64,000 nucleotides of DNA from Alkalidesulfovibrio alkalitolerans DSM 16529. Lineage in GTDB: Bacteria > Desulfobacterota > Desulfovibrionia > Desulfovibrionales > Desulfovibrionaceae. Positions 1 to 64,000 of this stretch are shown here, in pieces. The position numbers and the translations under genes were made by a program. Position 1 is the first letter of the stretch. Each line of letters opens with the position of its first letter. The DNA is taken from assembly GCF_000422245.1 (NCBI RefSeq), contig NZ_ATHI01000006.1, positions 1 to 64,000 on the forward strand. Reading direction: 5' to 3'. The notes beneath the pieces are model-generated. The model saw only the letters and a program-made list of their open reading frames with translations, was not told the DNA's origin and did not search any database.

Positions 1-20
1 TCTCCGAGATCGTGGAGTAG
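1..20 (+). CDS. tuf: elongation factor Tu, C-terminal end (partial)
   Basis: The first 20 bases read, in one frame, as codons for SEIVE followed by TAG. This fits the C-terminus of EF-Tu in deltaproteobacteria, and tuf is the usual gene directly upstream of rpsJ when the str and S10 operons adjoin. Only the last five codons lie in the window, so the identification rests mainly on gene order. Confidence 0.6.
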
Positions 21-30
21 GGTGAACACT

Positions 31-348
31 ATGGCGACCATGACCAGCGATCGCATTCGCATCAAGCTCAGGGCATACGACTACCGCATTCTGGACAAGG
101 CCGTGGCGGAGATCGTGGACACGGCGCGGAACACGGGGGCGGCCATCGCCGGACCCATCCCGCTGCCCACGAACATCCACAAGACCACGGTGCAGCGCAG
201 CGTGCACATCGACAAAAAATCCCGGGAGCAGTTCGAGCAGCGCATCCACAAGCGCCTTCTCGACATCCTGGAGCCGACGCCGCAAACCGTCGACGCACTG
301 GGCAAGCTTTCGCTGCCCGCCGGCGTTGACGTGGAAATAAAGCTCTAG
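31..348 (+). CDS. rpsJ: 30S ribosomal protein S10
   Basis: S10 of the small-subunit head, also NusE in antitermination complexes. The conserved core SDRIRIKL...AYDYRILD starts near residue 5, and the C-terminus VDVEIKL is typical. The ATG at 31 is preferred over the GTG at 22 because AGGG at 19-22 sits about 8 bases before it; an ATG at 40 is also possible. It is the first complete gene of the superoperon, 10 bases after the tuf stop. Confidence 0.96.
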
Positions 349-358
349 CGAGGAAGCC

Positions 359-991
359 ATGGCGACGAAACTCGGAATTCTGGGCCGTAAGCTCGGCATG
401 ACCCGCGTCTTCACCGAAGACGGGACCGTCACCGCCGTGACCGCCGTCAAGGCCGGACCCTGCCCCATCGTGCAGATCAAAGACGCCGAGAAGGACGGAT
501 ACACCGCCCTGCAGGTCGGCTTCGAGGATATCCCCGAGCGCCTTGTGAACAAGCCGCTCAAGGGCCACTTGGCCAAGGCCGGCAAGGGACTGTACCGCAC
601 CCTTCAGGAGTTCCGCGTGGACTCCCTCGACGGGTACGAACTCGGCCAGGACCTGACCGTGGACATGTTCAAGGCCGGTGAAGTCGTCAAGGTCACCGGA
701 ACGTCCAAGGGAAAAGGGTTCCAGGGCGTCATGAAACGGCACCATTTCTCCGGCCTGCGCGATTCGCACGGCGCCGAGAAGGTTCACCGTTCGCCCGGTT
801 CCATCGGCAACCGCACGCAGCCCGGCCGCATCTTCAAGAACAAGCGCATGCCGGGTCACATGGGCGATCGCCGCGTGACCATCAAGAACATCGAGATCTT
901 CGAGATCCTCCCCGAGGAGAACGTCATCCTGGTCAAAGGCCAGGTGCCGGGCGCCAAGGGCGGTCTCGTGATGATCCGCAAGCAGGACTAG
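359..991 (+). CDS. rplC: 50S ribosomal protein L3
   Basis: L3 is an early-assembly protein near the peptidyl transferase centre. The product is 210 residues, normal for the family, with the start [14 protein letters not shown] and the central loop motif [14 protein letters not shown] that reaches into 23S rRNA. AGGAAG lies just before the ATG. It begins 10 bases after rpsJ. Confidence 0.98.
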
Positions 992-1004
992 GCAGGTAAC
1001 GACA

Positions 1005-1625
1005 ATGGCGAGCGTGAAGATAGTCGACCAGAACAACGTCGAGGTGGGAAGCCTTGAGCTTTCCCCCGATGTCTTCGGCGTGGACGTGCGTCCCGAACTC
1101 TTGAACCTCGTGGTTCGTGCGCAGCGTGCTTCGGCTCGCTCCGGAACCCACAAGGTCAAGGGACGGGGCGAGGTCAGCGGCGGCGGCAAGAAGCCGTGGC
1201 GTCAGAAGGGTACCGGCCGCGCCCGCGTCGGTTCCAGCCGCAACCCTGTCTGGCGCGGCGGCGGAGTGGCCTTCGGCCCCACCCCCCGCTCCTACGACAT
1301 CAAGGTCAACAAGAAGGTCAAGAGCCTTGCCCTGAAGATGGCCCTGACCTCCAAGGCTCTGGGCGAGAAGCTGACCGTCGTGGACAGGTTCGACCTGCCC
1401 GAGATCAAGACCCGGCTTTTCGCCGACGTGGTTGGCAAGCTCGGCTTGAGAAAAGCCTTGATTGTTGTTGGCGGCCCTGATAAGACTCTCGCTCTTTCGG
1501 CCCGGAACCTTCCGCACGTGAAGGTGCTCGAAGCCGACCAACTGAGCGTTCTCGATGTGCTGACATACCCCGAGCTGGTGATGGTCAAAGAGGCCGTGAC
1601 GAGCGTCGAGGAAAGGTTGAAGTAA
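1005..1625 (+). CDS. rplD: 50S ribosomal protein L4
   Basis: L4 lines the peptide exit tunnel and, in E. coli, represses the S10 operon. The product is 206 residues. The tunnel-loop region GGGKKPWRQKGTGRARVGS at about residues 61-79 is intact. It lies 13 bases after rplC and ends just before rplW. No L4-type leader can be assessed because the operon start is outside the window. Confidence 0.98.
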   Translation: MASVKIVDQNNVEVGSLELSPDVFGVDVRPELLNLVVRAQRASARSGTHKVKGRGEVSGGGKKPWRQKGTGRARVGSSRNPVWRGGGVAFGPTPRSYDIKVNKKVKSLALKMALTSKALGEKLTVVDRFDLPEIKTRLFADVVGKLGLRKALIVVGGPDKTLALSARNLPHVKVLEADQLSVLDVLTYPELVMVKEAVTSVEERLK

Positions 1626-1626
1626 G

Positions 1627-1917
1627 ATGGACTACACGCAGATTCTCCTCAAGCCCGCCGTCTCCGAGAAGGCGACGTTCGTCAAGGAAGTGGGCGGTCA
1701 GGTGGTCTTCTATGTCCACGACAAGGCGAATAAGATCGAGATCAAGAAGGCGGTCGAGACGGCCTTCGCGGTCAAGGTCACCGACGTCAACGTCGTCCGC
1801 AAGAGCCCCTCGCCGCGCAAGAAGTTCGGTAAGGTCGTCGGTAAGGTGCCCGGATACAAGAAGGCCTACGTTTCGTTGGCCGAGGGCGACAAGATAGAGT
1901 TCTTCGAAGGAGTCTAG
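1627..1917 (+). CDS. rplW: 50S ribosomal protein L23
   Basis: L23 forms the docking site for trigger factor and SRP at the exit of the ribosomal tunnel. It is 96 residues, a normal length, with the conserved N-terminus ([11 protein letters not shown]) and the loop [10 protein letters not shown]. It starts one base after the rplD stop codon, so translational coupling is likely. Confidence 0.97.
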
Positions 1918-1919
1918 CG

Positions 1920-2750
1920 ATGGCCGTGCGCAAGCTGAAGCCCACCTCCGCCGGATGCCGATTCCAGATGGTCTCCTCGTTCGAGGAGATCACGAAAAAG
2001 GCGCCCGAGAAGTCCCTGACCGAGGGACTGCGGAAGAAGTCCGGCCGCAACTGTTACGGCCGGATCACTTCCCGTCGGCGCGGAGGCGGACATAAAAAGC
2101 TTTATCGTATCATCGACTTCAAGCGCAACAAGGTCGACATCCCGGCCAAGGTCGCCGCGGTCGAGTACGACCCCAACCGCAGCGCCCGCATCGCCCTGCT
2201 GCATTATGCCGACGGCGAGAAGCGCTACATTCTGGCCCCCGTGGGGGTGAAGGTCGGCGACGTCCTTCTCTCCGGAGAGAAGGCCGACATCAAACCCGGC
2301 AATGCCATGCATCTCGGTCGCATCCCCACCGGCACGGTGGTGCACAATATCGAGTTGCAGCCCGGTCGTGGCGGACAGTTTTGCCGCGCCGCTGGAACTT
2401 ATGCCCAGCTCGTGGCCAAGGAAGGCAAGTACGCCCTGCTGCGGCTGCCTTCCGGCGAGATTCGCAACGTGCTTTCCGCCTGCGTGGCCACCATCGGCCA
2501 AGTTGGCAACATCCAGCACGAGAACATCTCGCTGGGCAAGGCCGGTCGCAACCGCTGGCTCGGGCGTCGTCCCATGGTCCGCGGCGTGGCCATGAACCCC
2601 GTCGACCACCCTCTGGGCGGCGGCGAGGGCAAGTCCTCCGGCGGTCGCCATCCGTGCACGCCGTGGGGCAAGCCGACCAAGGGCTACAAGACCCGCAAGC
2701 CGAACAAGTCTTCGTCCAAGCTGATCGTGAAGCGGCGCGGCGAGAAATAG
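1920..2750 (+). CDS. rplB: 50S ribosomal protein L2
   Basis: L2 is needed for subunit association and peptidyl transfer. The product is 276 residues. The conserved C-terminal part carries the [15 protein letters not shown] segment, including the histidine linked to peptidyl transferase activity, followed by the basic tail [11 protein letters not shown]. It starts 2 bases after rplW. Confidence 0.98.
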
Positions 2751-2765
2751 CAGGAGTAACCGGAC

Positions 2766-3053
2766 ATGCCCAGGTCACTGAAGAAGGGTCCCTTCGTGGA
2801 CGCCTCGATAGTCAAGAAAGTGCAAAAGGCCGCCGAGACCCAGGACCGCCGCGTCATCAAGACCTGGTCCAGGCGCTCCACCATCCTTCCGGACATGGTC
2901 GGCATGACCTTCGCGGTGCACAACGGCCGCAAGTTCATCCCGGTCTTCGTGACCGAGAACATGGTCGGTCACAAGCTTGGCGAGTTCGCGCCTACCCGGA
3001 CCTTCTTCGGCCACTCGGTGGACAAGAAGTCCAAGGCCGCGGGCAAGAAGTAG
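2766..3053 (+). CDS. rpsS: 30S ribosomal protein S19
   Basis: S19 sits in the 30S head with S13 and contacts the A-site tRNA. The 95-residue product opens with the typical [12 protein letters not shown] and contains [15 protein letters not shown] and the C-terminal [13 protein letters not shown] block. It is in canonical order between rplB and rplV. Confidence 0.98.
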
Positions 3054-3065
3054 GGAGAGGGAACG

Positions 3066-3398
3066 ATGGAAGCCAAAGCCGTCGCCAAGTTCGTGCGCAT
3101 CTCGCCGCGCAAGACCCGGCTCGTCGCCGACAACATCAAGGGGATGCCTGTGGAGGACGCCATGAACGTCCTTCGCTTCACCCCCAAAAAGGCCGCCAAG
3201 GAACTGAACAAGGTCCTGCGCTCGGCCATAGCCAATGCCGGTCAACTGCCCGGTGTGGATGTGGACTCGCTCTACATCAAGAGTGTCATCGTCAACGAGG
3301 GTCCCACCTGGAAGCGGATCATGCCTCGCGCCATGGGCCGCGCCTACCGTATCCTCAAGAGGACCAGCCACATCACCATCGTGGTTGACGAGAGCTAA
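3066..3398 (+). CDS. rplV: 50S ribosomal protein L22
   Basis: L22 has a long beta hairpin that lines the exit tunnel beside L4. The product is 110 residues with the start EAKAVAKFVRISPRKTRLVA and the C-terminal block MPRAMGRAYRILKRTSHITI. GGGAG precedes the ATG, 12 bases after rpsS. Confidence 0.98.
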   Translation: MEAKAVAKFVRISPRKTRLVADNIKGMPVEDAMNVLRFTPKKAAKELNKVLRSAIANAGQLPGVDVDSLYIKSVIVNEGPTWKRIMPRAMGRAYRILKRTSHITIVVDES

Positions 3399-3407
3399 GG
3401 GGACGTC

Positions 3408-4046
3408 ATGGGTCAGAAAGTACATCCCTACGGGTTCAGGCTCGGGTACAACAAGAACTGGCTTTCCCGCTGGTTCAGCAAGAAAGACTACCCCGGCTTC
3501 GTGCTCGAGGACGACAAGATTCGCAAGTACGCGAAAAAGGTGCTCTTCCACGCTGGCATCTCGAAAATCGAGATCGAACGCGCGGGCGGCAAGGTCCGGA
3601 TCATCGTGCACACCGCGCGTCCCGGCATCGTGATCGGACGTAAGGGCGTGGAGATCGAGAAAATCCGCGACAACATGCGCAAGAAGTTCGGACGCGAAAT
3701 CGCCATCGAGGTTGTCGAGATCCGCCGTCCCGAGACCGACGCCCAACTCGTGGCCGAGTCCATCGCCACCCAGCTTGAGCGTCGCGTGGCCTTCCGTCGC
3801 GCCATGAAGCGCACTGTGGGCATTGCCCGCAAGTTCGGCGCCGAAGGCATCAAGGTCGCCTGCGCAGGTCGCCTGGCCGGAGCCGAGATCGCCCGCAGCG
3901 AGTGGTATCGCGACGGCCGCGTGCCCCTGCAGACCCTCCGCGCGGACCTGGACTTCGGCTTTGCCGAGGCCAAGACCACGTATGGCGTCATTGGCGTCAA
4001 GGTCTGGATTTTCAAGGGTGAGATTCTGGATGAGGTGGAACAATAA
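3408..4046 (+). CDS. rpsC: 30S ribosomal protein S3
   Basis: S3 forms part of the mRNA entry channel. The 212-residue product opens with [14 protein letters not shown] type II KH domain follows with the loop [15 protein letters not shown] at about residues 70-84, then the C-terminal domain with [20 protein letters not shown]. Its stop codon overlaps the rplP start by one base (TAATG). Confidence 0.98.
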
Positions 4047-4459
4047 TGCTCGCTCCCAAGAGACTGAAATTTCGTAAGCGGCAAAAGGGCCGCCTCAAGG
4101 GCAACGCGCAGACCGGCAACCTCGTCTCGTTCGGCGAGGTCGGTCTGAAGTGTCTTGAGCACGGCAAGATCACGGCGCAGCAGATCGAGGCCGCCCGTAT
4201 CGCCATCACCCGTCACGTCAAGCGCGGCGGCAAGGTCTGGATCCGGATATTCCCGGATCATCCGATCACCGCCAAGCCCGCCGAAGTCCGTCAGGGCAAG
4301 GGTAAGGGCGCGCCTGTCGGCTGGGTCGCCCCGGTGCAGCCCGGACGGATCATGTACGAACTCGCCGGCGTGGACATCGAGGTGGCCAAGGTCGCCCTGA
4401 CCCGCGCCGCGCACAAGCTGCCGGTGAAGACGGCCATCGTGGTCAGGGAGGCGATCTAA
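4046..4459 (+). CDS. rplP: 50S ribosomal protein L16
   Basis: L16 organises the A-site tRNA elbow region of the large subunit. The product is 137 residues, with N-terminal [14 protein letters not shown] and the conserved loop [15 protein letters not shown]. It begins one base inside the rpsC stop codon, a coupled start, and is followed immediately by rpmC. Confidence 0.98.
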
Positions 4460-4460
4460 G

Positions 4461-4652
4461 ATGGAAATGAAAGCCATCCGCGAACTGGACGCTGGAAAAC
4501 TGGACGCCAAGCTTGCCGAGTTCCGCCAGGAACTCTTCAACCTTCGCTTCCAGCACGCCACCGCGCAGCTTGAGAACACGCAGCGCATCAAGGCCGTGAA
4601 GCAGTCCATCGCCCGCATCCTCACCGTGAAGAACGATTCAGGCAAGGCGTAG
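4461..4652 (+). CDS. rpmC: 50S ribosomal protein L29
   Basis: L29 is a small two-helix protein next to L23 at the tunnel exit. The product is 63 residues, a normal length, with the signature EFRQELFNLRFQHATAQLEN at about residues 15-34. It starts one base after rplP. Confidence 0.96.
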   Translation: MEMKAIRELDAGKLDAKLAEFRQELFNLRFQHATAQLENTQRIKAVKQSIARILTVKNDSGKA

Positions 4653-4661
4653 GTGACACGC

Positions 4662-4922
4662 ATGATCGAGAAGAAGAGCAACAAGCGGGAATTCGTGGGC
4701 GAGGTCGTCTCCGACAAGAACGACAAAACCATTGTCGTCAGCGTCGAGACCTTGGTCAAGCACCCGCTGCTTGGCAAGTACATCCGCCGTCGCAACAAGT
4801 TCATGGCGCACGATCCGAACAATGAGTGCGCCATCGGTGACAAGGTGCAGATCGTCGAGTCCCGGCCGCTGTCCGCCCGGAAGCGCTGGCATCTCGTTAA
4901 GATCGTGGAAAAAGCTGTCTAA
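4662..4922 (+). CDS. rpsQ: 30S ribosomal protein S17
   Basis: S17 is a primary 16S rRNA binder with an OB fold. The product is 86 residues and contains [14 protein letters not shown] and the [14 protein letters not shown] block. The ATG at 4662 is chosen because AGGTG at 4651-4655 lies 6 bases before it. The GTG at 4653, which would add three residues, overlaps that ribosome site. Confidence 0.96.
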
Positions 4923-4944
4923 GCTTTCGTAAAGGAAAACGGCA

Positions 4945-5313
4945 ATGATCCAGGTTCAATCCCGGCTCGACGTCGCGGACAATTCCGGCGCCAAGGAAGT
5001 CATGTGCATCAAGGTGCTGGGCGGTTCCAAGCGTCGTTACGCGAGCGTCGGCGACATCATCGTGGTTTCGGTCAAGGACGCCATGCCCCACGCCAAGGTG
5101 AAGAAGGGCGACGTCATGTTCGCGGTTGTGGTGCGGACCAAGAAGGAGATCGGTCGTCCCGACGGCACCTTCATCAAGTTCGACAACAACTCCGCCGTCA
5201 TTTTGTCCAAGCAGTTCGAGCCCGTCGGCACCCGCATTTTCGGTCCCGTGGCCAGGGAACTGCGCGGCAAGAACTTCATGAAGATCGTCTCCCTGGCCCC
5301 CGAAGTGCTGTAG
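4945..5313 (+). CDS. rplN: 50S ribosomal protein L14
   Basis: L14 lies at the subunit interface and contacts 16S rRNA. The 122-residue product has the classical length and pattern: [18 protein letters not shown] at the start, [20 protein letters not shown] in the middle and [12 protein letters not shown] at the end. It opens 22 bases after rpsQ, with AAAGGAAA upstream. Confidence 0.98.
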
Positions 5314-5346
5314 GCCGAGGAACGGGGAAGGAGAGCGAGGAATACC

Positions 5347-5682
5347 ATGGAAGCCAAGAATTATCGCGTCCGCAAGGACGACAAGGTCCAGATCCTGGCT
5401 GGCAAGGACAAGGGCAAGGTCGGCAAGGTGCTGAAGGTCCTGAAGAAGAGGGACTGCGTCATCGTCGAGAAGGTGAACGTGGTCAAGCGCCATACCCGCG
5501 GCAACCCTTACAGCGGCCAGGCCGGCGGCATCCTGGACAAGGAAGCCCCGATCCACGTGTCCAACGTGGCCGTCGTTTGCGACGCCTGCACCAAGGCCAC
5601 CCGCGTCGGGTACCGCTACACCGAGGACGGAACCAAGGTGCGTTTCTGCAAGAAATGCAACGAGATCATCAAGGCGGGATAG
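5347..5682 (+). CDS. rplX: 50S ribosomal protein L24, zinc-ribbon form
   Basis: L24 initiates large-subunit assembly and sits near the tunnel exit. The 111-residue product has the KOW motif [18 protein letters not shown] at about residues 10-27. The C-terminal part carries two CxxC pairs, VVCDACTK near residues 77-84 and RFCKKC near 99-104, which predict a bound zinc. This cysteine-bearing form is seen in several deltaproteobacteria. It lies 33 bases after rplN. Confidence 0.96.
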
Positions 5683-5686
5683 CACC

Positions 5687-6226
5687 ATGACGACTCTGGA
5701 AAAGCTGTACAAGGAAAAGATCGCCCCCGAACTGACCAAGGAGTTCGGATACAAGTCGTCGATGCAGATCCCCCGGCTGCGCTCGGTGCATCTGAACATC
5801 GGTCTTGGCGAGGCCAGCCAGAACCACAAGCTGATCGAGGAGGCGGTGAACGAGCTGACCCGTATCTCCGGTCAGAAGGCCGTGATCACCAAGGCCAAGA
5901 AGTCCATCGCTTCGTTCAAGCTTCGTGAAGGGCAGCCCGTGGGTTGCCGCGTGACGCTGCGTGGCGAGCGCATGTGGGATTTCATCGACAAGCTGGTGAA
6001 CTTCTCCCTGCCGCGCGTCCGCGACTTCCGTGGTGTGCAGGACAAGGGATTCGATGGACGCGGCAACTTCACCATGGGCGTCCGCGAGCACACCATCTTC
6101 CCCGAGATCGACATCGAAAAAGTTGATCGGGTGAAGGGCATGAACATCACCTTTGTCACGACCGCGTCCAGCGACAAGGAGTCCAAGCAACTCCTGTCCC
6201 TGCTCGGCATGCCCTTCAGGAAATAA
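5687..6226 (+). CDS. rplE: 50S ribosomal protein L5
   Basis: L5 binds 5S rRNA and contacts P-site tRNA. The product is 179 residues, with [17 protein letters not shown] in the first domain and [21 protein letters not shown] in the second. It starts 4 bases after rplX in canonical order. Confidence 0.98.
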
Positions 6227-6237
6227 GGAGTTTCGAA

Positions 6238-6423
6238 ATGGCCCGCACCTCTCTTATGGTCAAGGCGCGCCGCAAGCCCAAGTTTTCCGCCCGCGCCTAC
6301 AACCGCTGCCCCATCTGCGGCCGGTCGCGCGCGTATCTTCGCAGGTATGGCGTCTGCCGTATCTGCTTCCGCAACAAGGCCCTGCGCGGCGAACTGCCCG
6401 GCGTGCGCAAGTCGAGCTGGTAG
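6238..6423 (+). CDS. rpsN: 30S ribosomal protein S14, zinc-binding type Z
   Basis: S14 is a 30S head protein. The 61-residue length and two cysteine pairs, [20 protein letters not shown] at about residues 24-43, define the short zinc-binding form rather than the 101-residue zinc-free form. AAGGAG lies upstream of the ATG, 11 bases after rplE. Confidence 0.98.
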
Positions 6424-6454
6424 TCGAGAAAGGCAGTAGTGAGGAGAATGAGCA

Positions 6455-6838
6455 ATGGCTGTGAGTGATCCCGTTGCCGACATGCTGGCCCGGCTGCGCA
6501 ACGCGCACCAGGGGCTGCACGCCAAGGTCAACGTGCCCGTTTCCAAGATGAAGGCCGACATCGCGCGCATCCTGAAGGATGAAGGCTTCATCGCCGACTA
6601 CGAGGTCGGCGAGCGCGACATGGTCGTCACCCTGAAGTACGTAGGCGGCAAGCCGGTCATTACCGGTACCAAGAAGGTCTCCAAGCCCGGCCGACGCGTG
6701 TATGTCGGCGTTGGTGAGATCCCGCGCGTGCGCAACGGCCTGGGCATCTGTGTCCTGTCCACCTCCAAGGGGGTCATGGACGGGGAGAGAGCCGCCACCG
6801 AAAAGGTCGGCGGCGAGCTGCTCTGCGAAATCTGGTAA
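6455..6838 (+). CDS. rpsH: 30S ribosomal protein S8
   Basis: S8 binds the central domain of 16S rRNA and, in E. coli, represses the spc operon. The product is 127 residues, with the start [15 protein letters not shown] and the conserved C-terminal [25 protein letters not shown] lies 8 to 13 bases before the ATG. Confidence 0.98.
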
Positions 6839-6851
6839 GGGGAATCGAACC

Positions 6852-7391
6852 ATGTCCAGAATCGGCAAGAATCATATCGATCTGCCCAGCGGCGTCGAGG
6901 TGAGGGTCGGAATCGACACCATCGAGATCAAGGGCCCCAAGGGCGCCCTGATCACGCCGCGTCACGAGAAGATCGCCTACGAGATCGAGGGCTCCACCGT
7001 GCGTCTGACGCGGGTGGACGAGAGCCGTGCCGCGCGTGAGCAGCACGGTCTGCGCCGCACCCTGCTCGCCAACTGCGTCGAGGGTGTGACCAAGGGCTAC
7101 CAGAAGGAGCTCGAGGTCGTGGGCGTCGGTTACAAGCTTCAGGTCCAGGGCGCGAGCGTGGTGCTCTCGGTGGGATACTCCCATCCCGTGAACTTCCCGC
7201 TGCCCAAGGGCATTGAGGCCAAGGCCGAAGGCAACAAGCTGACCATCATGGGAATCGACAAGCAACTGGTCGGCGAGGTGGCTGCCCAGATTCGCCGCGT
7301 GCGCCCGCCCGAACCGTTCAAGGGCAAGGGCATCAAGTACGCGGGTGAGCAGATCCGCCGCAAGGCCGGCAAGTCCGGCGGCAAGAAATAG
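6852..7391 (+). CDS. rplF: 50S ribosomal protein L6
   Basis: L6 lies near the factor-binding site of the large subunit. The product is 179 residues from the ATG at 6852, opening MSRIGKNHIDLPSGVEV, with the C-terminal signature RVRPPEPFKGKGIKYAGE. An open frame reaches further upstream inside rpsH, but homology and the GGGGAATC ribosome site place the start here. Confidence 0.98.
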   Translation: MSRIGKNHIDLPSGVEVRVGIDTIEIKGPKGALITPRHEKIAYEIEGSTVRLTRVDESRAAREQHGLRRTLLANCVEGVTKGYQKELEVVGVGYKLQVQGASVVLSVGYSHPVNFPLPKGIEAKAEGNKLTIMGIDKQLVGEVAAQIRRVRPPEPFKGKGIKYAGEQIRRKAGKSGGKK

Positions 7392-7421
7392 CCGCCGTAA
7401 TGCCACAAAAGGAATGACGCC

Positions 7422-7781
7422 ATGAAGCTGACCAAGGAAGAACAGCGCAAACGTCGCAAGTTGCGCATCCGCAAGAAGATCTCCGGCTCGGCCGAACGGC
7501 CCAGGCTGGTCGTCTTCCGCTCCAACCGGCACATCTATGCCCAGTTGGTGAACGACGACACGGGGCAGACGATCTTGTCCTCCTCGACGCTCTCGCTCGT
7601 CAAGGCCGGGCAGGCCGTCAAGTTGGACAAGGCCTCGGCGGCCGTCGTCGGCAAGGACGTGGCCGAGAAGGCCAAGGCCATGAACATCGAGGCCGTCGTG
7701 TTCGACCGCAACGGCTACAAGTACCACGGCCGCATCCAGTCGCTCGCAGAGGGCGCCCGGGAAGCCGGACTGAAATTCTAA
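7422..7781 (+). CDS. rplR: 50S ribosomal protein L18
   Basis: L18 binds 5S rRNA together with L5. The product is 119 residues, with a basic N-terminus ([15 protein letters not shown]), [16 protein letters not shown] in the core and the C-terminal [28 protein letters not shown] precedes the start, 30 bases after rplF. Confidence 0.98.
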
Positions 7782-7796
7782 GGAGTGGAAGCCGTC

Positions 7797-8291
7797 ATGG
7801 CCGAGACCAACGATACCGGACACATCGAAAAGATCGTCTACCTGAACCGCGTGGCCAAGGTCGTCAAGGGCGGCCGTCGTTTCAGCTTCAGCGCCCTGGT
7901 GGTGGTCGGCGACGGCAAGGGTAAGGTCGGCTGCGGCCTGGGCAAGGCCAACGAGGTCCCCGAGGCCATTCGCAAGGCCTCCGACCGCGCCAAAAAGGAC
8001 ATGATCGAGGTTCCCCTGATCGACGGCACCCTGCCGTATGAGATCCTGGGTGAATTCGGCGCCGCCAATGTGCTTCTCAAGCCCGCGAGCAAGGGTACCG
8101 GCATCATCGCCGGCGGCCCGGTGCGCGCGATCATGGAGGCCGCCGGCGTCAGCGACATCCTGACCAAGGCCATCGGCACCAACAATCCCCACAACGTGGT
8201 CAAGGCGGCCCTGGCCGGCTTAGCGTCGATCATCAGCGCCGACGCCATGTCCGACATCCGCGGCAAGGCCTTGTCCACGCCGAGGAAATAA
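7797..8291 (+). CDS. rpsE: 30S ribosomal protein S5
   Basis: S5 acts in decoding fidelity and helps form the mRNA entry site. The product is 164 residues from the ATG at 7797, placed by AGGAG at 7781-7785. A GTG at 7785 overlaps that ribosome site and is unlikely. Visible blocks are [20 protein letters not shown] and the [18 protein letters not shown] loop. Confidence 0.98.
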
Positions 8292-8304
8292 GGGAGCGCC
8301 CGTC

Positions 8305-8472
8305 ATGAAGATCACGCTCACGCGCAGCGCCATTGGCGCCACGCCGAAACAGCGCAAGGTGCTCGAGGCTCTGGGGCTGCGCAGCATCCGGCAAACCAAG
8401 ATCTATCCCGACAATGACGCCATGCGCGGCATGGTCAAGCATGTCGCCCATTTGGTGGAGGTTCAGGAATAA
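8305..8472 (+). CDS. rpmD: 50S ribosomal protein L30
   Basis: L30 is a small, non-universal large-subunit protein. This 55-residue frame reads MKITLTRSAIGATPKQRKVL and continues through LGLRSIRQTKIYPDN. AGGGAG lies upstream. Its TAA overlaps the rplO ATG by one base. Length, motif and position between rpsE and rplO all fit. Confidence 0.96.
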   Translation: MKITLTRSAIGATPKQRKVLEALGLRSIRQTKIYPDNDAMRGMVKHVAHLVEVQE

Positions 8473-8918
8473 TGCAACTGCACGAACTCTATCCCTTCCC
8501 CGAGGAGCGGCAGACCAAGAAACGCCTTGGTCGCGGCCGTGGTTCGGGTCTCGGCAAGACCTCCGGCAAGGGCCATAAAGGCCAGCGTTCCCGCTCCGGC
8601 GGCGGCGTCAAGGCTGGATTCGAAGGCGGCCAGATGCCCCTTCAGCGTCGCCTGCCCAAGCGCGGCTTCAAGAATTTCAATCGCGTCGAATACGCTGCGT
8701 TGAATCTTGACGCCCTGGCCAAGGCCTTCGAGGGCCAGGCCGAGGTGACCCTTGAGGACATCTACACCAAGGGGCTGTGCTCCCGGAATCTTCCCGTGAA
8801 GATCCTGGGACGCGGCGAGCTTGCCGCCTCCATGACCATCGAAGCGCATCGCTTCAGCGTCACGGCCAAGGAAAAGATCGAGAAGGCCGGCGGCTCCGCC
8901 AAGGCCCTCGAAGCATAA
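8472..8918 (+). CDS. rplO: 50S ribosomal protein L15
   Basis: L15 is a late-assembly protein with an extended N-terminus. The product is 148 residues, with the glycine/lysine-rich segment KRLGRGRGSGLGKTSGKGHK at about residues 17-36 and the KRGFKNFNRVEYA block. It starts within the rpmD stop codon, so coupling is likely, and precedes secY. Confidence 0.98.
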   Translation: MQLHELYPFPEERQTKKRLGRGRGSGLGKTSGKGHKGQRSRSGGGVKAGFEGGQMPLQRRLPKRGFKNFNRVEYAALNLDALAKAFEGQAEVTLEDIYTKGLCSRNLPVKILGRGELAASMTIEAHRFSVTAKEKIEKAGGSAKALEA

Positions 8919-8933
8919 ACGACGGAAGGGGAC

Positions 8934-10250
8934 ATGGCCGCGTTAGGTGTCGAGAACATAGGCAAGCTTCCAGAATTGCGCAGAAAACTGCTCTGGACCT
9001 TTGCCCTGCTGGCTTTCTACAGGATCGGCATCCATATCCCCGTTCCCGGTGTGGACACGGCGGCTCTGACCGAATTCTTCGAGAGCATGCAGAACACCCT
9101 TTTCGGGCTGTTCGACATGTTCTCTGGCGGCGGCCTGTCCCGTATTTCGATCTTCGCCCTGGGCATCATGCCTTACATCTCGGCCTCGATCATCATGCAA
9201 CTCCTCACGGTCGTCAGCCCCGAGCTGTCCAGACTGCAGAAGGAGGAGGGTGCCGAGGGCCGCAAGAAGATCACCCAGTACACGCGCTACGGCACGGTGC
9301 TGATCACGATCATCCAGGGTCTCGGCATCGCCATCGGCCTTGAGAGCATGACCAGCCCCACGGGCCTGCCCGTGGTGCTCGAACCGGGCTGGGGATTCAG
9401 AATGGTCACTGTGCTCACGCTCACGGCGGGCACCATTCTGGTCATGTGGCTTGGTGAGCAGATCACGGCCAAGGGCCTTGGCAACGGCATCTCGTTGATC
9501 ATTTTTGCGGGTATCGTGGCCACCTTGCCCCGTGCGCTCATCAATACCTTCCAGCTTGTCGGCGCGGGCGAGATGAGCGTGTTCTTTTTGCTTATCCTGA
9601 CCGTGATCATGGCTGGCGTGCTCATCGCCATCGTCACGGCCGAGAGGGCCCAGCGCCGCATTCCCATCCAGTACGCCAAGCGCCAGATGGGCAGAAAGAT
9701 GTACGGCGGCCAGACCTCGCATCTGCCGCTCAAGCTGAACACTGCGGGCGTCATTCCGCCCATCTTCGCCTCCTCCATCCTCATGTTTCCGGGCACCATC
9801 GCCCAGTTCTCCGGAGTGGAGTGGCTGCAGACCGTGTCGACCTGGTTTGCTCCCGACGCGCTCATCTACAACGTTATCTTCGTGGCCTTGATCGTGTTCT
9901 TCTGCTACTTCTACACGGCGATCATCTTCGATCCGAACCAGATCGCCGAGAATCTCAAGAAGAGCGGCGGTTTCGTGCCCGGCATCCGCCCCGGCCAGAA
10001 GACCAAAGAATACATTGATCGCGTGTTGTCGCGCATCACCATCTGGGGTGCGACCTACATCTCCATCATCTGCGTGCTGCCAATGATCTTCATCGCGCAA
10101 TTCAACGTCCCGTTCTACTTCGGAGGCACGTCGCTGCTGATTGTCGTGGGCGTGGCCATGGATTTCATGGGACAACTCGAATCCTACCTGATCTCGCGGC
10201 AGTACCAGGGACTTATGGAGAAGGCCGGAAGGGTCAAGGGCAGGCGCTAG
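8934..10250 (+). CDS. secY: preprotein translocase subunit SecY
   Basis: SecY is the channel subunit of the SecYEG translocase in the inner membrane. The 438-residue product has about ten hydrophobic segments and the hallmarks RISIFALGIMPYISASIIMQ (TM2 region), QYAKRQMGRKMYGGQ (cytoplasmic loop) and the C-terminal LISRQYQGLMEKAGRVKG. It is transcribed with the ribosomal genes, 15 bases after rplO. Confidence 0.98.
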   Translation: MAALGVENIGKLPELRRKLLWTFALLAFYRIGIHIPVPGVDTAALTEFFESMQNTLFGLFDMFSGGGLSRISIFALGIMPYISASIIMQLLTVVSPELSRLQKEEGAEGRKKITQYTRYGTVLITIIQGLGIAIGLESMTSPTGLPVVLEPGWGFRMVTVLTLTAGTILVMWLGEQITAKGLGNGISLIIFAGIVATLPRALINTFQLVGAGEMSVFFLLILTVIMAGVLIAIVTAERAQRRIPIQYAKRQMGRKMYGGQTSHLPLKLNTAGVIPPIFASSILMFPGTIAQFSGVEWLQTVSTWFAPDALIYNVIFVALIVFFCYFYTAIIFDPNQIAENLKKSGGFVPGIRPGQKTKEYIDRVLSRITIWGATYISIICVLPMIFIAQFNVPFYFGGTSLLIVVGVAMDFMGQLESYLISRQYQGLMEKAGRVKGRR

Positions 10251-11012
10251 GTGAAGAAGTATCGCGGCATCTTTCTGAAGAATGCTGCCGAGATAAGGAT
10301 AATGCGCGAGGCCAATCGCATAGTGGCCCGCATACTCGACGCCCTTGAAAAAGCCGTGCGGCCGGGTGTCCCAACCATGCTCTTTGAAGAAATCGCCCAG
10401 GCCAAGTGCCGCGAGTACGGAGTCCGTCCGGCCTTTCAGGGCTACCACGGGTTTCCGTTCGCGCTGTGCTGCTCCGTCAACGAGGAGATCGTGCACGGGT
10501 TTCCGTCCGATCGACTCCTCAAGAACGGCGACATTGTCAGTTTCGACATGGGCGTGGTGTACGAAGGTTTTTACGGTGATTCCGCAAAGACCTTTACAGT
10601 CGGCGAGGTTTCAGGTAAGGCTAACGCCCTTCTCGATGCCACCAGGAGCGCCTTGGCGCACGGCATCGAGCAGGCGAGGCCCGGCAACGACCTGTACGAC
10701 ATCTCCAAGGCCATCCAGGAGTACGTGGAGGGCAAAGGGATGCATGTCGTACGGCGGTTTGTCGGGCACGGCATTGGCCGCAACCTGCACGAAAAGCCGG
10801 AAGTGCCGAACTTTGTTCCGCAGGGTTCGCCCTCCATCCCGCTGAAAGCAGGGATGGTCCTGGCCATCGAGCCGATGGTCACGCTGGGATCCCCGGAAGT
10901 GAAGGTGCTGGACGACAAGTGGACCGCGGTCACCAGGGACGGAAGCCTGGCCGCACATTTCGAGCACACCGTGGTGGTGACCGGAGACGGTCCCGAGATA
11001 TTGAGCCTGTGA
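10251..11012 (+). CDS. map: type I methionine aminopeptidase
   Basis: This cytosolic enzyme removes the initiator methionine from new proteins. The product is 253 residues. The two-metal ligands are visible as D99 (VSFDMG), D110 (YGDSAKT), H173 (VGHGIG), E207 (AIEPM) and E238 (FEHT), and H82 (VHGFP) is also conserved. The GTG start follows the secY TAG with no gap. No adk or infA gene lies beside it, so the unit is shorter than in E. coli or Bacillus. Confidence 0.97.
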
Positions 11013-11043
11013 CGCGGGCGGACGACGAGAGGGAGACAAGGTC

Positions 11044-11157
11044 ATGAAGGTGAGACCGTCGGTCAAAAAGATTTGCCCCAAGTGCAAGATCATCAAACGC
11101 AAGGGCGTGTTGCGCGTCATTTGCGAAAACCCCAGGCACAAGCAGCGCCAGGGTTAG
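11044..11157 (+). CDS. rpmJ: 50S ribosomal protein L36, zinc form
   Basis: This 37-residue frame reads [20 protein letters not shown] and ends [11 protein letters not shown]. The cysteines at 11, 14 and 27 and the histidine at 32 form the zinc site of the C-plus form of L36. GGGAGACAAGG lies upstream. It is the first small gene after map, in front of rpsM. Confidence 0.96.
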
Positions 11158-11170
11158 CGAGGGAATTTGA

Positions 11171-11545
<375 letters not shown>

Positions 11546-11593
11546 GCGGAAATCCATTCCGTTTGCGTTTCGCGAAATTTCGACTGTGGAGTA

Positions 11594-11989
11594 ATGGTCA
11601 TGGCCAAAGCGCGCCGTGTGACGAAGAAGAAGGAAAAGAAGAATATTCCCACGGGGATCGCCCATATCCAGGCGTCCTTCAACAACACCATCATCACCTT
11701 CACTGACATGAGGGGTAACGTGGTGTCGTGGGCATCTTCGGGCGGTAGCGGTTTCAAGGGGTCGCGCAAGTCTACCCCGTTCGCCGCTCAGGTGGCGGCC
11801 GAAACCGCCGCCAAGAAGGCACAGGAAAACGGCATGCGGTCCGTGGGCATTCTCGTCAAGGGCCCTGGTTCGGGTCGTGAGGCCGCCATGCGGGCCATCA
11901 ACAATTCGGGCTTCAAGGTCACCTTCATCCGCGACGTGACGCCCATTCCCCACAACGGCTGCCGTCCGCCGAAGCGCCGCCGCGTCTAA
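11594..11989 (+). CDS. rpsK: 30S ribosomal protein S11
   Basis: S11 lines the platform near the E site. The product is 131 residues from the ATG at 11594, or 129 from the ATG at 11600; GGAG at 11588-11591 does not clearly decide between them. The conserved region runs from [18 protein letters not shown] to the C-terminal [14 protein letters not shown]. Confidence 0.97.
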
Positions 11990-12007
11990 CCGAGGGAGGA
12001 TTCAGTC

Positions 12008-12634
12008 TTGGCTCGTTACGATGGTCCCAAGTGCCGGGTCTGCCGCCGTGAAGGTGGCAAGCTCTTTTTGAAGGGCGACCGCTGCTACACCGACAAGTGC
12101 GCCTACGAACGCCGTCCCTACGCCCCTGGCCAGCATGGCCGCGGCCGCGTGAAGATGAGCGACTACGCTGTCATGTTGCGTGAAAAGCAGAAGGTCCGCC
12201 GCATGTACGGCGTTCTGGAAAACCAGTTCCGCCTGTACTTCCAGGAAGCCGACCGCAAGAAAGGCGTCACCGGCCACAATCTTCTGGCCCTGCTTGAGCA
12301 GCGCCTGGACAACGTCATCTACCGCATGGGCTTCGCCAACTCCCGTGACCAGGCGCGCCAGCTTGTTCGCCATGGCATTTTCAGCCTCAACGGCCGCCGG
12401 GTGAACATTCCGTCCATGCAGGTCAAGCCCGGAGACACGGTCCTCGTGCGCGAGGAGTCCCGCAAGGTGCCCGTGATCCAAGAAGCCCAGCAGGTTATCG
12501 CCCGTCGGGGATGTCCCGACTGGCTGGAGGTGGATGGGGAGAACTTCAAGGGCGTGGTCAAGGCGACCCCGCGCCGTGAAGACATCCAGCACCCCATCAA
12601 CGAGCAGCTCATCGTCGAGTTGTACTCCAAGTAA
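12008..12634 (+). CDS. rpsD: 30S ribosomal protein S4, zinc form
   Basis: S4 is a primary assembly protein and in many bacteria the alpha-operon repressor. The product is 208 residues. It starts with the rare codon TTG at 12008, placed by GGGAGGA about 7 bases upstream and by the N-terminus [15 protein letters not shown]. Four N-terminal cysteines (CRVC near residue 9, then C-x4-C) mark the zinc form. An S4 RNA-binding domain covers about residues 98-160. Confidence 0.97.
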
Positions 12635-12643
12635 GAGGACGAC

Positions 12644-13684
12644 ATGCTCATTCAGCAAGGCGACAAGTTCATCAATTCGCGCAACTGGTCCGAATTGGTC
12701 AAGCCCGAGCAGTTGGTCAAGGATGCCAAGACGGGCAACACCTACGGCAGGTTCGTTTGCGAACCCCTGGAGCGCGGCTTCGGGACGACCATCGGCAACG
12801 CGCTTCGCCGCGTGCTGCTCTCCTCGTTGCAGGGCGCGGCCATCGTGTCCGCCCGTATCGAGGGTGTGCATCACGAGTTCACGACCATTCCCGGCGTGAT
12901 CGAAGACGTGACTGATATCATCCTGAACCTGAAGTCCGTCCGCCTGGCCATGAACACTGACGAACCGCAGACGCTGGTTCTCTCCGCCTCCAAGAAGGGC
13001 GCGGTCACCGCTGCCGCCATCAAGGAGAATCAGAACGTCCGGGTGCTCAACGCAGATCAGCACATCGCGACGCTGTCCGACGACATCGAGTTCACGATCA
13101 CCCTGGAAGTGCGCATGGGCAAGGGGTACGTCCCGGCCGAGATGCACGACCAACCCCAGGAGATCGGGCTCGTCGCCATGGATGCCAGCTTCTCTCCCGT
13201 GAAGAAGGTGGCCTACACCGTGGAGCAGGCCCGTGTCGGACAGATGACCAACTACGACAAGCTCATCCTCGACGTCTGGACGGACGGCTCCGTGACTCCT
13301 GAGGACGCCATCGCCTATAGCGCCAAGATCCTCAAGGACCAGCTCACCATCTTCATCAACTTCGATGAGCTGACCTCCGAGGACGAGCGCTCCGGTCACT
13401 CCGGCTCAGGCGAGGATAACGAGAACCTCTTCAAGTCCATCGACGAACTCGAACTCTCGGTTCGCGCCACCAACTGCCTGAAGAGCGCCAACATCCGTTA
13501 TGTGGGCGAGCTCGTGCAGCGTGGCGAGAACGAGATGCTGAAGACGAAGAACTTCGGCCGCAAGTCGCTGGAGGAGATTCGTCGCGTCCTGGACAACATG
13601 GGCTTGGAGTTCGGAACCAGGATCGACGGCTTCGACGAGAAACTCCAGGAATGGTTGAAGAGGAAAGAGAACAATGAGGCATAG
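12644..13684 (+). CDS. rpoA: RNA polymerase subunit alpha
   Basis: Alpha dimerises to nucleate RNA polymerase assembly and binds UP elements and activators. The product is 346 residues. The N-terminal domain contains [20 protein letters not shown] and [16 protein letters not shown]. An acidic linker near residues 247-265 leads to the C-terminal domain with [17 protein letters not shown] and [14 protein letters not shown]. It overlaps rplQ by 11 bases. Confidence 0.98.
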
Positions 13685-14231
13685 AAAGTCCGGCAAGAAG
13701 TTCGGGATGGAGCCGTCCCACCGTAAGTCCATGTTCCGCAACATGGCCCGTTCCCTGATCACCCATGGCCGCATCCGTACGACCGTTGTGCGCGCCAAGG
13801 AACTGCGCAAGGTGGCCGACGGACTCATCACCCTGGCCCTGCAGAACGATCTGCACGCCCGCCGCCAAGCCTACAAGGTCTTGGAGAACCACCAGCTCGT
13901 GAAGAAACTCTTCGACGAGATCGGCCCCAAGTTCGTCGGCGTTCCCGGCGGCTTCACTCGTGTCGTTCGCCTGGGCGAGCCCCGCAAGGGTGACAACGCC
14001 CCTCTGGCCGTGATCGAATTCACCGCTCTTGGAGCCGCCGAGGCTCCTGCCGCCGCCCCCGAGGTCCAAAAGACCGAGGAGCCGAAGGCCGCTCCCGCCA
14101 AGAAGGCTCCCAAGGCCGCCAAGGAACCTAAGGAGCCCAAAGAGCCCAAGGCCCCCAAGAAGAAGGCCACCGCGAGCGAGGAAGCTCCTGCCGAGGAAGC
14201 CCCGAAGGCCGAGTCCGAAGAAAACAAGTAG
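13674..14231 (+). CDS. rplQ: 50S ribosomal protein L17 with a long charged tail
   Basis: L17 lies near the tunnel exit. Residues 1 to about 119 are the whole standard protein, from [20 protein letters not shown] through [21 protein letters not shown]. Residues 120-185 are an added tail made almost only of Ala, Pro, Lys and Glu, including the repeat [14 protein letters not shown] encoded near 14122-14166. Typical L17 proteins stop near residue 120-130. The gene overlaps rpoA and is the last in the operon. Confidence 0.97.
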
Positions 14232-14256
14232 CGTTTCTGCACCCGAAGAGATTATG

Positions 14257-14290
14257 GAAGGCAGGCCGATGGCCTGCCTTCTTTTTTGTT
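14257..14290 (+). terminator. intrinsic terminator of the ribosomal superoperon
   Basis: A perfect 11-bp stem (GAAGGCAGGCC at 14257-14267 with GGCCTGCCTTC at 14271-14281) closes a 3-base GAT loop and is followed by six T residues at 14282-14287. It lies 26 bases after the rplQ stop and separates the ribosomal block from the LysR gene. Confidence 0.93.
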
Positions 14291-14326
14291 TCCATATTGA
14301 CTGTCCTGATGTATGGTATCGTCTCC

Positions 14327-15241
14327 ATGGATATCAGGCGGCTCGAAGCTTTCTGCAAGGTCTACGAACTTGGCAGCTTTTCCAAGGCTGGCCAGGAGCT
14401 TTTTCTTTCCCAGCCGACCATCAGTTCCCATATCTCCACTCTTGAGGACGAACTCGGCGTCAGGCTCTTCGACCGCATGGGGCGTTCGGTGCTTGCCACC
14501 AGGGCTGGGGAGATCCTCTACGGCCATGCCCGCGAAGTCTTCCGCAGCCTCGCGAACGCCCGGGCAGACATCGAGGCTCTGCTCGACTCCGTGAGCGGCG
14601 AAATCGTCGTGGGCGCGAGCACCATCCCGGCGCAATATATTCTTCCTGGTCTGTTGCGCGGCTTTCTCTCCGCTTATCCAGGCGTCGGCGTGCGCATCGA
14701 AAACGGCGACTCAGACTCCGTCATCGAACGCGTCACGGAGGGCTCTCTGATATGCGGCCTTTGCGGCGCACGGGTCGATCATCCCGACCTGCTATTCGAC
14801 CTCGTCCTTTCCGACGAGGCCGTGCTTATCGCTCCCCCCTCTGTTGCCGTGGAGATCGGAGCCGATGCGACGCTTGAGCAAGCCCTGAAATGGCCATGGA
14901 TCATGCGGGAGGCCGGGTCGGGCACACGTAAGACCCTGGAGATCGCTTTGAGACAGAGGGGAGCGGTCATCGATTCGCTTCGGGTGGTGGTTTCGGTCGC
15001 CAGTACCGAAGCCGCGATTAACTGCGTGCGCGGCGGCCTCGGTGTCAGCGTCACCTCGCGTCTGGCCGCGGCCGGGTTCATCGAGCGGGGCGAGGTCTCC
15101 GCCGTCAGTGTGCCCGAACTCGACATGTCGCGCGAGTTTTACCTCGTGCGCAACGTGCGGCGGAGCCTGATGCCCGCTTACCGCCATTTCGTCGAACATA
15201 TTCTGACGGCGTCCGCTCCCGGACGCGGGGAAGCCACGTGA
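14327..15241 (+). CDS. LysR-family regulator next to selD
   Basis: A LysR-type DNA-binding activator or repressor of about 304 residues. The winged helix-turn-helix covers residues 1-60 (MDIRRLEAFCKVYELGSFS, then LFLSQPTISSHISTLEDELG). A periplasmic-binding-protein-like effector domain follows. The ATG at 14327 fits the family start; ATG 14309 and TTG 14297 are possible upstream starts with no better ribosome site. Its TGA overlaps the GTG of selD by four bases (GTGA), so the two are co-translated. LysR genes next to selD recur in sulfate reducers, which suggests a role in selenium metabolism. The inducer is unknown. Confidence 0.85.
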   Translation: MDIRRLEAFCKVYELGSFSKAGQELFLSQPTISSHISTLEDELGVRLFDRMGRSVLATRAGEILYGHAREVFRSLANARADIEALLDSVSGEIVVGASTIPAQYILPGLLRGFLSAYPGVGVRIENGDSDSVIERVTEGSLICGLCGARVDHPDLLFDLVLSDEAVLIAPPSVAVEIGADATLEQALKWPWIMREAGSGTRKTLEIALRQRGAVIDSLRVVVSVASTEAAINCVRGGLGVSVTSRLAAAGFIERGEVSAVSVPELDMSREFYLVRNVRRSLMPAYRHFVEHILTASAPGRGEAT

Positions 15242-16293
15242 GCGAAAAACGCATCACCCTGGTGGATACTGTTAAAGCCGCCGGTTGAGCGGCCAAGATT
15301 CCTCCCGGGGACCTGGAGGAAGTACTGGCCGCGCTCGGCACCGTCGCCGACCCGCGCCTCCTCGTGGGCGTTGCAGGCAACGAGGACGCGTGCGTCCTAT
15401 CCTTCCCAGGCGGCAAGGCACTTGTCCAGACCGTCGACTTCTTCACGCCCATCGTTGACGACGCCTACGCCTTCGGGCAGATCGCGGCGGCCAACGCCCT
15501 CTCCGACGTCTACGCCATGGGCGGTGAGCCGCTGTGTGCCATGAACATAGTCTGCTTCCCCATCAAGAAGATGCCTCGCGCAATCCTCACGGACATCCTG
15601 CGCGGCGGCCGAGACAAAGTCCTCGAGGCGGGGGCGGTTCCGGCGGGCGGGCACAGCGTGGAGGACGACGAGACCAAGTACGGCCTGGCGGTCTCGGGCG
15701 TGGTCGATCCCGACCGCGTGGCCACCAACAAGGGGCTTTTGCCCGGCGACAGGCTGATCCTTACCAAGCCTCTGGGCACGGGCGTCTTGTCCACGGCGCT
15801 GAAGGCGAAGTGGCAGGGTTTCGAGCGCTTCGAGGAATTGCTCATCGCCTGGGCCTCGCGCCTGAACGCCACGGGCGGCCGAGTGATCCGCGAACTCGGG
15901 CTTCGCGCTGCAACGGACGTCACGGGCTTCGGCCTGGGCGGTCATCTTCTGGAGATGGCCCATGCCTCGAACGTCTCCATCGCGCTTGCCAGCGCCGACG
16001 TTCCGGTCATCGACGAGGCGCTGGACCTCGCCGCCATGGGGCTTTTGCCCGCAGGCAGCCACGCCAACCGCAAATTTTGCGCGAGCGCCGTGCATGTCGA
16101 GCCGGGAGTGGACGGACTGAGGGCGGATTTGTGCTTCGACGCCCAGACCTCCGGCGGTCTGGTGCTGGCCGTGCCCGAGGAAAAGGTCCCGGACGCCCTG
16201 CGCATGCTCGCGGAGGCGGGAGAACCCGCCCACGTCGTGGGCCGGGTGCACGCGCAGGGCGAGTTGCCTGCACGGCTCACGTTGCTGCGCTGA
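15238..16293 (+). CDS. selD: selenide, water dikinase SelD, predicted selenoprotein (in-frame TGA = Sec17)
   Basis: SelD makes selenophosphate from selenide and ATP for selenocysteine tRNA and selenouridine. The frame opens at the GTG at 15238, runs SEKRITLVDTVKAAG, meets TGA at 15286-15288, and continues AAKIPPGDLEEVL into a full SelD. The TGA falls exactly where E. coli SelD has catalytic Cys17 (AGCGCKI); here it reads AAG-U-AAKI. Lys20 is kept. Later blocks include DFFTPIVDDAYAFGQIAAAN, GGHSVEDDETKYGLAVSG, TDVTGFGLGGHLLEM and CFDAQTSGGL. The total is 351 residues, normal length, with no frameshift. A caller that treats TGA as stop would start near 15364 and lose about 42 residues. Confidence 0.92.
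15291..15330 (+). promoter_or_regulatory. bacterial SECIS-like hairpin in selD
   Basis: Just after the in-frame TGA (15286-15288), GGCCA at 15291-15295 pairs with TGGCC at 15326-15330. Above a small 3-by-4 internal loop, TTCCTCC (15299-15305) pairs perfectly with GGAGGAA (15315-15321). The apical loop is CGGGGACCT. The loop begins 17 bases after the TGA and has guanines near its start, as expected for SelB-recruiting elements in bacteria. Confidence 0.75.
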
Positions 16294-16342
16294 CGCGGCT
16301 TTCCCCGGAGGTCGGCAAGAGGGCCGCAGGTCTGTTTTTTTT
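16294..16342. terminator. possible weak terminator between convergent selD and tetR genes
   Basis: GCGGC at 16295-16299 can pair with GCCGC at 16323-16327, and a run of eight T residues follows at about 16335-16342. The stem is short and the loop long, so it is only a candidate. It would act on selD transcripts. Confidence 0.35.
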
Positions 16343-16346
16343 CAGG

Positions 16347-16937
16347 TCACGCCAAAGCGGGCGCGGGGTTTTCCAGGCGGGCGCGCACGAAGGCCATGGA
16401 TTCGGCGGCCAAGTTCTCCAGATCCTCTCCATGCGAAAGGTGCAGCCGGGCTGCGCCGATGAGCATGGCGTAGATGACGTGGGAGACGGACATGGGATCG
16501 CAGGCACGGACGGAGCCGTCCTCGATGCCCCGCTCCAGGCCTTCCTGCAGCAGTCGCAGATAACGCAGATGCATGAGCTTCAGGTCGGCGTTGGGGAATG
16601 CGTTCACGTCGAGGGTGTCGTAGGCCGTGTTCTTGAGGATGAGTTGGAATTCCCCGGCTCGCTTGCGCAGGTACTCGAAGAAGGCGGCTACGAAGGAAAG
16701 AGCCGCGTCAAGCCCGCTTCGCGCGGGCGTCAGGCTCTTGAGGGTGGCCTTGAATAGGGAGTAATGCACACGCCAAGTGACGATGAAGAGCAGGTTCTCC
16801 TTGTTCTTGAAATGGTAGATGACGGTGCCGCCTGCAACGCCTGCGGCCTTGGCGATGTCGGACACGGGGGTGTTCTCGTAGCCCTTTTCGGCAAACAGGA
16901 TTTGCGCCGCGTCCACGATTGCCTTGATCTTGCCCAT
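16347..16937 (-). CDS. TetR/AcrR-family transcriptional regulator
   Basis: The product is 196 residues. The N-terminal helix-turn-helix covers about residues 5-50 (IVDAAQILFAEKGYENTPVS, then AGVAGGTVIYHFKNKENLL), and a helical ligand and dimer domain follows with no clue to the ligand. It lies downstream of the malic enzyme gene but is separated from it by a strong hairpin. A short inverted repeat 31 bases upstream of its start may be its own operator. Similar TetR proteins control efflux or fatty-acid genes; its target is not evident. Confidence 0.88.
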   Translation of the reverse strand: MGKIKAIVDAAQILFAEKGYENTPVSDIAKAAGVAGGTVIYHFKNKENLLFIVTWRVHYSLFKATLKSLTPARSGLDAALSFVAAFFEYLRKRAGEFQLILKNTAYDTLDVNAFPNADLKLMHLRYLRLLQEGLERGIEDGSVRACDPMSVSHVIYAMLIGAARLHLSHGEDLENLAAESMAFVRARLENPAPALA

Positions 16938-16967
16938 GCATCATCCGCTATCATGAATCGTTTCAGG

Positions 16968-16989
16968 GGAAAACGGAAAATCGTTTTCC
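16968..16989. promoter_or_regulatory. candidate TetR operator (inverted repeat)
   Basis: GGAAAACG at 16968-16975 and CGTTTTCC at 16982-16989 form a perfect 8-bp inverted repeat with a 6-base spacer. It lies 31-52 bases upstream of the minus-strand tetR start, a normal place for autoregulation. It is identified by symmetry and position only. Confidence 0.45.
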
Positions 16990-17092
16990 ACGGCGACCCT
17001 TCACGCCGCCTGATTCCTGCGTAGTCCTTTCCCGTGCGTGGAGGAATGATAATTTTCGGGCGCGCGGGGAGTCGATCGGTTAGCGAGGAAGA

Positions 17093-17136
17093 ATCCTTTC
17101 CGTGCAGCACGGCAGGCCGCGCTGCACGGAAAGGAT
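17093..17136 (-). terminator. long perfect hairpin after the malic enzyme gene
   Basis: ATCCTTTCCGTGCAGC (17093-17108) and GCTGCACGGAAAGGAT (17121-17136) form a perfect 16-bp inverted repeat around a 12-base loop. On the minus strand it starts 6 bases after the malic enzyme stop and is followed by a pyrimidine-rich but broken T stretch. It probably ends or 3'-stabilises the malic enzyme transcript. Confidence 0.65.
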
Positions 17137-17142
17137 AAATGG

Positions 17143-18462
17143 CTAGATGTCCAGCCCGTAGCTGGCGATGAAGGATTCCATGCGGGCGCGCGAGGCGGCC
17201 AAGCGCTCGCGCAGCTCGACTTTGTAGGCATCCAGGTCCAAGGTTTTGGCCGCGACGCCGCTGTCCATGGCGGCCTTGGCCACGGCCGGGGATTCCCACT
17301 CGATGACGCGAAGGTCGAGCGGCTTGGGAATGATGTAATCGATGCCGAACTCCATCTCCGAAACGCCGTAGGCCTTCTTCACGTAATCGGGCACCGGTTC
17401 CTTGGCCAGGGCGGCCAGGGCCTGGGCGGCAGCCACTTTCATCTCTTCGTTGATGGTCGAGGCGCGAACGTCGAGCGCGCCGCGGAAGATGAAGGGGAAG
17501 CCCAGCACATTATTGATCTGATTGGGGAAGTCCGAACGGCCCGTGGCCATGATCACATCGGGGCGTGCGGCCTTGGCGTCGGGGTAGGGGATTTCCGGAT
17601 CGGGGTTGGCGCAAGCGAAGATGATGGGATTTTTGGCCATGGCGGCCACCATCTCGGGCTTGACCATGCCGCCCACCGAAAGTCCCAGGAAGCAGTCCGC
17701 GCCCTTCATGGCCTCGGCCAGGGACGGCAGGGCCTTGTCCTGGGCGTAGGCCATTTTGTGTTCGTTCAGGTCGGAGCGGCCCTTGTGCAGGTGTCCGCGC
17801 GAATCGAACATGTGGATGTTGGAGCGCTTCACGCCCAGCGCCTCGTAGAACTTGGTGCAGGCGATGGCTCCCGCGCCCGCGCCCGAGACCACGACCACGA
17901 TATCCCCGGCTTTCTTGCCCGAGATCTCCAGCGCGTTCAGAAGACCGGCGCCGGAAATGATGGCCGTGCCGTGCTGGTCGTCGTGAAAGACCGGGATGCC
18001 CATCTCGCGCTTGAGGGTTTCCTCGATGTGGAAGCACTCGGGCGCCTTGATGTCTTCGAGGTTGATGCCGCCGAACGTCGGCTCCATGGCCTTGACGATC
18101 TCGATGAGCTTGTCGGGATCCTTGCAGTCCAGGTTGATGTCGAAGACGTCGACGTCGGCGAAGACCTTGAACAGGACGCCCTTGCCTTCCATGACCGGTT
18201 TGCCAGCGGCCGGGCCGATGTTGCCAAGGCCGAGCACCGCGGTGCCGTTGGAGACCACGGCCACGAGGTTGCCCTTGGTCGTGTAGTCGTAGGCCAGGGC
18301 GGGGTCTTTTTCGATGGCCTTGCAGGCCAGGGCGACGCCGGGGGTGTAAGCCATGGAGAGGTGCTTCTGGGTCAGGCAGGGCTTGGTGGGAACGACTTCC
18401 ACCTTTCCTTTGCGGCCCTTGCCGTGATAGGCCAGCGCCTCCTCCGGGGTGAACAAAGCCAT
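17143..18462 (-). CDS. malic enzyme (oxaloacetate-decarboxylating, NAD(P)-dependent)
   Basis: Converts malate to pyruvate and CO2 with reduction of NAD(P). The 439-residue product is the short bacterial form without a phosphotransacetylase tail. Visible parts are the N-terminal [15 protein letters not shown] with the catalytic tyrosine, the metal-binding [22 protein letters not shown], and the Rossmann motif [17 protein letters not shown] near residues 190-206. GGAGG lies 7 bases before the ATG. In sulfate reducers this enzyme links C4 acids to pyruvate and NADPH. Cofactor preference cannot be read from motifs alone. Confidence 0.93.
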
Positions 18463-18638
18463 TGAGAAACCTCCATGGGTAGCGCGCCCGGCCGCGCCGG
18501 ACGCAGGGGTTGGAAAACGAGCGCCTCAAGCTACAAAAGCACGAAGGCGAAGTAAAGCATCGGGCCGCGCGGCGCAGGGGTTGCGCTGGCCGTGATGCGG
18601 TACTAGTCATGAAGGAAACGACATCACGGGAGACAGTC

Positions 18639-18944
18639 ATGAGCGTGCTGGCGGAGTTGTCGATATTTCCCATTGGCGCGGGCGAAAGCGTGAGCGAGTC
18701 CGTGGCCCTGGCCGTGGATGTCATCCGCGCAAGCGGTCTGGCGCATGAGCTGGGCCCCATGGGCACAACCCTGGAAGGCGAGTGGGACGAGGTCATGACC
18801 GTTGTCGGCCGTTGCCACGAGGTCCTTCGCGAGCGCCATCCGCGCGTCTACCTGACCTTGAAGGTCGATTCGCGCCAGGGCGCGGGCGGCAGGCTCGCGG
18901 CCAAGACGGCCTCGGTGCGCCGCCTGCTCGGGGACGAGACGTGA
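18639..18944 (+). CDS. MTH1187-family thiamine-binding protein
   Basis: A small protein of 101 residues (MSVLAELSIFPIGAGESVS; then GTTLEGEWDEVMTVVGRCHE). Proteins of the MTH1187/YkoF-like fold bind thiamine or its precursor. The ATG at 18639 is chosen because GGGAG lies 7 bases upstream and the length then matches the family; in-frame upstream starts would add an atypical basic leader. Its TGA overlaps the GTG of thiE (GTGA), which supports a thiamine role. No TPP riboswitch is visible upstream. Confidence 0.8.
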   Translation: MSVLAELSIFPIGAGESVSESVALAVDVIRASGLAHELGPMGTTLEGEWDEVMTVVGRCHEVLRERHPRVYLTLKVDSRQGAGGRLAAKTASVRRLLGDET

Positions 18945-19585
18945 AGCGCTTCGATCTCTCTGTGTATCTGGTCACGGATCGGCCGCTGTGCGGCGGGCGC
19001 GCCCTGATCGACGTGGTGGCCGAGGCCGCCGCGGGCGGGGTCACGCTCGTGCAGTTGCGCGAGAAAGAGGCCGGCACGCGCGAGTTCGTGGAACTGGCCA
19101 GGGCCGTGAAGAAGGCGCTTGCGCCTCTGGGCGTGCCGCTGCTCGTCAACGACCGCCTCGACGTGGCCCTGGCCTGCGGAGCCGACGGCGTGCACGTGGG
19201 CCAATCGGACATGCACCCGTCCGACGCGCGGGCCATTCTCGGGCCCGGCGCGATCATCGGGCTCTCCGTGGAGACGCCCGAACTCGCCCGGGCCGCGCGC
19301 GATTTTCCGGTGGACTATCTCGGCGCGGGGCCGGTCTTCCCCACCGCGACCAAGGCCGACGCCGCGCCGGTGCTCGGTCTTTCGGGGCTTGGCGAGGTCG
19401 TGGGGCTGGCCGGACGGCCCGTGGTGGGCATCGGCGGCATCGGCCCCGCCAACGCCATGGAGGTGTTGCGGGCCGGGGCCCACGGCGTGGCCGTAGTCTC
19501 GGCGCTGTGCGCGGCCTTCTCCCCGCGCGAGGCGGCGCGCGAGCTTTTGCAACTCGTACGCGCGGCACGCGGTGTGCAAGACTGA
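18941..19585 (+). CDS. thiE: thiamine phosphate synthase
   Basis: Joins HMP-pyrophosphate and thiazole phosphate to make thiamine phosphate. The product is 214 residues from the GTG at 18941. The TIM-barrel motifs are present: VYLVTDR, VTLVQLREKE, LLVNDRLDVAL, GADGVHVGQSDM, YLGAGPVFPTATK and VGIGGIGPANAMEVLRAGAHGVAVVSAL. It is coupled to the thiamine-binding gene. No thiC or thiG lies nearby. Confidence 0.95.
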   Translation: MKRFDLSVYLVTDRPLCGGRALIDVVAEAAAGGVTLVQLREKEAGTREFVELARAVKKALAPLGVPLLVNDRLDVALACGADGVHVGQSDMHPSDARAILGPGAIIGLSVETPELARAARDFPVDYLGAGPVFPTATKADAAPVLGLSGLGEVVGLAGRPVVGIGGIGPANAMEVLRAGAHGVAVVSALCAAFSPREAARELLQLVRAARGVQD

Positions 19586-19591
19586 CCGGTC

Positions 19592-21145
19592 ATGCGTCTT
19601 CTGCTCGTCAACCTGACTCGCTTCGGCGACCTTGTGCAAAGTCAGGTCTGTATCACGGGCCTTGCGGAGCAGGGCTTCGAGGTCCACCTCGCGGTCCTGG
19701 ATAACTTCAGCCAGGCGGCCCGCCTTTTGCGCGGCGTGACCAGCATTCGACCCGTGCCCGGCTCACGGTTTCTCTTCACGCCGGGGGCGGACTGGCGGCA
19801 GGGGCTGGCCGAGTTCTGGCGCTTTGCCGACTCGCTGGAACGCGAGGTGGCGCCCGAAGTAGTGGCGAACATCACGCCGTCGCTTCCGGGCCGTCTGTTG
19901 GCCCGGCGTTTCGAGGCCGCGCGGCAGGTGGGCCTGGGGCTGGACGCGGAGGGCTTCGCCCGCGACGAGAGCCCCTGGGCGGCCTTTTTGCAGACCGCGA
20001 GCAGGCATCGCGGCACGAGCCCCTTCAACGTCGCGGACATCTTTTGCCGCGTGGCCGGTCTGCCCGCGCCGGGCAGGCCGCGCGTCCTTTCGCTCGCACA
20101 GCCCGAGGAGGCCGTGCGCCTGAAGGCCGAGGAACTGCTGCGCGAAGCGCCCGAAGCTCCCGGCGGTCTCGTGGCCCTGCAACTGGGGGCCAGCGAGGAC
20201 CGCCGCCGCTGGCCGCTGGAATATTTTGCCCGCCTGGGCGGCCTGCTTTGGGAAAAATGCGCCGCCCTGCCGGTGCTGCTCGGCGGGCCGGACGAGACGC
20301 GGCTGGCCGAACGCTACGCCGTGCTGGCTGGACATCCGCACCTCTCGCTCGTGGGCCGCACCACGCTGCCCGAGCTGGCTGCCGTGCTCGGCCTCGTGCG
20401 CCTTCTGGTCAGCAACGACACCGGCACCATGCACCTCGCGGCCGGGATGGGCGCGCCGGTGCTGGCCGTGTTCCTGTGCACGGCCCAGGCTTTCGACACC
20501 GGGCCGTACCAACCCGGAGCCCTGTGCCTGGAGCCGGACATGGTCTGCCACCCCTGCGCCTTCGGTGCGGCCTGCGCGCACGACGAGGCCTGCCGCCGGG
20601 CCATCGGTCCCGAGGGCGTTTTTTCTGCCGCGGCCGCGCGCCTTGCCGGACCGAGGTGGGGCGATGCGCCGCCGCCCGGCTCACGCGCCTGGATCACGGG
20701 CCACGACACGTCCGGCTACCTTGCGCTCGACCGCCTGGGCGGCGGCATGGACGACCGCCAGGCCTGGTTGCTCACGCAGCGCGCCTTTTATCGTCAGTTC
20801 CTTGACGGAGCGCGCGCCCCGGCGCTCGACGGCCTGCCGCCTCTCTCTGGAGAGGCGCGGGCCGCGCTTGCCGCCACGCTCGCCGAAGCCTGCACCGTGC
20901 TCGCGCTCCTGTGCAGCCAGGGCGCGCTGCTCATCCACTCCCCGCGTCCGGCCCTGAAGACCAAGTTCCTGGCCTACTGGCAGCGCCTGACCGCGCTCTT
21001 GCAGGCCGACCCGCGCCTTGCCCCCCTGGGCTGGCTTCTGGCTGGGCAGGGCGAGGAGCAGGGAGGCCGCCTGCCGGAGTTCCTGGCGCTCCTCGAACGA
21101 TACCGCGACGGCCTCGGGGCGCTCGCACGACACATCGGTCAATAA
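19592..21145 (+). CDS. glycosyltransferase family 9 (heptosyltransferase-like) with C-terminal extension
   Basis: The product is 517 residues. Residues 1 to about 340 are a GT9 fold: MRLLLVNLTRFGDLVQSQ at the start, QLGASEDRRRWPLEYFA in the middle, and the donor-site block LLVSNDTGTMHLAAGMGAP near residues 272-290. Residues about 345-517 are an extra, mostly helical region not found in LPS heptosyltransferases such as WaaC. It is followed by an unknown gene and a FliT/FlgN-like chaperone, so the acceptor may be flagellin or a surface glycan; that is inference from context. Confidence 0.8.
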   Translation: MRLLLVNLTRFGDLVQSQVCITGLAEQGFEVHLAVLDNFSQAARLLRGVTSIRPVPGSRFLFTPGADWRQGLAEFWRFADSLEREVAPEVVANITPSLPGRLLARRFEAARQVGLGLDAEGFARDESPWAAFLQTASRHRGTSPFNVADIFCRVAGLPAPGRPRVLSLAQPEEAVRLKAEELLREAPEAPGGLVALQLGASEDRRRWPLEYFARLGGLLWEKCAALPVLLGGPDETRLAERYAVLAGHPHLSLVGRTTLPELAAVLGLVRLLVSNDTGTMHLAAGMGAPVLAVFLCTAQAFDTGPYQPGALCLEPDMVCHPCAFGAACAHDEACRRAIGPEGVFSAAAARLAGPRWGDAPPPGSRAWITGHDTSGYLALDRLGGGMDDRQAWLLTQRAFYRQFLDGARAPALDGLPPLSGEARAALAATLAEACTVLALLCSQGALLIHSPRPALKTKFLAYWQRLTALLQADPRLAPLGWLLAGQGEEQGGRLPEFLALLERYRDGLGALARHIGQ

Positions 21146-21205
21146 CGGCACGTTTCTTGAATTGAAGTGGCGGAAAACAACCGCCACCCAATGGAGGAGC
21201 GAAGC

Positions 21206-21805
21206 ATGATCGTTGTGGACGGCCACGAAAAAACCATCGACATCAAGTCGTTCCAGAATCTGGAGCAGATTCTGCTCAAGGTCATGGAAGACTCCTACAT
21301 GAACGACCGCATCGTCACCGACGTGCTGGTCAACAAGGAAAATTTCTCCGAGATCTACCCGCACCAAGCCGAGGACATCCCCTCCTCCGAGGTGGAGTCC
21401 ATCGAGATCGTGACCATGGGCACCACCGAGATGGCCGTGAACATCACCCGCGAGCTGTACAAGGTCGTGACCATTATGGACACGGGCGCGCATCAGGTCG
21501 CGACGTTGTTCCGTCAGGCCGACGACGCCGAGGCCCTGGACATGCTCCAGGATCTGCTCGACGTGACGCGCGATTTCTTCGGCATGGTCGGCGTATTGCG
21601 CGACGAGTTCACCCTGCGCGAGCACAAGCCCTTTACCGCCGCCATTGAGGAGCTTTCCAACCTCTTCACCGAGATGCTCGACGTGATGGGCAACGAGGAC
21701 TGGATTTTGCTCTCCGACCTGCTCGAATACGAGTACGTCCCGGCTGTGCAGCGTTGGAAGAACATTATCGCCAAGCTTCGCGAGGAAATTCGCGACGTCC
21801 AGTAG
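21206..21805 (+). CDS. conserved protein of unknown function
   Basis: A 199-residue acidic, largely helical protein beginning MIVVDGHEKTIDIKSFQNLE, with no signal peptide or membrane segment and no catalytic motif that I recognise. The ATG at 21206 has GGAGG at 21193-21197. It lies between a GT9 glycosyltransferase and a FliT/FlgN-like gene with 14 bases to the latter, so the three probably form one unit connected with flagellar assembly or glycosylation. The function is not known. Confidence 0.7.
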   Translation: MIVVDGHEKTIDIKSFQNLEQILLKVMEDSYMNDRIVTDVLVNKENFSEIYPHQAEDIPSSEVESIEIVTMGTTEMAVNITRELYKVVTIMDTGAHQVATLFRQADDAEALDMLQDLLDVTRDFFGMVGVLRDEFTLREHKPFTAAIEELSNLFTEMLDVMGNEDWILLSDLLEYEYVPAVQRWKNIIAKLREEIRDVQ

Positions 21806-21819
21806 GAAAGGGGCGCATC

Positions 21820-22176
21820 ATGTCCGAGAAGCTGCGACTGCTGGATCAGGCTCTGGCCTTGAGTGAGGCCGAGCTCGGCTATCTGAATGAGGGAGATTTC
21901 GCCAGGGCCGAGGAGAGTTCGGCCGAGCGCGGCGAACTGATCCGCCGCGTGCTGGCCATGAAGAACGAGCCCACGACCCAGGACGACCTGATCGAGAAGC
22001 TCAAGGAACTGCGGAACATGCAGGGCCGCCTGACCACGGAGGCCAAGCGGCTGCACGCCGAATTGAAAGAGGACCTCGTGCGCACGAGCAAGGAGGCCAA
22101 ACGTTTCGGCGGCTACCAGCAGGCGGCCGGCATGCGCCAGCCCAAGAACAGCCGGTTCATCAGCAAACGGGGATAG
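21820..22176 (+). CDS. FliT/FlgN-like flagellar chaperone (tentative)
   Basis: A 118-residue helical protein (SEKLRLLDQALALSEAELGY, then LIEKLKELRNMQGRLT) ending in a basic tail. Size, heptad pattern and the LNEGDFARAEE segment resemble export chaperones such as FliT and FlgN, which hold flagellar axial proteins before secretion. AAAGG lies before the ATG. Sequence-level proof is weak and other short coiled-coil proteins would look similar. Confidence 0.5.
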   Translation: MSEKLRLLDQALALSEAELGYLNEGDFARAEESSAERGELIRRVLAMKNEPTTQDDLIEKLKELRNMQGRLTTEAKRLHAELKEDLVRTSKEAKRFGGYQQAAGMRQPKNSRFISKRG

Positions 22177-22270
22177 GGGCAGACGATTTTTTCCGGTGCC
22201 TGACAAAGGGAGGGGGCTCCCCGATTCCCTGCTTGCCAGCGCCGGGCGCGATGGTTACTGAATGCGGGCC

Positions 22271-23110
22271 ATGTTGCCCAACACGTTCTGCCATCTGCCC
22301 GGAATAGGGGTGCGCACCGAGGAGAAGCTCTGGGCCGCGGGCGTCCTCGACTGGGACGCCTTTACCCAGGCCCACGGCCTCATGACCCCCCACCGCCACG
22401 CCCAGGCCGCCGCGCTCATCGACGAATCGCGCGAGCGCCTGGCCGCGGGCGACGCCGAGTTCTTCGCCGCGCGCCTGCCCGCCCAGGAGCACTGGCGGCT
22501 GTGGCCCCATTTCGCCCAGGCCACGGCCTACATCGACATCGAGACCACGGGCCTTGGCCGGGGGCTCGACCACATCACCTCCATCGCCCTGTTCGACGGC
22601 ACAAGCGTGCGCACCTACGTGCACGGCCGCAATCTCGAACGCTTCGAGGACGACATTCGCGCCTACAAGCTGCTCGTGACCTTCAATGGCAAGGCCTTCG
22701 ACGCACCCTTCATCGAGCGAGAGATGCGGATAACGCTGCCCAAGGCCCATGTGGACCTGCGCTATCTGCTGAAGCGGGTGGGGCTCTCGGGTGGGCTCAA
22801 GCGCTGCGAAAAGGCGCTCGGCCTTGGCCGCGACGAACTCGACGGGGTGGACGGCTACTTCGCCGTGCTGCTCTGGAAGCGCTTTCTCGACACCCGCGAC
22901 GAGCGGGTGCTGGAGACCATGCTGGCCTACAACGCCGAGGACGTGCTCTCGCTCGCCCCGCTTCTGCGCCATGCGGCCGAAAAGCTGCTGTGCGGTTCGC
23001 CCTTCGCGGCCCGCGTGGCCCTGCCCGACTGCCCGCCGTGCCAAAATCCCCACGAGCCCGACGTGGCCCTGGTGCGCCGCATGAAGGGCATCTATTTCAG
23101 GGGCCGCTAA
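22271..23110 (+). CDS. ribonuclease H-like exonuclease domain protein (YprB type)
   Basis: The product is 279 residues from the ATG at 22271; an ATG at 22262 would add three residues and neither has a strong ribosome site. An N-terminal helix-hairpin-helix-like segment (HLPGIGVRTEEKLWAAGV) precedes a DEDD-type nuclease fold: YIDIETTGLGRG with metal-binding D and E, LVTFNGKAFDAPFIEREM, and AYNAEDVLSLAPL. These place it in the YprB/RNase_H_2 group of putative 3'-5' exonucleases. The substrate is unknown. Confidence 0.82.
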   Translation: MLPNTFCHLPGIGVRTEEKLWAAGVLDWDAFTQAHGLMTPHRHAQAAALIDESRERLAAGDAEFFAARLPAQEHWRLWPHFAQATAYIDIETTGLGRGLDHITSIALFDGTSVRTYVHGRNLERFEDDIRAYKLLVTFNGKAFDAPFIEREMRITLPKAHVDLRYLLKRVGLSGGLKRCEKALGLGRDELDGVDGYFAVLLWKRFLDTRDERVLETMLAYNAEDVLSLAPLLRHAAEKLLCGSPFAARVALPDCPPCQNPHEPDVALVRRMKGIYFRGR

Positions 23111-23234
23111 CAGGCCGGTGAAAAAGTCTCATTTGCCGCGTTGCTGCGAAAAGTTCAAACCCTCGCGTATGCGAAATACGCGTCGGCCTTGAACTTTTCT
23201 TGCGCCTTGCATCTGAAGCTTTTTGACCGGCCTG
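23111..23234. repeat. palindromic intergenic repeat, MITE-like or bidirectional terminator (copy 1)
   Basis: The ends, CAGGCCGGTGAAAAAG at 23111-23126 and its near-complement (AGCTTTTTGACCGGCCTG) ending at 23234, match at 15 of 16 positions. Further in, GAAAAGTTCAA (23148-23158) pairs with TTGAACTTTTC (23189-23199), and the centre has GCGTAT/ATACGC symmetry. The whole 124 bp folds as one imperfect hairpin between two convergent genes. A related diverged copy lies at 41343-41449. It contains no transposase. Confidence 0.75.
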
Positions 23235-23347
23235 CAAAAGTGAGTTTCTCAACAGCCCCCTAATCCCCGGCGAACAGGCAGCCGAGCGAGAGCAGGCAGG
23301 GCGTTCGGAAATCTCCGGACGCCCCGCCCGTTTTCGCCCCTGGCCTT

Positions 23348-23776
23348 CTACCAGGGGCGGCCGACCATGATGTCGCGGATCTTTTCCTCGGTCTGCTTCT
23401 CCACGATGATCATTTTATGCGCCTTGGCGCTCTTGATCTTCTCGGAGAGCTTGTTCAGGTCCGCGGGCTTCTCCACGAAGTCCATGGCGCCGAGCTTCAT
23501 GGCCTCGATGCCCTTTTCCACGGTGGCGTGACCGGTGAGGAAGATGATCTGCGCTTCAGGCTGGTCGGCCTTGAGGGCCTTCAACGCCTCGATGCCGTCC
23601 ATCTTGGGCATCTGCAGATCCAGGATCACGGCGTCGAAGGACTCCTTGTGCGCCAGATCCAAAGCCTCGGCGGCCGAAGCAGCCGTGGCCACATCCATGC
23701 CCCTGCCTCGCATGCGTTCCGCCATGACCGACAGGAATTCGGGGTCGTCGTCGACCAGCAGCACTTTCTCAGACAT
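23348..23776 (-). CDS. response regulator, receiver domain only
   Basis: A 142-residue CheY-like protein: acidic pocket LLVDDDPEF, phosphoacceptor Asp53 in VILDLQMPKMDG, the switch region IIFLTGHATVEKG, and Lys in DFVEKPADL. A C-terminal helix of about 25 residues follows, with no output domain. AGGAG precedes the ATG at 23776. It is the last gene of the SulP and two-component operon and may act by protein contact or pass phosphate onward. Confidence 0.9.
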   Translation of the reverse strand: MSEKVLLVDDDPEFLSVMAERMRGRGMDVATAASAAEALDLAHKESFDAVILDLQMPKMDGIEALKALKADQPEAQIIFLTGHATVEKGIEAMKLGAMDFVEKPADLNKLSEKIKSAKAHKMIIVEKQTEEKIRDIMVGRPW

Positions 23777-23807
23777 GACATTTCTCCTTGATATAAGAGG
23801 GTAAGGA

Positions 23808-24488
23808 TTACGTGCGGGCCATGGACGGACAGGAGCAATTTCCGGTCTCGCCCAGTTCGAGCACGATTGAACCGTTTTCATTCAGGTACACGACACCGCC
23901 CGCCGTTTCGGCGAGTTCCGCGACCTCGGCCGCGAGGGGGTGGCCGTTCCATGCGTCGCGCTCCACGAGCAACTGAGCGCCCGAGGGAGTCGATGCGGCG
24001 CTCACTGTCAGCCGGGCCTCCTCTCCGGCCTGGGCCAATGCCATTTCTATGCAGCCAAAAAGGGCCTGCATGACGCGGAAAGGACTCGCGGAGATCATCA
24101 GCGGTTTGCTCGGCAGCGTCACGGATATCTTCGCCCCCTTGCGAGCCGCAAGCCGTGCGGAAAGATCGAGCAGCAGGGTGACGCTCTCGCACAGGTCGAA
24201 GGTCATGGCGGGCTTGTCCGCGCTGTGAGCGAAGGTGTTCATGTTCTTCACTATGAAGTCCGCTTTGCGTACTTGCTCCTTGACCCTGGAGGCCGTGGCG
24301 ACGACGCGGCCGGGATCGAGGGGGCGTTCCGCGCTCGCAAGGTGGGCGATGTCTTCCAAAAGCCCGGCGTTCTCATTGATGACGGCCAGGCAGTTCTTGA
24401 TGTCGTGCGATACCGAGGCGCTGATGCGCCCGAAAAAGGCCAGTCTTTGGAATTCGGCCGAGGCTGCGTTGGACGGCGCGCTGTTCAT
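23808..24488 (-). CDS. histidine kinase-like phosphotransfer protein with degenerate ATPase domain
   Basis: A 226-residue soluble protein. Residues about 12-75 look like a DHp dimerisation helix pair with an H-box (SASVSHDIKNCLAVINENAG, His28). The following region aligns in place with a HATPase domain but lacks a proper N-box (the segment reads ALFGCIEMALAQAGE) and has no visible G1 or G2 glycine boxes. It is therefore probably not an active kinase and may act like Spo0B, moving phosphate between receivers. It lies between two receiver genes, 3 and 31 bases away. Confidence 0.7.
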   Translation of the reverse strand: MNSAPSNAASAEFQRLAFFGRISASVSHDIKNCLAVINENAGLLEDIAHLASAERPLDPGRVVATASRVKEQVRKADFIVKNMNTFAHSADKPAMTFDLCESVTLLLDLSARLAARKGAKISVTLPSKPLMISASPFRVMQALFGCIEMALAQAGEEARLTVSAASTPSGAQLLVERDAWNGHPLAAEVAELAETAGGVVYLNENGSIVLELGETGNCSCPSMART

Positions 24489-24491
24489 GGC

Positions 24492-24860
24492 TCACGTCTC
24501 CTGCGTTTTCGTGGCCTCGTGGATCTTCTCTAGGAGAAGTTCGATGGGCACGGGCTTGACGAGGTAGAATGCCCTGCCCGCCTCTGCCGTCCCGGCCTTG
24601 AAATCGCGCATGGAGCCGTGGCCTGTCAGGAAAATGAAGCGCATTCCGGGTTGGATGTCCTTCAACTCGTGCATCAGGTCGATGCCGCCCATGCGAGGCA
24701 TTTTCATGTCAAGCACGGCAACGTCGTAGTGCTTGGATCGGGCGGCCTTGATGGCCGCTTCGCCGCTCAAGGCCCAGTCGGCGTCCATCCCTCGAAAGGA
24801 GAGGCGTTCCGCGAGCGCGGAGACCAGTTCTTCTTCGTCATCGACCAGCAGAACATGCAT
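24492..24860 (-). CDS. response regulator, receiver domain only
   Basis: A 122-residue single-domain receiver: MHVLLVDDEEELVSAL, phosphoacceptor Asp51 in VAVLDMKMPRMGG, RFIFLTGHGSM, and Lys in YLVKPVPIELL. No output domain is present. It starts 3 bases after the sensor kinase stop, so it is very likely that kinase's direct partner. Confidence 0.92.
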   Translation of the reverse strand: MHVLLVDDEEELVSALAERLSFRGMDADWALSGEAAIKAARSKHYDVAVLDMKMPRMGGIDLMHELKDIQPGMRFIFLTGHGSMRDFKAGTAEAGRAFYLVKPVPIELLLEKIHEATKTQET

Positions 24861-24863
24861 GGG

Positions 24864-26588
24864 CTACTCCTTTTTCGGCGGGCGCGTGGTCGGAAGATGC
24901 ACATGGAAGGTCGTTCCCTTGCCCACGGTGCTTTCGACCTCGATGCGGCCGCCGAGTTCCTGTACCAGGCCGTATGTGATGGACAGGCCCAGTCCTGTGC
25001 CGCCTTCTCCCTTTTTCGTGGAGAAAAAGGGCTCGAAGATGTGTCCAAGGTCTTCCTTGGGAATGCCGCAACCGTCGTCGGAGATGTGGACGACCACCTC
25101 GCCTTCGCCCGGAGTGATGTGGACGTTGAGGTGGCCTCCCTCGGACATGGCCGCGAAGGCGTTGTTGAAAATGTTGATGAATATCTGCTGGAGCTTGCCG
25201 TGGTCGCTTTCGAAAACCGGCACGTTTTCGTCGCTTTGTACGTTGATTTCGATGGACCGGAATTCGGCTTCCTTGTGCAAAAACTCCAGGCATTCCTTGA
25301 TGATTTCGAGAACGTCGACACTCTTGACGCTCATGTCGATGTGCCGCGCGAAGCCGAGGAGCCGCTTGGTTATCGCGCCGCCGCGCTCCACCGCGGCCAG
25401 GATGGAGTCCGCAAGCCCCATCAGGCGCTTGTCCTGGGCGTATTTGCCCTCGAAGACGAAGATGTCCTTCATCAGCCCCGCCTTTTCGCCGATGATGGCC
25501 AGCGGGTTGTTGATCTCGTGGGCGACGCCTGCGGCCAGCCGTCCGATGGAGGCCATCTTGCTCGCGTGTTCGGCCTGACGCAGGGCCTGGACGCGCCGCA
25601 GGTCGGCCAGATGGATGCGGTTGACGAGCATGGTGGCGACGCCGACGAGCACGAGCACCATGATGCCGATGCTGATGAAGAGGAAGCCGAGCAGGCTCCT
25701 GCGCGAGGAATGCCAGGAACTGAGCAGTTCGTCGCGGTCTTTGACGATGACCAGGACGAATGGGGTCCGGTGGATGTAGGCGTAGCCGATGCTCAACAGG
25801 CGCCCAGATTCCCCCTTGATTTCTATGACTTCACTGGATGCCGACCATGGCGGCAGGGGCAGGTCGATCGTCGTGAGCACGTCGCCATGATTGCGCGAGG
25901 GGGTCTGCAACACCCTGTCGCGGTTGATGATGAAGGCGTCGCCCCTGGAGGCGAGATAAAGTCCCTTGACTATCTGGTTGAAGCGATCGGTGTCGATGGT
26001 CGCGCGCAGGATGAAGAATTCGCCGCCGGGCAGGTCCTTGCGCACGGAAATGGAGATGTGCGGAACGCCGCGAAATCCCGTGGAAACCTCGCTGATGTAC
26101 GTTCCTTTTTGCAACGTCTTCTGGAACCAGTCCTGCTTGGAGTAGTCGCGGCCTAGCAGGTTGTAAGGGCCGACATAGTTCAGTTGCAGGCCATTGGCGT
26201 CGATGACCCCGATATCCACGAAGCCGCCGAAGCTTCCTTGCAGGTGGAGCAGAACATCCCACAGGCGGCTCTCGTATGCGAGATCCGGCATGGTGTTGTC
26301 GGCGGCGATGAACATGAGCGCGTGGAGGCGTTCGTCGAAGAAGGCGTCGATGATGCGCCGGGTGTTGGAGACCAGGCGCGAGGTTCTGAGAACGGTCTCC
26401 TGCTCCGCCGCGGTTTCGGTGATGGTGTAATCGATGACGGCCACGGCCAGAAGCGGCAGAAGGCTGACGCCAAGGGTGAGCAGGACCGCAAAGCGCCACA
26501 GTTTGCGGTAGTTGAAGAGACTTTTGAAATGCGACTTCATGTCGTCGCGGTTCCAAAAGGATGGCGTGATGTGATGACTGAGAGGCAT
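24864..26588 (-). CDS. membrane sensor histidine kinase with extracytoplasmic Cache-like domain
   Basis: The product is 574 residues: TM1 at about residues 32-51, a periplasmic Cache/PDC-like sensor at about 55-295 (with the LLGRDYSKQDWFQKTL and GDAFIINRDRVLQTPS blocks), TM2 at about 301-323, then HisKA with His357 in AAGVAHEINNPLAI. The ATPase domain has an N-box (NIFNNAFAAM), G1 (DDGCGIP) and G2 (GTGLGLSI). All kinase motifs are intact. GGGAG precedes the ATG. It lies between two receiver genes downstream of a SulP transporter. The ligand is unknown; an anion or a small organic acid is plausible. Confidence 0.92.
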   Translation of the reverse strand: MPLSHHITPSFWNRDDMKSHFKSLFNYRKLWRFAVLLTLGVSLLPLLAVAVIDYTITETAAEQETVLRTSRLVSNTRRIIDAFFDERLHALMFIAADNTMPDLAYESRLWDVLLHLQGSFGGFVDIGVIDANGLQLNYVGPYNLLGRDYSKQDWFQKTLQKGTYISEVSTGFRGVPHISISVRKDLPGGEFFILRATIDTDRFNQIVKGLYLASRGDAFIINRDRVLQTPSRNHGDVLTTIDLPLPPWSASSEVIEIKGESGRLLSIGYAYIHRTPFVLVIVKDRDELLSSWHSSRRSLLGFLFISIGIMVLVLVGVATMLVNRIHLADLRRVQALRQAEHASKMASIGRLAAGVAHEINNPLAIIGEKAGLMKDIFVFEGKYAQDKRLMGLADSILAAVERGGAITKRLLGFARHIDMSVKSVDVLEIIKECLEFLHKEAEFRSIEINVQSDENVPVFESDHGKLQQIFINIFNNAFAAMSEGGHLNVHITPGEGEVVVHISDDGCGIPKEDLGHIFEPFFSTKKGEGGTGLGLSITYGLVQELGGRIEVESTVGKGTTFHVHLPTTRPPKKE

Positions 26589-26618
26589 TGCCTTCTCCCT
26601 TCGCGTCCTGTGTCTGGC

Positions 26619-27836
26619 CTAGTCCTTGCGGGCGGCGTGGATCTTTTCGTTGGCCGCCTTGAGGGTTTCGGAGAGCTTGTCGATGTCCACGGGCTTTTGC
26701 AGATAGGCGAAGGCGCCGAGTTCCATGCACTGCTCCCGGTCGGCTTCCGAGCCGTGCCCCGTCAGGATGATGACCTCGATGGCCGGGTTGGTCTGCTTGA
26801 CGCGGCGCAGCACCTCGATGCCGTCGATGCCGGGCATTTTCAGGTCGAGGATCATGACCTCCGGCTCGTCGGCCTCGATCATCTCCAGGGCCGACTCGCC
26901 ATCGTATACCACAGCCGAGCCCATGTCGCGCATGAGCAGGCGTTCGGAGAGGGTTTCGACGAACTCCCGCTCGTCGTCCACGAGCAGCACCTTGCCGGGC
27001 AGCGTGAAGTCCGCGCGGCGATAGATGTCTGCCTGATAGAAGTCCTTGCCCACCTTGGTCTCCACGTCTTCCACGCCGGGCACGCTCTTGGCGATGCGGG
27101 CGAGTTCCTCCTTCAGCCGACCGAGCATGAGCACGTTTTTGTTGATGCTCAGCGTAATGTTTCCGTTTCGGGCCTCGACGCCGACCGTATGCCCTTCGCC
27201 CACGAGCACGGCCTCGACACGCGCTGCGAGCAGGAAGTCGGCTGCCGCCGCCCGTGATGCCTCGGTCACGGCCAGGGCCTCCCTGGCCGCGCTGCGGACG
27301 ATGATCGACCCGGCTTCCGCGATGGGCTTTTTGTCCATGGGCAATACCACATCATACAGGGCGCTGTCCCACGGATCCTTGAAGCCACACGCGACTTCGG
27401 CCCAGGCGGCGGCGTCCTCGTCCGCCTCGCGCAGTCGGCGCAAGGCCTCCTTTTCGGAGACGCCCGACTTGGCAGCCTCGCCCAGCCGGTACTCGGTGTC
27501 GGCCACGAGGCAAACGCGCAGTGCATGGGTCACGGTGCGCGGGGCGAGTAGGCTGGCGAAACCCGAGATCAACAGGCCGTCGTCCTGCATGGCCTGGGCG
27601 AGGGCGAGCTTGAGCCAGGCCACGGCGCGTTCCTTCTCATGAGTGAATTTGTTGAAGACCGACGTCTTGGCATGGAAGGCGCGCTGGATTTTGTCGGCGG
27701 ACACGCCGGCAAGCCGGGCCGCGTCCTGGCAGAGTGAGTCATCGTCGAGCAGTCGGCAGCCGAGATGATCCACGACCTCGCCAACGACCTGGTCCGCGGA
27801 GCAGTATGCGGCGGAGAAGATGGAAATGACGGACAC
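26619..27836 (-). CDS. cytidylate-kinase-like domain fused to a response-regulator receiver
   Basis: The product is 405 residues from the GTG at 27836, set by a strong AGGAGG 6 bases upstream. Residues about 3-200 resemble the cytidylate kinase-like family (SIFSAAYCSADQVVGEVVDH, then GLLISGFASLL), but the P-loop glycines are missing, so nucleotide binding is doubtful. Residues about 205-275 include a BON-like segment (RIAKSVPGVEDVETKVG). Residues about 282-405 are a receiver (VLLVDDEREF, Asp331 in MILDLKMPGIDG, LTGHGSEADREQ). It lies between the SulP and sensor kinase genes with gaps of about 30 bases. Confidence 0.82.
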   Translation of the reverse strand: MSVISIFSAAYCSADQVVGEVVDHLGCRLLDDDSLCQDAARLAGVSADKIQRAFHAKTSVFNKFTHEKERAVAWLKLALAQAMQDDGLLISGFASLLAPRTVTHALRVCLVADTEYRLGEAAKSGVSEKEALRRLREADEDAAAWAEVACGFKDPWDSALYDVVLPMDKKPIAEAGSIIVRSAAREALAVTEASRAAAADFLLAARVEAVLVGEGHTVGVEARNGNITLSINKNVLMLGRLKEELARIAKSVPGVEDVETKVGKDFYQADIYRRADFTLPGKVLLVDDEREFVETLSERLLMRDMGSAVVYDGESALEMIEADEPEVMILDLKMPGIDGIEVLRRVKQTNPAIEVIILTGHGSEADREQCMELGAFAYLQKPVDIDKLSETLKAANEKIHAARKD

Positions 27837-27865
27837 GGGATTCCTCCTTGATTCTCGCGCTTGGA

Positions 27866-29989
27866 CTAGGCCAGGCGGCAGACATTGGTCAGCGGACAAT
27901 TCTCCTCGCGACTGTCGCGATGGGCCTCGGCGTGGACGGAACACACGGCGCGATCCATGGTCGGATAGACGTGGTCGCGGCCGATCTTTTCGATGAGGTG
28001 GGTGCGTTCAAGAACCTTCATGACCGATTCATTGACGCCCGAAAGCGAGATGTCGATGCCCGCGCTGCGAACGCGGTCCACGAGCAGAGATAGAGTTTCC
28101 TCGCCCGAGGCGTCCATGTCGGCGATGCCCGATGCTGCGATGATGATATGCCTCAGATCCTTCTTGGCGCTCATGCGCGAGGTGATCTGGTCCTCCAGGA
28201 AGCTCGCGTTGGCGAAGAACAACGGGCCGTCGAACCGGATCAGGTCGATATAGGCGCACTCCTTGAGGCCGTGCAGGCCAGCCGAACGCAACGCTTGGTC
28301 CTCTGTGCGCGAGAGAGAGGTCACGGTGGGCCGCATGCTCTTGTACAGGAACACCGCCAGCGAAAGCGCGACGCCGACCATGATGCCCTTGTCCAGATGC
28401 GGGGCGAAGGCCAGGGTGCACAGGAACGAGATCAGGGCAATGACGCCGTCGTACCACTGTGCCTTCCAGGCGTGCACGATACCGGAAACGTTGATCAGGC
28501 CGATGACGGCCATCATGATCACCGCCGCCAACACGCTCTGGGGAAGGTGGTAGAGCAGAGGCGTGAAGAAAAAGAGAACGACGAGCACGGCGAGGCTCGT
28601 GAACACGCTGGAGAATCCGGTCTGCGCTCCGGCCTGAAGGTTGACGGCCGAGCGGGAGAAGGAACCCGAGGCAGGGTAGCTCTGGCCTATGGAGCCGAGG
28701 ATGTTGGCCATGCCCTGGCCGATGAGTTCCTGGTTCGGATCCAGCCGCTGGCCTGTTTTGGCGGCCATGGCCTTGGCGATGGAGATGGCCTCCATGAAGC
28801 CGAGCAGGGCGATGATCGCGGCGTAGGGGAAGAGCTTGAGGATGACAGGGATATCGAGGGCAGGAATCGAGAAGTCGGGCAGGCCGCTCGGAATGGAGCC
28901 GACGATGGCCCCGCCGCCTGTCATGAGCAGGCCGCGTTCGTCGATCGGCCTGTTGCCAACCCTGATTCTCCAGGTGCGGCCGTCGCCGGAGAGACCGGCC
29001 GGTACTTCACCCTTGGGATAGAAGGATAGTCCGCTTCCCTGATCCACCCCCTCGAAAAGCATCAGCCGCAGGCTCTCGCGGTGCAGGTGGGCCTCTTCCT
29101 GCAGTCGAGTCATCTCCACGGCGAGCACGTCGAGCTGATGCTTGACGTCCAGAACCAGCAGGCCGTCGCCCGAGGCTTGAGCCTGGTCGAGTTGGGCGTT
29201 CAGCATGGTTCTCTTTTCCGCCAGGGGTGTGACGCTCGTGACGGCGGTGTTGAAGCGCTGGACGAGTTCCACCGCCTCGGAGGACTGCACGGATGAAAGC
29301 GGCGCGCGGGTGTCGTGGTTGAAACCGAAGGCCCAGGAGATGAGCGTGGTCAGGGCCACGGCCACGAGGACGCCTGGAATTTTGGGCATGGTCTTTTTCA
29401 GGCCGAACATGAGCGCGAAGGCCAGCGCCCCCATCAGGAATGTTGGCCAGTGGGTGTAATTGATGGCCGATGAGACCACGGCCATGATCGTTTCGTAGTG
29501 GTGCTCGGCCGTGTCCACTGAAACGCCGAACATCTTGGAAAGCTGCGAAGTGGCGATGATGATGGCGGCCGCGTTGGTGAAGCCGCCGACCACGGGGTGC
29601 GAGAGGAAATTGACCACGAGGCCGAGCTTGAGCACGCCCAGAAGAAGCTGGAAGACGCCCACGAGCAGCGCCAGGAGGATGGCGTAGGCGATGTAGTGCT
29701 CGCTGCCCTGTGTGGCCAGCGGGGCGAGAGAGGCGGCGGTCATGAGCGAAACCACGGCCACCGGTCCGGTGGCGAGTTGTCGGCTGGAGCCGAAGAGTGC
29801 CGCAATCATCGGCGGTAGCAGGGCCGCATAGAGCCCGTAGTAGGCTGGCATGCCCGCAAGCTGGGCGTAGGCCATGGATTGCGGGATGAGCACCAGGGCC
29901 ACCGTGAGTCCGGCCAAGGCGTCGGCCCTGAGCGCCGACCCTCCGTACCCCTTGAACCAGTCGAGAAAAGGAAAGATTTTCGTCAGCAT
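27866..29989 (-). CDS. SulP-family anion transporter with STAS domain and large inserted loop
   Basis: An inner-membrane transporter for sulfate, bicarbonate or other anions, 707 residues. The SulP signature is clear: IPQSMAYAQLAGMPAYYGLY near residue 35, FGSSRQLATGPVAVVSL and SYPASGSFSRSAVNLQAGAQ. A STAS domain covers about the last 150 residues. Residues about 224-360 are an inserted hydrophilic, coiled-coil-like region between two membrane helices that normal SulP proteins lack. The ATG at 29989 has AGGTGG upstream; an ATG at 30004 overlapping the tetR stop (ATGA) is also possible. Confidence 0.92.
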   Translation of the reverse strand: MLTKIFPFLDWFKGYGGSALRADALAGLTVALVLIPQSMAYAQLAGMPAYYGLYAALLPPMIAALFGSSRQLATGPVAVVSLMTAASLAPLATQGSEHYIAYAILLALLVGVFQLLLGVLKLGLVVNFLSHPVVGGFTNAAAIIIATSQLSKMFGVSVDTAEHHYETIMAVVSSAINYTHWPTFLMGALAFALMFGLKKTMPKIPGVLVAVALTTLISWAFGFNHDTRAPLSSVQSSEAVELVQRFNTAVTSVTPLAEKRTMLNAQLDQAQASGDGLLVLDVKHQLDVLAVEMTRLQEEAHLHRESLRLMLFEGVDQGSGLSFYPKGEVPAGLSGDGRTWRIRVGNRPIDERGLLMTGGGAIVGSIPSGLPDFSIPALDIPVILKLFPYAAIIALLGFMEAISIAKAMAAKTGQRLDPNQELIGQGMANILGSIGQSYPASGSFSRSAVNLQAGAQTGFSSVFTSLAVLVVLFFFTPLLYHLPQSVLAAVIMMAVIGLINVSGIVHAWKAQWYDGVIALISFLCTLAFAPHLDKGIMVGVALSLAVFLYKSMRPTVTSLSRTEDQALRSAGLHGLKECAYIDLIRFDGPLFFANASFLEDQITSRMSAKKDLRHIIIAASGIADMDASGEETLSLLVDRVRSAGIDISLSGVNESVMKVLERTHLIEKIGRDHVYPTMDRAVCSVHAEAHRDSREENCPLTNVCRLA

Positions 29990-30000
29990 GGTCCCACCTG

Positions 30001-30618
30001 TCATGATTCGGTCGATTCATTCGAAGCGCAGCCGCTTCGTCCCTCGATCATCCGCCTGCACGAGGCCATGAGTTCCCCGTAGAGGGCTCCGGCGTCGTAC
30101 AGGTTGTTGGTCTTGAAGCGCACCAGGCCGTCGGCCATGGTAAAGAGGAGGAGCCCGGTCTTGCGGGGATTCACTTCAGGGTCCACGGAGCCATCCTCGA
30201 TCCCCCGGGCCACGGCGTCTTCGAAGATGTCGGCCACGGCGTTGTAGATGGCCTCCAGGGTCTCTCGGCAGACGGGGTTGCTGCGCGCGAGCTCGTAGGG
30301 GAAGGTGCGGTGCAAGAGCAGAAAGCGGCTTTCGAGCCTGCCCGCGAGATAGATGTAGAAGCTGACCGCGCCGAGTGCCATCTCCACGCCGTTTTCGAAG
30401 CTGGCGTCACTGAAATAGGTGTCGAACTCAGCCAGGATTCGCGACTTGATGTTTTCGAGCACGGCCAGGAATAAGCGTTCTTTGTTGCCGAAATGATAGA
30501 AGATCGTGCCTTCGGCCACCCCGGCCAATTCGGCAAGTTCGGCCGTGGAGGTGTCGCGAAAGCCCTTGTGGGCGAACAGCCAGGCTGCGTTGTCGATGAT
30601 CAGATCGCGTTTCTTCAT
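30001..30618 (-). CDS. TetR-family regulator of the SulP operon
   Basis: A 205-residue protein whose HTH covers about residues 5-50 (IIDNAAWLFAHKGFRDTST, then AGVAEGTIFYHFGNKERLF). The helical ligand domain gives no hint of its ligand. The ATG at 30618 is selected because AGAGG lies 2-6 bases upstream and MKKRDLI is a typical TetR start. A symmetrical operator overlaps the predicted promoter just upstream. The gene overlaps or adjoins the SulP gene, so it probably represses the whole operon including itself. Confidence 0.88.
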   Translation of the reverse strand: MKKRDLIIDNAAWLFAHKGFRDTSTAELAELAGVAEGTIFYHFGNKERLFLAVLENIKSRILAEFDTYFSDASFENGVEMALGAVSFYIYLAGRLESRFLLLHRTFPYELARSNPVCRETLEAIYNAVADIFEDAVARGIEDGSVDPEVNPRKTGLLLFTMADGLVRFKTNNLYDAGALYGELMASCRRMIEGRSGCASNESTES

Positions 30619-30641
30619 TCCTCTGCTCGTCAAAATTTGTA

Positions 30642-30657
30642 CTGAGTACTCACTCAG
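30642..30657. promoter_or_regulatory. candidate TetR operator
   Basis: CTGAGT (30642-30647) and ACTCAG (30652-30657) form a perfect inverted repeat around ACTC. The motif resembles TGAGT/ACTCA-type TetR operators and lies 24 bases upstream of the tetR start, just downstream of the predicted -10. Confidence 0.6.
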
Positions 30658-30663
30658 AATTTG

Positions 30664-30692
30664 CAAGTACGCCTCGCCACCTTGGGTGTCAA
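30664..30692 (-). promoter_or_regulatory. candidate sigma-70 promoter of the tetR-SulP operon
   Basis: On the minus strand TTGACA (30687-30692) is a perfect -35, followed after 17 bases by TACTTG (30664-30669), a poor -10. The operator at 30642-30657 would overlap the start site, which fits repression by TetR. Confidence 0.45.
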
Positions 30693-30860
30693 GGGGGGTG
30701 CGCGCGGGCATGTAAAAAAAACCTGGACGGTCAATCCTGAGCTAATAGGCTAGAATCATGGATAAATATTGGAGAGATGGCAGGCGCGTCGCTGCGCGGG
30801 CCTGAAAGAGGTTTTGGGGGAAGCCAAACGGGCGGAAGCGGTAGTGTGAGGATGGCGGAG

Positions 30861-32465
30861 CTATTCCGAAAAGCCCGGCGGCAGGCCTTCGTAGTCCTCG
30901 TCGAAGACGAGCGCGCCGGGCTCCTTGGGCTTGAACTCCAGGCGCAGGCCGCGGGCCTGCGCCGCCTGGGCCGCGCTGCCCCGGCGCAGGCGGATGGCGT
31001 CTTTTGGCCGTACCACGATGGCCTTTTCGCCCGGCACCGGGCAGTAACGCTCGCAAAAGCCGCAGCCCGCGCAGCGCTTTTCGTCCACGTGCGGCACGGC
31101 CACGGGATTGCCGGGCTCGGGTTTCAGGTCCACCGCGTCGTAGGGGCAGACTTCGTCGCAGACCAGACACTTCTTCTTGTCCTCCCAGGCCAGGCATTTT
31201 TTGCGCACCACTTCGGCCGTGCCGATTTTGGCGAAGGTGCGCTCCTCGCCCAGGGGCAGGATGGCCGCAGTGGGGCAGGCCGGGGCGCAGGCGTGGCAGG
31301 CGGGATTGCAGAATCCGACGGCGGGCGTGACCACCGGGCTGAAGAGGCCGAGCCCTCCGGCCGCGAACCAGGCGGGCTGCAACGTGTTCGTGGGACAGGC
31401 CGCGGCGCACAGCCCGCAGCGCACGCAGCGGGCCAGGAAATCGTCCTCGGGAAGGCTGCCGGGCGGGCGCACCACGCCTGCTGGCCGTCCGAGCGCCGGA
31501 CCGGCGAGGCCGAGCACGGCCAGGCCCGCGCCGGTCGCGGCCCCGCCGATGATGGCCCGGCGCAGCGGCGAGAATCCGGGCGAGCCCGTGGGGGCGGTCG
31601 TGGCCGCGTTCCTACCCGCCCTGGGCATGAAGGATATGGCCCGCTCCGGACAGGCGTCGCGGCAGCGCAGGCAGGCGAAGCACTCCACATGGCGGGTGGC
31701 CGCGAAGTCTTGCCTTGGCCCGGGCTGAATGGCCCCGGACGGGCAGACGCGCGCGCAGCGGCCGCAGGCCGTGCAGGCGCTTGAGACGCGCCGCCGGAAG
31801 GGCGAGGCCAGGGCCAAAAGGCCGAGCCCGGCCCCGGCCGGGCAGAGCATCCGGCACCAGGCGCGGCGGACGAAGGCTCCCGCCCCGATGACCAGCGTGA
31901 AAAAGACCAGCACGAAAACGAGGGTGTCGTAAGCCGGCACCGGGATTTCGGCGTAGGCTAGGCCGAGCATTCCGGCCTCGCGGGCCAGCGGCGCGAAAAG
32001 ATGCAGTCCCAGGTCGGCCGCAAGGGCCAGGGGCGGCTGCACGGCCAGGCCGTAGAGCCGCGCGGCCAGGGGCAAGGGGGCGGCGGCGAAGGCCAGCGAC
32101 ACGCCGAACGCGGCGGCCGCGAGCATGGCCGCGAGCACGGCGAACTTGGGCCACGCGGGCAGGCGCGGCGGCGAGGTCCGGAAGTGGCGAAGCAGCCGGT
32201 CCGTGGCGTCGATGGTCGCGCCCAGGGGGCAGACGAAGCCACAGAAGGCGCGGCCGAGCACGAGTCCCGTGGCCAGCACGACGAGTCCCGGCGCGATCTT
32301 CACGGTCAACGAACGGTCGGCCAGGAGGGTGACGAGCGCGGCCGCAGGATCGAGCCGCACGAAGAGGTCACGGCCCGGCTGGCCCAGCAGGGCCTCGGCC
32401 GCGCCCAGAACCAGAAGGACGAAGGCGGCCAGGGAGACGGCCTGGACCGCGCCGCGCAGAGTCAT
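30861..32465 (-). CDS. NapH/NapG-like membrane polyferredoxin fusion
   Basis: The product is 534 residues. The N-terminal half has several membrane helices and two NapH-type CxxxCP motifs (FCGFVCPLGA near residue 75, WCRMLCPAGA near 205). Soluble ferredoxin domains follow with clusters CTACGRCARVCP, CFACLRCRDACP, CVRCGLCAAACP, CNPACHACAPACP, a CLVCDEVCP group and CAGCGFCERYCP. Between them a twin-arginine segment (RRAIIGGAATGAG) marks what is the separate NapG/MauM start in other bacteria. It likely carries electrons between the quinone pool and the periplasm. It starts one base after the DUF362 stop. Confidence 0.85.
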   Translation of the reverse strand: MTLRGAVQAVSLAAFVLLVLGAAEALLGQPGRDLFVRLDPAAALVTLLADRSLTVKIAPGLVVLATGLVLGRAFCGFVCPLGATIDATDRLLRHFRTSPPRLPAWPKFAVLAAMLAAAAFGVSLAFAAAPLPLAARLYGLAVQPPLALAADLGLHLFAPLAREAGMLGLAYAEIPVPAYDTLVFVLVFFTLVIGAGAFVRRAWCRMLCPAGAGLGLLALASPFRRRVSSACTACGRCARVCPSGAIQPGPRQDFAATRHVECFACLRCRDACPERAISFMPRAGRNAATTAPTGSPGFSPLRRAIIGGAATGAGLAVLGLAGPALGRPAGVVRPPGSLPEDDFLARCVRCGLCAAACPTNTLQPAWFAAGGLGLFSPVVTPAVGFCNPACHACAPACPTAAILPLGEERTFAKIGTAEVVRKKCLAWEDKKKCLVCDEVCPYDAVDLKPEPGNPVAVPHVDEKRCAGCGFCERYCPVPGEKAIVVRPKDAIRLRRGSAAQAAQARGLRLEFKPKEPGALVFDEDYEGLPPGFSE

Positions 32466-32466
32466 C

Positions 32467-33381
32467 TCAGAGCGCGATCCGTTGCACGTTCAGCGCGGCC
32501 ACGTCCATGCGGCCAAGCCCCCGCTCGTGCGCCAGCCGCAGATGCTTGACCTGCCGTGCCTCGAAGCTGCGGCCGTACCACTCGAAGGCCTCCACGGCGT
32601 AAGCGTCGGCGGCCACGATGTCGGCCGAGGCGATGACCGTGTCGGCCTTGACGACCTTGCCGGGGCCATATGGGCCGCCCGTGGTCAGGACGTATATTCC
32701 GTCCACGACGGTCAAGGCCGCGCGCAGCTTGGTGTTCAGGTCCACGATGGCCGTGTCCAGATCGTAGCGCCAGTGCATCACGCCCCGGTTCGAGATGAGG
32801 CCCATCATGCCCTTGAGGCCCAGGCTCACGCCTGTGGAGCCGTGCGATTTGGCCGTGGGCGCGGCGATGATCACGTCGGCCTCAAGCGCCTCGCGCAAAA
32901 AGGCGTTCGCGCCCATGGAGAGCGCGCCGGGAATGTCCTCTTCGCGGAAGAAGCGGCTGGCCGTGGGCGCTTGCACGATGTCGCGGCCGATGTCGCGGCA
33001 GGCCTCGCGGATGCCCGAGCGCACCATGCACTCCTCGGGCTGCGAGAGGGGGTTGTCCATGACCAGGATGCTCGACGCGCCCGCGTCGCGGCACATCTCG
33101 GCCAGGGCCGCCACCACCTCGGGGTGGGTGTTGGCGCCGTAGTCCGCTTCCGTGGCGAAGCTCATGTTGGGCTTGATGAGCACCCGCTGGCCGGGCGCGA
33201 CGAAACGTTTCATGCCGCCGAGCATTTTGACGGCCGCGTGCGTCGCGGCCCTGGCTTCTCCAGTGGCCACGGCGATGTCCGGCGTCGCGGCCAGGGCCGG
33301 TCGCGGGTCGATGAACGGCGCTCCGGCGGCCAGCCACAGCGCTCCGGAGAGTTGCCATTTGAGAAATTCCCTGCGGCGCAT
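32467..33381 (-). CDS. DUF362-domain protein with Tat-type signal
   Basis: The product is 304 residues. The N-terminus RRREFLKWQLSGALWLAAG followed by ALA looks like a twin-arginine signal, so the folded protein is probably exported. The mature part carries the DUF362 pattern: RVLIKPNMSFATEADYGANT and VIIAAPTAKSHGSTGVSLGL with GLKGMMGLI. DUF362 proteins are often found beside iron-sulfur proteins; their activity is not established. Here the polyferredoxin gene follows by one base, so the two probably work as a pair. Confidence 0.85.
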   Translation of the reverse strand: MRRREFLKWQLSGALWLAAGAPFIDPRPALAATPDIAVATGEARAATHAAVKMLGGMKRFVAPGQRVLIKPNMSFATEADYGANTHPEVVAALAEMCRDAGASSILVMDNPLSQPEECMVRSGIREACRDIGRDIVQAPTASRFFREEDIPGALSMGANAFLREALEADVIIAAPTAKSHGSTGVSLGLKGMMGLISNRGVMHWRYDLDTAIVDLNTKLRAALTVVDGIYVLTTGGPYGPGKVVKADTVIASADIVAADAYAVEAFEWYGRSFEARQVKHLRLAHERGLGRMDVAALNVQRIAL

Positions 33382-33574
33382 CGGTCCTCCTCGCGCCCAA
33401 AGGCGCTCGCTTGCGTCAGAGGGGCGCGGTCGGGGCCACGCTCATGGTCCATAACCTGACGTTTTTCACGCCAAAGGGCAACAATTTCCGGAGCGGGCGC
33501 GTCGGGAAACTGGTAACGTTCCGAAATGACGGTTTTATGGCTTATTGAATGAATCAGGTCGTCTGCAAGATGGG

Positions 33575-35083
33575 TCAAGGAGCGGAGATGCCCAGGAGGT
33601 CGAGCACCGTGCGGACCCGGTGCGCATAGGTGTGGTGAGCCAGGATGTGCTCGCGCCAGGCCCCGGCGAGGTCGGCGCGCTCCTCCGGGTGGGCGGCGAA
33701 GTGGCCGAACAAGGTGACGGCTTCCTCGGGCTTGGCGAAGGATATGGGCCGGGAAAGCTCCACCGGAAAGACGCCAAGGCCCGGCGTGGCGTCGCTGAGC
33801 AAAAAACCGCCCGCGGCCCAGACGTCGAAATGGCGCTGCGTGAGCCCGGCGGGCAGAAGCAGGCTCGTGACGTTCAGGACGGCCCCGGCGGCGGCGTAGA
33901 TTCCCGCCAGGGGGCCGTAGTAGTCCACGGGGTCGCGGCGGTCGGAAAGTTCGGGCACGAGCGCGTCCCAGCCGTCGTCGCCGTAAACCGTGAGGGGCAG
34001 GCTGCGCGCGCAGGCGCGAAGACAGGCCGCGCGCATCGCCTGCGCGCTTTCCTCCGCGCCCAGGCCCGGTTCGCGGGCCGCGCGGCCGGGCCACAAGGGG
34101 CCCGCGTCCAGCACCCTGAGCCACCAGGCGTAGTCCGGCCGCTGACCGCGGGCGATCATGCGCAGGGCGGTCTCGCGGGCGTCGGGCGGCAACTGTATCC
34201 CGGAGAAAAAGCCCGCGCGGTCGGGGAATTCGGAACGGCCCACGAAGACTAGGCGGTCGCGCAGGTCCGCATGCTCGCCGGGCTGCGCCGTGGCGGCGAA
34301 GCGCGGCCAGGCCGCAAGCGGCAAATGGGCCACGGCGCGCGCGCCAAGCTCCATGAGCGGCGCGGTGAAGGAGTCGTCCGTGATGCACAAAAGCGTCTCG
34401 CGCCAAAAACCCGCCCTGAGCCCCGAGAGCAGGTGCAGGGGATTGTCCACGCACCACACTGCCACGGGCGTCCCGGCGGCCTGCAAAAGCCGGAAGGTCT
34501 CGCCCCAGGCGTCCAGTCCGGCGAAGTTGACGCTCAGGAACAGGGCGGGAGTGGCCTCGCGCAGCAGGCGCGGGATGGCCGTGGCCGTGTGCCCTGGGTC
34601 CAGGTGGCGCACGGAAAATCCGGCCTGCTCGAAGGCGTCCGTGAGTTCGGCCGCAAGCAGCGAGGTTTCTCGCGCGGGCAGCCAGACCTCGGCCGTGGCC
34701 GGGCCTGGAGCTATGGAAGCCACTTGCGCCTTGGCCCAGAGCCTGCCCCAAAACGATGGGAAGAGACGCAGGTTCGGCCTGTAGATGAGGACGCGGCAGC
34801 CCTTGCCAAGGGCCGTTTCGGCGCGCTCCGGCCCGATGCGTTCCCAGGTGGCGGGGATGGAGGCGACCCAGCGCGCGGGCATGGCGGCCTCGAAGTCCGG
34901 GTGCTCCACGTAGAACACCCCCTCGGCGGGCAAAAGCTCGGCCAGCAGGGCCGGGTCCGGGCCAAGGCCCAAAACCACGAGCTGGTCGCCAGCGCCCAGG
35001 GCCTCGAACTGTCCCTCGCCTTCCTGCAGGGCCATGGGCCTGCCGTTTTCGGCGGTGATGCTCAGGCGTTCGGGGCGTGTCAT
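33575..35083 (-). CDS. CgeB-like glycosyltransferase family protein
   Basis: The product is 502 residues. The central part ([31 protein letters not shown]) and the C-terminal part ([35 protein letters not shown]) match the CgeB/DUF3880 glycosyltransferase group of sulfate reducers and Myxobacteria. There is no signal peptide. GGAG lies 9-12 bases before the ATG. It is divergent from rlmE with 53 bases between start codons. The acceptor is unknown. Confidence 0.72.
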
Positions 35084-35136
35084 GGGCTGTACTCCGGGGA
35101 GGGTTTTCTGTAGAGTCGCGGCTGGATGCGGATGAA

Positions 35137-35745
35137 ATGAAAACCTATCGCGATCATTATTTCAAGAAGGCCAAGCAGGAGAGTTATCCTGCCCGCTCTG
35201 TATACAAACTCAAGGAAATCAACAACCGCTTCGGCCTGCTCAAGCCCGGCATGAAGGTTTTGGATCTCGGCGCGGCCCCCGGCTCGTGGACGCTTTACGC
35301 GGCCAAGGTCGTGGGGGCTTCGGGCCGGGTGCTCGGCTGCGACATCCAGGAAACGGACACGACGTTCCCGGAGAACGTGACCTTCCTGGTGGAGGACGTG
35401 TTCGAGCGCAGTCCCGGATTCTCGGCCCTCCTGGACGAATGGAAGCCCTTTCACGCCGTGATCTCCGACATGGCGCCCAAGACCACCGGGGTCAAGTTCA
35501 CCGACCAGGCGCGCTCCATGAACCTCTGCCAGGAGGCCCTTGCGCTGGCGCGGCTCGTCCTGATACAGGGCGGCGGGTTCGTGGTGAAGAACTTCGAGGG
35601 GCCGGACACCAAGGCCTTTGTCGACGACGTGCGCCGCGCATTCACCTCGGTCAAGATATTCAAGCCGAAAAGCTCCCGCGAGGAGAGCAAGGAAACATTC
35701 ATCATCGGTCTGGGCTACAAGGGCCTGGACGCGGACAATCCCTAG
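35137..35745 (+). CDS. rlmE: 23S rRNA (uridine-2'-O)-methyltransferase RlmE
   Basis: Methylates U2552 in the A loop of 23S rRNA (FtsJ). The product is 202 residues from the ATG at 35137. The N-terminal [20 protein letters not shown] precedes the SAM-binding [12 protein letters not shown] near residues 41-52, the catalytic D in [11 protein letters not shown], and K in [10 protein letters not shown]. An in-frame GTG at 35077 gives a leader unlike the family. Confidence 0.95.
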
Positions 35746-35758
35746 GAGACGCATTCGC

Positions 35759-36508
35759 ATGGCCGGACACAGCAAATGGGCCAACATCAGGATCAGGAAG
35801 GGCGCACAGGACGCCAAGCGCGGCAAGCTGTTCACCAAGGCGGCCAAGGAGCTCATGCTCGCGGCCAGGCTCGGCGGCGGCGACCCGGCGGCCAACAACC
35901 GCCTGCGCCAGGCCATCAGCTACGCCAAGTCCATCAACCTGCCCAAGGACAAGATCGAGACGGCCATCAAGAAGGGCACGGGCGAACTGCAGGCCGAGCA
36001 GCTCGACGAGATCCTCTACGAGGGCTACGCCCCCGGCGGCGTGGCCGTGATCGTGGAGACCGCCACGGACAACAAGAACCGCACGGTGGCGGAAATCCGT
36101 CACATCTTCGGCAAGCGCGGCGGCAACCTGGGCGAGTCCGGCTCCGTGGCCTGGATGTTCGAGCGCAAGGGCATGTTCCTCTTCCCGGCGGAGAATTTCA
36201 CCGAGGAGCAGCTCATGGAAGCCGCGCTCGAAGCCGGAGCCGAGGACGTGAAGGATGAGGGCGAGGTCTTCGAGATGCATTGCGCCTTCGAGGATTTCGG
36301 CGCGGTGCAGCAGGCCCTGGACGCGGCTTCCCTGGCCTATTCCGAGGCCAAGGTGACCATGCTGCCCAAGAACACCGTCCCGGTCGACGCCGAGACCGGC
36401 CGGAAGGTCCTGGCGTTGCTCGACATGCTTGAGGACAATGACGACGTGCAAAACGTCTACGCCAACTTCGACCTGCCCGACGAAGTGCTGGCGGAGATGG
36501 AAGGCTGA
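35759..36508 (+). CDS. yebC: YebC/PmpR-family protein
   Basis: The product is 249 residues, the standard length, from the ATG at 35759: [49 protein letters not shown] and [15 protein letters not shown]. The family is annotated as transcriptional regulator, and some members act as translation factors that relieve ribosome stalling. It lies directly upstream of ruvC, a common arrangement. Confidence 0.96.
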
Positions 36509-36510
36509 AC

Positions 36511-37035
36511 GTGACCGCGCCCTCGGATCGACCGAACCCGCCCCTGGTGGTGCTCGGGCTCGATCCGGGCTCGCGCGTCACCGGCTACGGGCTGGTCCGC
36601 GACGACGGCGGCAGGCTCGTCTTTGTCGACGCCGGAGTCATTTCCCTTGGCGCGGCGGACATGGCCGCGCGCCTTGGCCGCATCCACACGGAACTCAGCG
36701 CGCTCATCGTCCGGCATTGCCCGGTGGAAGCGGCCCTGGAGAACGTCTTCGTCAGCCGCAACACCATGTCGGCCATCAAGCTCGGGCAGGCGCGCGGCGC
36801 GGCCATGGCCGCCTGCGCCGTGGCCGGGTTGCCCGTGGCCTCCTACGAACCCACGGTGGTCAAGAAGGCCGTGGTCGGGGTGGGCCGTGCGGACAAGGAC
36901 CAAGTGGCCTTCATGATCGCCCGCGTGCTGGGCGTTTCCGGTCGGCTTCCCGCCGACGCCAGCGATGCCCTGGCCGTGGCCGTGTGCCATCTGAACGAGC
37001 GGCGCATGCGCCGCCTGACGGGGTGCGTCAAATGA
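36511..37035 (+). CDS. ruvC: Holliday junction endonuclease RuvC
   Basis: Resolves four-way junctions in recombination and repair. The product is 174 residues starting GTG two bases after the yebC stop. Catalytic acidic residues are visible in VLGLDPGSRVTGYG, AALENVFVSRN and the C-terminal PADASDALAVAVCH. Its downstream partners ruvA and ruvB are in the same unit. Confidence 0.96.
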   Translation: MTAPSDRPNPPLVVLGLDPGSRVTGYGLVRDDGGRLVFVDAGVISLGAADMAARLGRIHTELSALIVRHCPVEAALENVFVSRNTMSAIKLGQARGAAMAACAVAGLPVASYEPTVVKKAVVGVGRADKDQVAFMIARVLGVSGRLPADASDALAVAVCHLNERRMRRLTGCVK

Positions 37036-37048
37036 CGGGAGCCGCCCG

Positions 37049-37660
37049 ATGATCGCCTACATTCGCGGCGCGCTTTTCGAGATGGACGAGCGCGGCTGCA
37101 CCGTGCTCACGGCCGGGGGGCTGGGCTACGAAGTGCATCTGGCGCACAAGACGCTGGCCAATCTGCCGCAACGCGGGGCGGACGTCGCTTTTTACCTGCA
37201 CCTCGTCATCCGCGACGACGCGCGCGAGCTTTACGGTTTCGAGAGCCGCGAGGAGCGCGAGGCCTTCCGCACCCTGATCGCCATCTCCGGCTTTGGCCCG
37301 CGCAAGGCCCTCTCCGTGGTCAACCAGTACGGTCCCGACGATCTCGTGCGCATCGTCATGGAAGAGGACGTGGCGGCCCTGACGAGCATCTCGGGCATCG
37401 GCAAGAAGACCGCGCAGCAGATGCTGCTCGAACTGCGCTACAAGCTGGACAAGAAGGGCGTTGCCGCCCACGCGGCCAAGGCCCCGGAGCAGGCGCGAGG
37501 GGTCTTTCGAGACGTTCTTGCCGGGCTCGTCAACCTGGGCTACAGCGAAGAGGATGCCGCGCCCCTCGTGCGCGAGGTTTTGGAGCGCGAGCCGGATCTC
37601 GACGTTGCGGCCGCGCTGCGCAAGGCCTTGCAGGCCATCGCTCGGGCGAAAAGCTCCTAG
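37049..37660 (+). CDS. ruvA: Holliday junction helicase subunit RuvA
   Basis: The product is 203 residues and forms the tetramer that binds the junction. An OB domain (MIAYIRGALFEMDERG) is followed by two helix-hairpin-helix motifs (ISGFGPRKALSVVNQYG and ISGIGKKTAQQMLLELR) and a C-terminal RuvB-binding domain (LVNLGYSEEDAAPLV). It starts 13 bases after ruvC. Confidence 0.97.
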   Translation: MIAYIRGALFEMDERGCTVLTAGGLGYEVHLAHKTLANLPQRGADVAFYLHLVIRDDARELYGFESREEREAFRTLIAISGFGPRKALSVVNQYGPDDLVRIVMEEDVAALTSISGIGKKTAQQMLLELRYKLDKKGVAAHAAKAPEQARGVFRDVLAGLVNLGYSEEDAAPLVREVLEREPDLDVAAALRKALQAIARAKSS

Positions 37661-37678
37661 CCGTCTTCAGGAAGACAG

Positions 37679-38668
37679 ATGCAATTCGACACGCCTCCCA
37701 TCCCGCAGGTCGGCCCCACCGGCTGCGCCGACGACGCCATCAGGCCCGAGCGGCTGTCCGAGTTCATCGGCCAGAACGACCTGCGGGCCAATCTTTCCGT
37801 CTATCTTCAGGCTGCCCGTGAGCGCGGCCGGGCGCTGGACCACACGCTCTTCTACGGCAACCCGGGCCTGGGCAAGACGACGCTGTGCCGGATCATGGCC
37901 GCGGAGATGGGCGTGAACATGGTTTCGACGTCGGGTCCCGTGCTCGAACGCACCGGCGACCTTGCGGCCATCCTGACCAACCTGGGCCGCCACGATATCC
38001 TCTTCGTGGACGAGATTCATCGCATGCCGGCGAGTGTGGAAGAGGTCCTCTATCCGGCCATGGAGGATTTCAGGATCGACCTGATCATCGGCCAGGGGCC
38101 GGGCGCGCGGTCGGTCAAGATCGACCTCGAACCCTTCACCCTGGTGGGCGCGACCACGCGCATCGGGCTGCTCACGTCGCCGCTGCGCGACCGCTTCGGG
38201 GTCATCTTCCGCCTGGATTTCTACGGTCACGACGAATTGGCCTTGATCGTGGAGCGCGCGGCCAGGATCACGGGCGCGCGCGTGACCCGCGAGGGCGCCA
38301 TGGCCATCGGCAGGCGCGCCCGTGGCACGCCGCGCATCGCGGGCCGACTTCTCCGCCGGGTGCGCGACTTCGCCCTGGTGCAGGGGGCCGAGGTCATCGA
38401 CGAGGCCGTGGCCGTAGCCGCCCTCGATCGCATGGACGTGGACCCGCACGGCCTGGACCAGATGGACAGGGCCATCCTGGGCGTGCTCATCGAGCAGTTC
38501 CAGGGCGGACCCGTGGGTGTAAAGACGCTGGCCGTGGCCCTCTCCGAGGAAGTGCGGACCATCGAGGAGATCTACGAGCCCTACCTGATCCAGTGCGGCT
38601 TCATGAAGCGCACTCCGCGCGGTCGCGTGGCCACGGCCAAGGCCTACACCCATCTGAAAATCATCTAG
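37679..38668 (+). CDS. ruvB: Holliday junction helicase subunit RuvB
   Basis: The AAA+ motor of branch migration, 329 residues. Walker A is [12 protein letters not shown] near residues 59-70, Walker [11 protein letters not shown], sensor 1 [11 protein letters not shown], and the arginine-finger stretch [11 protein letters not shown]. The C-terminal winged helix contains [15 protein letters not shown]. All family motifs are intact. Confidence 0.98.
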
Positions 38669-38688
38669 CCGTTTTGCAAGGAGCATGC

Positions 38689-39327
38689 GTGCGCATCATC
38701 GACCCGTCCTTCGAGATCATGCATATGGCCGAGCCCGCCGACCTTTTGCGCCTGCTCGAACTGGCCGGACGCGTCTGCTACAAGTCCGAGGACCGCATCA
38801 CCGAGGATTCGGCCGCAGACTTCATCGGCCGCATCGTCCGCTCGGGCCACGAGTCGGTCATCGAGCACGCCGGGGCCACGGTGCGCTTCGTCTGCGACAG
38901 GGGCGTGACCCACGAACTGGTGCGCCACCGCCTGGCCTCCTACAGCCAGGAGTCCACGCGCTACGCCAACTACGCCAAGGACAAGTTCGGCCGCGAGATC
39001 ACGGTCATCCGGCCCCATTTCTGGGCCGAGGACGACGCGCGCTATGAACTCTGGAAACAGGCCATGCTCGCGGCGGAGAAGGCCTACCTCGATCTGGTGG
39101 ACGCCGGGGCCACGGCCCAGGAGGCGCGGAGCGTGCTGCCCAATTCCCTGAAGACCGAGATCGTCATGACCGCCAACATGCGCGAGTGGCGGCACGTGCT
39201 GAAGCTTCGTTGCGACACCCCGGCCCACCCGCAGATCCGGCAGGTCATGCTGCCGCTTCTTGCCGAGTTCAACCGCCGCCTGCCCGCGCTCTTCGGCGAT
39301 CTCGCGGCCCGCTTCAACGTCACCTGA
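38689..39327 (+). CDS. thyX: flavin-dependent thymidylate synthase ThyX
   Basis: Makes dTMP from dUMP with FAD and methylenetetrahydrofolate. The product is 212 residues from the GTG at 38689, with AAGGAG upstream. The ThyX signature RHRLASYSQESTR lies at about residues 79-91, and the C-terminal LPNSLKTEIVMTANMREWRH carries the substrate-binding residues. No thyA is seen in the window. It ends the rlmE-thyX run and is followed by a terminator. Confidence 0.96.
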   Translation: MRIIDPSFEIMHMAEPADLLRLLELAGRVCYKSEDRITEDSAADFIGRIVRSGHESVIEHAGATVRFVCDRGVTHELVRHRLASYSQESTRYANYAKDKFGREITVIRPHFWAEDDARYELWKQAMLAAEKAYLDLVDAGATAQEARSVLPNSLKTEIVMTANMREWRHVLKLRCDTPAHPQIRQVMLPLLAEFNRRLPALFGDLAARFNVT

Positions 39328-39374
39328 GACCGTTGCCGGGCCGTCCTCCCCGACACATTTTGGATATCATCCCG

Positions 39375-39405
39375 AACAGCCCGGCTTGACCGGGCTGTTT
39401 CGTTT
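39375..39405 (+). terminator. intrinsic terminator after thyX
   Basis: AACAGCCCGG (39375-39384) pairs perfectly with CCGGGCTGTT (39390-39399) around a 5-base loop, then TCGTTTGT follows. It lies 48 bases after the thyX stop. Confidence 0.85.
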
Positions 39406-39975
39406 GTCGCGCCGCGGCCTTACGTCGTTCGAGGTGGCAATCGTTTAATCATAGGCAATTATAAATGTTGTGGCGCCGCGAGCGACGATTGCGCGCGGCT
39501 GTCGCAATGCTGCGCCGACCGCTTTGTCCGGCAAACCCGAATTTCATCAATGGTTCCGCGGGGGAGAACGCGGCCCGTTGAAAACGTTACGGATTTGTTT
39601 ATATTTTTATTTTCAGTATGTTGGAGGTATATTTATTGTCTTTTTCGGGTTTTCGCACTGGCAAAAATGTCAACTGCGAGACTTGTGCGTAAAAGCGAAA
39701 ATGAAATGAAGAATGCGATTTTGGAAGAAAATTATGTTCATGCCTGTGGAAAACAATTCCCCGGCGCTGTTGGGTGCATACCGGAGCGGGGGAGAAGAGG
39801 CAGGATTCCCGCTGGCTCCACGGGAGGGGCGCGAAGACGCAGAATCGCCAAGATAATGAATAAGGTTTTGTTTTTCAGATGGATAGGCTGTAGATAAAAT
39901 GCCGGGGGCAAGGCTTCATTTAGCCGGTCAGCCAGCGTTGCGGCACGCGATGAAAACTGGTTTAGACTGCTCCCC
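39406..39975. other. AT-rich non-coding region upstream of dnaA
   Basis: After the thyX terminator no convincing gene lies before dnaA. The segment 39590-39730 is markedly AT-rich against a GC-rich background. It contains a promoter-like pair at 39578-39605, two near-matches to the DnaA box (TGTGGAAAA at 39745-39753 and TGTAGATAA at 39889-39897, each one base from TGTGGATAA), and a GGAGG at 39623-39627 before an 18-codon frame beginning TTG at 39637. Longer open frames here have unlike codon use and no homology that I recognise. Confidence 0.7.
39578..39605 (+). promoter_or_regulatory. candidate sigma-70 promoter for dnaA
   Basis: TTGAAA (39578-39583), a 16-base spacer and TATATT (39600-39605) match the consensus at five of six positions each. 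It would give a leader of about 360 bases before the dnaA ATG. Confidence 0.5.
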
Positions 39976-41337
39976 ATGAAACACGGCTGGGAGCATATTC
40001 TCGAAATCCTCGAAAAAAGGCTGAATCCAGGTCTCTTCAAGGTCTGGATTAAACCCCTGAACGCAGAGTTCAAGGGCGGGGATCTCGTCCTCACCGCTCC
40101 CAACGATTTTGTCGCCTCCTGGGTCCGCGACAGGCTCGTCGGCATGATCCGCGAAGCCGCCAGCCAAGCGCTCGGAGTCTCGCCCGAGATCGTGGTTCGG
40201 GCCGCGAGCGCCAAGCCTGCTCTCGCCGGAGCCAAACCCGCGCTCGTCACCTCGGCCATGCGCACCATGGACGTCGCCTGCGGCAGGAGCGCCTCCAGCG
40301 AGCCCGCGACCGCGGCCCCATCCTACCAATGGCGTTTCTCATTCGACGATTTCGTGGTCGGTCCCAACAACGCTTTGGCCCACGCGGCCTCGCAAAGCGT
40401 GTGCCGTCAGTCGCTCTCCACGGACCAGCTTTTTTTGTGCTCGGCACCGGGGCTCGGCAAAACGCACCTTTTGCAGGCCATCGGCAAGCAGCTCTTCCAA
40501 GAAGCCAACGTCCGCCGTGTACGGCTGCGCTATCTCACGGCCGAAGAATTCGCTACGCGCATGGTCATGGCTTTGCGCATGAACGAGATCGACCGCTTCA
40601 AATCCGAGTTTCGCGAGAACGTGGATCTGTTGCTCATGGAGGACATCCATTTTCTGCAGGGTAAGGAGAAGATCCAGGACGAGCTTTTGGCTACGCTCAA
40701 GGCCCTTCAGGAGCGCGGCAGCAAGGTGGTTTTCACGAGCTCTTTCCTGCCCAAGGAATTGTCCGGCGTGGACAGCCACTTGGCCTCGCGCTTTGGCTCG
40801 GGTTTTTTGACGGTCATCGAGCGGCCCGATTTCGAGACCCGCATGCGCATCGTGGAACAAAAGGCCAGGAGCCTGTATCAGGTCCATCTGCCCGAGGACG
40901 TCTCGTCGGTTCTGGCCGAACGCATCCGCTCCGACATCCGCCAGCTCGAAAGTTGCCTGCAGAACCTGATCCTCAAAGCCCGGCTCATGCGCGAGCAGAT
41001 CACCATGGAGATGGCCCTGCAAGTGCTCTCCAACTACGCCCAGGAGCAGGAGAGCCCTGACATCGGCAGGATCATCGACGCAGTGTGCCGCACCTTCAGG
41101 CTCGCGCCGCCCGAACTCGCCTCCAAGAGCCGCAAGCAGGGCGTGGTCATGGCCCGCAACACCGCCTTCTTTCTGGCCCGCAAATACACCGACCTTTCAC
41201 TCAACGACATCGGTCGCCACTTCAACCGCAAGCATTCCACGGTCCTCAAGGGCATCACCAAGGTCGAACGCGAGATAAGTCGACGCACGCCGCACGGTCG
41301 TCAGTTCGAGCGGGCTCTGGAAGTCCTCGATCTGTAG
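39976..41337 (+). CDS. dnaA: chromosomal replication initiator protein DnaA (divergent)
   Basis: An AAA+ initiator of 453 residues. Domain I covers about residues 1-75 (RLNPGLFKVWIKPLNAEF), a low-complexity linker about 75-115, and the AAA+ domain about 119-350. Domain IV carries the signature ARNTAFFLARKYTDLSLNDI and then NRKHSTV at 417-423. Walker A reads SAPGLGKT (156-163), with Ser in place of the first Gly. Walker B reads LLLMEDIHF, and the box VII arginine finger R272 (LASRFGSGF) is kept. E. coli DnaA has DHTT where this has KHST. No dnaN, recF or gyrB follows; the gene stands alone, so it may be a paralogue or mark a rearranged origin. Confidence 0.9.
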   Translation: MKHGWEHILEILEKRLNPGLFKVWIKPLNAEFKGGDLVLTAPNDFVASWVRDRLVGMIREAASQALGVSPEIVVRAASAKPALAGAKPALVTSAMRTMDVACGRSASSEPATAAPSYQWRFSFDDFVVGPNNALAHAASQSVCRQSLSTDQLFLCSAPGLGKTHLLQAIGKQLFQEANVRRVRLRYLTAEEFATRMVMALRMNEIDRFKSEFRENVDLLLMEDIHFLQGKEKIQDELLATLKALQERGSKVVFTSSFLPKELSGVDSHLASRFGSGFLTVIERPDFETRMRIVEQKARSLYQVHLPEDVSSVLAERIRSDIRQLESCLQNLILKARLMREQITMEMALQVLSNYAQEQESPDIGRIIDAVCRTFRLAPPELASKSRKQGVVMARNTAFFLARKYTDLSLNDIGRHFNRKHSTVLKGITKVEREISRRTPHGRQFERALEVLDL

Positions 41338-41342
41338 GGGCC

Positions 41343-41449
41343 GACCAAGAAGCGCCATCGAGGCGTGCCGTGAAAATCCAAGGTCGACGCACAGTTCTCC
41401 TGCGCATCAGCCTTGGATTTTTCGTGCGCCTTGTCTCCGGCTTTTTGTG
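41343..41449. repeat. palindromic intergenic repeat (copy 2, diverged)
   Basis: AAAATCCAAGG (41373-41383) pairs perfectly with CCTTGGATTTT (41411-41421). Outside it, AAGAAGCGCC...GGCGTGCCGTG matches, with gaps, the complement of CGTGCGCCTTG...GGCTTTTTG. The right arm (CCTTGGATTTTTCGTGCGCC) closely resembles the right arm of copy 1 (CCTTGAACTTTTCTTGCGCC at 23187-23206). It lies between convergent dnaA and the UPF0280 gene and may end transcripts from both sides. Confidence 0.65.
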
Positions 41450-41471
41450 AAAGGTCTGTGGAATGGTTTTT

Positions 41472-42236
41472 TCAGGAACCTGCAATGGCTGTTAGTTCCA
41501 TGCGTCCCCAAAGGGCGATCCTGCCGTCGCACTGGGCAAAGACCCCTTCGATCCCGATCTCCTCCCAGGCCATGGCCTGATCCGTGACCGCCGCCAAGTC
41601 GCGCGACGAGCGCAAGCGGTTGCATAGAGCCGTGGCAGCGGCGTCGGCCAGGCTCGCGTCGCGGGCGCGCACAGCCACGAGATCGCCCGCGCCGAAGGAG
41701 AGGGAATGGCCGATGCGGCCCGAAGAGGCGCAGAAGCTGACCGGAAATTCGTCAGGCATGATCGTTACGCCCAGAGCCACACCATGGGATGGGTCGGCCA
41801 GGATGCCGATGGTGCGTTCCCTGGTAGAAAGAGCGTAGAGGTCGCCGCCGTTCTCAACGAGCACGTCCGGGCTCGCCTCTGCCAGCGCCTCGGCCACGCC
41901 TTGGGCTACTGCTCCGGCCACTGCCGCCATGGGGCCCACGCCCGTTCTGGCAGCGGCGTCGCACATGCGCCTTGCGATAAGCGGTGCGCCGCGAGGCGCG
42001 GCCACGGGCGAAAGGCTGGTCAGAAACTCCGGGTACAGGACCGCGTGGGCCATGATCTCGCCGCGCAGGCGCCGCGCCGCGTCGGCGGCTTCATGGGAGA
42101 GATCGCGCCGGGCCGTGATCATGAGGTCGGATTCCTCGACCACGACCTGAAACGAAACCTCGCCGGGTTGCGTGGACAGGGAGGCGCGGTAGCGGCGCGC
42201 AGGGTCGAGGTGGCCTTTGCGTCCGGGCTTGGGCAT
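41472..42236 (-). CDS. UPF0280-family protein (ApbE-like fold)
   Basis: The product is 254 residues. Blocks MAHAVLYPEFLTSLSPVA, AARTGVGPMAAVAGAVAQGV, DVLVENGGDLYAL and IGHSLSFGAGDLVAV match the UPF0280 group, which is related in fold to the ApbE flavin transferase. The ApbE metal and FAD residues cannot be confirmed by eye and the biochemical role is unknown. It is the last gene of a four-gene minus-strand unit. Confidence 0.82.
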   Translation of the reverse strand: MPKPGRKGHLDPARRYRASLSTQPGEVSFQVVVEESDLMITARRDLSHEAADAARRLRGEIMAHAVLYPEFLTSLSPVAAPRGAPLIARRMCDAAARTGVGPMAAVAGAVAQGVAEALAEASPDVLVENGGDLYALSTRERTIGILADPSHGVALGVTIMPDEFPVSFCASSGRIGHSLSFGAGDLVAVRARDASLADAAATALCNRLRSSRDLAAVTDQAMAWEEIGIEGVFAQCDGRIALWGRMELTAIAGS

Positions 42237-42240
42237 GGCG

Positions 42241-42975
42241 TCAGTCTCCGGAGGCGGGGCCGATGCGCAGGACCGAACCTTCGCCTCGGATGAGCGCGAA
42301 ATTCCCGCATTGCCTTTGGACCGCGTTCAACTTCAGATCCTGTGCGAATTCATCTGGAGTGCCTACGTAATCCAGGCGGTAAGTGGCCGTGGAGCCCGCG
42401 TGGCGCAGGAAAACCGCCTGCCCGGCGTCGGGCAGGACGCTCGCGAGGCAGTCCATGACCTCCCGGCTCCGGTCTGGCGAGAAGAGCCCCTCGTGGGTCA
42501 CGGTGAGCGGTTCGCCGTTTCTGGGCGGATAGGGCGGCCGTCCTCGTTCGTCCAGGGCGAGGGCGTCGCGCATCATGTCGCGAAGCCGCACCGAAGCCGC
42601 GATCGAGACTTGCAGGGCGTCCAGCGCATTCATTTCCTCACCGGTCTGGCGCACGGCTTCGAGGTAGGCGTCGGCCATATGGTTCAGTCGGGGCCGGACG
42701 CGGTAGAAGGCGTCGCGCGTGGGGCCAGGACCCATGTGAGCCAAAACCGCCTGTTCCAGCGCATCGAGCCGCGCCAAGCGGATAGCCTTGCGTCGGGCGG
42801 CGCGTTCGGGCGGCGGGCCGTTTTTGGGGTGAGGTCCCACAAAGGCCATACCCACGCCCGTCACGGCCGCGCTTTGCGGCAAGTCGGCGAGCGGGTCGCC
42901 CTGGGCCGACACCGGACCGTGCCATAGGCAGGCGAACAGGCAGCAGGCCAGAGCGAGAAGGCGGCATGTTGTCAT
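42241..42975 (-). CDS. secreted protein of unknown function
   Basis: A 244-residue protein with a clear signal peptide (TCRLLALACCLFACLWHG, probable cleavage after VSA near residue 24), so it is periplasmic or outer-surface. A basic helix (RRKAIRLARLDALEQAVLAH) near residues 61-80 recalls LPP20/FlgP-type envelope proteins, but the match is loose. Its ATG overlaps the TGA of the upstream glycosyltransferase (ATGA), so they are co-translated. Confidence 0.75.
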   Translation of the reverse strand: MTTCRLLALACCLFACLWHGPVSAQGDPLADLPQSAAVTGVGMAFVGPHPKNGPPPERAARRKAIRLARLDALEQAVLAHMGPGPTRDAFYRVRPRLNHMADAYLEAVRQTGEEMNALDALQVSIAASVRLRDMMRDALALDERGRPPYPPRNGEPLTVTHEGLFSPDRSREVMDCLASVLPDAGQAVFLRHAGSTATYRLDYVGTPDEFAQDLKLNAVQRQCGNFALIRGEGSVLRIGPASGD

Positions 42976-44210
42976 CGTGATTCCTTCCGGGACGAAGCTC
43001 TTTTCGTGGTTAGGATCTCGTCCACCAGGGCCACGTAAGGCTCAATGCCGCAGGCCACGTCGTCCGGCCAGACGAACGGGGTTGGCGCGGGTTCGCTCAA
43101 TGCCTGTTTGATGAGTGTTGCAAGCCTGTGAGAGTCTGCCGGATCGTCGAGTACGCAATGCGCGGGGAGAAAGAAGCTGGCGCCGTTGTCGCGCGTGGTG
43201 ATGGCTTTGGCGCCCGAGGCCAGCGCTTCCAGGACCACGTTGGCGCAGGTGTCGTAGAATGTTGGCAGCACGAAGACATCCGAGGCGTGGTAGAGCCTGG
43301 GCATGTCCGTGACCCGGCCAAGAAAGATGACGCGGTTCCCTACTCCGAGCCGTGCGGCCTGCGCGGCGAAGCGAGCGGGATTACGTCCCCCGGCGACCAG
43401 GAGCCGGATGTGGGACGGCAGTTCGGCCATTGCGGCCACGGCCGTGGCCACGCCTTTGAGCATGAAGTTCGTGCCCGCGAGGCTGACCACTGCCTCACCC
43501 GTCGCGATGCCGAAGGAGGCTCGCGCGGCCTCTCTCTCGGCTTGGCTCGGCGGACGGAAACGCGTCAGATCGGGTTGGTTGTAGACCACGTCCATGCCGT
43601 GCTCCGCGAGGTGGGGGAACGTTTCTGCCATCCAGTCGCGCACGAGGTGTGAGACGCAGACCACTCGCCCGGGGACGGCAAACTGGCGCTGCTGGATGGC
43701 CCGACCCACGGCGTTGGCCGGGGATAGAGCGCGCCGCAGCCGCTTGGTGAGACGGGCCAAGCCGTATGGGTAGGCGCGGATGGATTTTTCCTGGAATACC
43801 CTCAGGGGGCCGCCGCTGACGCGGGCGATGTCCTGGGTCAGGGTGTTGCCGCAGGAGATGGCGACATCGTAGCGGCCGCGTTTGCGGGCGCGCTCGGCGG
43901 TGATGGCAAACCAGGCCGCCTTGATCGCCTTGCCCAGGGGCGGGCGGCCGAGCGTCACAACACCCACACCCGGCGGCGGATCGGTTTCGGCACGGGCGCA
44001 GAGCACGTCCACTTCGTGTCCCCTTTCCGCCAAGGCCTGGGCCAGTCTGCGGGCGAAGACCTCGGTGCCGCCATAGGTGGCTAGGCGCTCCACGAGAATG
44101 GCCACGCGCCCTGGTACGGCGTCGCCTCGCGGTGCGCCATCAGGATGTTTCCGTGAGCGTTCGAGCACGGCTGGCTCGTATCTTGCTTCAGGATTGTCGG
44201 CGTTCTTCAC
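42972..44210 (-). CDS. GT4-family glycosyltransferase
   Basis: A GT-B fold transferase. The N-terminal acceptor domain begins VAILVERLATYGGTEVFARR, and the donor domain includes VVSLAGTNFMLKGVATAVAA, LLVAGGRNPARFAAQAARLG and DVFVLPTFYDTCANVVLEAL, with the E-x7-E-type motif of GT4. The start is unsure. GTG 44210 overlaps moaE by 23 bases; GTG 44105, which gives a start at VAILVERL, is nearer the fold boundary. Open frame further upstream is a shadow of moaE. The acceptor may be LPS or a surface glycan. Confidence 0.85.
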   Translation of the reverse strand: MKNADNPEARYEPAVLERSRKHPDGAPRGDAVPGRVAILVERLATYGGTEVFARRLAQALAERGHEVDVLCARAETDPPPGVGVVTLGRPPLGKAIKAAWFAITAERARKRGRYDVAISCGNTLTQDIARVSGGPLRVFQEKSIRAYPYGLARLTKRLRRALSPANAVGRAIQQRQFAVPGRVVCVSHLVRDWMAETFPHLAEHGMDVVYNQPDLTRFRPPSQAEREAARASFGIATGEAVVSLAGTNFMLKGVATAVAAMAELPSHIRLLVAGGRNPARFAAQAARLGVGNRVIFLGRVTDMPRLYHASDVFVLPTFYDTCANVVLEALASGAKAITTRDNGASFFLPAHCVLDDPADSHRLATLIKQALSEPAPTPFVWPDDVACGIEPYVALVDEILTTKRASSRKESR

Positions 44211-44616
44211 CGGGCGCGGCCACGTGCTCCTTCTTGTGCACGGCCTCGGCCTTGACCCTGTCGAGAAACTCCGCCAGGGCAGGCTTGACGTTCTCGCGGA
44301 TGTCGCCCGCCACAAGGAGAAAGAGCACGTCGTCGCCGGGGAAGAGCAGGCCGTCGTTGGCCTCGGCCACGGCGCGCCAGATGCCGGGTTTGGCTTCGAT
44401 GTCGCGGCGGATGGCCTCGACCGTGTCGCGATCGACATGTATGTCCACGGCTTCGACGGTTTCGTGCCCCGCGCGCGACCAGCCGCGCACGACGCCGTTA
44501 TGGACCAGGACCATGCCCACGTTTTTTTGGAATTCCGGGTCTTTCTTGAGTTCGGCAATGGTTTTTGAGATGTCCATGAGAGTATCTGACCTCTTCGGAT
44601 GTCGTTGATCTGACAT
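44188..44616 (-). CDS. moaE: MoaE-like molybdopterin synthase large subunit
   Basis: The product is 142 residues. VGMVLVHNGVVRGWSRAGHE and the C-terminal VHKKEHV, matching the MoaE catalytic WKKE region, support a MoaE-family protein that takes sulfur from MoaD thiocarboxylate. The ATG at 44616 has GAGGG 5 bases upstream; the ATG at 44577 (MDISKTIAELKKDP) fits homologues better and leaves room for divergent promoters. Molybdopterin is needed for formate dehydrogenases. No moaD is adjacent. Confidence 0.75.
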   Translation of the reverse strand: MSDQRHPKRSDTLMDISKTIAELKKDPEFQKNVGMVLVHNGVVRGWSRAGHETVEAVDIHVDRDTVEAIRRDIEAKPGIWRAVAEANDGLLFPGDDVLFLLVAGDIRENVKPALAEFLDRVKAEAVHKKEHVAAPGEERRQS

Positions 44617-44636
44617 AATACCCTCGGGACGGGCCG

Positions 44637-47444
44637 ATGTATAGCTTTTCCGAGTTAGTTGAAAATCTGCCGAGCGTGGGGCAGGCGCGTGTGGTGTCGA
44701 GCGGTTTTGGCGTCTGGATGGTCTGGTCCGGACAGCTCTCCAAGGCACTCACGCAGACTCTTGAGGACCACGGCGGCGTCAAGATGTCCGCCTCGGCCTC
44801 CCAGGCTCTGTGGTTCTTCTCCACACGCGAGGCCTTCAAGGCGCTCGCCCGCCTACAGATATGGGCTCGCATCAATCCTTTGCCGTTGTTTTTCGCGGTC
44901 GTGCCCGCCTCGATTCTCGTGGGTTGGAAGAACGACGTATCCCTGTCCGTTTCGGCCGAACTGCTCAAGCAGGAAGTCCATGCCCCAGATTCCTTCGAGG
45001 TACTCGTCCATCCTCGCTGCCATGAGGCTCTGGCCGGTCTGGCAGGGCTCACGCTGAAGCCGGTGGGCGCCGTGCCAGGCCTTGCCGCGGCCGAATGGAA
45101 GCGCCTGGAGGCAGAGTCGGGCTTTTCCTACGACTCTTCTCTGGCCTGGTATTTCGTCATCAAGCCGCTCGGCAATCCCGGTGAGCGCGACTACACCCTG
45201 GGCTGGCGCGGTTTCTTCAACAATGCCGAGGCCGTGTTGCGGCGCATGGGCCTTAAGTACATCTACAACGAGTCGGCGCTCATCCTTCCTCTTGAAAATC
45301 TTCGTCTGTTGCGCTCATGGACCAAGGAGATGCTGACGCTGATGCGCGGAGTCAAGGCGGATTCCGAAGCCCACTATTGGCCGTGCGTGATGGTCGCGGT
45401 GGGCAAGGAAGGACTGAACTTCAACGAGGATCTGCCGCGCAAACTGAACATCGAGTGGAATCGGCTATCCCCGGATTATCCGCACATGAGCTATCGTACC
45501 GCCTTCCTCATGGGCGAGGAATTCACGGTCAACGCCGTGAGTTATTTCAACGAGCGCCAGGGACTTGACAACTGGTGCTACGTCAGCCTCTCGCAGGCGG
45601 GAGAGGACGGCACAGGAGCGGGATCGCTTCAGGTCGATCTTCCGCGCCGCATTCTCGTGGGCACGGAGGCCGAGTGCTTCTACTGCGGACTCAAAAACCA
45701 CCGCCCCTCGGCCTGCCCGTCGCGCCAAATTCCCCTCGGCAGGCCCAAGGTCTTCGAGAAATTGGCCTCCATCAACGTGGAGGACTTGAGCGCCATCTCC
45801 GCCGAAGTGGACGAGGCCTTGCAAAAGAACCCTCTACAAGCGATCCCGCCCTTGCTCGAAGCGAACAGCAGGGCCGGGCTCCTCGTCCAGGGCATGTTCG
45901 AAAACACCCTCCCATTCCAACTGCGCATGCTGGCCATGGTCTGGCGCAGCCGTTCCAAGGACTGGGAGGACGCCTTCGATTCGCTCGGTCCCGAGGAAGG
46001 CGAGTTCATCTGGAATGCCTTGGAGAGCCTGCGCAAGGACGATCGAGCCTCGGCAGAGCAGTTGGCGGCGCACGCCATGGCCCGCTATCCGCGCAGCTAT
46101 CAGCCGAGAGCCCTGAACGCCTTCCTGCTGATGGAGGCCGACGACCACCAGCAGGCCATGTTCTTTTTCCAGGAGGCGGAACGGCTTTCTTACACCCCTG
46201 TGCAGCGGGCCGTATTGTGCATGTTCATGGGCAGGCTCTGGGAATACCAGTACGAGTTCGGCAAGGCCGTGGCGCTCTACAAGCAGGCCGAGGGCCATGC
46301 TCGGGGATGGAGCGACGCGCTGTACAGGCAGGCCGTCTGCCTTGTCAAGATGGGCTTTACGGAGCACGCCATCGGCATCATCCAGCAACTTGTGGAGCGC
46401 GATCCTCACATGTTTAACCGGATCGTGATCGATCCAGAATTGGAACGGGGCCGTTTCAGCATCCTGTCTGCCTTGTGGGACATCTGGCGCGAGACCCGGG
46501 ACGAGGCGGGCAAGGCCAGGAAGATCGCCGAGGAATTGGCCGGTAAACTCGATTTGTGGTTTTCGCCGGAACACGAGTTTCTGGAGGTGGCCGCTCCCCG
46601 CATCGACAAACTTCTCGCCCTGACCCGGGTGGAAAATTTCGTCTCCTACCGCCGCCTCATTGCGGGCACCAAAATATTCAATCAGGAATTGCAGGAAAAG
46701 GTGGCCCAGGAGATCAAGCTTTTCGAGAAGCGCGTCACCCAGCTCATTGAGCGCCTCTCCTTCGTCCAGCGGGATGCCTCGTGGTTTCCGTTTCCCAAGC
46801 TGCTGCGGGATTTCAACCACGATTTCAACTTCTGCGCCGACAAATTGAACTGGATGCGCACCCAGCATATGCAGATCGCGGAGAATTTCCGCAAGGCGCA
46901 AGGCTATTTGGCCGATGTCGAGGAGCGACTGACAGTCCTGCAAGGCAGGCTGGTGACGCTGCGTATCATCCGCGATTCGACATTTTTCGTCCTGCTCCTG
47001 GGGCGAAATTTCATCTGGTTGGAGCTCATCGGGCTCGCCTTGGCCCTGGTCATGGTTCCGGCCATCATCTACGGGGCGCAGCACTACTTCGAATCATGGG
47101 CCCTCGATCTGCTCACCCGGCAGAAGTGGCAATTGCAAAAGGGGCTCATCGTCATCTTGTCCGTGGTGGCCATGATCGCGGCGGCCATCAAGACCGCGGT
47201 CTCGTTCGAGCGCAAGAAGGAAGAGCTCTTCAGCGCGGAATACGAGAAAGAACTGCGCGAACAGGCGGGCCGCAAGAAGACCAGAGGCAGGCGCAAGCCT
47301 GCGTCCGCTTCGGGCGGAGTTGGAAAAGGCAAGGCCACGGCGGCGAAGGGAGCGGCAAAGGCTGCTCCCGCCAGGAGCGGGGGTAAATCTGGCCGTCAAG
47401 CGGGGGCTTCGGCCGGGACAGCGCGGAGCAAGGGCGGCAGATAA
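44637..47444 (+). CDS. large TPR-like membrane protein with CCHC zinc-knuckle motif
   Basis: A 935-residue protein of unknown function. Residues 1-340 form an unidentified N-terminal region with several Trp- and Phe-rich blocks. Residues 347-360 read CFYCGLKNHRPSAC, an exact C-x2-C-x4-H-x4-C zinc knuckle. Residues about 390-640 are TPR-like helical repeats (ASAEQLAAHAMARYPRSYQP; AVALYKQAEGHARGW). A coiled coil lies at about 670-775, membrane helices at about 794-813 and 836-855, and the last 60 residues are a Lys/Ala/Gly-rich basic tail. There is no signal peptide. It is divergent from moaE and ends before the dsrC terminator. Confidence 0.75.
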   Translation: MYSFSELVENLPSVGQARVVSSGFGVWMVWSGQLSKALTQTLEDHGGVKMSASASQALWFFSTREAFKALARLQIWARINPLPLFFAVVPASILVGWKNDVSLSVSAELLKQEVHAPDSFEVLVHPRCHEALAGLAGLTLKPVGAVPGLAAAEWKRLEAESGFSYDSSLAWYFVIKPLGNPGERDYTLGWRGFFNNAEAVLRRMGLKYIYNESALILPLENLRLLRSWTKEMLTLMRGVKADSEAHYWPCVMVAVGKEGLNFNEDLPRKLNIEWNRLSPDYPHMSYRTAFLMGEEFTVNAVSYFNERQGLDNWCYVSLSQAGEDGTGAGSLQVDLPRRILVGTEAECFYCGLKNHRPSACPSRQIPLGRPKVFEKLASINVEDLSAISAEVDEALQKNPLQAIPPLLEANSRAGLLVQGMFENTLPFQLRMLAMVWRSRSKDWEDAFDSLGPEEGEFIWNALESLRKDDRASAEQLAAHAMARYPRSYQPRALNAFLLMEADDHQQAMFFFQEAERLSYTPVQRAVLCMFMGRLWEYQYEFGKAVALYKQAEGHARGWSDALYRQAVCLVKMGFTEHAIGIIQQLVERDPHMFNRIVIDPELERGRFSILSALWDIWRETRDEAGKARKIAEELAGKLDLWFSPEHEFLEVAAPRIDKLLALTRVENFVSYRRLIAGTKIFNQELQEKVAQEIKLFEKRVTQLIERLSFVQRDASWFPFPKLLRDFNHDFNFCADKLNWMRTQHMQIAENFRKAQGYLADVEERLTVLQGRLVTLRIIRDSTFFVLLLGRNFIWLELIGLALALVMVPAIIYGAQHYFESWALDLLTRQKWQLQKGLIVILSVVAMIAAAIKTAVSFERKKEELFSAEYEKELREQAGRKKTRGRRKPASASGGVGKGKATAAKGAAKAAPARSGGKSGRQAGASAGTARSKGGR

Positions 47445-47526
47445 CACGTCGCCCGTCGGGCATCGGTCTGGCGGGAAAGCTTGCGGATATTTTTCCGCCA
47501 CGAAGCGCGAAGCGGCAGAAGCGGAC

Positions 47527-47554
47527 AAAAAAAGCGGGGTCCGAAGACCCCGCT
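47527..47554 (-). terminator. intrinsic terminator of dsrC
   Basis: Read on the minus strand, AGCGGGGTC pairs with GACCCCGCT around a four-base TTCG loop, followed by seven T residues (the A run at 47527-47533). It lies 27 bases after the dsrC stop and is a textbook stable terminator. Confidence 0.92.
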
Positions 47555-47580
47555 CGAATGATCAGAAGGCGGTTCGCTGT

Positions 47581-47898
47581 TTAGACACAGCCGGTGGGCT
47601 TGGGCAGGCCGGCCATCTTGCAGGCTCCCTTGCCGGGTCCGGAGGGGAACAGCTCGTAGATGTGCTTCAGCTTGTAGCCGGTCACCTTGGAGAGGATGCG
47701 CACCATCGGGGCGATACCGTTCTTGCGGTAGTAGTCCTGGAGGAAGTCGATGACCTTCTGGTGCTCGTCGGTCATTTCCTTGATGCCTTCCTGCTCCTTG
47801 ACGTACTCCACCCACTCGGGGCTCCAGTCCTCGAACTTCTGCAGGAAGCCGTCCTCGTCAACCTCAAAGGTCTTGCCCTGGAATTCGACAGTCGCCAT
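47581..47898 (-). CDS. dsrC: dissimilatory sulfite reductase-associated protein DsrC
   Basis: DsrC is the trisulfide carrier between DsrAB sulfite reductase and the membrane DsrMKJOP complex. The 105-residue product has the family start (VEFQGKTFEVDEDGFL), the ERHTH-type core (LQDYYRKNGIAPMVRILSKV) and the flexible C-terminal arm with Cys93 and Cys104 (GACKMAGLPKPTGCV). Both cysteines are present, so this is true DsrC rather than a TusE-type tRNA-thiolation relay, which lacks Cys93. It has a strong promoter, an AAGGAGG ribosome site and its own terminator. Confidence 0.97.
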   Translation of the reverse strand: MATVEFQGKTFEVDEDGFLQKFEDWSPEWVEYVKEQEGIKEMTDEHQKVIDFLQDYYRKNGIAPMVRILSKVTGYKLKHIYELFPSGPGKGACKMAGLPKPTGCV

Positions 47899-47928
47899 TG
47901 TTCTCCTCCTTGAAGAGTTGGTTTGCGG

Positions 47929-47957
47929 GTTTTAGCACCCTGATACCGGCCTGTCAA
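47929..47957 (-). promoter_or_regulatory. candidate sigma-70 promoter of dsrC
   Basis: On the minus strand TTGACA (47952-47957) is perfect, followed by a 17-base spacer and TAAAAC (47929-47934), four of six in the -10. Transcription would begin about 20 bases before the dsrC start codon, with AAGGAGG in the leader. Confidence 0.65.
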
Positions 47958-48301
47958 AATGCTTGGAACCTCTGGCCGGTCACCTCGTATTCGATTGCGG
48001 CCCCGTAGGCCGACAGTCGCTGTGTCGGGCGTCATGGGTTCTAAATTGTGCGCGCCGATTTCGTCAATAGTTGATTTTTTTTTCACAAAGCGATGACGAA
48101 CTCCACTTGTCACGGCGGCCAGCCGTCCGTGCGAAGTACGGAATTGTTTGTCATCAGTTTTGATTTGTTGATGTATTGCGCGCGTGTCCGGTTCACAGCT
48201 TGGCCGGGAACGGCTGGTCTCCTGGCCTTTCGCCATGCCTCCCGGACGCGCGGGGAAAACGACGCCGTGCGTCCGGGGGCCAAGGCGTCCGATTTCCTTG
48301 C
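47958..48301. other. intergenic region between dsrC and the YcaO gene
   Basis: About 340 bases without a convincing gene. It contains a run of nine T residues near 48075-48083, and an inverted repeat CCCGGACGC (48241-48249) and GCGTCCGGG (48269-48277) that may end the YcaO transcript, though no U tract follows it. A weaker promoter-like TTGACG lies at 48062-48067 on the minus strand. Nothing else is evident. Confidence 0.6.
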
Positions 48302-50023
48302 CTAGGAAATCTGGCGCAAGTGCTCGCGGGCGAATTCGAGTGAGGGGTCCATTTCCAGGGCCTTGCCCAGGTATTCACGCGCCTCTTCGTGGCGGCCGGA
48401 GAATTTGTGGCACAGGCCCAGATTGGCCAGGTCCACGGCCGAACCGGCGTCGAGGTCGAGGGCCGCGCCGAAATCCTCGGCCGCCGCAGTGTATTCCATC
48501 TGCTTGAAACGGCACACGCCGCGTAGGTTGAAGAACTCCTTGGCGCCAGCCTCAAGGGCGATGGCCTTGTCGAGGTAGGGCAGGGCGCCGGCGCAGTCGC
48601 CGAGTTGGGAGAGGCTGTAGCCCGCGTAAAAAGCGCACAGCGAGGTGTCCTCGTCGCCTTTCTGCCGGGGCAGTGCGGCGTCGAACTTGATGAAAGCCAG
48701 GCCCGGATCACCCGCGTTGAGCGCGGCCAGCCCCTCGAAGAAGGGCAGGAAGTGGGCGTCGGGGTAGACGCTTTCGATGACCTTCAGGCCGCGCACGGCA
48801 GTCTCTTGATCGCGTTCCTCGCAGAGTCTGCGGCCCACGTAGAGGCCCAGGCAGGCCTCGCGGCTGCGTTCGCGGAAGCGCAGTCCCGGAGCGAAGTTGT
48901 AGTTGGTGGGCACGCCGAGGTCGGGGTGGCTCGTGTCGATGCTGTACAGGGGGTAGCCCATGGTCATGAGGCCATCGGCCAGGGCGCGCAGTTCCTCCCG
49001 GATGTCGTCGTGCTCCACGCTCGGCAGGGCTGCGAGATCGACTTCGCCGCCCTTGGTGAGCCAGGCGGCGTCGTCCATGTCGCGCGGCTTGTAGAGGCCC
49101 GACGGTTCGTAGCGCGCGGCGCTCTCGAAATCGCCCGCGAGTTGGGCCACTTCGGTCAGGGCGCGCACGGCGGCCTTGATCGGCGAACTGGCCGTGCCCG
49201 CCGTGAGAACGATTTCCGAGAGGGCCGGAAAGGTGCTCGGATCGTAAGCCACGGCTCCCACCGTGGGCACGGGGAAGCCGAGCGAGAAGTCTTTCATCCA
49301 GACCTGCACGCCATTACTCGTAAAACAGCCCAACAGCCCGGCGAGCGCCGGGTCGTTCGTGGCGGGCCTGATGGTGGGCAGATCCGCGGGCTGCGCGTCG
49401 TCGATGACGGCGCTGACGTGACGCTCCACGAGCTCGCAGCCGCCCTGCAGAAGCGATTCCTCCAGGGTGTTGCCCGCGCTCGATCCGTTGAATTCGTTCA
49501 GCAGCTTGAACCAGTTGGCGGGCACGTAACGCATCTCGCCGCTTGGCACATGCATGGCCGGACAAAAGCGCCAGGGCAGAAGGTCGAGCAGCATCCGCGC
49601 TTTGTCCTCGTCCATGGTCTCGCCCACGGACAAAAGGATTTCGGAGATCGGCATCAGGGCCTCGCCGAAGACGGCCTCGGCCTCGCTCCAGGTCATCTCT
49701 TGAAAGTTCTTCTCATTGTCGAAGAAGGCGAAAAAGCTGTAGCGCTCCACAAGCTCCATCAGGGCCGAGGCCTCGGCCTGCTCCGGCGAGGCGCCCTTGC
49801 CCATCTGCTTGTGCGAGGGCGTGAGCACCCGGGCCTTGGGGCCGTAGAGGCTTATGTAGACCGGAATGCCGAGGCGTCCGGTGTCGATGCGTTTGGTTCC
49901 GGCCAGAACCCCTTCGGCCTTCTCGGCCAGGAGCGCACGCACCTTGGCCACGGTTTCGACGGGGCTGATCGCCTTGTCCTGGTCCTTGGTGTAGGTCTTG
50001 AGGCAACTTGCAAGCTTACGCAT
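48302..50023 (-). CDS. YcaO-domain protein with C-terminal TPR repeats
   Basis: The product is 573 residues. Residues 1 to about 395 are a YcaO domain, an ATP-dependent cyclodehydratase or thioamidation fold (KGASPEQAEASALMELVERY, GSSAGNTLEESLLQGGCELVERH). Residues about 410-573 carry TPR repeats (LIKFDAALPRQ-like units, then AALDLDAGSAVDLANLGLCH and AREYLGKALEMDPSLEFARE). YcaO-TPR proteins of this kind are common in sulfate reducers and sulfur oxidisers near dsr or tusA genes; the substrate is not established. It overlaps the methyltransferase by eight bases. Confidence 0.85.
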   Translation of the reverse strand: MRKLASCLKTYTKDQDKAISPVETVAKVRALLAEKAEGVLAGTKRIDTGRLGIPVYISLYGPKARVLTPSHKQMGKGASPEQAEASALMELVERYSFFAFFDNEKNFQEMTWSEAEAVFGEALMPISEILLSVGETMDEDKARMLLDLLPWRFCPAMHVPSGEMRYVPANWFKLLNEFNGSSAGNTLEESLLQGGCELVERHVSAVIDDAQPADLPTIRPATNDPALAGLLGCFTSNGVQVWMKDFSLGFPVPTVGAVAYDPSTFPALSEIVLTAGTASSPIKAAVRALTEVAQLAGDFESAARYEPSGLYKPRDMDDAAWLTKGGEVDLAALPSVEHDDIREELRALADGLMTMGYPLYSIDTSHPDLGVPTNYNFAPGLRFRERSREACLGLYVGRRLCEERDQETAVRGLKVIESVYPDAHFLPFFEGLAALNAGDPGLAFIKFDAALPRQKGDEDTSLCAFYAGYSLSQLGDCAGALPYLDKAIALEAGAKEFFNLRGVCRFKQMEYTAAAEDFGAALDLDAGSAVDLANLGLCHKFSGRHEEAREYLGKALEMDPSLEFAREHLRQIS

Positions 50024-50771
50024 GGGTCTTCCGGGTCATCCTGTAAATGGTGGAGAGGTGTTTTTCCGGTGTGGGGCCGCTGTCGTCGGTTTTGTCCGCC
50101 GAGTCGTGGGCGGAGCTTTTGAAGCCGATGGTGCATGCCTTGATGTCGTAGGCATCCTGGGCGAGGGAGAGAAACTTTTTGGCCTGACGGCAATAGTTGC
50201 GCGCTAGGACGATCTCCGCGCCGGGCCGCAGGGAGATGTGCGCGTCGAGGAACTTGGCCAGCGGCCGGGCCTGCTTTTCCAGGTAGAGGATCTCACTGCC
50301 CACGATGACGTCGAAGCGCTCGCCCATGCGATCCTTGGTGAAATCGACGCGGCGCGCGCGCACTCTGTCGCCGAGTCCGTTCTTGAGCGCGGCGATGCGG
50401 ATGAAGAGCACCGCATCGGGGTTGATGTCGCTGATGGTGGCCGTAAAACCTTTTGCCGCCGCAAACAGGCCGCACACGCCCACGCCGCCGCCGATCTCCA
50501 GCAGGCTGCGTCCATCCGGCTCCAGGCGTTGGATCACGAGGCTCGCGAGCAGCGAGGTGCGCCATATTTTGGCCCAGAAGGGCAGTTCCGGCGGCATGCC
50601 TTCGGGCAAATCGCGCAGCAGACCGTCCACGAACGCTTCCATGTCCTCGATCTGCGGAACTTCGAGGGTCGTGCCGCCCACGGTCACGGAATCGAAACGC
50701 ACACGATAGCGAGTGCGTGCGGCCGCAAGAAGATCGTCGAGGCTCGCGTCGGGCGGTGGAGTCGTGCTCAC
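50016..50771 (-). CDS. SAM-dependent methyltransferase, class I
   Basis: The product is 251 residues starting GTG with AGGA upstream. The SAM-binding motif is LLEIGGGVGVCGLFAAAKG at about residues 90-108, followed by TISDINPDAV (acidic loop) and FDVIVGSEILYLEKQ (motif post-II). It resembles the METTL21/NNT1-like group of protein lysine methyltransferases (PELPFWAKIWRTSLLAS). The stop overlaps the YcaO start, so the two are co-translated and the target may be DsrC or another sulfur protein; that is inference. Confidence 0.82.
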   Translation of the reverse strand: MSTTPPPDASLDDLLAAARTRYRVRFDSVTVGGTTLEVPQIEDMEAFVDGLLRDLPEGMPPELPFWAKIWRTSLLASLVIQRLEPDGRSLLEIGGGVGVCGLFAAAKGFTATISDINPDAVLFIRIAALKNGLGDRVRARRVDFTKDRMGERFDVIVGSEILYLEKQARPLAKFLDAHISLRPGAEIVLARNYCRQAKKFLSLAQDAYDIKACTIGFKSSAHDSADKTDDSGPTPEKHLSTIYRMTRKTHA

Positions 50772-50803
50772 AATCTGTCCTTTGTAGGGTGGGGGGATGC
50801 CTG

Positions 50804-50832
50804 GGAGTAGCCGATTTGCACCGCTCGGTCAA
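50804..50832 (-). promoter_or_regulatory. candidate promoter of the methyltransferase-YcaO unit
   Basis: TTGACC (50827-50832) and TACTCC (50804-50809) on the minus strand are 17 bases apart. The -35 is good and the -10 weak. Confidence 0.35.
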
Positions 50833-50880
50833 CGCGCCAGGGCACGATTCCATACTCTATTCGTATGATTTTGCAAGGGG

Positions 50881-50911
50881 AAAGAAAAAGGCCGGTCGCG
50901 TGGACCGGCCA
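50881..50911 (-). terminator. intrinsic terminator of the tRNA cluster
   Basis: On the minus strand GGCCGGTC (50903-50910) pairs with GACCGGCC (50890-50897) around a 5-base loop and is followed by TTTTTCTTT. It lies just after the last tRNA-Gly. Confidence 0.88.
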
Positions 50912-50922
50912 TGGAAAGCGTT

Positions 50923-50997
<75 letters not shown>

Positions 50998-51091
50998 TCA
51001 ACGAGGCAGACGGCTGGTCTGAGGGTCGTCTGGGCTTTGAAGCCCGACGCTTCCGCCGTCCACATCTATATCATATTATAAAGAACGATCT

Positions 51092-51166
<75 letters not shown>

Positions 51167-51173
51167 CTTTCTT

Positions 51174-51248
<75 letters not shown>

Positions 51249-51263
51249 CCAAAAGGGAGCACC

Positions 51264-51292
51264 TATTTATCCGCGACGGTATCGGGTGTCAA
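51264..51292 (-). promoter_or_regulatory. promoter of the tRNA Gly-Cys-Gly cluster
   Basis: On the minus strand a perfect TTGACA (51287-51292), a 17-base spacer and TAAATA (51264-51269) lie 16 bases before the first tRNA. Confidence 0.7.
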
Positions 51293-51458
51293 CAGGTCTT
51301 TGTTGCGGATCGAAAAAAAGACCGCAACGCCGTGAATCGGCGTTATAATTTTTGGGGAGCCATGCTTTCGGGTACTCGGGGCTTTATTTTTCGGGATAAT
51401 TCCATTAAGGGCAGGGCGAACTTCACGAGGGGGCCTGTCTGGCCTTCGGGAGAACATG

Positions 51459-51821
51459 ATGCGGCAGGAAGACATCGATTATTTCCGGGTTCTGCTCAAG
51501 GACATGCTGGACGACATCCTCAAGGCGGGCGAAGAGACGCTGGAGGATATGACCGACAGCCCCGAGAACTACGCCGACCCGGCGGACAGGGCCACGGCCG
51601 AGTCCGACCGTTCCTTTACCTTGAGGCTCCGCGATCGCGAGCGCAAGCTGATCCGCAAGATCCAGGAAGCGCTGCAGCGCATCGACGACGGCACCTATGG
51701 CATTTGCGAGGACTGCGAGGAGGAGATCGGGGTGCCCAGGCTCAAGGCCCGTCCTGTGACCACGCTGTGCATCAAGTGCAAGAGCAAGCGCGAGCAGGAA
51801 GAGGATCAGCGCGGCGAGTAG
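51459..51821 (+). CDS. dksA: DksA/TraR-family zinc-finger protein
   Basis: DksA binds the RNA polymerase secondary channel and works with ppGpp. The product is 120 residues: an N-terminal coiled coil (VLLKDMLDDILKAGEETLED), an acidic tip region with DPADRATAESDRS, and the C4 zinc finger CEDCEEEIGVPRLKA...CIKC. The second of two adjacent ATGs is preferred because GGGAG at 51448-51452 lies 6 bases before it; the first ATG at 51456 has only 3. Confidence 0.93.
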   Translation: MRQEDIDYFRVLLKDMLDDILKAGEETLEDMTDSPENYADPADRATAESDRSFTLRLRDRERKLIRKIQEALQRIDDGTYGICEDCEEEIGVPRLKARPVTTLCIKCKSKREQEEDQRGE

Positions 51822-51845
51822 CCGCCGCGCTCCCTGGGGGCGGCC

Positions 51846-53381
51846 GTGGACGCGGTCTTCTTTAGGGCGTTTGCGGCCTGCCTCGCGCCTCGGCTGACCG
51901 GGGCTCGCTGCGGCAAGGTCTTCGAGCCCGCCAAGGGCTGTTTCGTTTTCGCCCTCAAGAAGGAGGGCGAAGCGTTTTTTCTGCTTTTCCATCCCCACAA
52001 GGCGCGGGGCCTTTTCTGCCTGACCCCGGCCAAACCTCCCATGCCCCATGATCCCGGAGCGTTTGCCATGTGGCTGCGCAAGCGCGTCACGGGTTCGCGC
52101 GTGGTCGAATGCAGGGCGGACTGGCCCTCGCTCTCGTTTGCTCTCGTGCTTGCGGGACGCGGCGCACTGGTGCTCGATCTGAGACAAGGCGCGCGCCATG
52201 TGGACGTCCTGCCCGAGGACTTTGGCCGCCCGCCCCCCTGGCCGTCTCTCGACGCCGTTTTGGGCGACGAAGATATCTGGCGCGAGTTTCCGCATGTCTC
52301 GCCGGGGCTTCGCCGCCATCTGGGGGGGCTGCCTCGCGTTGAGGCCGTGCTCGAACTGGAAAGGCTTGCGGCGGGCGAGTGCGGCGAATTCTGGACAATG
52401 CCCGAGGGCCACGCCCCGGTCTGCTGGCCGCTTTGCTCGCCCGCGGCCGTGCGGCGCGAGGACGCGCTCTTGGCGGCACGAAGCGTTGCGGAGCCCAGGT
52501 TCTACGAGATGTTGAGCACAGACGCCTCCGAGGCGTCGCAGCGGGAAAAGGCTGCTGGGAAGCGCCGCGACCGCTTGCTGAAGCTGCTTGCCCGCGACGA
52601 GGAGCGGCTGGTCGGGCTTTTGGTCTCGCAACGCGCCGCCGAGGCCTTACAGGCCAATCTTTCCGCGCTTCGCTCCCGCGTGGACGGAGCGCAGCCCGAG
52701 CGGCTTACACTCGCCCACCCCGACGGCGGCCTTGTGGAAGTCGAGATCGATCCGCGCCTGGGCGCGGCGGGCACCATGCAGGCGCTTTTTTCCCGTGCCG
52801 CCAAGGGCCGCAGAGGGCTTGCCCATGTCGCTCGCAGGCGGCAGGAGGTATTGCGCGAATACGAGACCGCCTTCACCGACATCGTGCCGACTGCCCGCGA
52901 GGCGGACGGGAACGACGCGTCCGACGTGGGCCCGGCCGGTCCCGGATCGTCCCTGGAGAAACCCGCACAAACCCTCCCCAAGCGTTTTCAGGGGCTTGCG
53001 ATCAAGGTCTTTGTGACCACGGACGGCTTTTTGGCGGTGCGCGGCAAGAGCGCGGCCGCGAACCACGGTCTGGTCACGCGCGCCGCTCGGCCCCACGACC
53101 TATGGCTGCACGTCAAGGACGCGGCCGGGGCGCACGTGGTGATCGTGCGCGACCATCCCGGCCAGGAAGTGCCCGAGCGAAGCCTGCTCGAAGCCGCCTC
53201 GCTGGCGGCGCTTTCCAGCCCCTTGCGGGACGCGGCCTGGGCAGACGTTCTGCTGGCCGAGGCGCGCGCCGTGCGCACGATCAAGGGTGCGGCCAAGGGC
53301 CTCGTGCGTCTGGACAAGCCCGACCGGGTTCTGCGCGTCCGGCTCGACAAGGAACTGGAGGATCGGCTTGCAGTCCAATGA
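51846..53381 (+). CDS. NFACT-family protein (RqcH/FbpA-like)
   Basis: The product is 511 residues from a GTG start. NFACT-N and helical coiled-coil regions cover about residues 1-350 (ASQREKAAGKRRDRLLKLLA is part of the coil). The C-terminal NFACT-R domain contains FLAVRGKSAAANHGLVTRAA, the ARPHDLWLHVKDAAGAHVVI block and PERSLLEAASLAA. RqcH homologues add alanine tails to stalled nascent chains on 50S subunits. The N-terminal part is shorter and more divergent than in Bacillus, so the activity is not certain. Confidence 0.82.
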   Translation: MDAVFFRAFAACLAPRLTGARCGKVFEPAKGCFVFALKKEGEAFFLLFHPHKARGLFCLTPAKPPMPHDPGAFAMWLRKRVTGSRVVECRADWPSLSFALVLAGRGALVLDLRQGARHVDVLPEDFGRPPPWPSLDAVLGDEDIWREFPHVSPGLRRHLGGLPRVEAVLELERLAAGECGEFWTMPEGHAPVCWPLCSPAAVRREDALLAARSVAEPRFYEMLSTDASEASQREKAAGKRRDRLLKLLARDEERLVGLLVSQRAAEALQANLSALRSRVDGAQPERLTLAHPDGGLVEVEIDPRLGAAGTMQALFSRAAKGRRGLAHVARRRQEVLREYETAFTDIVPTAREADGNDASDVGPAGPGSSLEKPAQTLPKRFQGLAIKVFVTTDGFLAVRGKSAAANHGLVTRAARPHDLWLHVKDAAGAHVVIVRDHPGQEVPERSLLEAASLAALSSPLRDAAWADVLLAEARAVRTIKGAAKGLVRLDKPDRVLRVRLDKELEDRLAVQ

Positions 53382-53464
53382 TTCCGCCGCATTTAGGGGG
53401 GCATGGACGCCTGGGATAAAAAGGATTATCTGGGCCGCATGATTCCTTCTCCGAGGTCGGCGAA

Positions 53465-54457
53465 ATGGCCGAAATGACCAGCCGTCGCCTGGAGTTCGGC
53501 GACACACGGCTGGCGGGCGAACTCTTCGGCCCGCACGAAATGCACCTGAAGCGTCTGAGCAGCCTTTCCGGCGCGGCCATCCACTCGCGTGGATCGACCC
53601 TGACCTTGCGCGCCAGGGACAAGGAAACCCTGGAGCGGGTCACGCGCGTCCTGGCCGACCTCTACGAGCGGGTCAAGTCGGGCCGCTCCGTTACGGAACG
53701 CGATGTGGACGATGAATACGGGCGCGAGGCGGACGAGGAATCCACTCCCGCCGGAACGCGGGAGTCCCCCGGCGAGAAGCCTGGTGTGTGGCGCGTCTCC
53801 AAGAAGAAGACCGTGGCCGCCAAGAGCCCAGGGCAAAAGGAATACCTCGACGCCATCGCCGAGGCCGACATGGTCTTCGGCATCGGCCCGGCGGGCACGG
53901 GCAAGACGTACCTGGCCGTGGCCATGGCCGTGGCCGCATTGTCCGAGCGGCGCATCAAGCGGCTGGTGCTGACCCGTCCCGCCGTGGAGGCTGGCGAGAA
54001 GCTCGGTTTTCTGCCTGGCGACATGGTGGAGAAGGTCAACCCCTATCTGCGGCCGTTGTACGACGCCTTGAACGACATGCTCGATTTCGAGCGCGTGCAG
54101 GAGATGCTCGCCAAGGGCAGCATTGAGATCGCCCCGCTGGCCTTCATGCGCGGCCGCACACTCAACGACTCGTTCATCATTCTGGACGAGGCCCAGAACA
54201 CCACGCCCGAGCAGATGAAGATGTTTCTGACGCGTCTGGGATTCAACTCCAAGGCCGTGATCACCGGCGACGTGACCCAGATCGACCTTCCCGGCGCCTC
54301 GGCCTCGGGTCTCATCCATGCCCGGCGCGTGCTCGACGGGGTGGAGGGCATCCGCTTCGTCACCTTCGAGGAGAACGACGTCATCCGCCATCCTTTGGTG
54401 GGGAGAATCGTGAAAGCCTATGACCGGCACTCGCAAACAAAAGAAACCCGGCGCTAA
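53465..54457 (+). CDS. phoH: PhoH-family ATPase
   Basis: The product is 330 residues. An N-terminal KH-like part (MHLKRLSSLSGAAIHSRGST) is followed by an acidic linker and the PhoH ATPase domain. Walker A is GPAGTGKT at 141-148, Walker B SFIILDEAQNTT, and LVLTRPAVEAGEKLGFLPGD is also conserved. PhoH proteins are cytosolic ATPases linked to RNA metabolism, and phoH next to pgpH-like and ybeY genes is a conserved arrangement. It overlaps the next gene by 38 bases. Confidence 0.94.
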   Translation: MAEMTSRRLEFGDTRLAGELFGPHEMHLKRLSSLSGAAIHSRGSTLTLRARDKETLERVTRVLADLYERVKSGRSVTERDVDDEYGREADEESTPAGTRESPGEKPGVWRVSKKKTVAAKSPGQKEYLDAIAEADMVFGIGPAGTGKTYLAVAMAVAALSERRIKRLVLTRPAVEAGEKLGFLPGDMVEKVNPYLRPLYDALNDMLDFERVQEMLAKGSIEIAPLAFMRGRTLNDSFIILDEAQNTTPEQMKMFLTRLGFNSKAVITGDVTQIDLPGASASGLIHARRVLDGVEGIRFVTFEENDVIRHPLVGRIVKAYDRHSQTKETRR

Positions 54458-56750
54458 CGGGCATTCCCGCAAGGCTGCCACGGCCGCCGCTCCGCTCCCC
54501 AGGGTCGGCCTCGCGGCGCTCGTCCTTTCGCTGGTCGTGCTCGGCCTGCTGGCCGGGCTGAACGTGGAACGCAAGCTGGCCATTTTTGTGGCCGGAGACG
54601 TGGCCAGCGGCGACGTCACGGCCACCCGCGACCTGCTCATCGAGGACACCGAATCCACCGAGCGCAAGCGCCGCCAGATCGGTGATCTCCAGCCTCCGGT
54701 TTTCGACCTCGACGTGACCGTAGCCTCGCGTATCGAACAGCAGGTCATCGAAATATTCAACGAACTCGGCGAGGCCGACGCCGACGACCTGGAGCGGGTC
54801 CGCTGGCAGATATCCGAGGAACTGAACGCCGAGATTCCGTTGAGCACGCTACGCATGTGGCGTATGTCCGACTTCCAGGGACTGGTCGTGGAGTCGGTCC
54901 TACCTTGGCTAACGGAACGACTGTCGGGCGGCGTGGCCCGCGACAGGCAGGCGCTCTCGACCTATGCGGGTGGGATCATCGTGCGCGACGCCTCCACCGA
55001 CGAGGAGCGTCTGCTGACCAGCGTCAGTGAGATCGACGAACTCGCCGGGCTGCGCGAGAACCTGAACGTCTTTTTGAACCGCGAGTTGCAAAAGCCGCTT
55101 CGCGTGCGCCAGGCCGTGCTGGCCCTCATCGATCCCCTGCTGACGCCGACTCTGGCCTACAACACCGAGGAGACCACCCTGCGCAAACGCGGGGTCATGG
55201 CCATGGTCGAGCCGGTCTACACCCAGGTGAAGAAGGGCGAGATCATCGTCCGCCAGGGCGAGCGCGTCACCCGGGAACAGCAAATCAAGCTGCAGGCGCT
55301 CATGAGCCAGCACTCGGAATATTTCGACTCGGCCAAGGCAGGTGGCTTGTTCCTCATCGGGCTCATGCTCGTGCTGGGCATGTATCTCGTACAGGTGCAT
55401 GATCGGGGGCGCGTTCCCTCGGATCGCGACGGAGCGCTTCTGGCCGTGATCCTGCTGCTTTTCGGCGGCGGCGCCAAACTTCTTTTTGCTCTTCAGGGAC
55501 CGCTGTCCGCAGGCATCGTCTTCATGGACGTGCCCGGTGACCTTTTCCCCATCCTGCTGCCCGTTTCCGGCGCGACCGGCGTGCTGGCCCTGTTCTTCCC
55601 CTTCGGCATGTGCTTCTTCGCCGTGCTCCTGCTCGCCTTCATCTGCGGCCTGCTCGGCGGTGGCGATCTCTCGCTCTTTGCCTTCTATTTCGCCACTGCT
55701 CTATTCGCGGTCATCTTCATCAAGCGCGCTCAGACCCGCTCCGAGCTGCTGCGCTGTATCTTCCCGCTCTTCGGGGCCACCATTCTGACTTGGGCGGGCG
55801 TGAGCCTGATGGACTTCAGGGGCTACTCCTTCGTGGCCGAAGGCGTGGTCGCGGCCACGGCCAACGTTCTTTTGGCTCTCATCACCGTGCTCTCTCTCTC
55901 TGCCATCGTGGAGATGGTCTTCGGATACACCTCCCGCTTCAAGCTGCTCGAACTCATGAGCCTGGAGCAACCGCTCCTCCAGGAACTCATGGTCAGCGCG
56001 CCCGGTACCTACCACCATTCCCTGGTCGTCTCGAACATGGTCGAGGCCGGGGCGCGGGCCATCGGCTGCAACGCCATCCTGGCCAGGGTCTCGGCGCTCT
56101 ACCACGACGTGGGCAAGATCAAGAACCCGCAGTATTTCATCGAGAACCAGTTCGGACAGGCCAACAAGCACGACAAGCTGGCCCCATCCATGTCCGCCCT
56201 GGTGCTCACGGCTCACGTCAAAAAGGGAATGGAACTGGCGCGCGAGCACAAGCTCGGCCAGGAGATAACGGACATCATCCAGCAGCACCACGGCACCTCC
56301 CTCATCGCCTATTTCCACAAGAAGGCGCAGGAGCAGGCCGAGGCGCGCGGCGAGGACATGCCCCGCGAGGAGGAGTACCGTTATCCCGGGCCCAAGCCGC
56401 AGACCAAGGAGGCCGGTCTGGTCATGCTGGCCGACGCCATCGAGGCGTCGAGCCGCACCCTGAACGAGCCCACTCCCTCGCGCGTCAAGAACCACATCGA
56501 CTCCATCGTGCGCTCCATCTTCACCGAGGGACAGCTCGACGAATCCGAACTGACGCTGAAGGATCTGCACCTCATCTCCGAGGCGTTCCAGCGCGTGTTG
56601 ACCGGCATCTTCCACCAGCGCATCGACTACCCCGACAAGGACAAGGCCGAGGCCAAGGGTGGCGAGCAGCGGCAAAGGGAGAAGCCCGAACACGCAGTGA
56701 GGTCCGGGGAACAGGCGCGCCAGGAACCTGGTCTCAAGGTCGTGAAGTGA
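54420..56750 (+). CDS. 7TMR-HD family phosphodiesterase (PgpH-like)
   Basis: The product is 776 residues. TM1 lies near residues 29-47, an extracytoplasmic 7TMR-HDED domain at about 50-300, seven membrane segments at about 311-480, and a cytoplasmic HD domain at about 510-700. The HD metal motif is visible in YHHSLVVSNM (about 530), YHDVGKIKN (about 561) and IIQQHHGTSLIAYF. PgpH proteins hydrolyse cyclic di-AMP in Gram-positives; whether that holds here depends on a c-di-AMP synthase elsewhere. A charged tail of about 25 residues ends the protein. Confidence 0.9.
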   Translation: MTGTRKQKKPGANGHSRKAATAAAPLPRVGLAALVLSLVVLGLLAGLNVERKLAIFVAGDVASGDVTATRDLLIEDTESTERKRRQIGDLQPPVFDLDVTVASRIEQQVIEIFNELGEADADDLERVRWQISEELNAEIPLSTLRMWRMSDFQGLVVESVLPWLTERLSGGVARDRQALSTYAGGIIVRDASTDEERLLTSVSEIDELAGLRENLNVFLNRELQKPLRVRQAVLALIDPLLTPTLAYNTEETTLRKRGVMAMVEPVYTQVKKGEIIVRQGERVTREQQIKLQALMSQHSEYFDSAKAGGLFLIGLMLVLGMYLVQVHDRGRVPSDRDGALLAVILLLFGGGAKLLFALQGPLSAGIVFMDVPGDLFPILLPVSGATGVLALFFPFGMCFFAVLLLAFICGLLGGGDLSLFAFYFATALFAVIFIKRAQTRSELLRCIFPLFGATILTWAGVSLMDFRGYSFVAEGVVAATANVLLALITVLSLSAIVEMVFGYTSRFKLLELMSLEQPLLQELMVSAPGTYHHSLVVSNMVEAGARAIGCNAILARVSALYHDVGKIKNPQYFIENQFGQANKHDKLAPSMSALVLTAHVKKGMELAREHKLGQEITDIIQQHHGTSLIAYFHKKAQEQAEARGEDMPREEEYRYPGPKPQTKEAGLVMLADAIEASSRTLNEPTPSRVKNHIDSIVRSIFTEGQLDESELTLKDLHLISEAFQRVLTGIFHQRIDYPDKDKAEAKGGEQRQREKPEHAVRSGEQARQEPGLKVVK

Positions 56751-57193
56751 TCGTTCGCGATCCAGGCCTGCCGTTTTTGCCCGGATTTCCGCTCGGCCGC
56801 GTCGAGTTGGCGCGGCTGTGCTCCCTGCTCTTGGAGGCCCTGGGCCTTCGTGGCTGCCGCTTCGATCTGCGCCTCGTGGACGACGCCGGGATGGCCGCGC
56901 TGAACAGGAAGGCGCGGGGCTTTCCTGGACCCACCAACGTGCTCTCCTTTCCCTCCGGCGAGGAGCCGCGAAAGGGCGCTTTCCTCGGCGATCTCGTGCT
57001 CTCGGTCGAGACCCTGGCGCGCGAGGCGCACCTCTACGGCCAGGAGCCGACGGAGCACACCGCGCGCCTTTTGGCTCACGGGCTTTTGCATCTTGCGGGG
57101 CTGGAACACGGCGAAACCATGGACGCCCTGACCGAAACGGCCGTGGAAGCGGCTGCCGGGGCTTTCGGGCGGGCGTTCGCGCAAATCCCATGA
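56747..57193 (+). CDS. ybeY: rRNA maturation endoribonuclease YbeY
   Basis: A metal-dependent RNase in 16S rRNA 3' processing and ribosome quality control. The product is 148 residues starting GTG inside the previous stop (GTGA). The zinc motif HGLLHLAGLEHGE lies at about residues 108-120, preceded by PTNVLSFPSGEEP and FLGDLVLS. It forms a conserved trio with phoH and the HD protein. Confidence 0.94.
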   Translation: MIVRDPGLPFLPGFPLGRVELARLCSLLLEALGLRGCRFDLRLVDDAGMAALNRKARGFPGPTNVLSFPSGEEPRKGAFLGDLVLSVETLAREAHLYGQEPTEHTARLLAHGLLHLAGLEHGETMDALTETAVEAAAGAFGRAFAQIP

Positions 57194-58359
57194 GCCATCC
57201 GTTCGAGGCCATCGTTCTGGGCGCTGGCGCGGCCGGGCTGGTCTGCGCGCTCACGGCGGCGCAAAGGGGCCGTCGCGTGCTGCTCGCCGATCATCTGGCC
57301 CGGCCCGGCAAAAAGCTTCGCATCGCGGGCGGCGGCCGTTGCAACTTCACCAATCTGCACATGGACGCCTCGCATTATTTCGGGGCCAACCCGCGCTTCG
57401 CCGTCTCGGCCCTGGCCCGTTTCGGGCCGTGGGACGCCGTGGAGTTCGTGGCCCGGTTCGATTGCGGTTTCGAGGAGCGCGACCAGGGCAAGCTCTTCCT
57501 CGACGTTTCGGCCGACCGCCTGGCCGACGGACTGCTCGACGCCTGCCGCGAGGCCGGAGTGACTTTTGCCTTTGGCGAGCCGGTCAGGAGCCTAGAGGGC
57601 GGCGAGATTTTCACGCTACGCACGGAATCCGGCGTGTTCGCGGCTTCGCGCGCGGTATTGGCCCTTGGCGGGCCGTCGTGGCGGGGCGCCGGAGCGAGCG
57701 ATCTCGGCTTTCGTCTCGCCAGACGCTTCGGACTCGCCATCCAGCCGCCGCGCCCAGCCCTGGCGCCCATCCCTTGGACAGGCGCGGCCGGGCTGTCTCC
57801 AGCGGACCTTTCTGGCATCTCGCTTCCGGTCGGCGTCTCATGCGGCCCGGAGCGCTTTGTGGACGACCTTCTCTTCACCCACCAAGGACTTTCCGGTCCG
57901 GCCGCGCTTCGGGCCACGCTCAGGCCTGCGTTCGCATCCGCGCCACTGCGGCTGGACTTTCTGCCGGGCGAGGACATTTTTGACGTGCTGGCCCTGTCCT
58001 CGGGTAAGACATTGGCCAGAAACGCCCTGGCCAAGCGGTTGCCCGCCAGGCTGGCCGAGGCCCTGTGCGCGGACGTCGGCGGCAGGCGGCTGGCCGATCT
58101 GACGCGCGCGGAGCGCGACGCTTTGGCCACGCGGGTCAAGGATTTCGCCCTGCGGCCCTCGGGCGATCCGAAACAGGCGCGGGCAGAGGTCACCACAGGC
58201 GGCGTGGACACGGCCGCAATCTGCCAGAAGACCTTCGCAGCCCGCCCTGCGCCAGGGCTTTACGTGGTGGGGGAGACCCTGGACGTGACCGGCGATCTGG
58301 GCGGCTACAACATCCACTGGGCTTTCGTCTCGGGCATGGCGGCCGGCACGGCGCTCTGA
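57190..58359 (+). CDS. BaiN/HI0933-like flavoprotein oxidoreductase
   Basis: The product is 389 residues. The N-terminal FAD-binding GAGAAGLVCALTAAQRGRRV is followed by GKKLRIAGGGRCNFTN, the family signature, and FTHQGLSGPAALR in the middle. The C-terminal AEVTTGGVDTAAI and GDLGGYNIHWAFVSGMAAG complete the fold. It starts within the ybeY stop codon (ATGA). The family contains BaiN-type dehydrogenases, but the substrate of most members is unknown. Confidence 0.9.
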   Translation: MSHPFEAIVLGAGAAGLVCALTAAQRGRRVLLADHLARPGKKLRIAGGGRCNFTNLHMDASHYFGANPRFAVSALARFGPWDAVEFVARFDCGFEERDQGKLFLDVSADRLADGLLDACREAGVTFAFGEPVRSLEGGEIFTLRTESGVFAASRAVLALGGPSWRGAGASDLGFRLARRFGLAIQPPRPALAPIPWTGAAGLSPADLSGISLPVGVSCGPERFVDDLLFTHQGLSGPAALRATLRPAFASAPLRLDFLPGEDIFDVLALSSGKTLARNALAKRLPARLAEALCADVGGRRLADLTRAERDALATRVKDFALRPSGDPKQARAEVTTGGVDTAAICQKTFAARPAPGLYVVGETLDVTGDLGGYNIHWAFVSGMAAGTAL

Positions 58360-58459
58360 ACGGCCGGGCAGGGCCGTGACGGGGGAAAGCTTCCTTGGTC
58401 GACACTTTACAAATCCGGTACTTTGGCGCTATGCAACTCTTTTTCGCCGCGAGGGGTAT

Positions 58460-59359
58460 ATGACGAAACATTTCCTGACCATCCTCGATCTGACCCGCGA
58501 CGAGGCCTTTGCCATGGTCCGCCGCGCCGACGAGATGAAGCGCGCCGGGCAGCGCCTGGACTTGCTTCGGGGCAAGACCATGGTGCTGGTCTTCGAGAAG
58601 GCTTCCACCCGCACCAGGTTGTCCTTCGAGGTCGCCGTGCGCCACCTGGGCGGCTCCACCATCTTCATGACCGACCGCGAGTCGCAGCTTGGCCGCTCCG
58701 AGCCCCTGAAGGACACGGCGCGCGTCATCTCGCGCTACGCGGACGGCCTCATCGTGCGCACCTTCGGCCAGGAGAAGCTGGAGGAACTGGTGCGTTACGC
58801 CTCGGTGCCGGTGGTCAATGCTCTCTCGGACCAGTTTCACCCCTGCCAGGTGATGAGCGATTGCCTGACCATGTACGAGCGCACGCCTGATCTGGCCTCT
58901 CTGAAAGTGGCCTGGGTGGGCGACGGAAACAATATGGCCCATTCGTTCATCAACGCGGCCGCGCTCTTCGGCTTCGAACTCCGGCTCGCCTGCCCCAGGG
59001 GCTTCGAGCCGGACGAGGCGGTCGTGAAGCGAGCAAAGGGCCTTGGCGCGCGCCTCACCCTGTGCGACGACCCCGCGCTTGCCGTGAAGGACGCGGACTA
59101 CGTGAACACCGACGTCTGGGCCTCCATGGGCCAGGAGCACGAGTTCGACGATCGCCTGAGGAAATTCGGCGCCTTCCAGGTCAGCGAGGAGTTGCTGGCC
59201 CTGGCCAAGCCGACCTGCAAGGTCATGCACTGCCTGCCCGCGCATCGCGGCGAGGAATTGACCGAGGCGGTCCTGGAGGGCCCGGCGAGCATCGTCTGGG
59301 ACCAAGCCGAAAACCGTCTGCACATGCAAAAAGCCATTCTCGAATGGATATATTCCTGA
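58460..59359 (+). CDS. argF: ornithine carbamoyltransferase
   Basis: Makes citrulline from ornithine and carbamoyl phosphate. The product is 299 residues. The carbamoyl phosphate site is STRTRLSFE near residue 49, the catalytic loop [11 protein letters not shown], the ornithine site [12 protein letters not shown], and the C-terminal [11 protein letters not shown] is intact. GAGGGG precedes the ATG. It is first in the argF-argG-argH set. Confidence 0.97.
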
Positions 59360-59381
59360 GACGAGCACACGGAGAACGCAG

Positions 59382-60578
<1,197 letters not shown>

Positions 60579-60581
60579 GTC

Positions 60582-61979
<1,398 letters not shown>

Positions 61980-62047
61980 TGCGCGGCGCGGGCCGCCGGA
62001 CCCGATGCAATCCGGATCGGATGCCGAAGACGCCGCGGATTACTGGC

Positions 62048-62066
62048 AAAGCCGCTTTTCGCGGCA
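62048..62066 (-). terminator. possible short terminator of mntP
   Basis: On the minus strand GCCGC pairs with GCGGC (62061-62065 and 62051-62055) around GAAAA and is followed by TTT. The stem is only 5 bp, so it is a weak candidate. Confidence 0.4.
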
Positions 62067-62086
62067 ACGCGGCGGACGGGACCTTT

Positions 62087-62665
62087 TCAGCGGCCGAAGA
62101 CGCCGTTTTCCCACAGGATGCGCAGGCCGATGGCGATGAGCACAAGGCCGCCGAGCGCCTCGGCCCAGTGCGAGAGCCTTTGCACGCGCCCGGCCAGCCG
62201 GCCCAGGTGCAGGCCCGCGGCCGTGAAGACGGCGCAGGTCAGCCCGATGACCACGGCGGGCATGGCGATGGGCGCGCCGAGCACGGACAGGGAGAGCCCC
62301 ACTGCCAGGGCGTCGATGCTCGTGGCCACCGAAAGCACGATCAGCGTCCTGCCGCGTGTGGGGTCCTTACGCGGACACTCCTCGTCCCTGTCGCCGGACA
62401 TCCCTTCCTTGACCATGCGGCCGCCCACGAAGGCCAGCAGCGCGAAGGCGATCCAGGGCGCGAAGGTTTCCACGGCGAAGCGGAAGGACAGGCCGAGCAG
62501 CCAGCCGAGCACCGGCATGAGCGCCTGGAACAGCCCGAAATGCCAGGCCAGCCGGAAGGTGTGGCGCCAGGTGACCTGGGGCAGGCAGATGCCCGCAGCC
62601 AGGGCCACGGCCGACGCGTCCATGGCCAGGGCCACCGCAACGAGATACAGTTCCGCGCCGCTCAT
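62087..62665 (-). CDS. mntP: manganese efflux pump MntP
   Basis: An inner-membrane exporter of 192 residues with six hydrophobic segments in two repeats. The repeats carry the conserved acidic-in-membrane motifs VALAMDASAVALAAGI and VATSIDALAVGLSLSV, diagnostic of the family. The ATG at 62665 is chosen because the longer frame adds a leader unlike the family. A hairpin lies upstream on the same strand, but no clear yybP-ykoY manganese riboswitch consensus is seen. Confidence 0.9.
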   Translation of the reverse strand: MSGAELYLVAVALAMDASAVALAAGICLPQVTWRHTFRLAWHFGLFQALMPVLGWLLGLSFRFAVETFAPWIAFALLAFVGGRMVKEGMSGDRDEECPRKDPTRGRTLIVLSVATSIDALAVGLSLSVLGAPIAMPAVVIGLTCAVFTAAGLHLGRLAGRVQRLSHWAEALGGLVLIAIGLRILWENGVFGR

Positions 62666-62819
62666 CCGGGGCGTGGTAGCGCCGATCCCCGCACATGGCA
62701 AGGCGAGACCCGCACGCGGCGTCTTTGCCTTGCCACCGGGCGCTTGAGGTATTACTACTAATCGCTCGTATCCGACGGCCGGGCGAGACGCGCGCGGTCT
62801 ATTGAGAAGGAGTTCCGAC

Positions 62820-64000
62820 GTGAACAACGTCACCAAGAATCTGATTCTCTGGATCACCATCTCCCTGGTGATGGTGGTTCTGTTCAACATGTTCAACCAG
62901 CCCCCGGCCACCGAGACCAAACTCGCCTACAGCGAGTTCATACAGTCCGTGGAGCGCGGCCAGGTCGCCTCGGTGAAGATACAGGGCGATCAGGTCAGCG
63001 GCGTGATGATCGACGGCCGCCGGTTCGGGACCTTCGCGCCCCGCGATCAGGGGCTCGTGGACAAGCTTCTCGCCAATAAGGTGCAGGTGGTGGCCGAACC
63101 GGCCGAATCTGTGCCCTGGTACATGAGCCTGCTCCTCAACTGGTTCCCCATGCTCCTCATCATCGGCGTGTGGATTTTCTTCATGCGTCAGATGCAGGGC
63201 GGCGGTGGAGGCAAGGGCGGAGCCATGTCCTTCGGCCGCTCCCGGGCCAAGATGATGACCGCCGAGGAGACCAAGGTCACCTTCGCCGACGTGGCGGGCG
63301 TGGACGAGGCCAAGGAGGAACTCTCCGAGATCGTGGAGTTTCTCTCCAATCCCAAGAAATTCACGCGTCTTGGCGGCCGCATCCCCAAGGGCGTGCTGCT
63401 CGTCGGCCCTCCAGGCACCGGCAAGACGCTTATGGCCCGGGCCGTGGCTGGCGAGGCCGGCGTGCCGTTCTTTTCCATCTCCGGCTCCGATTTCGTGGAG
63501 ATGTTCGTTGGCGTGGGCGCGGCCCGCGTGCGCGACCTTTTCACCCAGGGCAAGAAGAGCGCCCCCTGCCTGATTTTCATCGATGAGATCGACGCCGTGG
63601 GACGCCAGCGTGGCGCTGGCCTGGGCGGCGGTCACGACGAGCGAGAGCAGACCCTGAACCAGATGCTCGTGGAGATGGATGGCTTCGAGTCCAACGAGGG
63701 CGTCATTCTCATCGCAGCCACCAACCGGCCCGACGTGCTCGACCCGGCGCTTCTGCGTCCCGGCCGCTTCGACCGCCAGGTGGTGGTGCCTACGCCCGAC
63801 CTGCGCGGCCGCACCCGCATCCTGCAGGTGCACACGCGCAAAACCCCGCTCGATCCGTCCGTGAATCTGGAAGTCATCGCGCGCGGCACGCCGGGCTTTT
63901 CCGGCGCGGACTTGGAGAACCTGGTCAACGAGGCCGCGCTGCACGCCGCCAAGCTGAACAAGAACGAAGTGGACATGCTCGACTTCGAGGAAGCCAAGGA
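62820..64000 (+). CDS. ftsH: ATP-dependent zinc metalloprotease FtsH (partial, cut by window end)
   Basis: A membrane AAA+ protease that removes misassembled membrane proteins and regulators. It starts GTG at 62820 with GAAGGAG 7 bases upstream. TM1 lies at about residues 7-25 and TM2 at about 100-121, separated by a periplasmic domain. The AAA domain has Walker A GPPGTGKT, Walker [13 protein letters not shown] and the second region of homology [20 protein letters not shown]. The frame is open to the window end, so the HEXGH protease site lies beyond it. Confidence 0.97.

Follow-up and report, generated by a model that had tools for sequence, protein, structure and literature searches.

Organization of the operon

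The window, that is, the whole stretch of 64,000 nucleotides that was analysed, carries seven minus-strand genes whose products were assigned from the open reading frames and their Pfam matches (Table 1): a TetR-family regulator, a SulP anion transporter, a receiver fused to a cytidylate-kinase-like part (CK-Rec), a Cache sensor histidine kinase, a single-domain receiver (Rec1), a kinase-like protein (HPtHK) and a second single-domain receiver (Rec2). All seven frames are open with plausible starts, and the gaps between the genes, from TetR to Rec2, are -4, 29, 30, 3, 3 and 31 bases, in agreement with an earlier note on this DNA which had described seven closely packed genes on this strand. 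No terminator was found 3' of Rec2, and neither the promoter-like sites (2 in the region in comparison to 1.3 in shuffled sequences) nor the terminator-like sites (4 in comparison to 6.3) were in excess. A wider operon including the upstream 4Fe-4S and DUF362-like genes was also considered and rejected, since this pair recurs only at one locus (L091) among 95 loci. One weak DUF362 match was seen at another locus (L038) among the 95 loci compared.

Table 1. Positions of the operon genes and associated features in the window, with the evidence for each
Feature	Position	Strand	Evidence
Palindromic operator, probably of TetR	30638..30657	.	19 bases upstream of tetR start codon
TetR-family regulator, 205 aa	30001..30618	-	TetR_N E 1.7e-16
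SulP anion transporter with STAS, 712 aa	27866..30004	-	Sulfate_transp E 2.7e-106; STAS E 6.6e-16; TIGR00815 above cut-off
SulP insertion, residues 239-363, between two Sulfate_transp matches	28916..29290	-	Pfam and alignment
SulP C-terminal CPLxxxC stretch	27869..27898	-	CPL in 23/23 aligned SulPs
CK-Rec, 405 aa	26619..27836	-	Cytidylate_kin2 E 6.3e-12; Response_reg E 4.1e-29
Cache sensor histidine kinase, 574 aa, H357	24864..26588	-	dCache_1 E 8.4e-14; HisKA; HATPase_c E 7.1e-29
Rec1, single-domain receiver, 122 aa, D51	24492..24860	-	Response_reg E 1.7e-22
HPtHK, kinase-like, ATP-site motifs absent, 226 aa, H28	23808..24488	-	HisKA E 0.0011, under cut-off
Rec2, single-domain receiver, 142 aa, D53, conserved C-terminal tail	23348..23776	-	Response_reg E 1.5e-32

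Judged from the SLC26 topology, the insertion of the SulP would face the periplasm; the hydropathy run on the protein is coarse. The protein carries the motif AYYGLY, and in a profile scan it reached neither the BicA nor the DauA equivalog cut-off. According to the available part of PMC5840216 (Front Microbiol 2018), the SulPs of clade Ci are about 710 aa long, have an insertion relative to Rv1739c and carry A or S as the first residue in PXYGLY, and they belong to a clade whose members the authors judged likelier to be sulfate carriers, while calling predictions of transporter function speculative. The SulP of the window fits clade Ci in its length, its insertion and its motif, the comparison being one of features rather than of a tree. 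The words 'kinase', 'two-component', 'response regulator', 'TetR' and 'cytidylate' do not occur in the main text of PMC5840216 as available; the same source gives HRM2_40360 (SulP) and HRM2_40290 (DASS) of D. autotrophicum as both high at 15 mM sulfate. The tag numbers of these two genes are near each other.

Conservation of gene order and exchange of transporters

The CK-Rec loci used for comparison came from GTDB contigs (the best 80 of 519 candidates) and from further genomes, which gave 97 distinct loci, the window included, to be read as a sample and not as a census (the mapped set is the window, L034-L053, L054-L133 and L164-L199, minus the duplicates L164, L171, L172, L186, L196 and L197). 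Conservation of the gene order, which the earlier note had proposed as a check, was borne out: the full order of seven genes was found at 29 of the 97 sampled loci, the order from SulP to Rec2 at 40, and the order kinase-Rec1-HPtHK at 61. The gene set is thus kept together beyond chance, since the identical seven-gene order recurs so often. In the reverse test the fusion was present in 11 of 38 relatives. A SulP that shares 60% identity or more with that of the window along almost the full protein was found in nine, of which seven also have the operon. The fusion was absent from G034 and G038, whose SulPs are 64-65% identical, and none of the other operon genes was adjacent to the SulP gene in G034, the one of the two whose neighbourhood was viewed.

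A SulP, DASS, CitMHS or TSUP gene was found on the same strand within 7.5 kb at 84 of the 97 sampled fusion loci, with SulP at 65, DASS at 15, CitMHS at 11 and TSUP at 2, some loci having more than one. In the control, transporters of these families occurred at none of 17 loci (236 kb) that were matched through the receiver only. The 13 sampled fusion loci without such a transporter comprise five with less than 1 kb of upstream sequence and eight with more than 4.8 kb, and the latter are unexplained. By Pfam, the transporters other than SulP were CitMHS with TrkA_C, Na_sulph_symp with an adjoining CBS protein, and TauE, and no STAS match appeared in the Pfam scans of the DASS, CitMHS and TSUP transporters. 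As far as sequence comparison goes, the parts, their conserved residues, the gene order and the swapping of transporters are apparent at these loci, and so are the operator and the dsrA link described below.

The fusion of a probable pseudokinase and a receiver

CK-Rec likely starts at the GTG at 27836; its cytidylate-kinase-like part occupies residues 1 to about 170 and its receiver residues 282-395, with the phosphoacceptor D331. The Cytidylate_kin2 (PF13189) match scored 46.4 bits in comparison to a gathering score of 28, and a profile search gave two relatives of solved structure, 3hdt ('putative kinase') and 3fdi ('uncharacterized protein'). The AlphaFold model of CK-Rec (44 sequences) had a pLDDT of 91.9; in the fold search with the cytidylate-kinase-like part the matches listed were receivers, so the relation of this part rests on Pfam and on 3hdt and 3fdi. 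The earlier note had seen here a kinase-like part fused to a receiver, of which the fusion stands, while the kinase-like part resembles cytidylate kinases and not histidine kinases.

Stand-alone paralogues at two loci (L054 and L099) have the P-loop-like stretch RGSYSRGK. Among the 44 fusions, position 15, the site of the paralogue lysine, is E in 19, D in 14 and K in 1; Cys occupies position 12 in 41, and no sequence deviates at R117 or D162. In the receiver, D287, D288, D331, T359 and K381 are present in all 44. Since the P-loop residues differ from those of the stand-alone paralogues and are acidic at the lysine position, the cytidylate-kinase-like part is probably a pseudokinase.

Sensor kinase, receivers and HPtHK

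In the sensor kinase, H357, N472 and the glycine-box residues are conserved in 75 relatives, and by these residues the kinase looks intact. The Cache positions D125, Y138, Y149, W154, S166, R173, P176, H177, R195, D217, Q228 and T229 are each conserved at 92% or more in the operon kinases together with six TSUP-linked ones. This motif was considered as proof of a shared sulfate ligand, but that use is weakened by its presence in kinases at fusion-free loci, which makes it the mark of a wider subfamily whose ligand need not be sulfate. In a profile search, the weak solved relatives of the Cache domain include DctB (E 0.054), and a small dianion such as sulfate is a plausible ligand.

The acidic pair, the phosphoacceptor Asp and the Lys of the receivers are kept at 90% or more (62 Rec1 and 51 Rec2 sequences), and the final residue of Rec2 is Trp in 47 of the 51. 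No DNA-binding domain was recognised by Pfam in Rec1, Rec2 or CK-Rec, so the earlier note was right that all three receivers are without a DNA-binding output.

For HPtHK, all 42 sequences compared have H28, N32 and H88, whereas none shows the G2 pattern of the ATP site and a single one has DxGxG; Pfam gave no HATPase_c match. Its predicted structure (pLDDT 91.3) has helices at residues 7-52 and 59-89 and aligns structurally with histidine kinases (best Z 15.1, rmsd 3.3, 179 aligned); neither ChpT nor Spo0B was among the 50 entries listed by the structural search, which excludes nothing. Because the histidine is kept while the ATP-site motifs are absent, HPtHK looks, by its sequence, like a phosphotransfer protein, though it could be a phosphatase. 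The description as a degenerate kinase in the earlier note holds for the ATPase part; the histidine box is intact, so the degeneracy is only partial. Three features make the phosphorelay that had been claimed plausible as a multistep one: the kinase is intact, the receivers retain the residues of their phosphorylation sites, and the histidine of the ATPase-dead protein never varies.

The probable TetR operator and the exchange with sigma-54 activators

The palindromic operator upstream of tetR (Table 1) is the sole match in the window at up to 3 mismatches. The motif was defined after palindromes had been seen in the first 32 loci, and at up to 4 mismatches it was found in 26 of these 32 upstream regions (0.07 in shuffles) and in 13 of 17 held-out regions (0.01 in shuffles), the held-out loci being from related genomes. 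The own genome has three sites at up to 3 mismatches, and the dyad core is kept only at 30638-30657. A TetR regulon was considered and dropped, since the other two genomic matches are without the dyad core, and TetR therefore looks local.

A TetR gene was found near CK-Rec at 51 of the 97 sampled loci, a sigma-54 activator gene at 17, and both at none, in comparison to about 9 expected, an expectation that gives no strict probability since the loci are related. From these counts, transcription control seems to be exchangeable while the relay persists. Some of the sigma-54 loci (L085, L188-L191 and L194) have a kinase and a receiver-type activator ahead of SulP.

Association with dissimilatory sulfate reduction

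The own genome encodes dsrA (E 8e-180) and is thus a sulfate reducer by gene content. The results for 297 Desulfobacterota genomes showed dsrA in 34 of 35 fusion carriers in comparison to 111 of 262 others (Fisher p 6e-11, not corrected for kinship), a genome being counted as a carrier if its match reached 250 bits, with weaker matches, mostly stand-alone paralogues, excluded and at most 8 candidates scored per genome. The 35 carriers span 17 family labels. The only carrier without dsrA (G077) has the start of the operon, and in its assembly (94% complete, 380 contigs) dsrA was absent and no aprA was above the cut-off. Twelve further carriers reached through named loci all had a dsrA match, 11 of them above the cut-off, and five of the twelve bear titles of other phyla (LCP-89, Electryonea or Zixiibacteriota). 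On one Zixiibacteriota chromosome (bin25), dsrA and a gene identified as dsrB by its sulfite-reductase domains are placed immediately upstream of CK-Rec and divergent from it. We regard a conserved link of the gene set to sulfate-type transport in sulfate reducers as very probable, and the connection to sulfate reducers made in the earlier note has held up in these genomes.

Proposed mechanism and alternative explanations

There is, in our estimate, about an even chance that the operon represents a conserved control over how dissimilatory sulfate reducers take up sulfate or a related oxyanion, exerted through a relay that acts by protein contact. The Cache kinase would sense a small periplasmic anion, autophosphorylate on H357 and hand the phosphate to Rec1; the ATPase-dead HPtHK would accept it on H28 and pass it to Rec2 and/or to the receiver of CK-Rec; and the tail of Rec2 and the pseudokinase part of CK-Rec would contact the transporter or its partners. 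In a separate layer, TetR on its one operator would set the level of operon expression, with the sigma-54 activator as its substitute in other lineages. The direction of phosphate flow, the ligand, the transported ion and the final target are what we infer. The topology itself, from the Cache kinase to Rec1, HPtHK and then Rec2/CK-Rec, could go either way, and an output at the level of protein rather than transcription is put forward tentatively, as slightly less than an even prospect. A further and quite speculative idea, which we think unlikely to be right, is that the pseudokinase senses AMP, ADP or APS, or reactive sulfur via Cys12, and gates the fused receiver, so that the relay compares periplasmic sulfate with the internal rate of sulfate activation; if true, the operon would regulate sulfate respiration by feedback from both sides, an arrangement conserved across several phyla.

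The strongest competitor, though on balance unlikely, is a transcriptional control like that of PhoRB, in which the kinase senses external sulfate and transcription changes in response, either by way of a DNA-binding regulator whose gene lies elsewhere or because receivers bind to TetR or to the sigma-54 activator. This is the type of model published in PMC11887813, to judge from the part of that paper available, and it would account for a TetR with a conserved operator inside the operon and for the sigma-54 activator that takes its place at 17 sampled loci, some of which have a kinase and a receiver-type activator before SulP. In its simple form it fails here on the three receivers, none of which has a DNA-binding domain, and the relay genes persist while the transcription regulator is swapped.

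Control by protein contact could also be direct, with a phosphorylated receiver binding the STAS domain of SulP and thereby opening or closing the transporter, as the earlier note had suggested. SulP with its STAS domain is indeed the commonest partner (65 of the 97 sampled loci), and the receivers are without other outputs; yet the fusion and relay also stand beside DASS, CitMHS/TrkA_C and TSUP transporters in which Pfam scans gave no STAS match, so that STAS is disfavoured as the specific target and appears improbable in that role, although it could be the target within the SulP versions. Slightly more doubtful still is the explanation that the transporter moves another anion, such as bicarbonate, a dicarboxylate, molybdate or sulfite, which the relay senses, and that the co-occurrence with dsrA reflects shared ancestry and lifestyle. 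Substrates are varied in the SulP family (PMC5840216, in the part available) and, by the Pfam names, in CitMHS, and the dicarboxylate sensor DctB is among the weak relatives of the Cache domain; but the AYYGLY motif, the length and the insertion of the SulP match a clade proposed as sulfate transporters, the BicA and DauA cut-offs were missed, the swapping is among four families that have sulfate-type members, and the link to dsrA spans several phyla.

Comparison with known systems

ChpT and Spo0B have kinase-like DHp helices with a phosphoacceptor histidine and an ATPase-like domain without ATP binding. HPtHK is like them in having H28 as phosphoacceptor in a two-helix DHp-like part and in having lost the ATP motifs, and differs in that it keeps an H-D/E-x-x-N box and sits in a transporter operon. 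A second likeness is to DctB-DctA, where a Cache sensor kinase adjoins the transporter of its presumed ligand class, as in this operon; DctB signals to a sigma-54 regulator that binds DNA, whereas the receivers of this operon are without an output domain.

The available part of PMC4641369 deals with a sigma-54 operon of D. vulgaris, DVU2957-DVU2967 together with DVU2956, which from its gene content is probably a TSUP version of the kit as found at L045-L053. The kit at these loci consists of a TSUP gene, a sigma-54 activator, a Cache kinase and receivers, with an HPtHK-like gene in most, and differs from the operon of the window in being without the CK-Rec fusion. The available parts of PMC2702500 and PMC10102598 contain nothing on the cluster.

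The closest published description is that of PMC11887813 (Sci Adv 2025). The available part of that paper places SulP in a cluster with two-component genes and a TetR repressor, finds this cluster to be widespread in Desulfobacteraceae and present in Dv. salexigens, and notes a palindromic operator of 16 bp upstream as well as Cache kinases that are alike in the SulP and the DASS clusters. Sulfate is suggested there as the effector, and an analogy with PhoRB is drawn, with WalR-type regulators; in the model, which is proposed without a test at the level of phosphotransfer, SulP is formed at high sulfate, and the matching type of cluster was detected by proteomics. The window has the same features, that is, a SulP adjoining TetR, a palindromic operator upstream, an N-terminal Cache kinase and response regulators, and the association of SulP, TetR and two-component genes with the operator is therefore already published. 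In comparison to the WalR-type regulators, those of this operon are without a DNA-binding domain, though the paper may mean only a similarity of the receivers; one of them is fused to a cytidylate-kinase-like pseudokinase, and the ATPase-dead kinase suggests a relay. A DNA-binding response regulator of the PhoR/PhoB type was not found in this cluster by Pfam, and since its receivers are without a DNA-binding part, a plain PhoRB-like picture is argued against for it.

For the question of how sulfate reducers sense sulfate and limit its uptake, the operon supplies a candidate control chain. Transporters of four families are found together with this chain, which accompanies dsrA in several phyla, and a phosphorelay containing a pseudokinase-fused receiver is predicted from it. 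The relay anatomy, the pseudokinase fusion and the wider spread were not found in PMC11887813 as available, and the words 'cytidylate', 'phosphorelay', 'receiver' and 'TauE' are absent from its main text to the same extent. The anatomy described here is thus a variant of the published association, and one worth testing.

Related genes in the same genome and in other genomes

In a Zixiibacteriota chromosome (L094), the genes for the receiver-fused cytidylate-kinase-like pseudokinase (CK-Rec) and the other relay proteins lie divergent from sulfite-reductase genes, namely dsrA plus dsrB, the latter assigned by domain. The related genomes represented by loci L045-L053 carry a cassette paralogous to the operon, which contains a TSUP (TauE-like) transporter, a small protein, a sigma-54 activator, a Cache kinase and receivers, frequently along with a gene like that for HPtHK, the kinase-like protein lacking ATP-site motifs, and a receiver-kinase; the L052 cassette additionally holds a small protein with a Nitro_FeMo-Co match.

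In the A. alkalitolerans genome itself, two additional Cache kinases, in both of which the conserved sensor motif is mostly present, are grouped with several receivers away from the operon (contig C26), and a second, distantly related SulP-family gene, with an open frame of 856 aa, is located outside the operon on contig C31.

Cytidylate-kinase-like proteins were also found in other arrangements (see table). The lysine of the P-loop-like stretch is retained in the stand-alone paralogues of L054 and L099. The 503-aa protein of L179, which was inspected by eye, has an N-terminal cytidylate-kinase-like domain and a C-terminal part that is membrane-bound in appearance, and is neighboured by sigma-54 and kinase genes; judged from its sequence, it looks like a further fusion type in this family.

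Sequences flanking the operon

Two genes precede the operon on the same strand, upstream of it: one encodes a 534-aa protein whose cysteine motifs are ferredoxin-like, the other a DUF362-like protein. A pair resembling them adjoins relay genes in only one of the 95 loci (L091, Zixiibacteriota).

A short distance downstream of the receiver gene Rec2 lies an imperfect palindromic repeat with arms of 26 nt and 81% complementarity. Because about 40 further copies occur in the genome, with 77-92% identity, the repeat is a REP/MITE-like family.

Coordinates of the features described, within the window or the comparison locus
Feature	Sequence	Position	Strand	Setting
Palindromic repeat	window	23106-23258
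534-aa and DUF362-like genes	window	30861-33381	-
dsrA and dsrB	L094	6763-9095
503-aa protein	L179	1462-2970	-
Stand-alone paralogue	L054	14506-15345		close to same kind of transporter cluster
Stand-alone paralogue	L083	7159-7956		close to same kind of transporter cluster
Stand-alone paralogue	L099	3953-4786		close to same kind of transporter cluster
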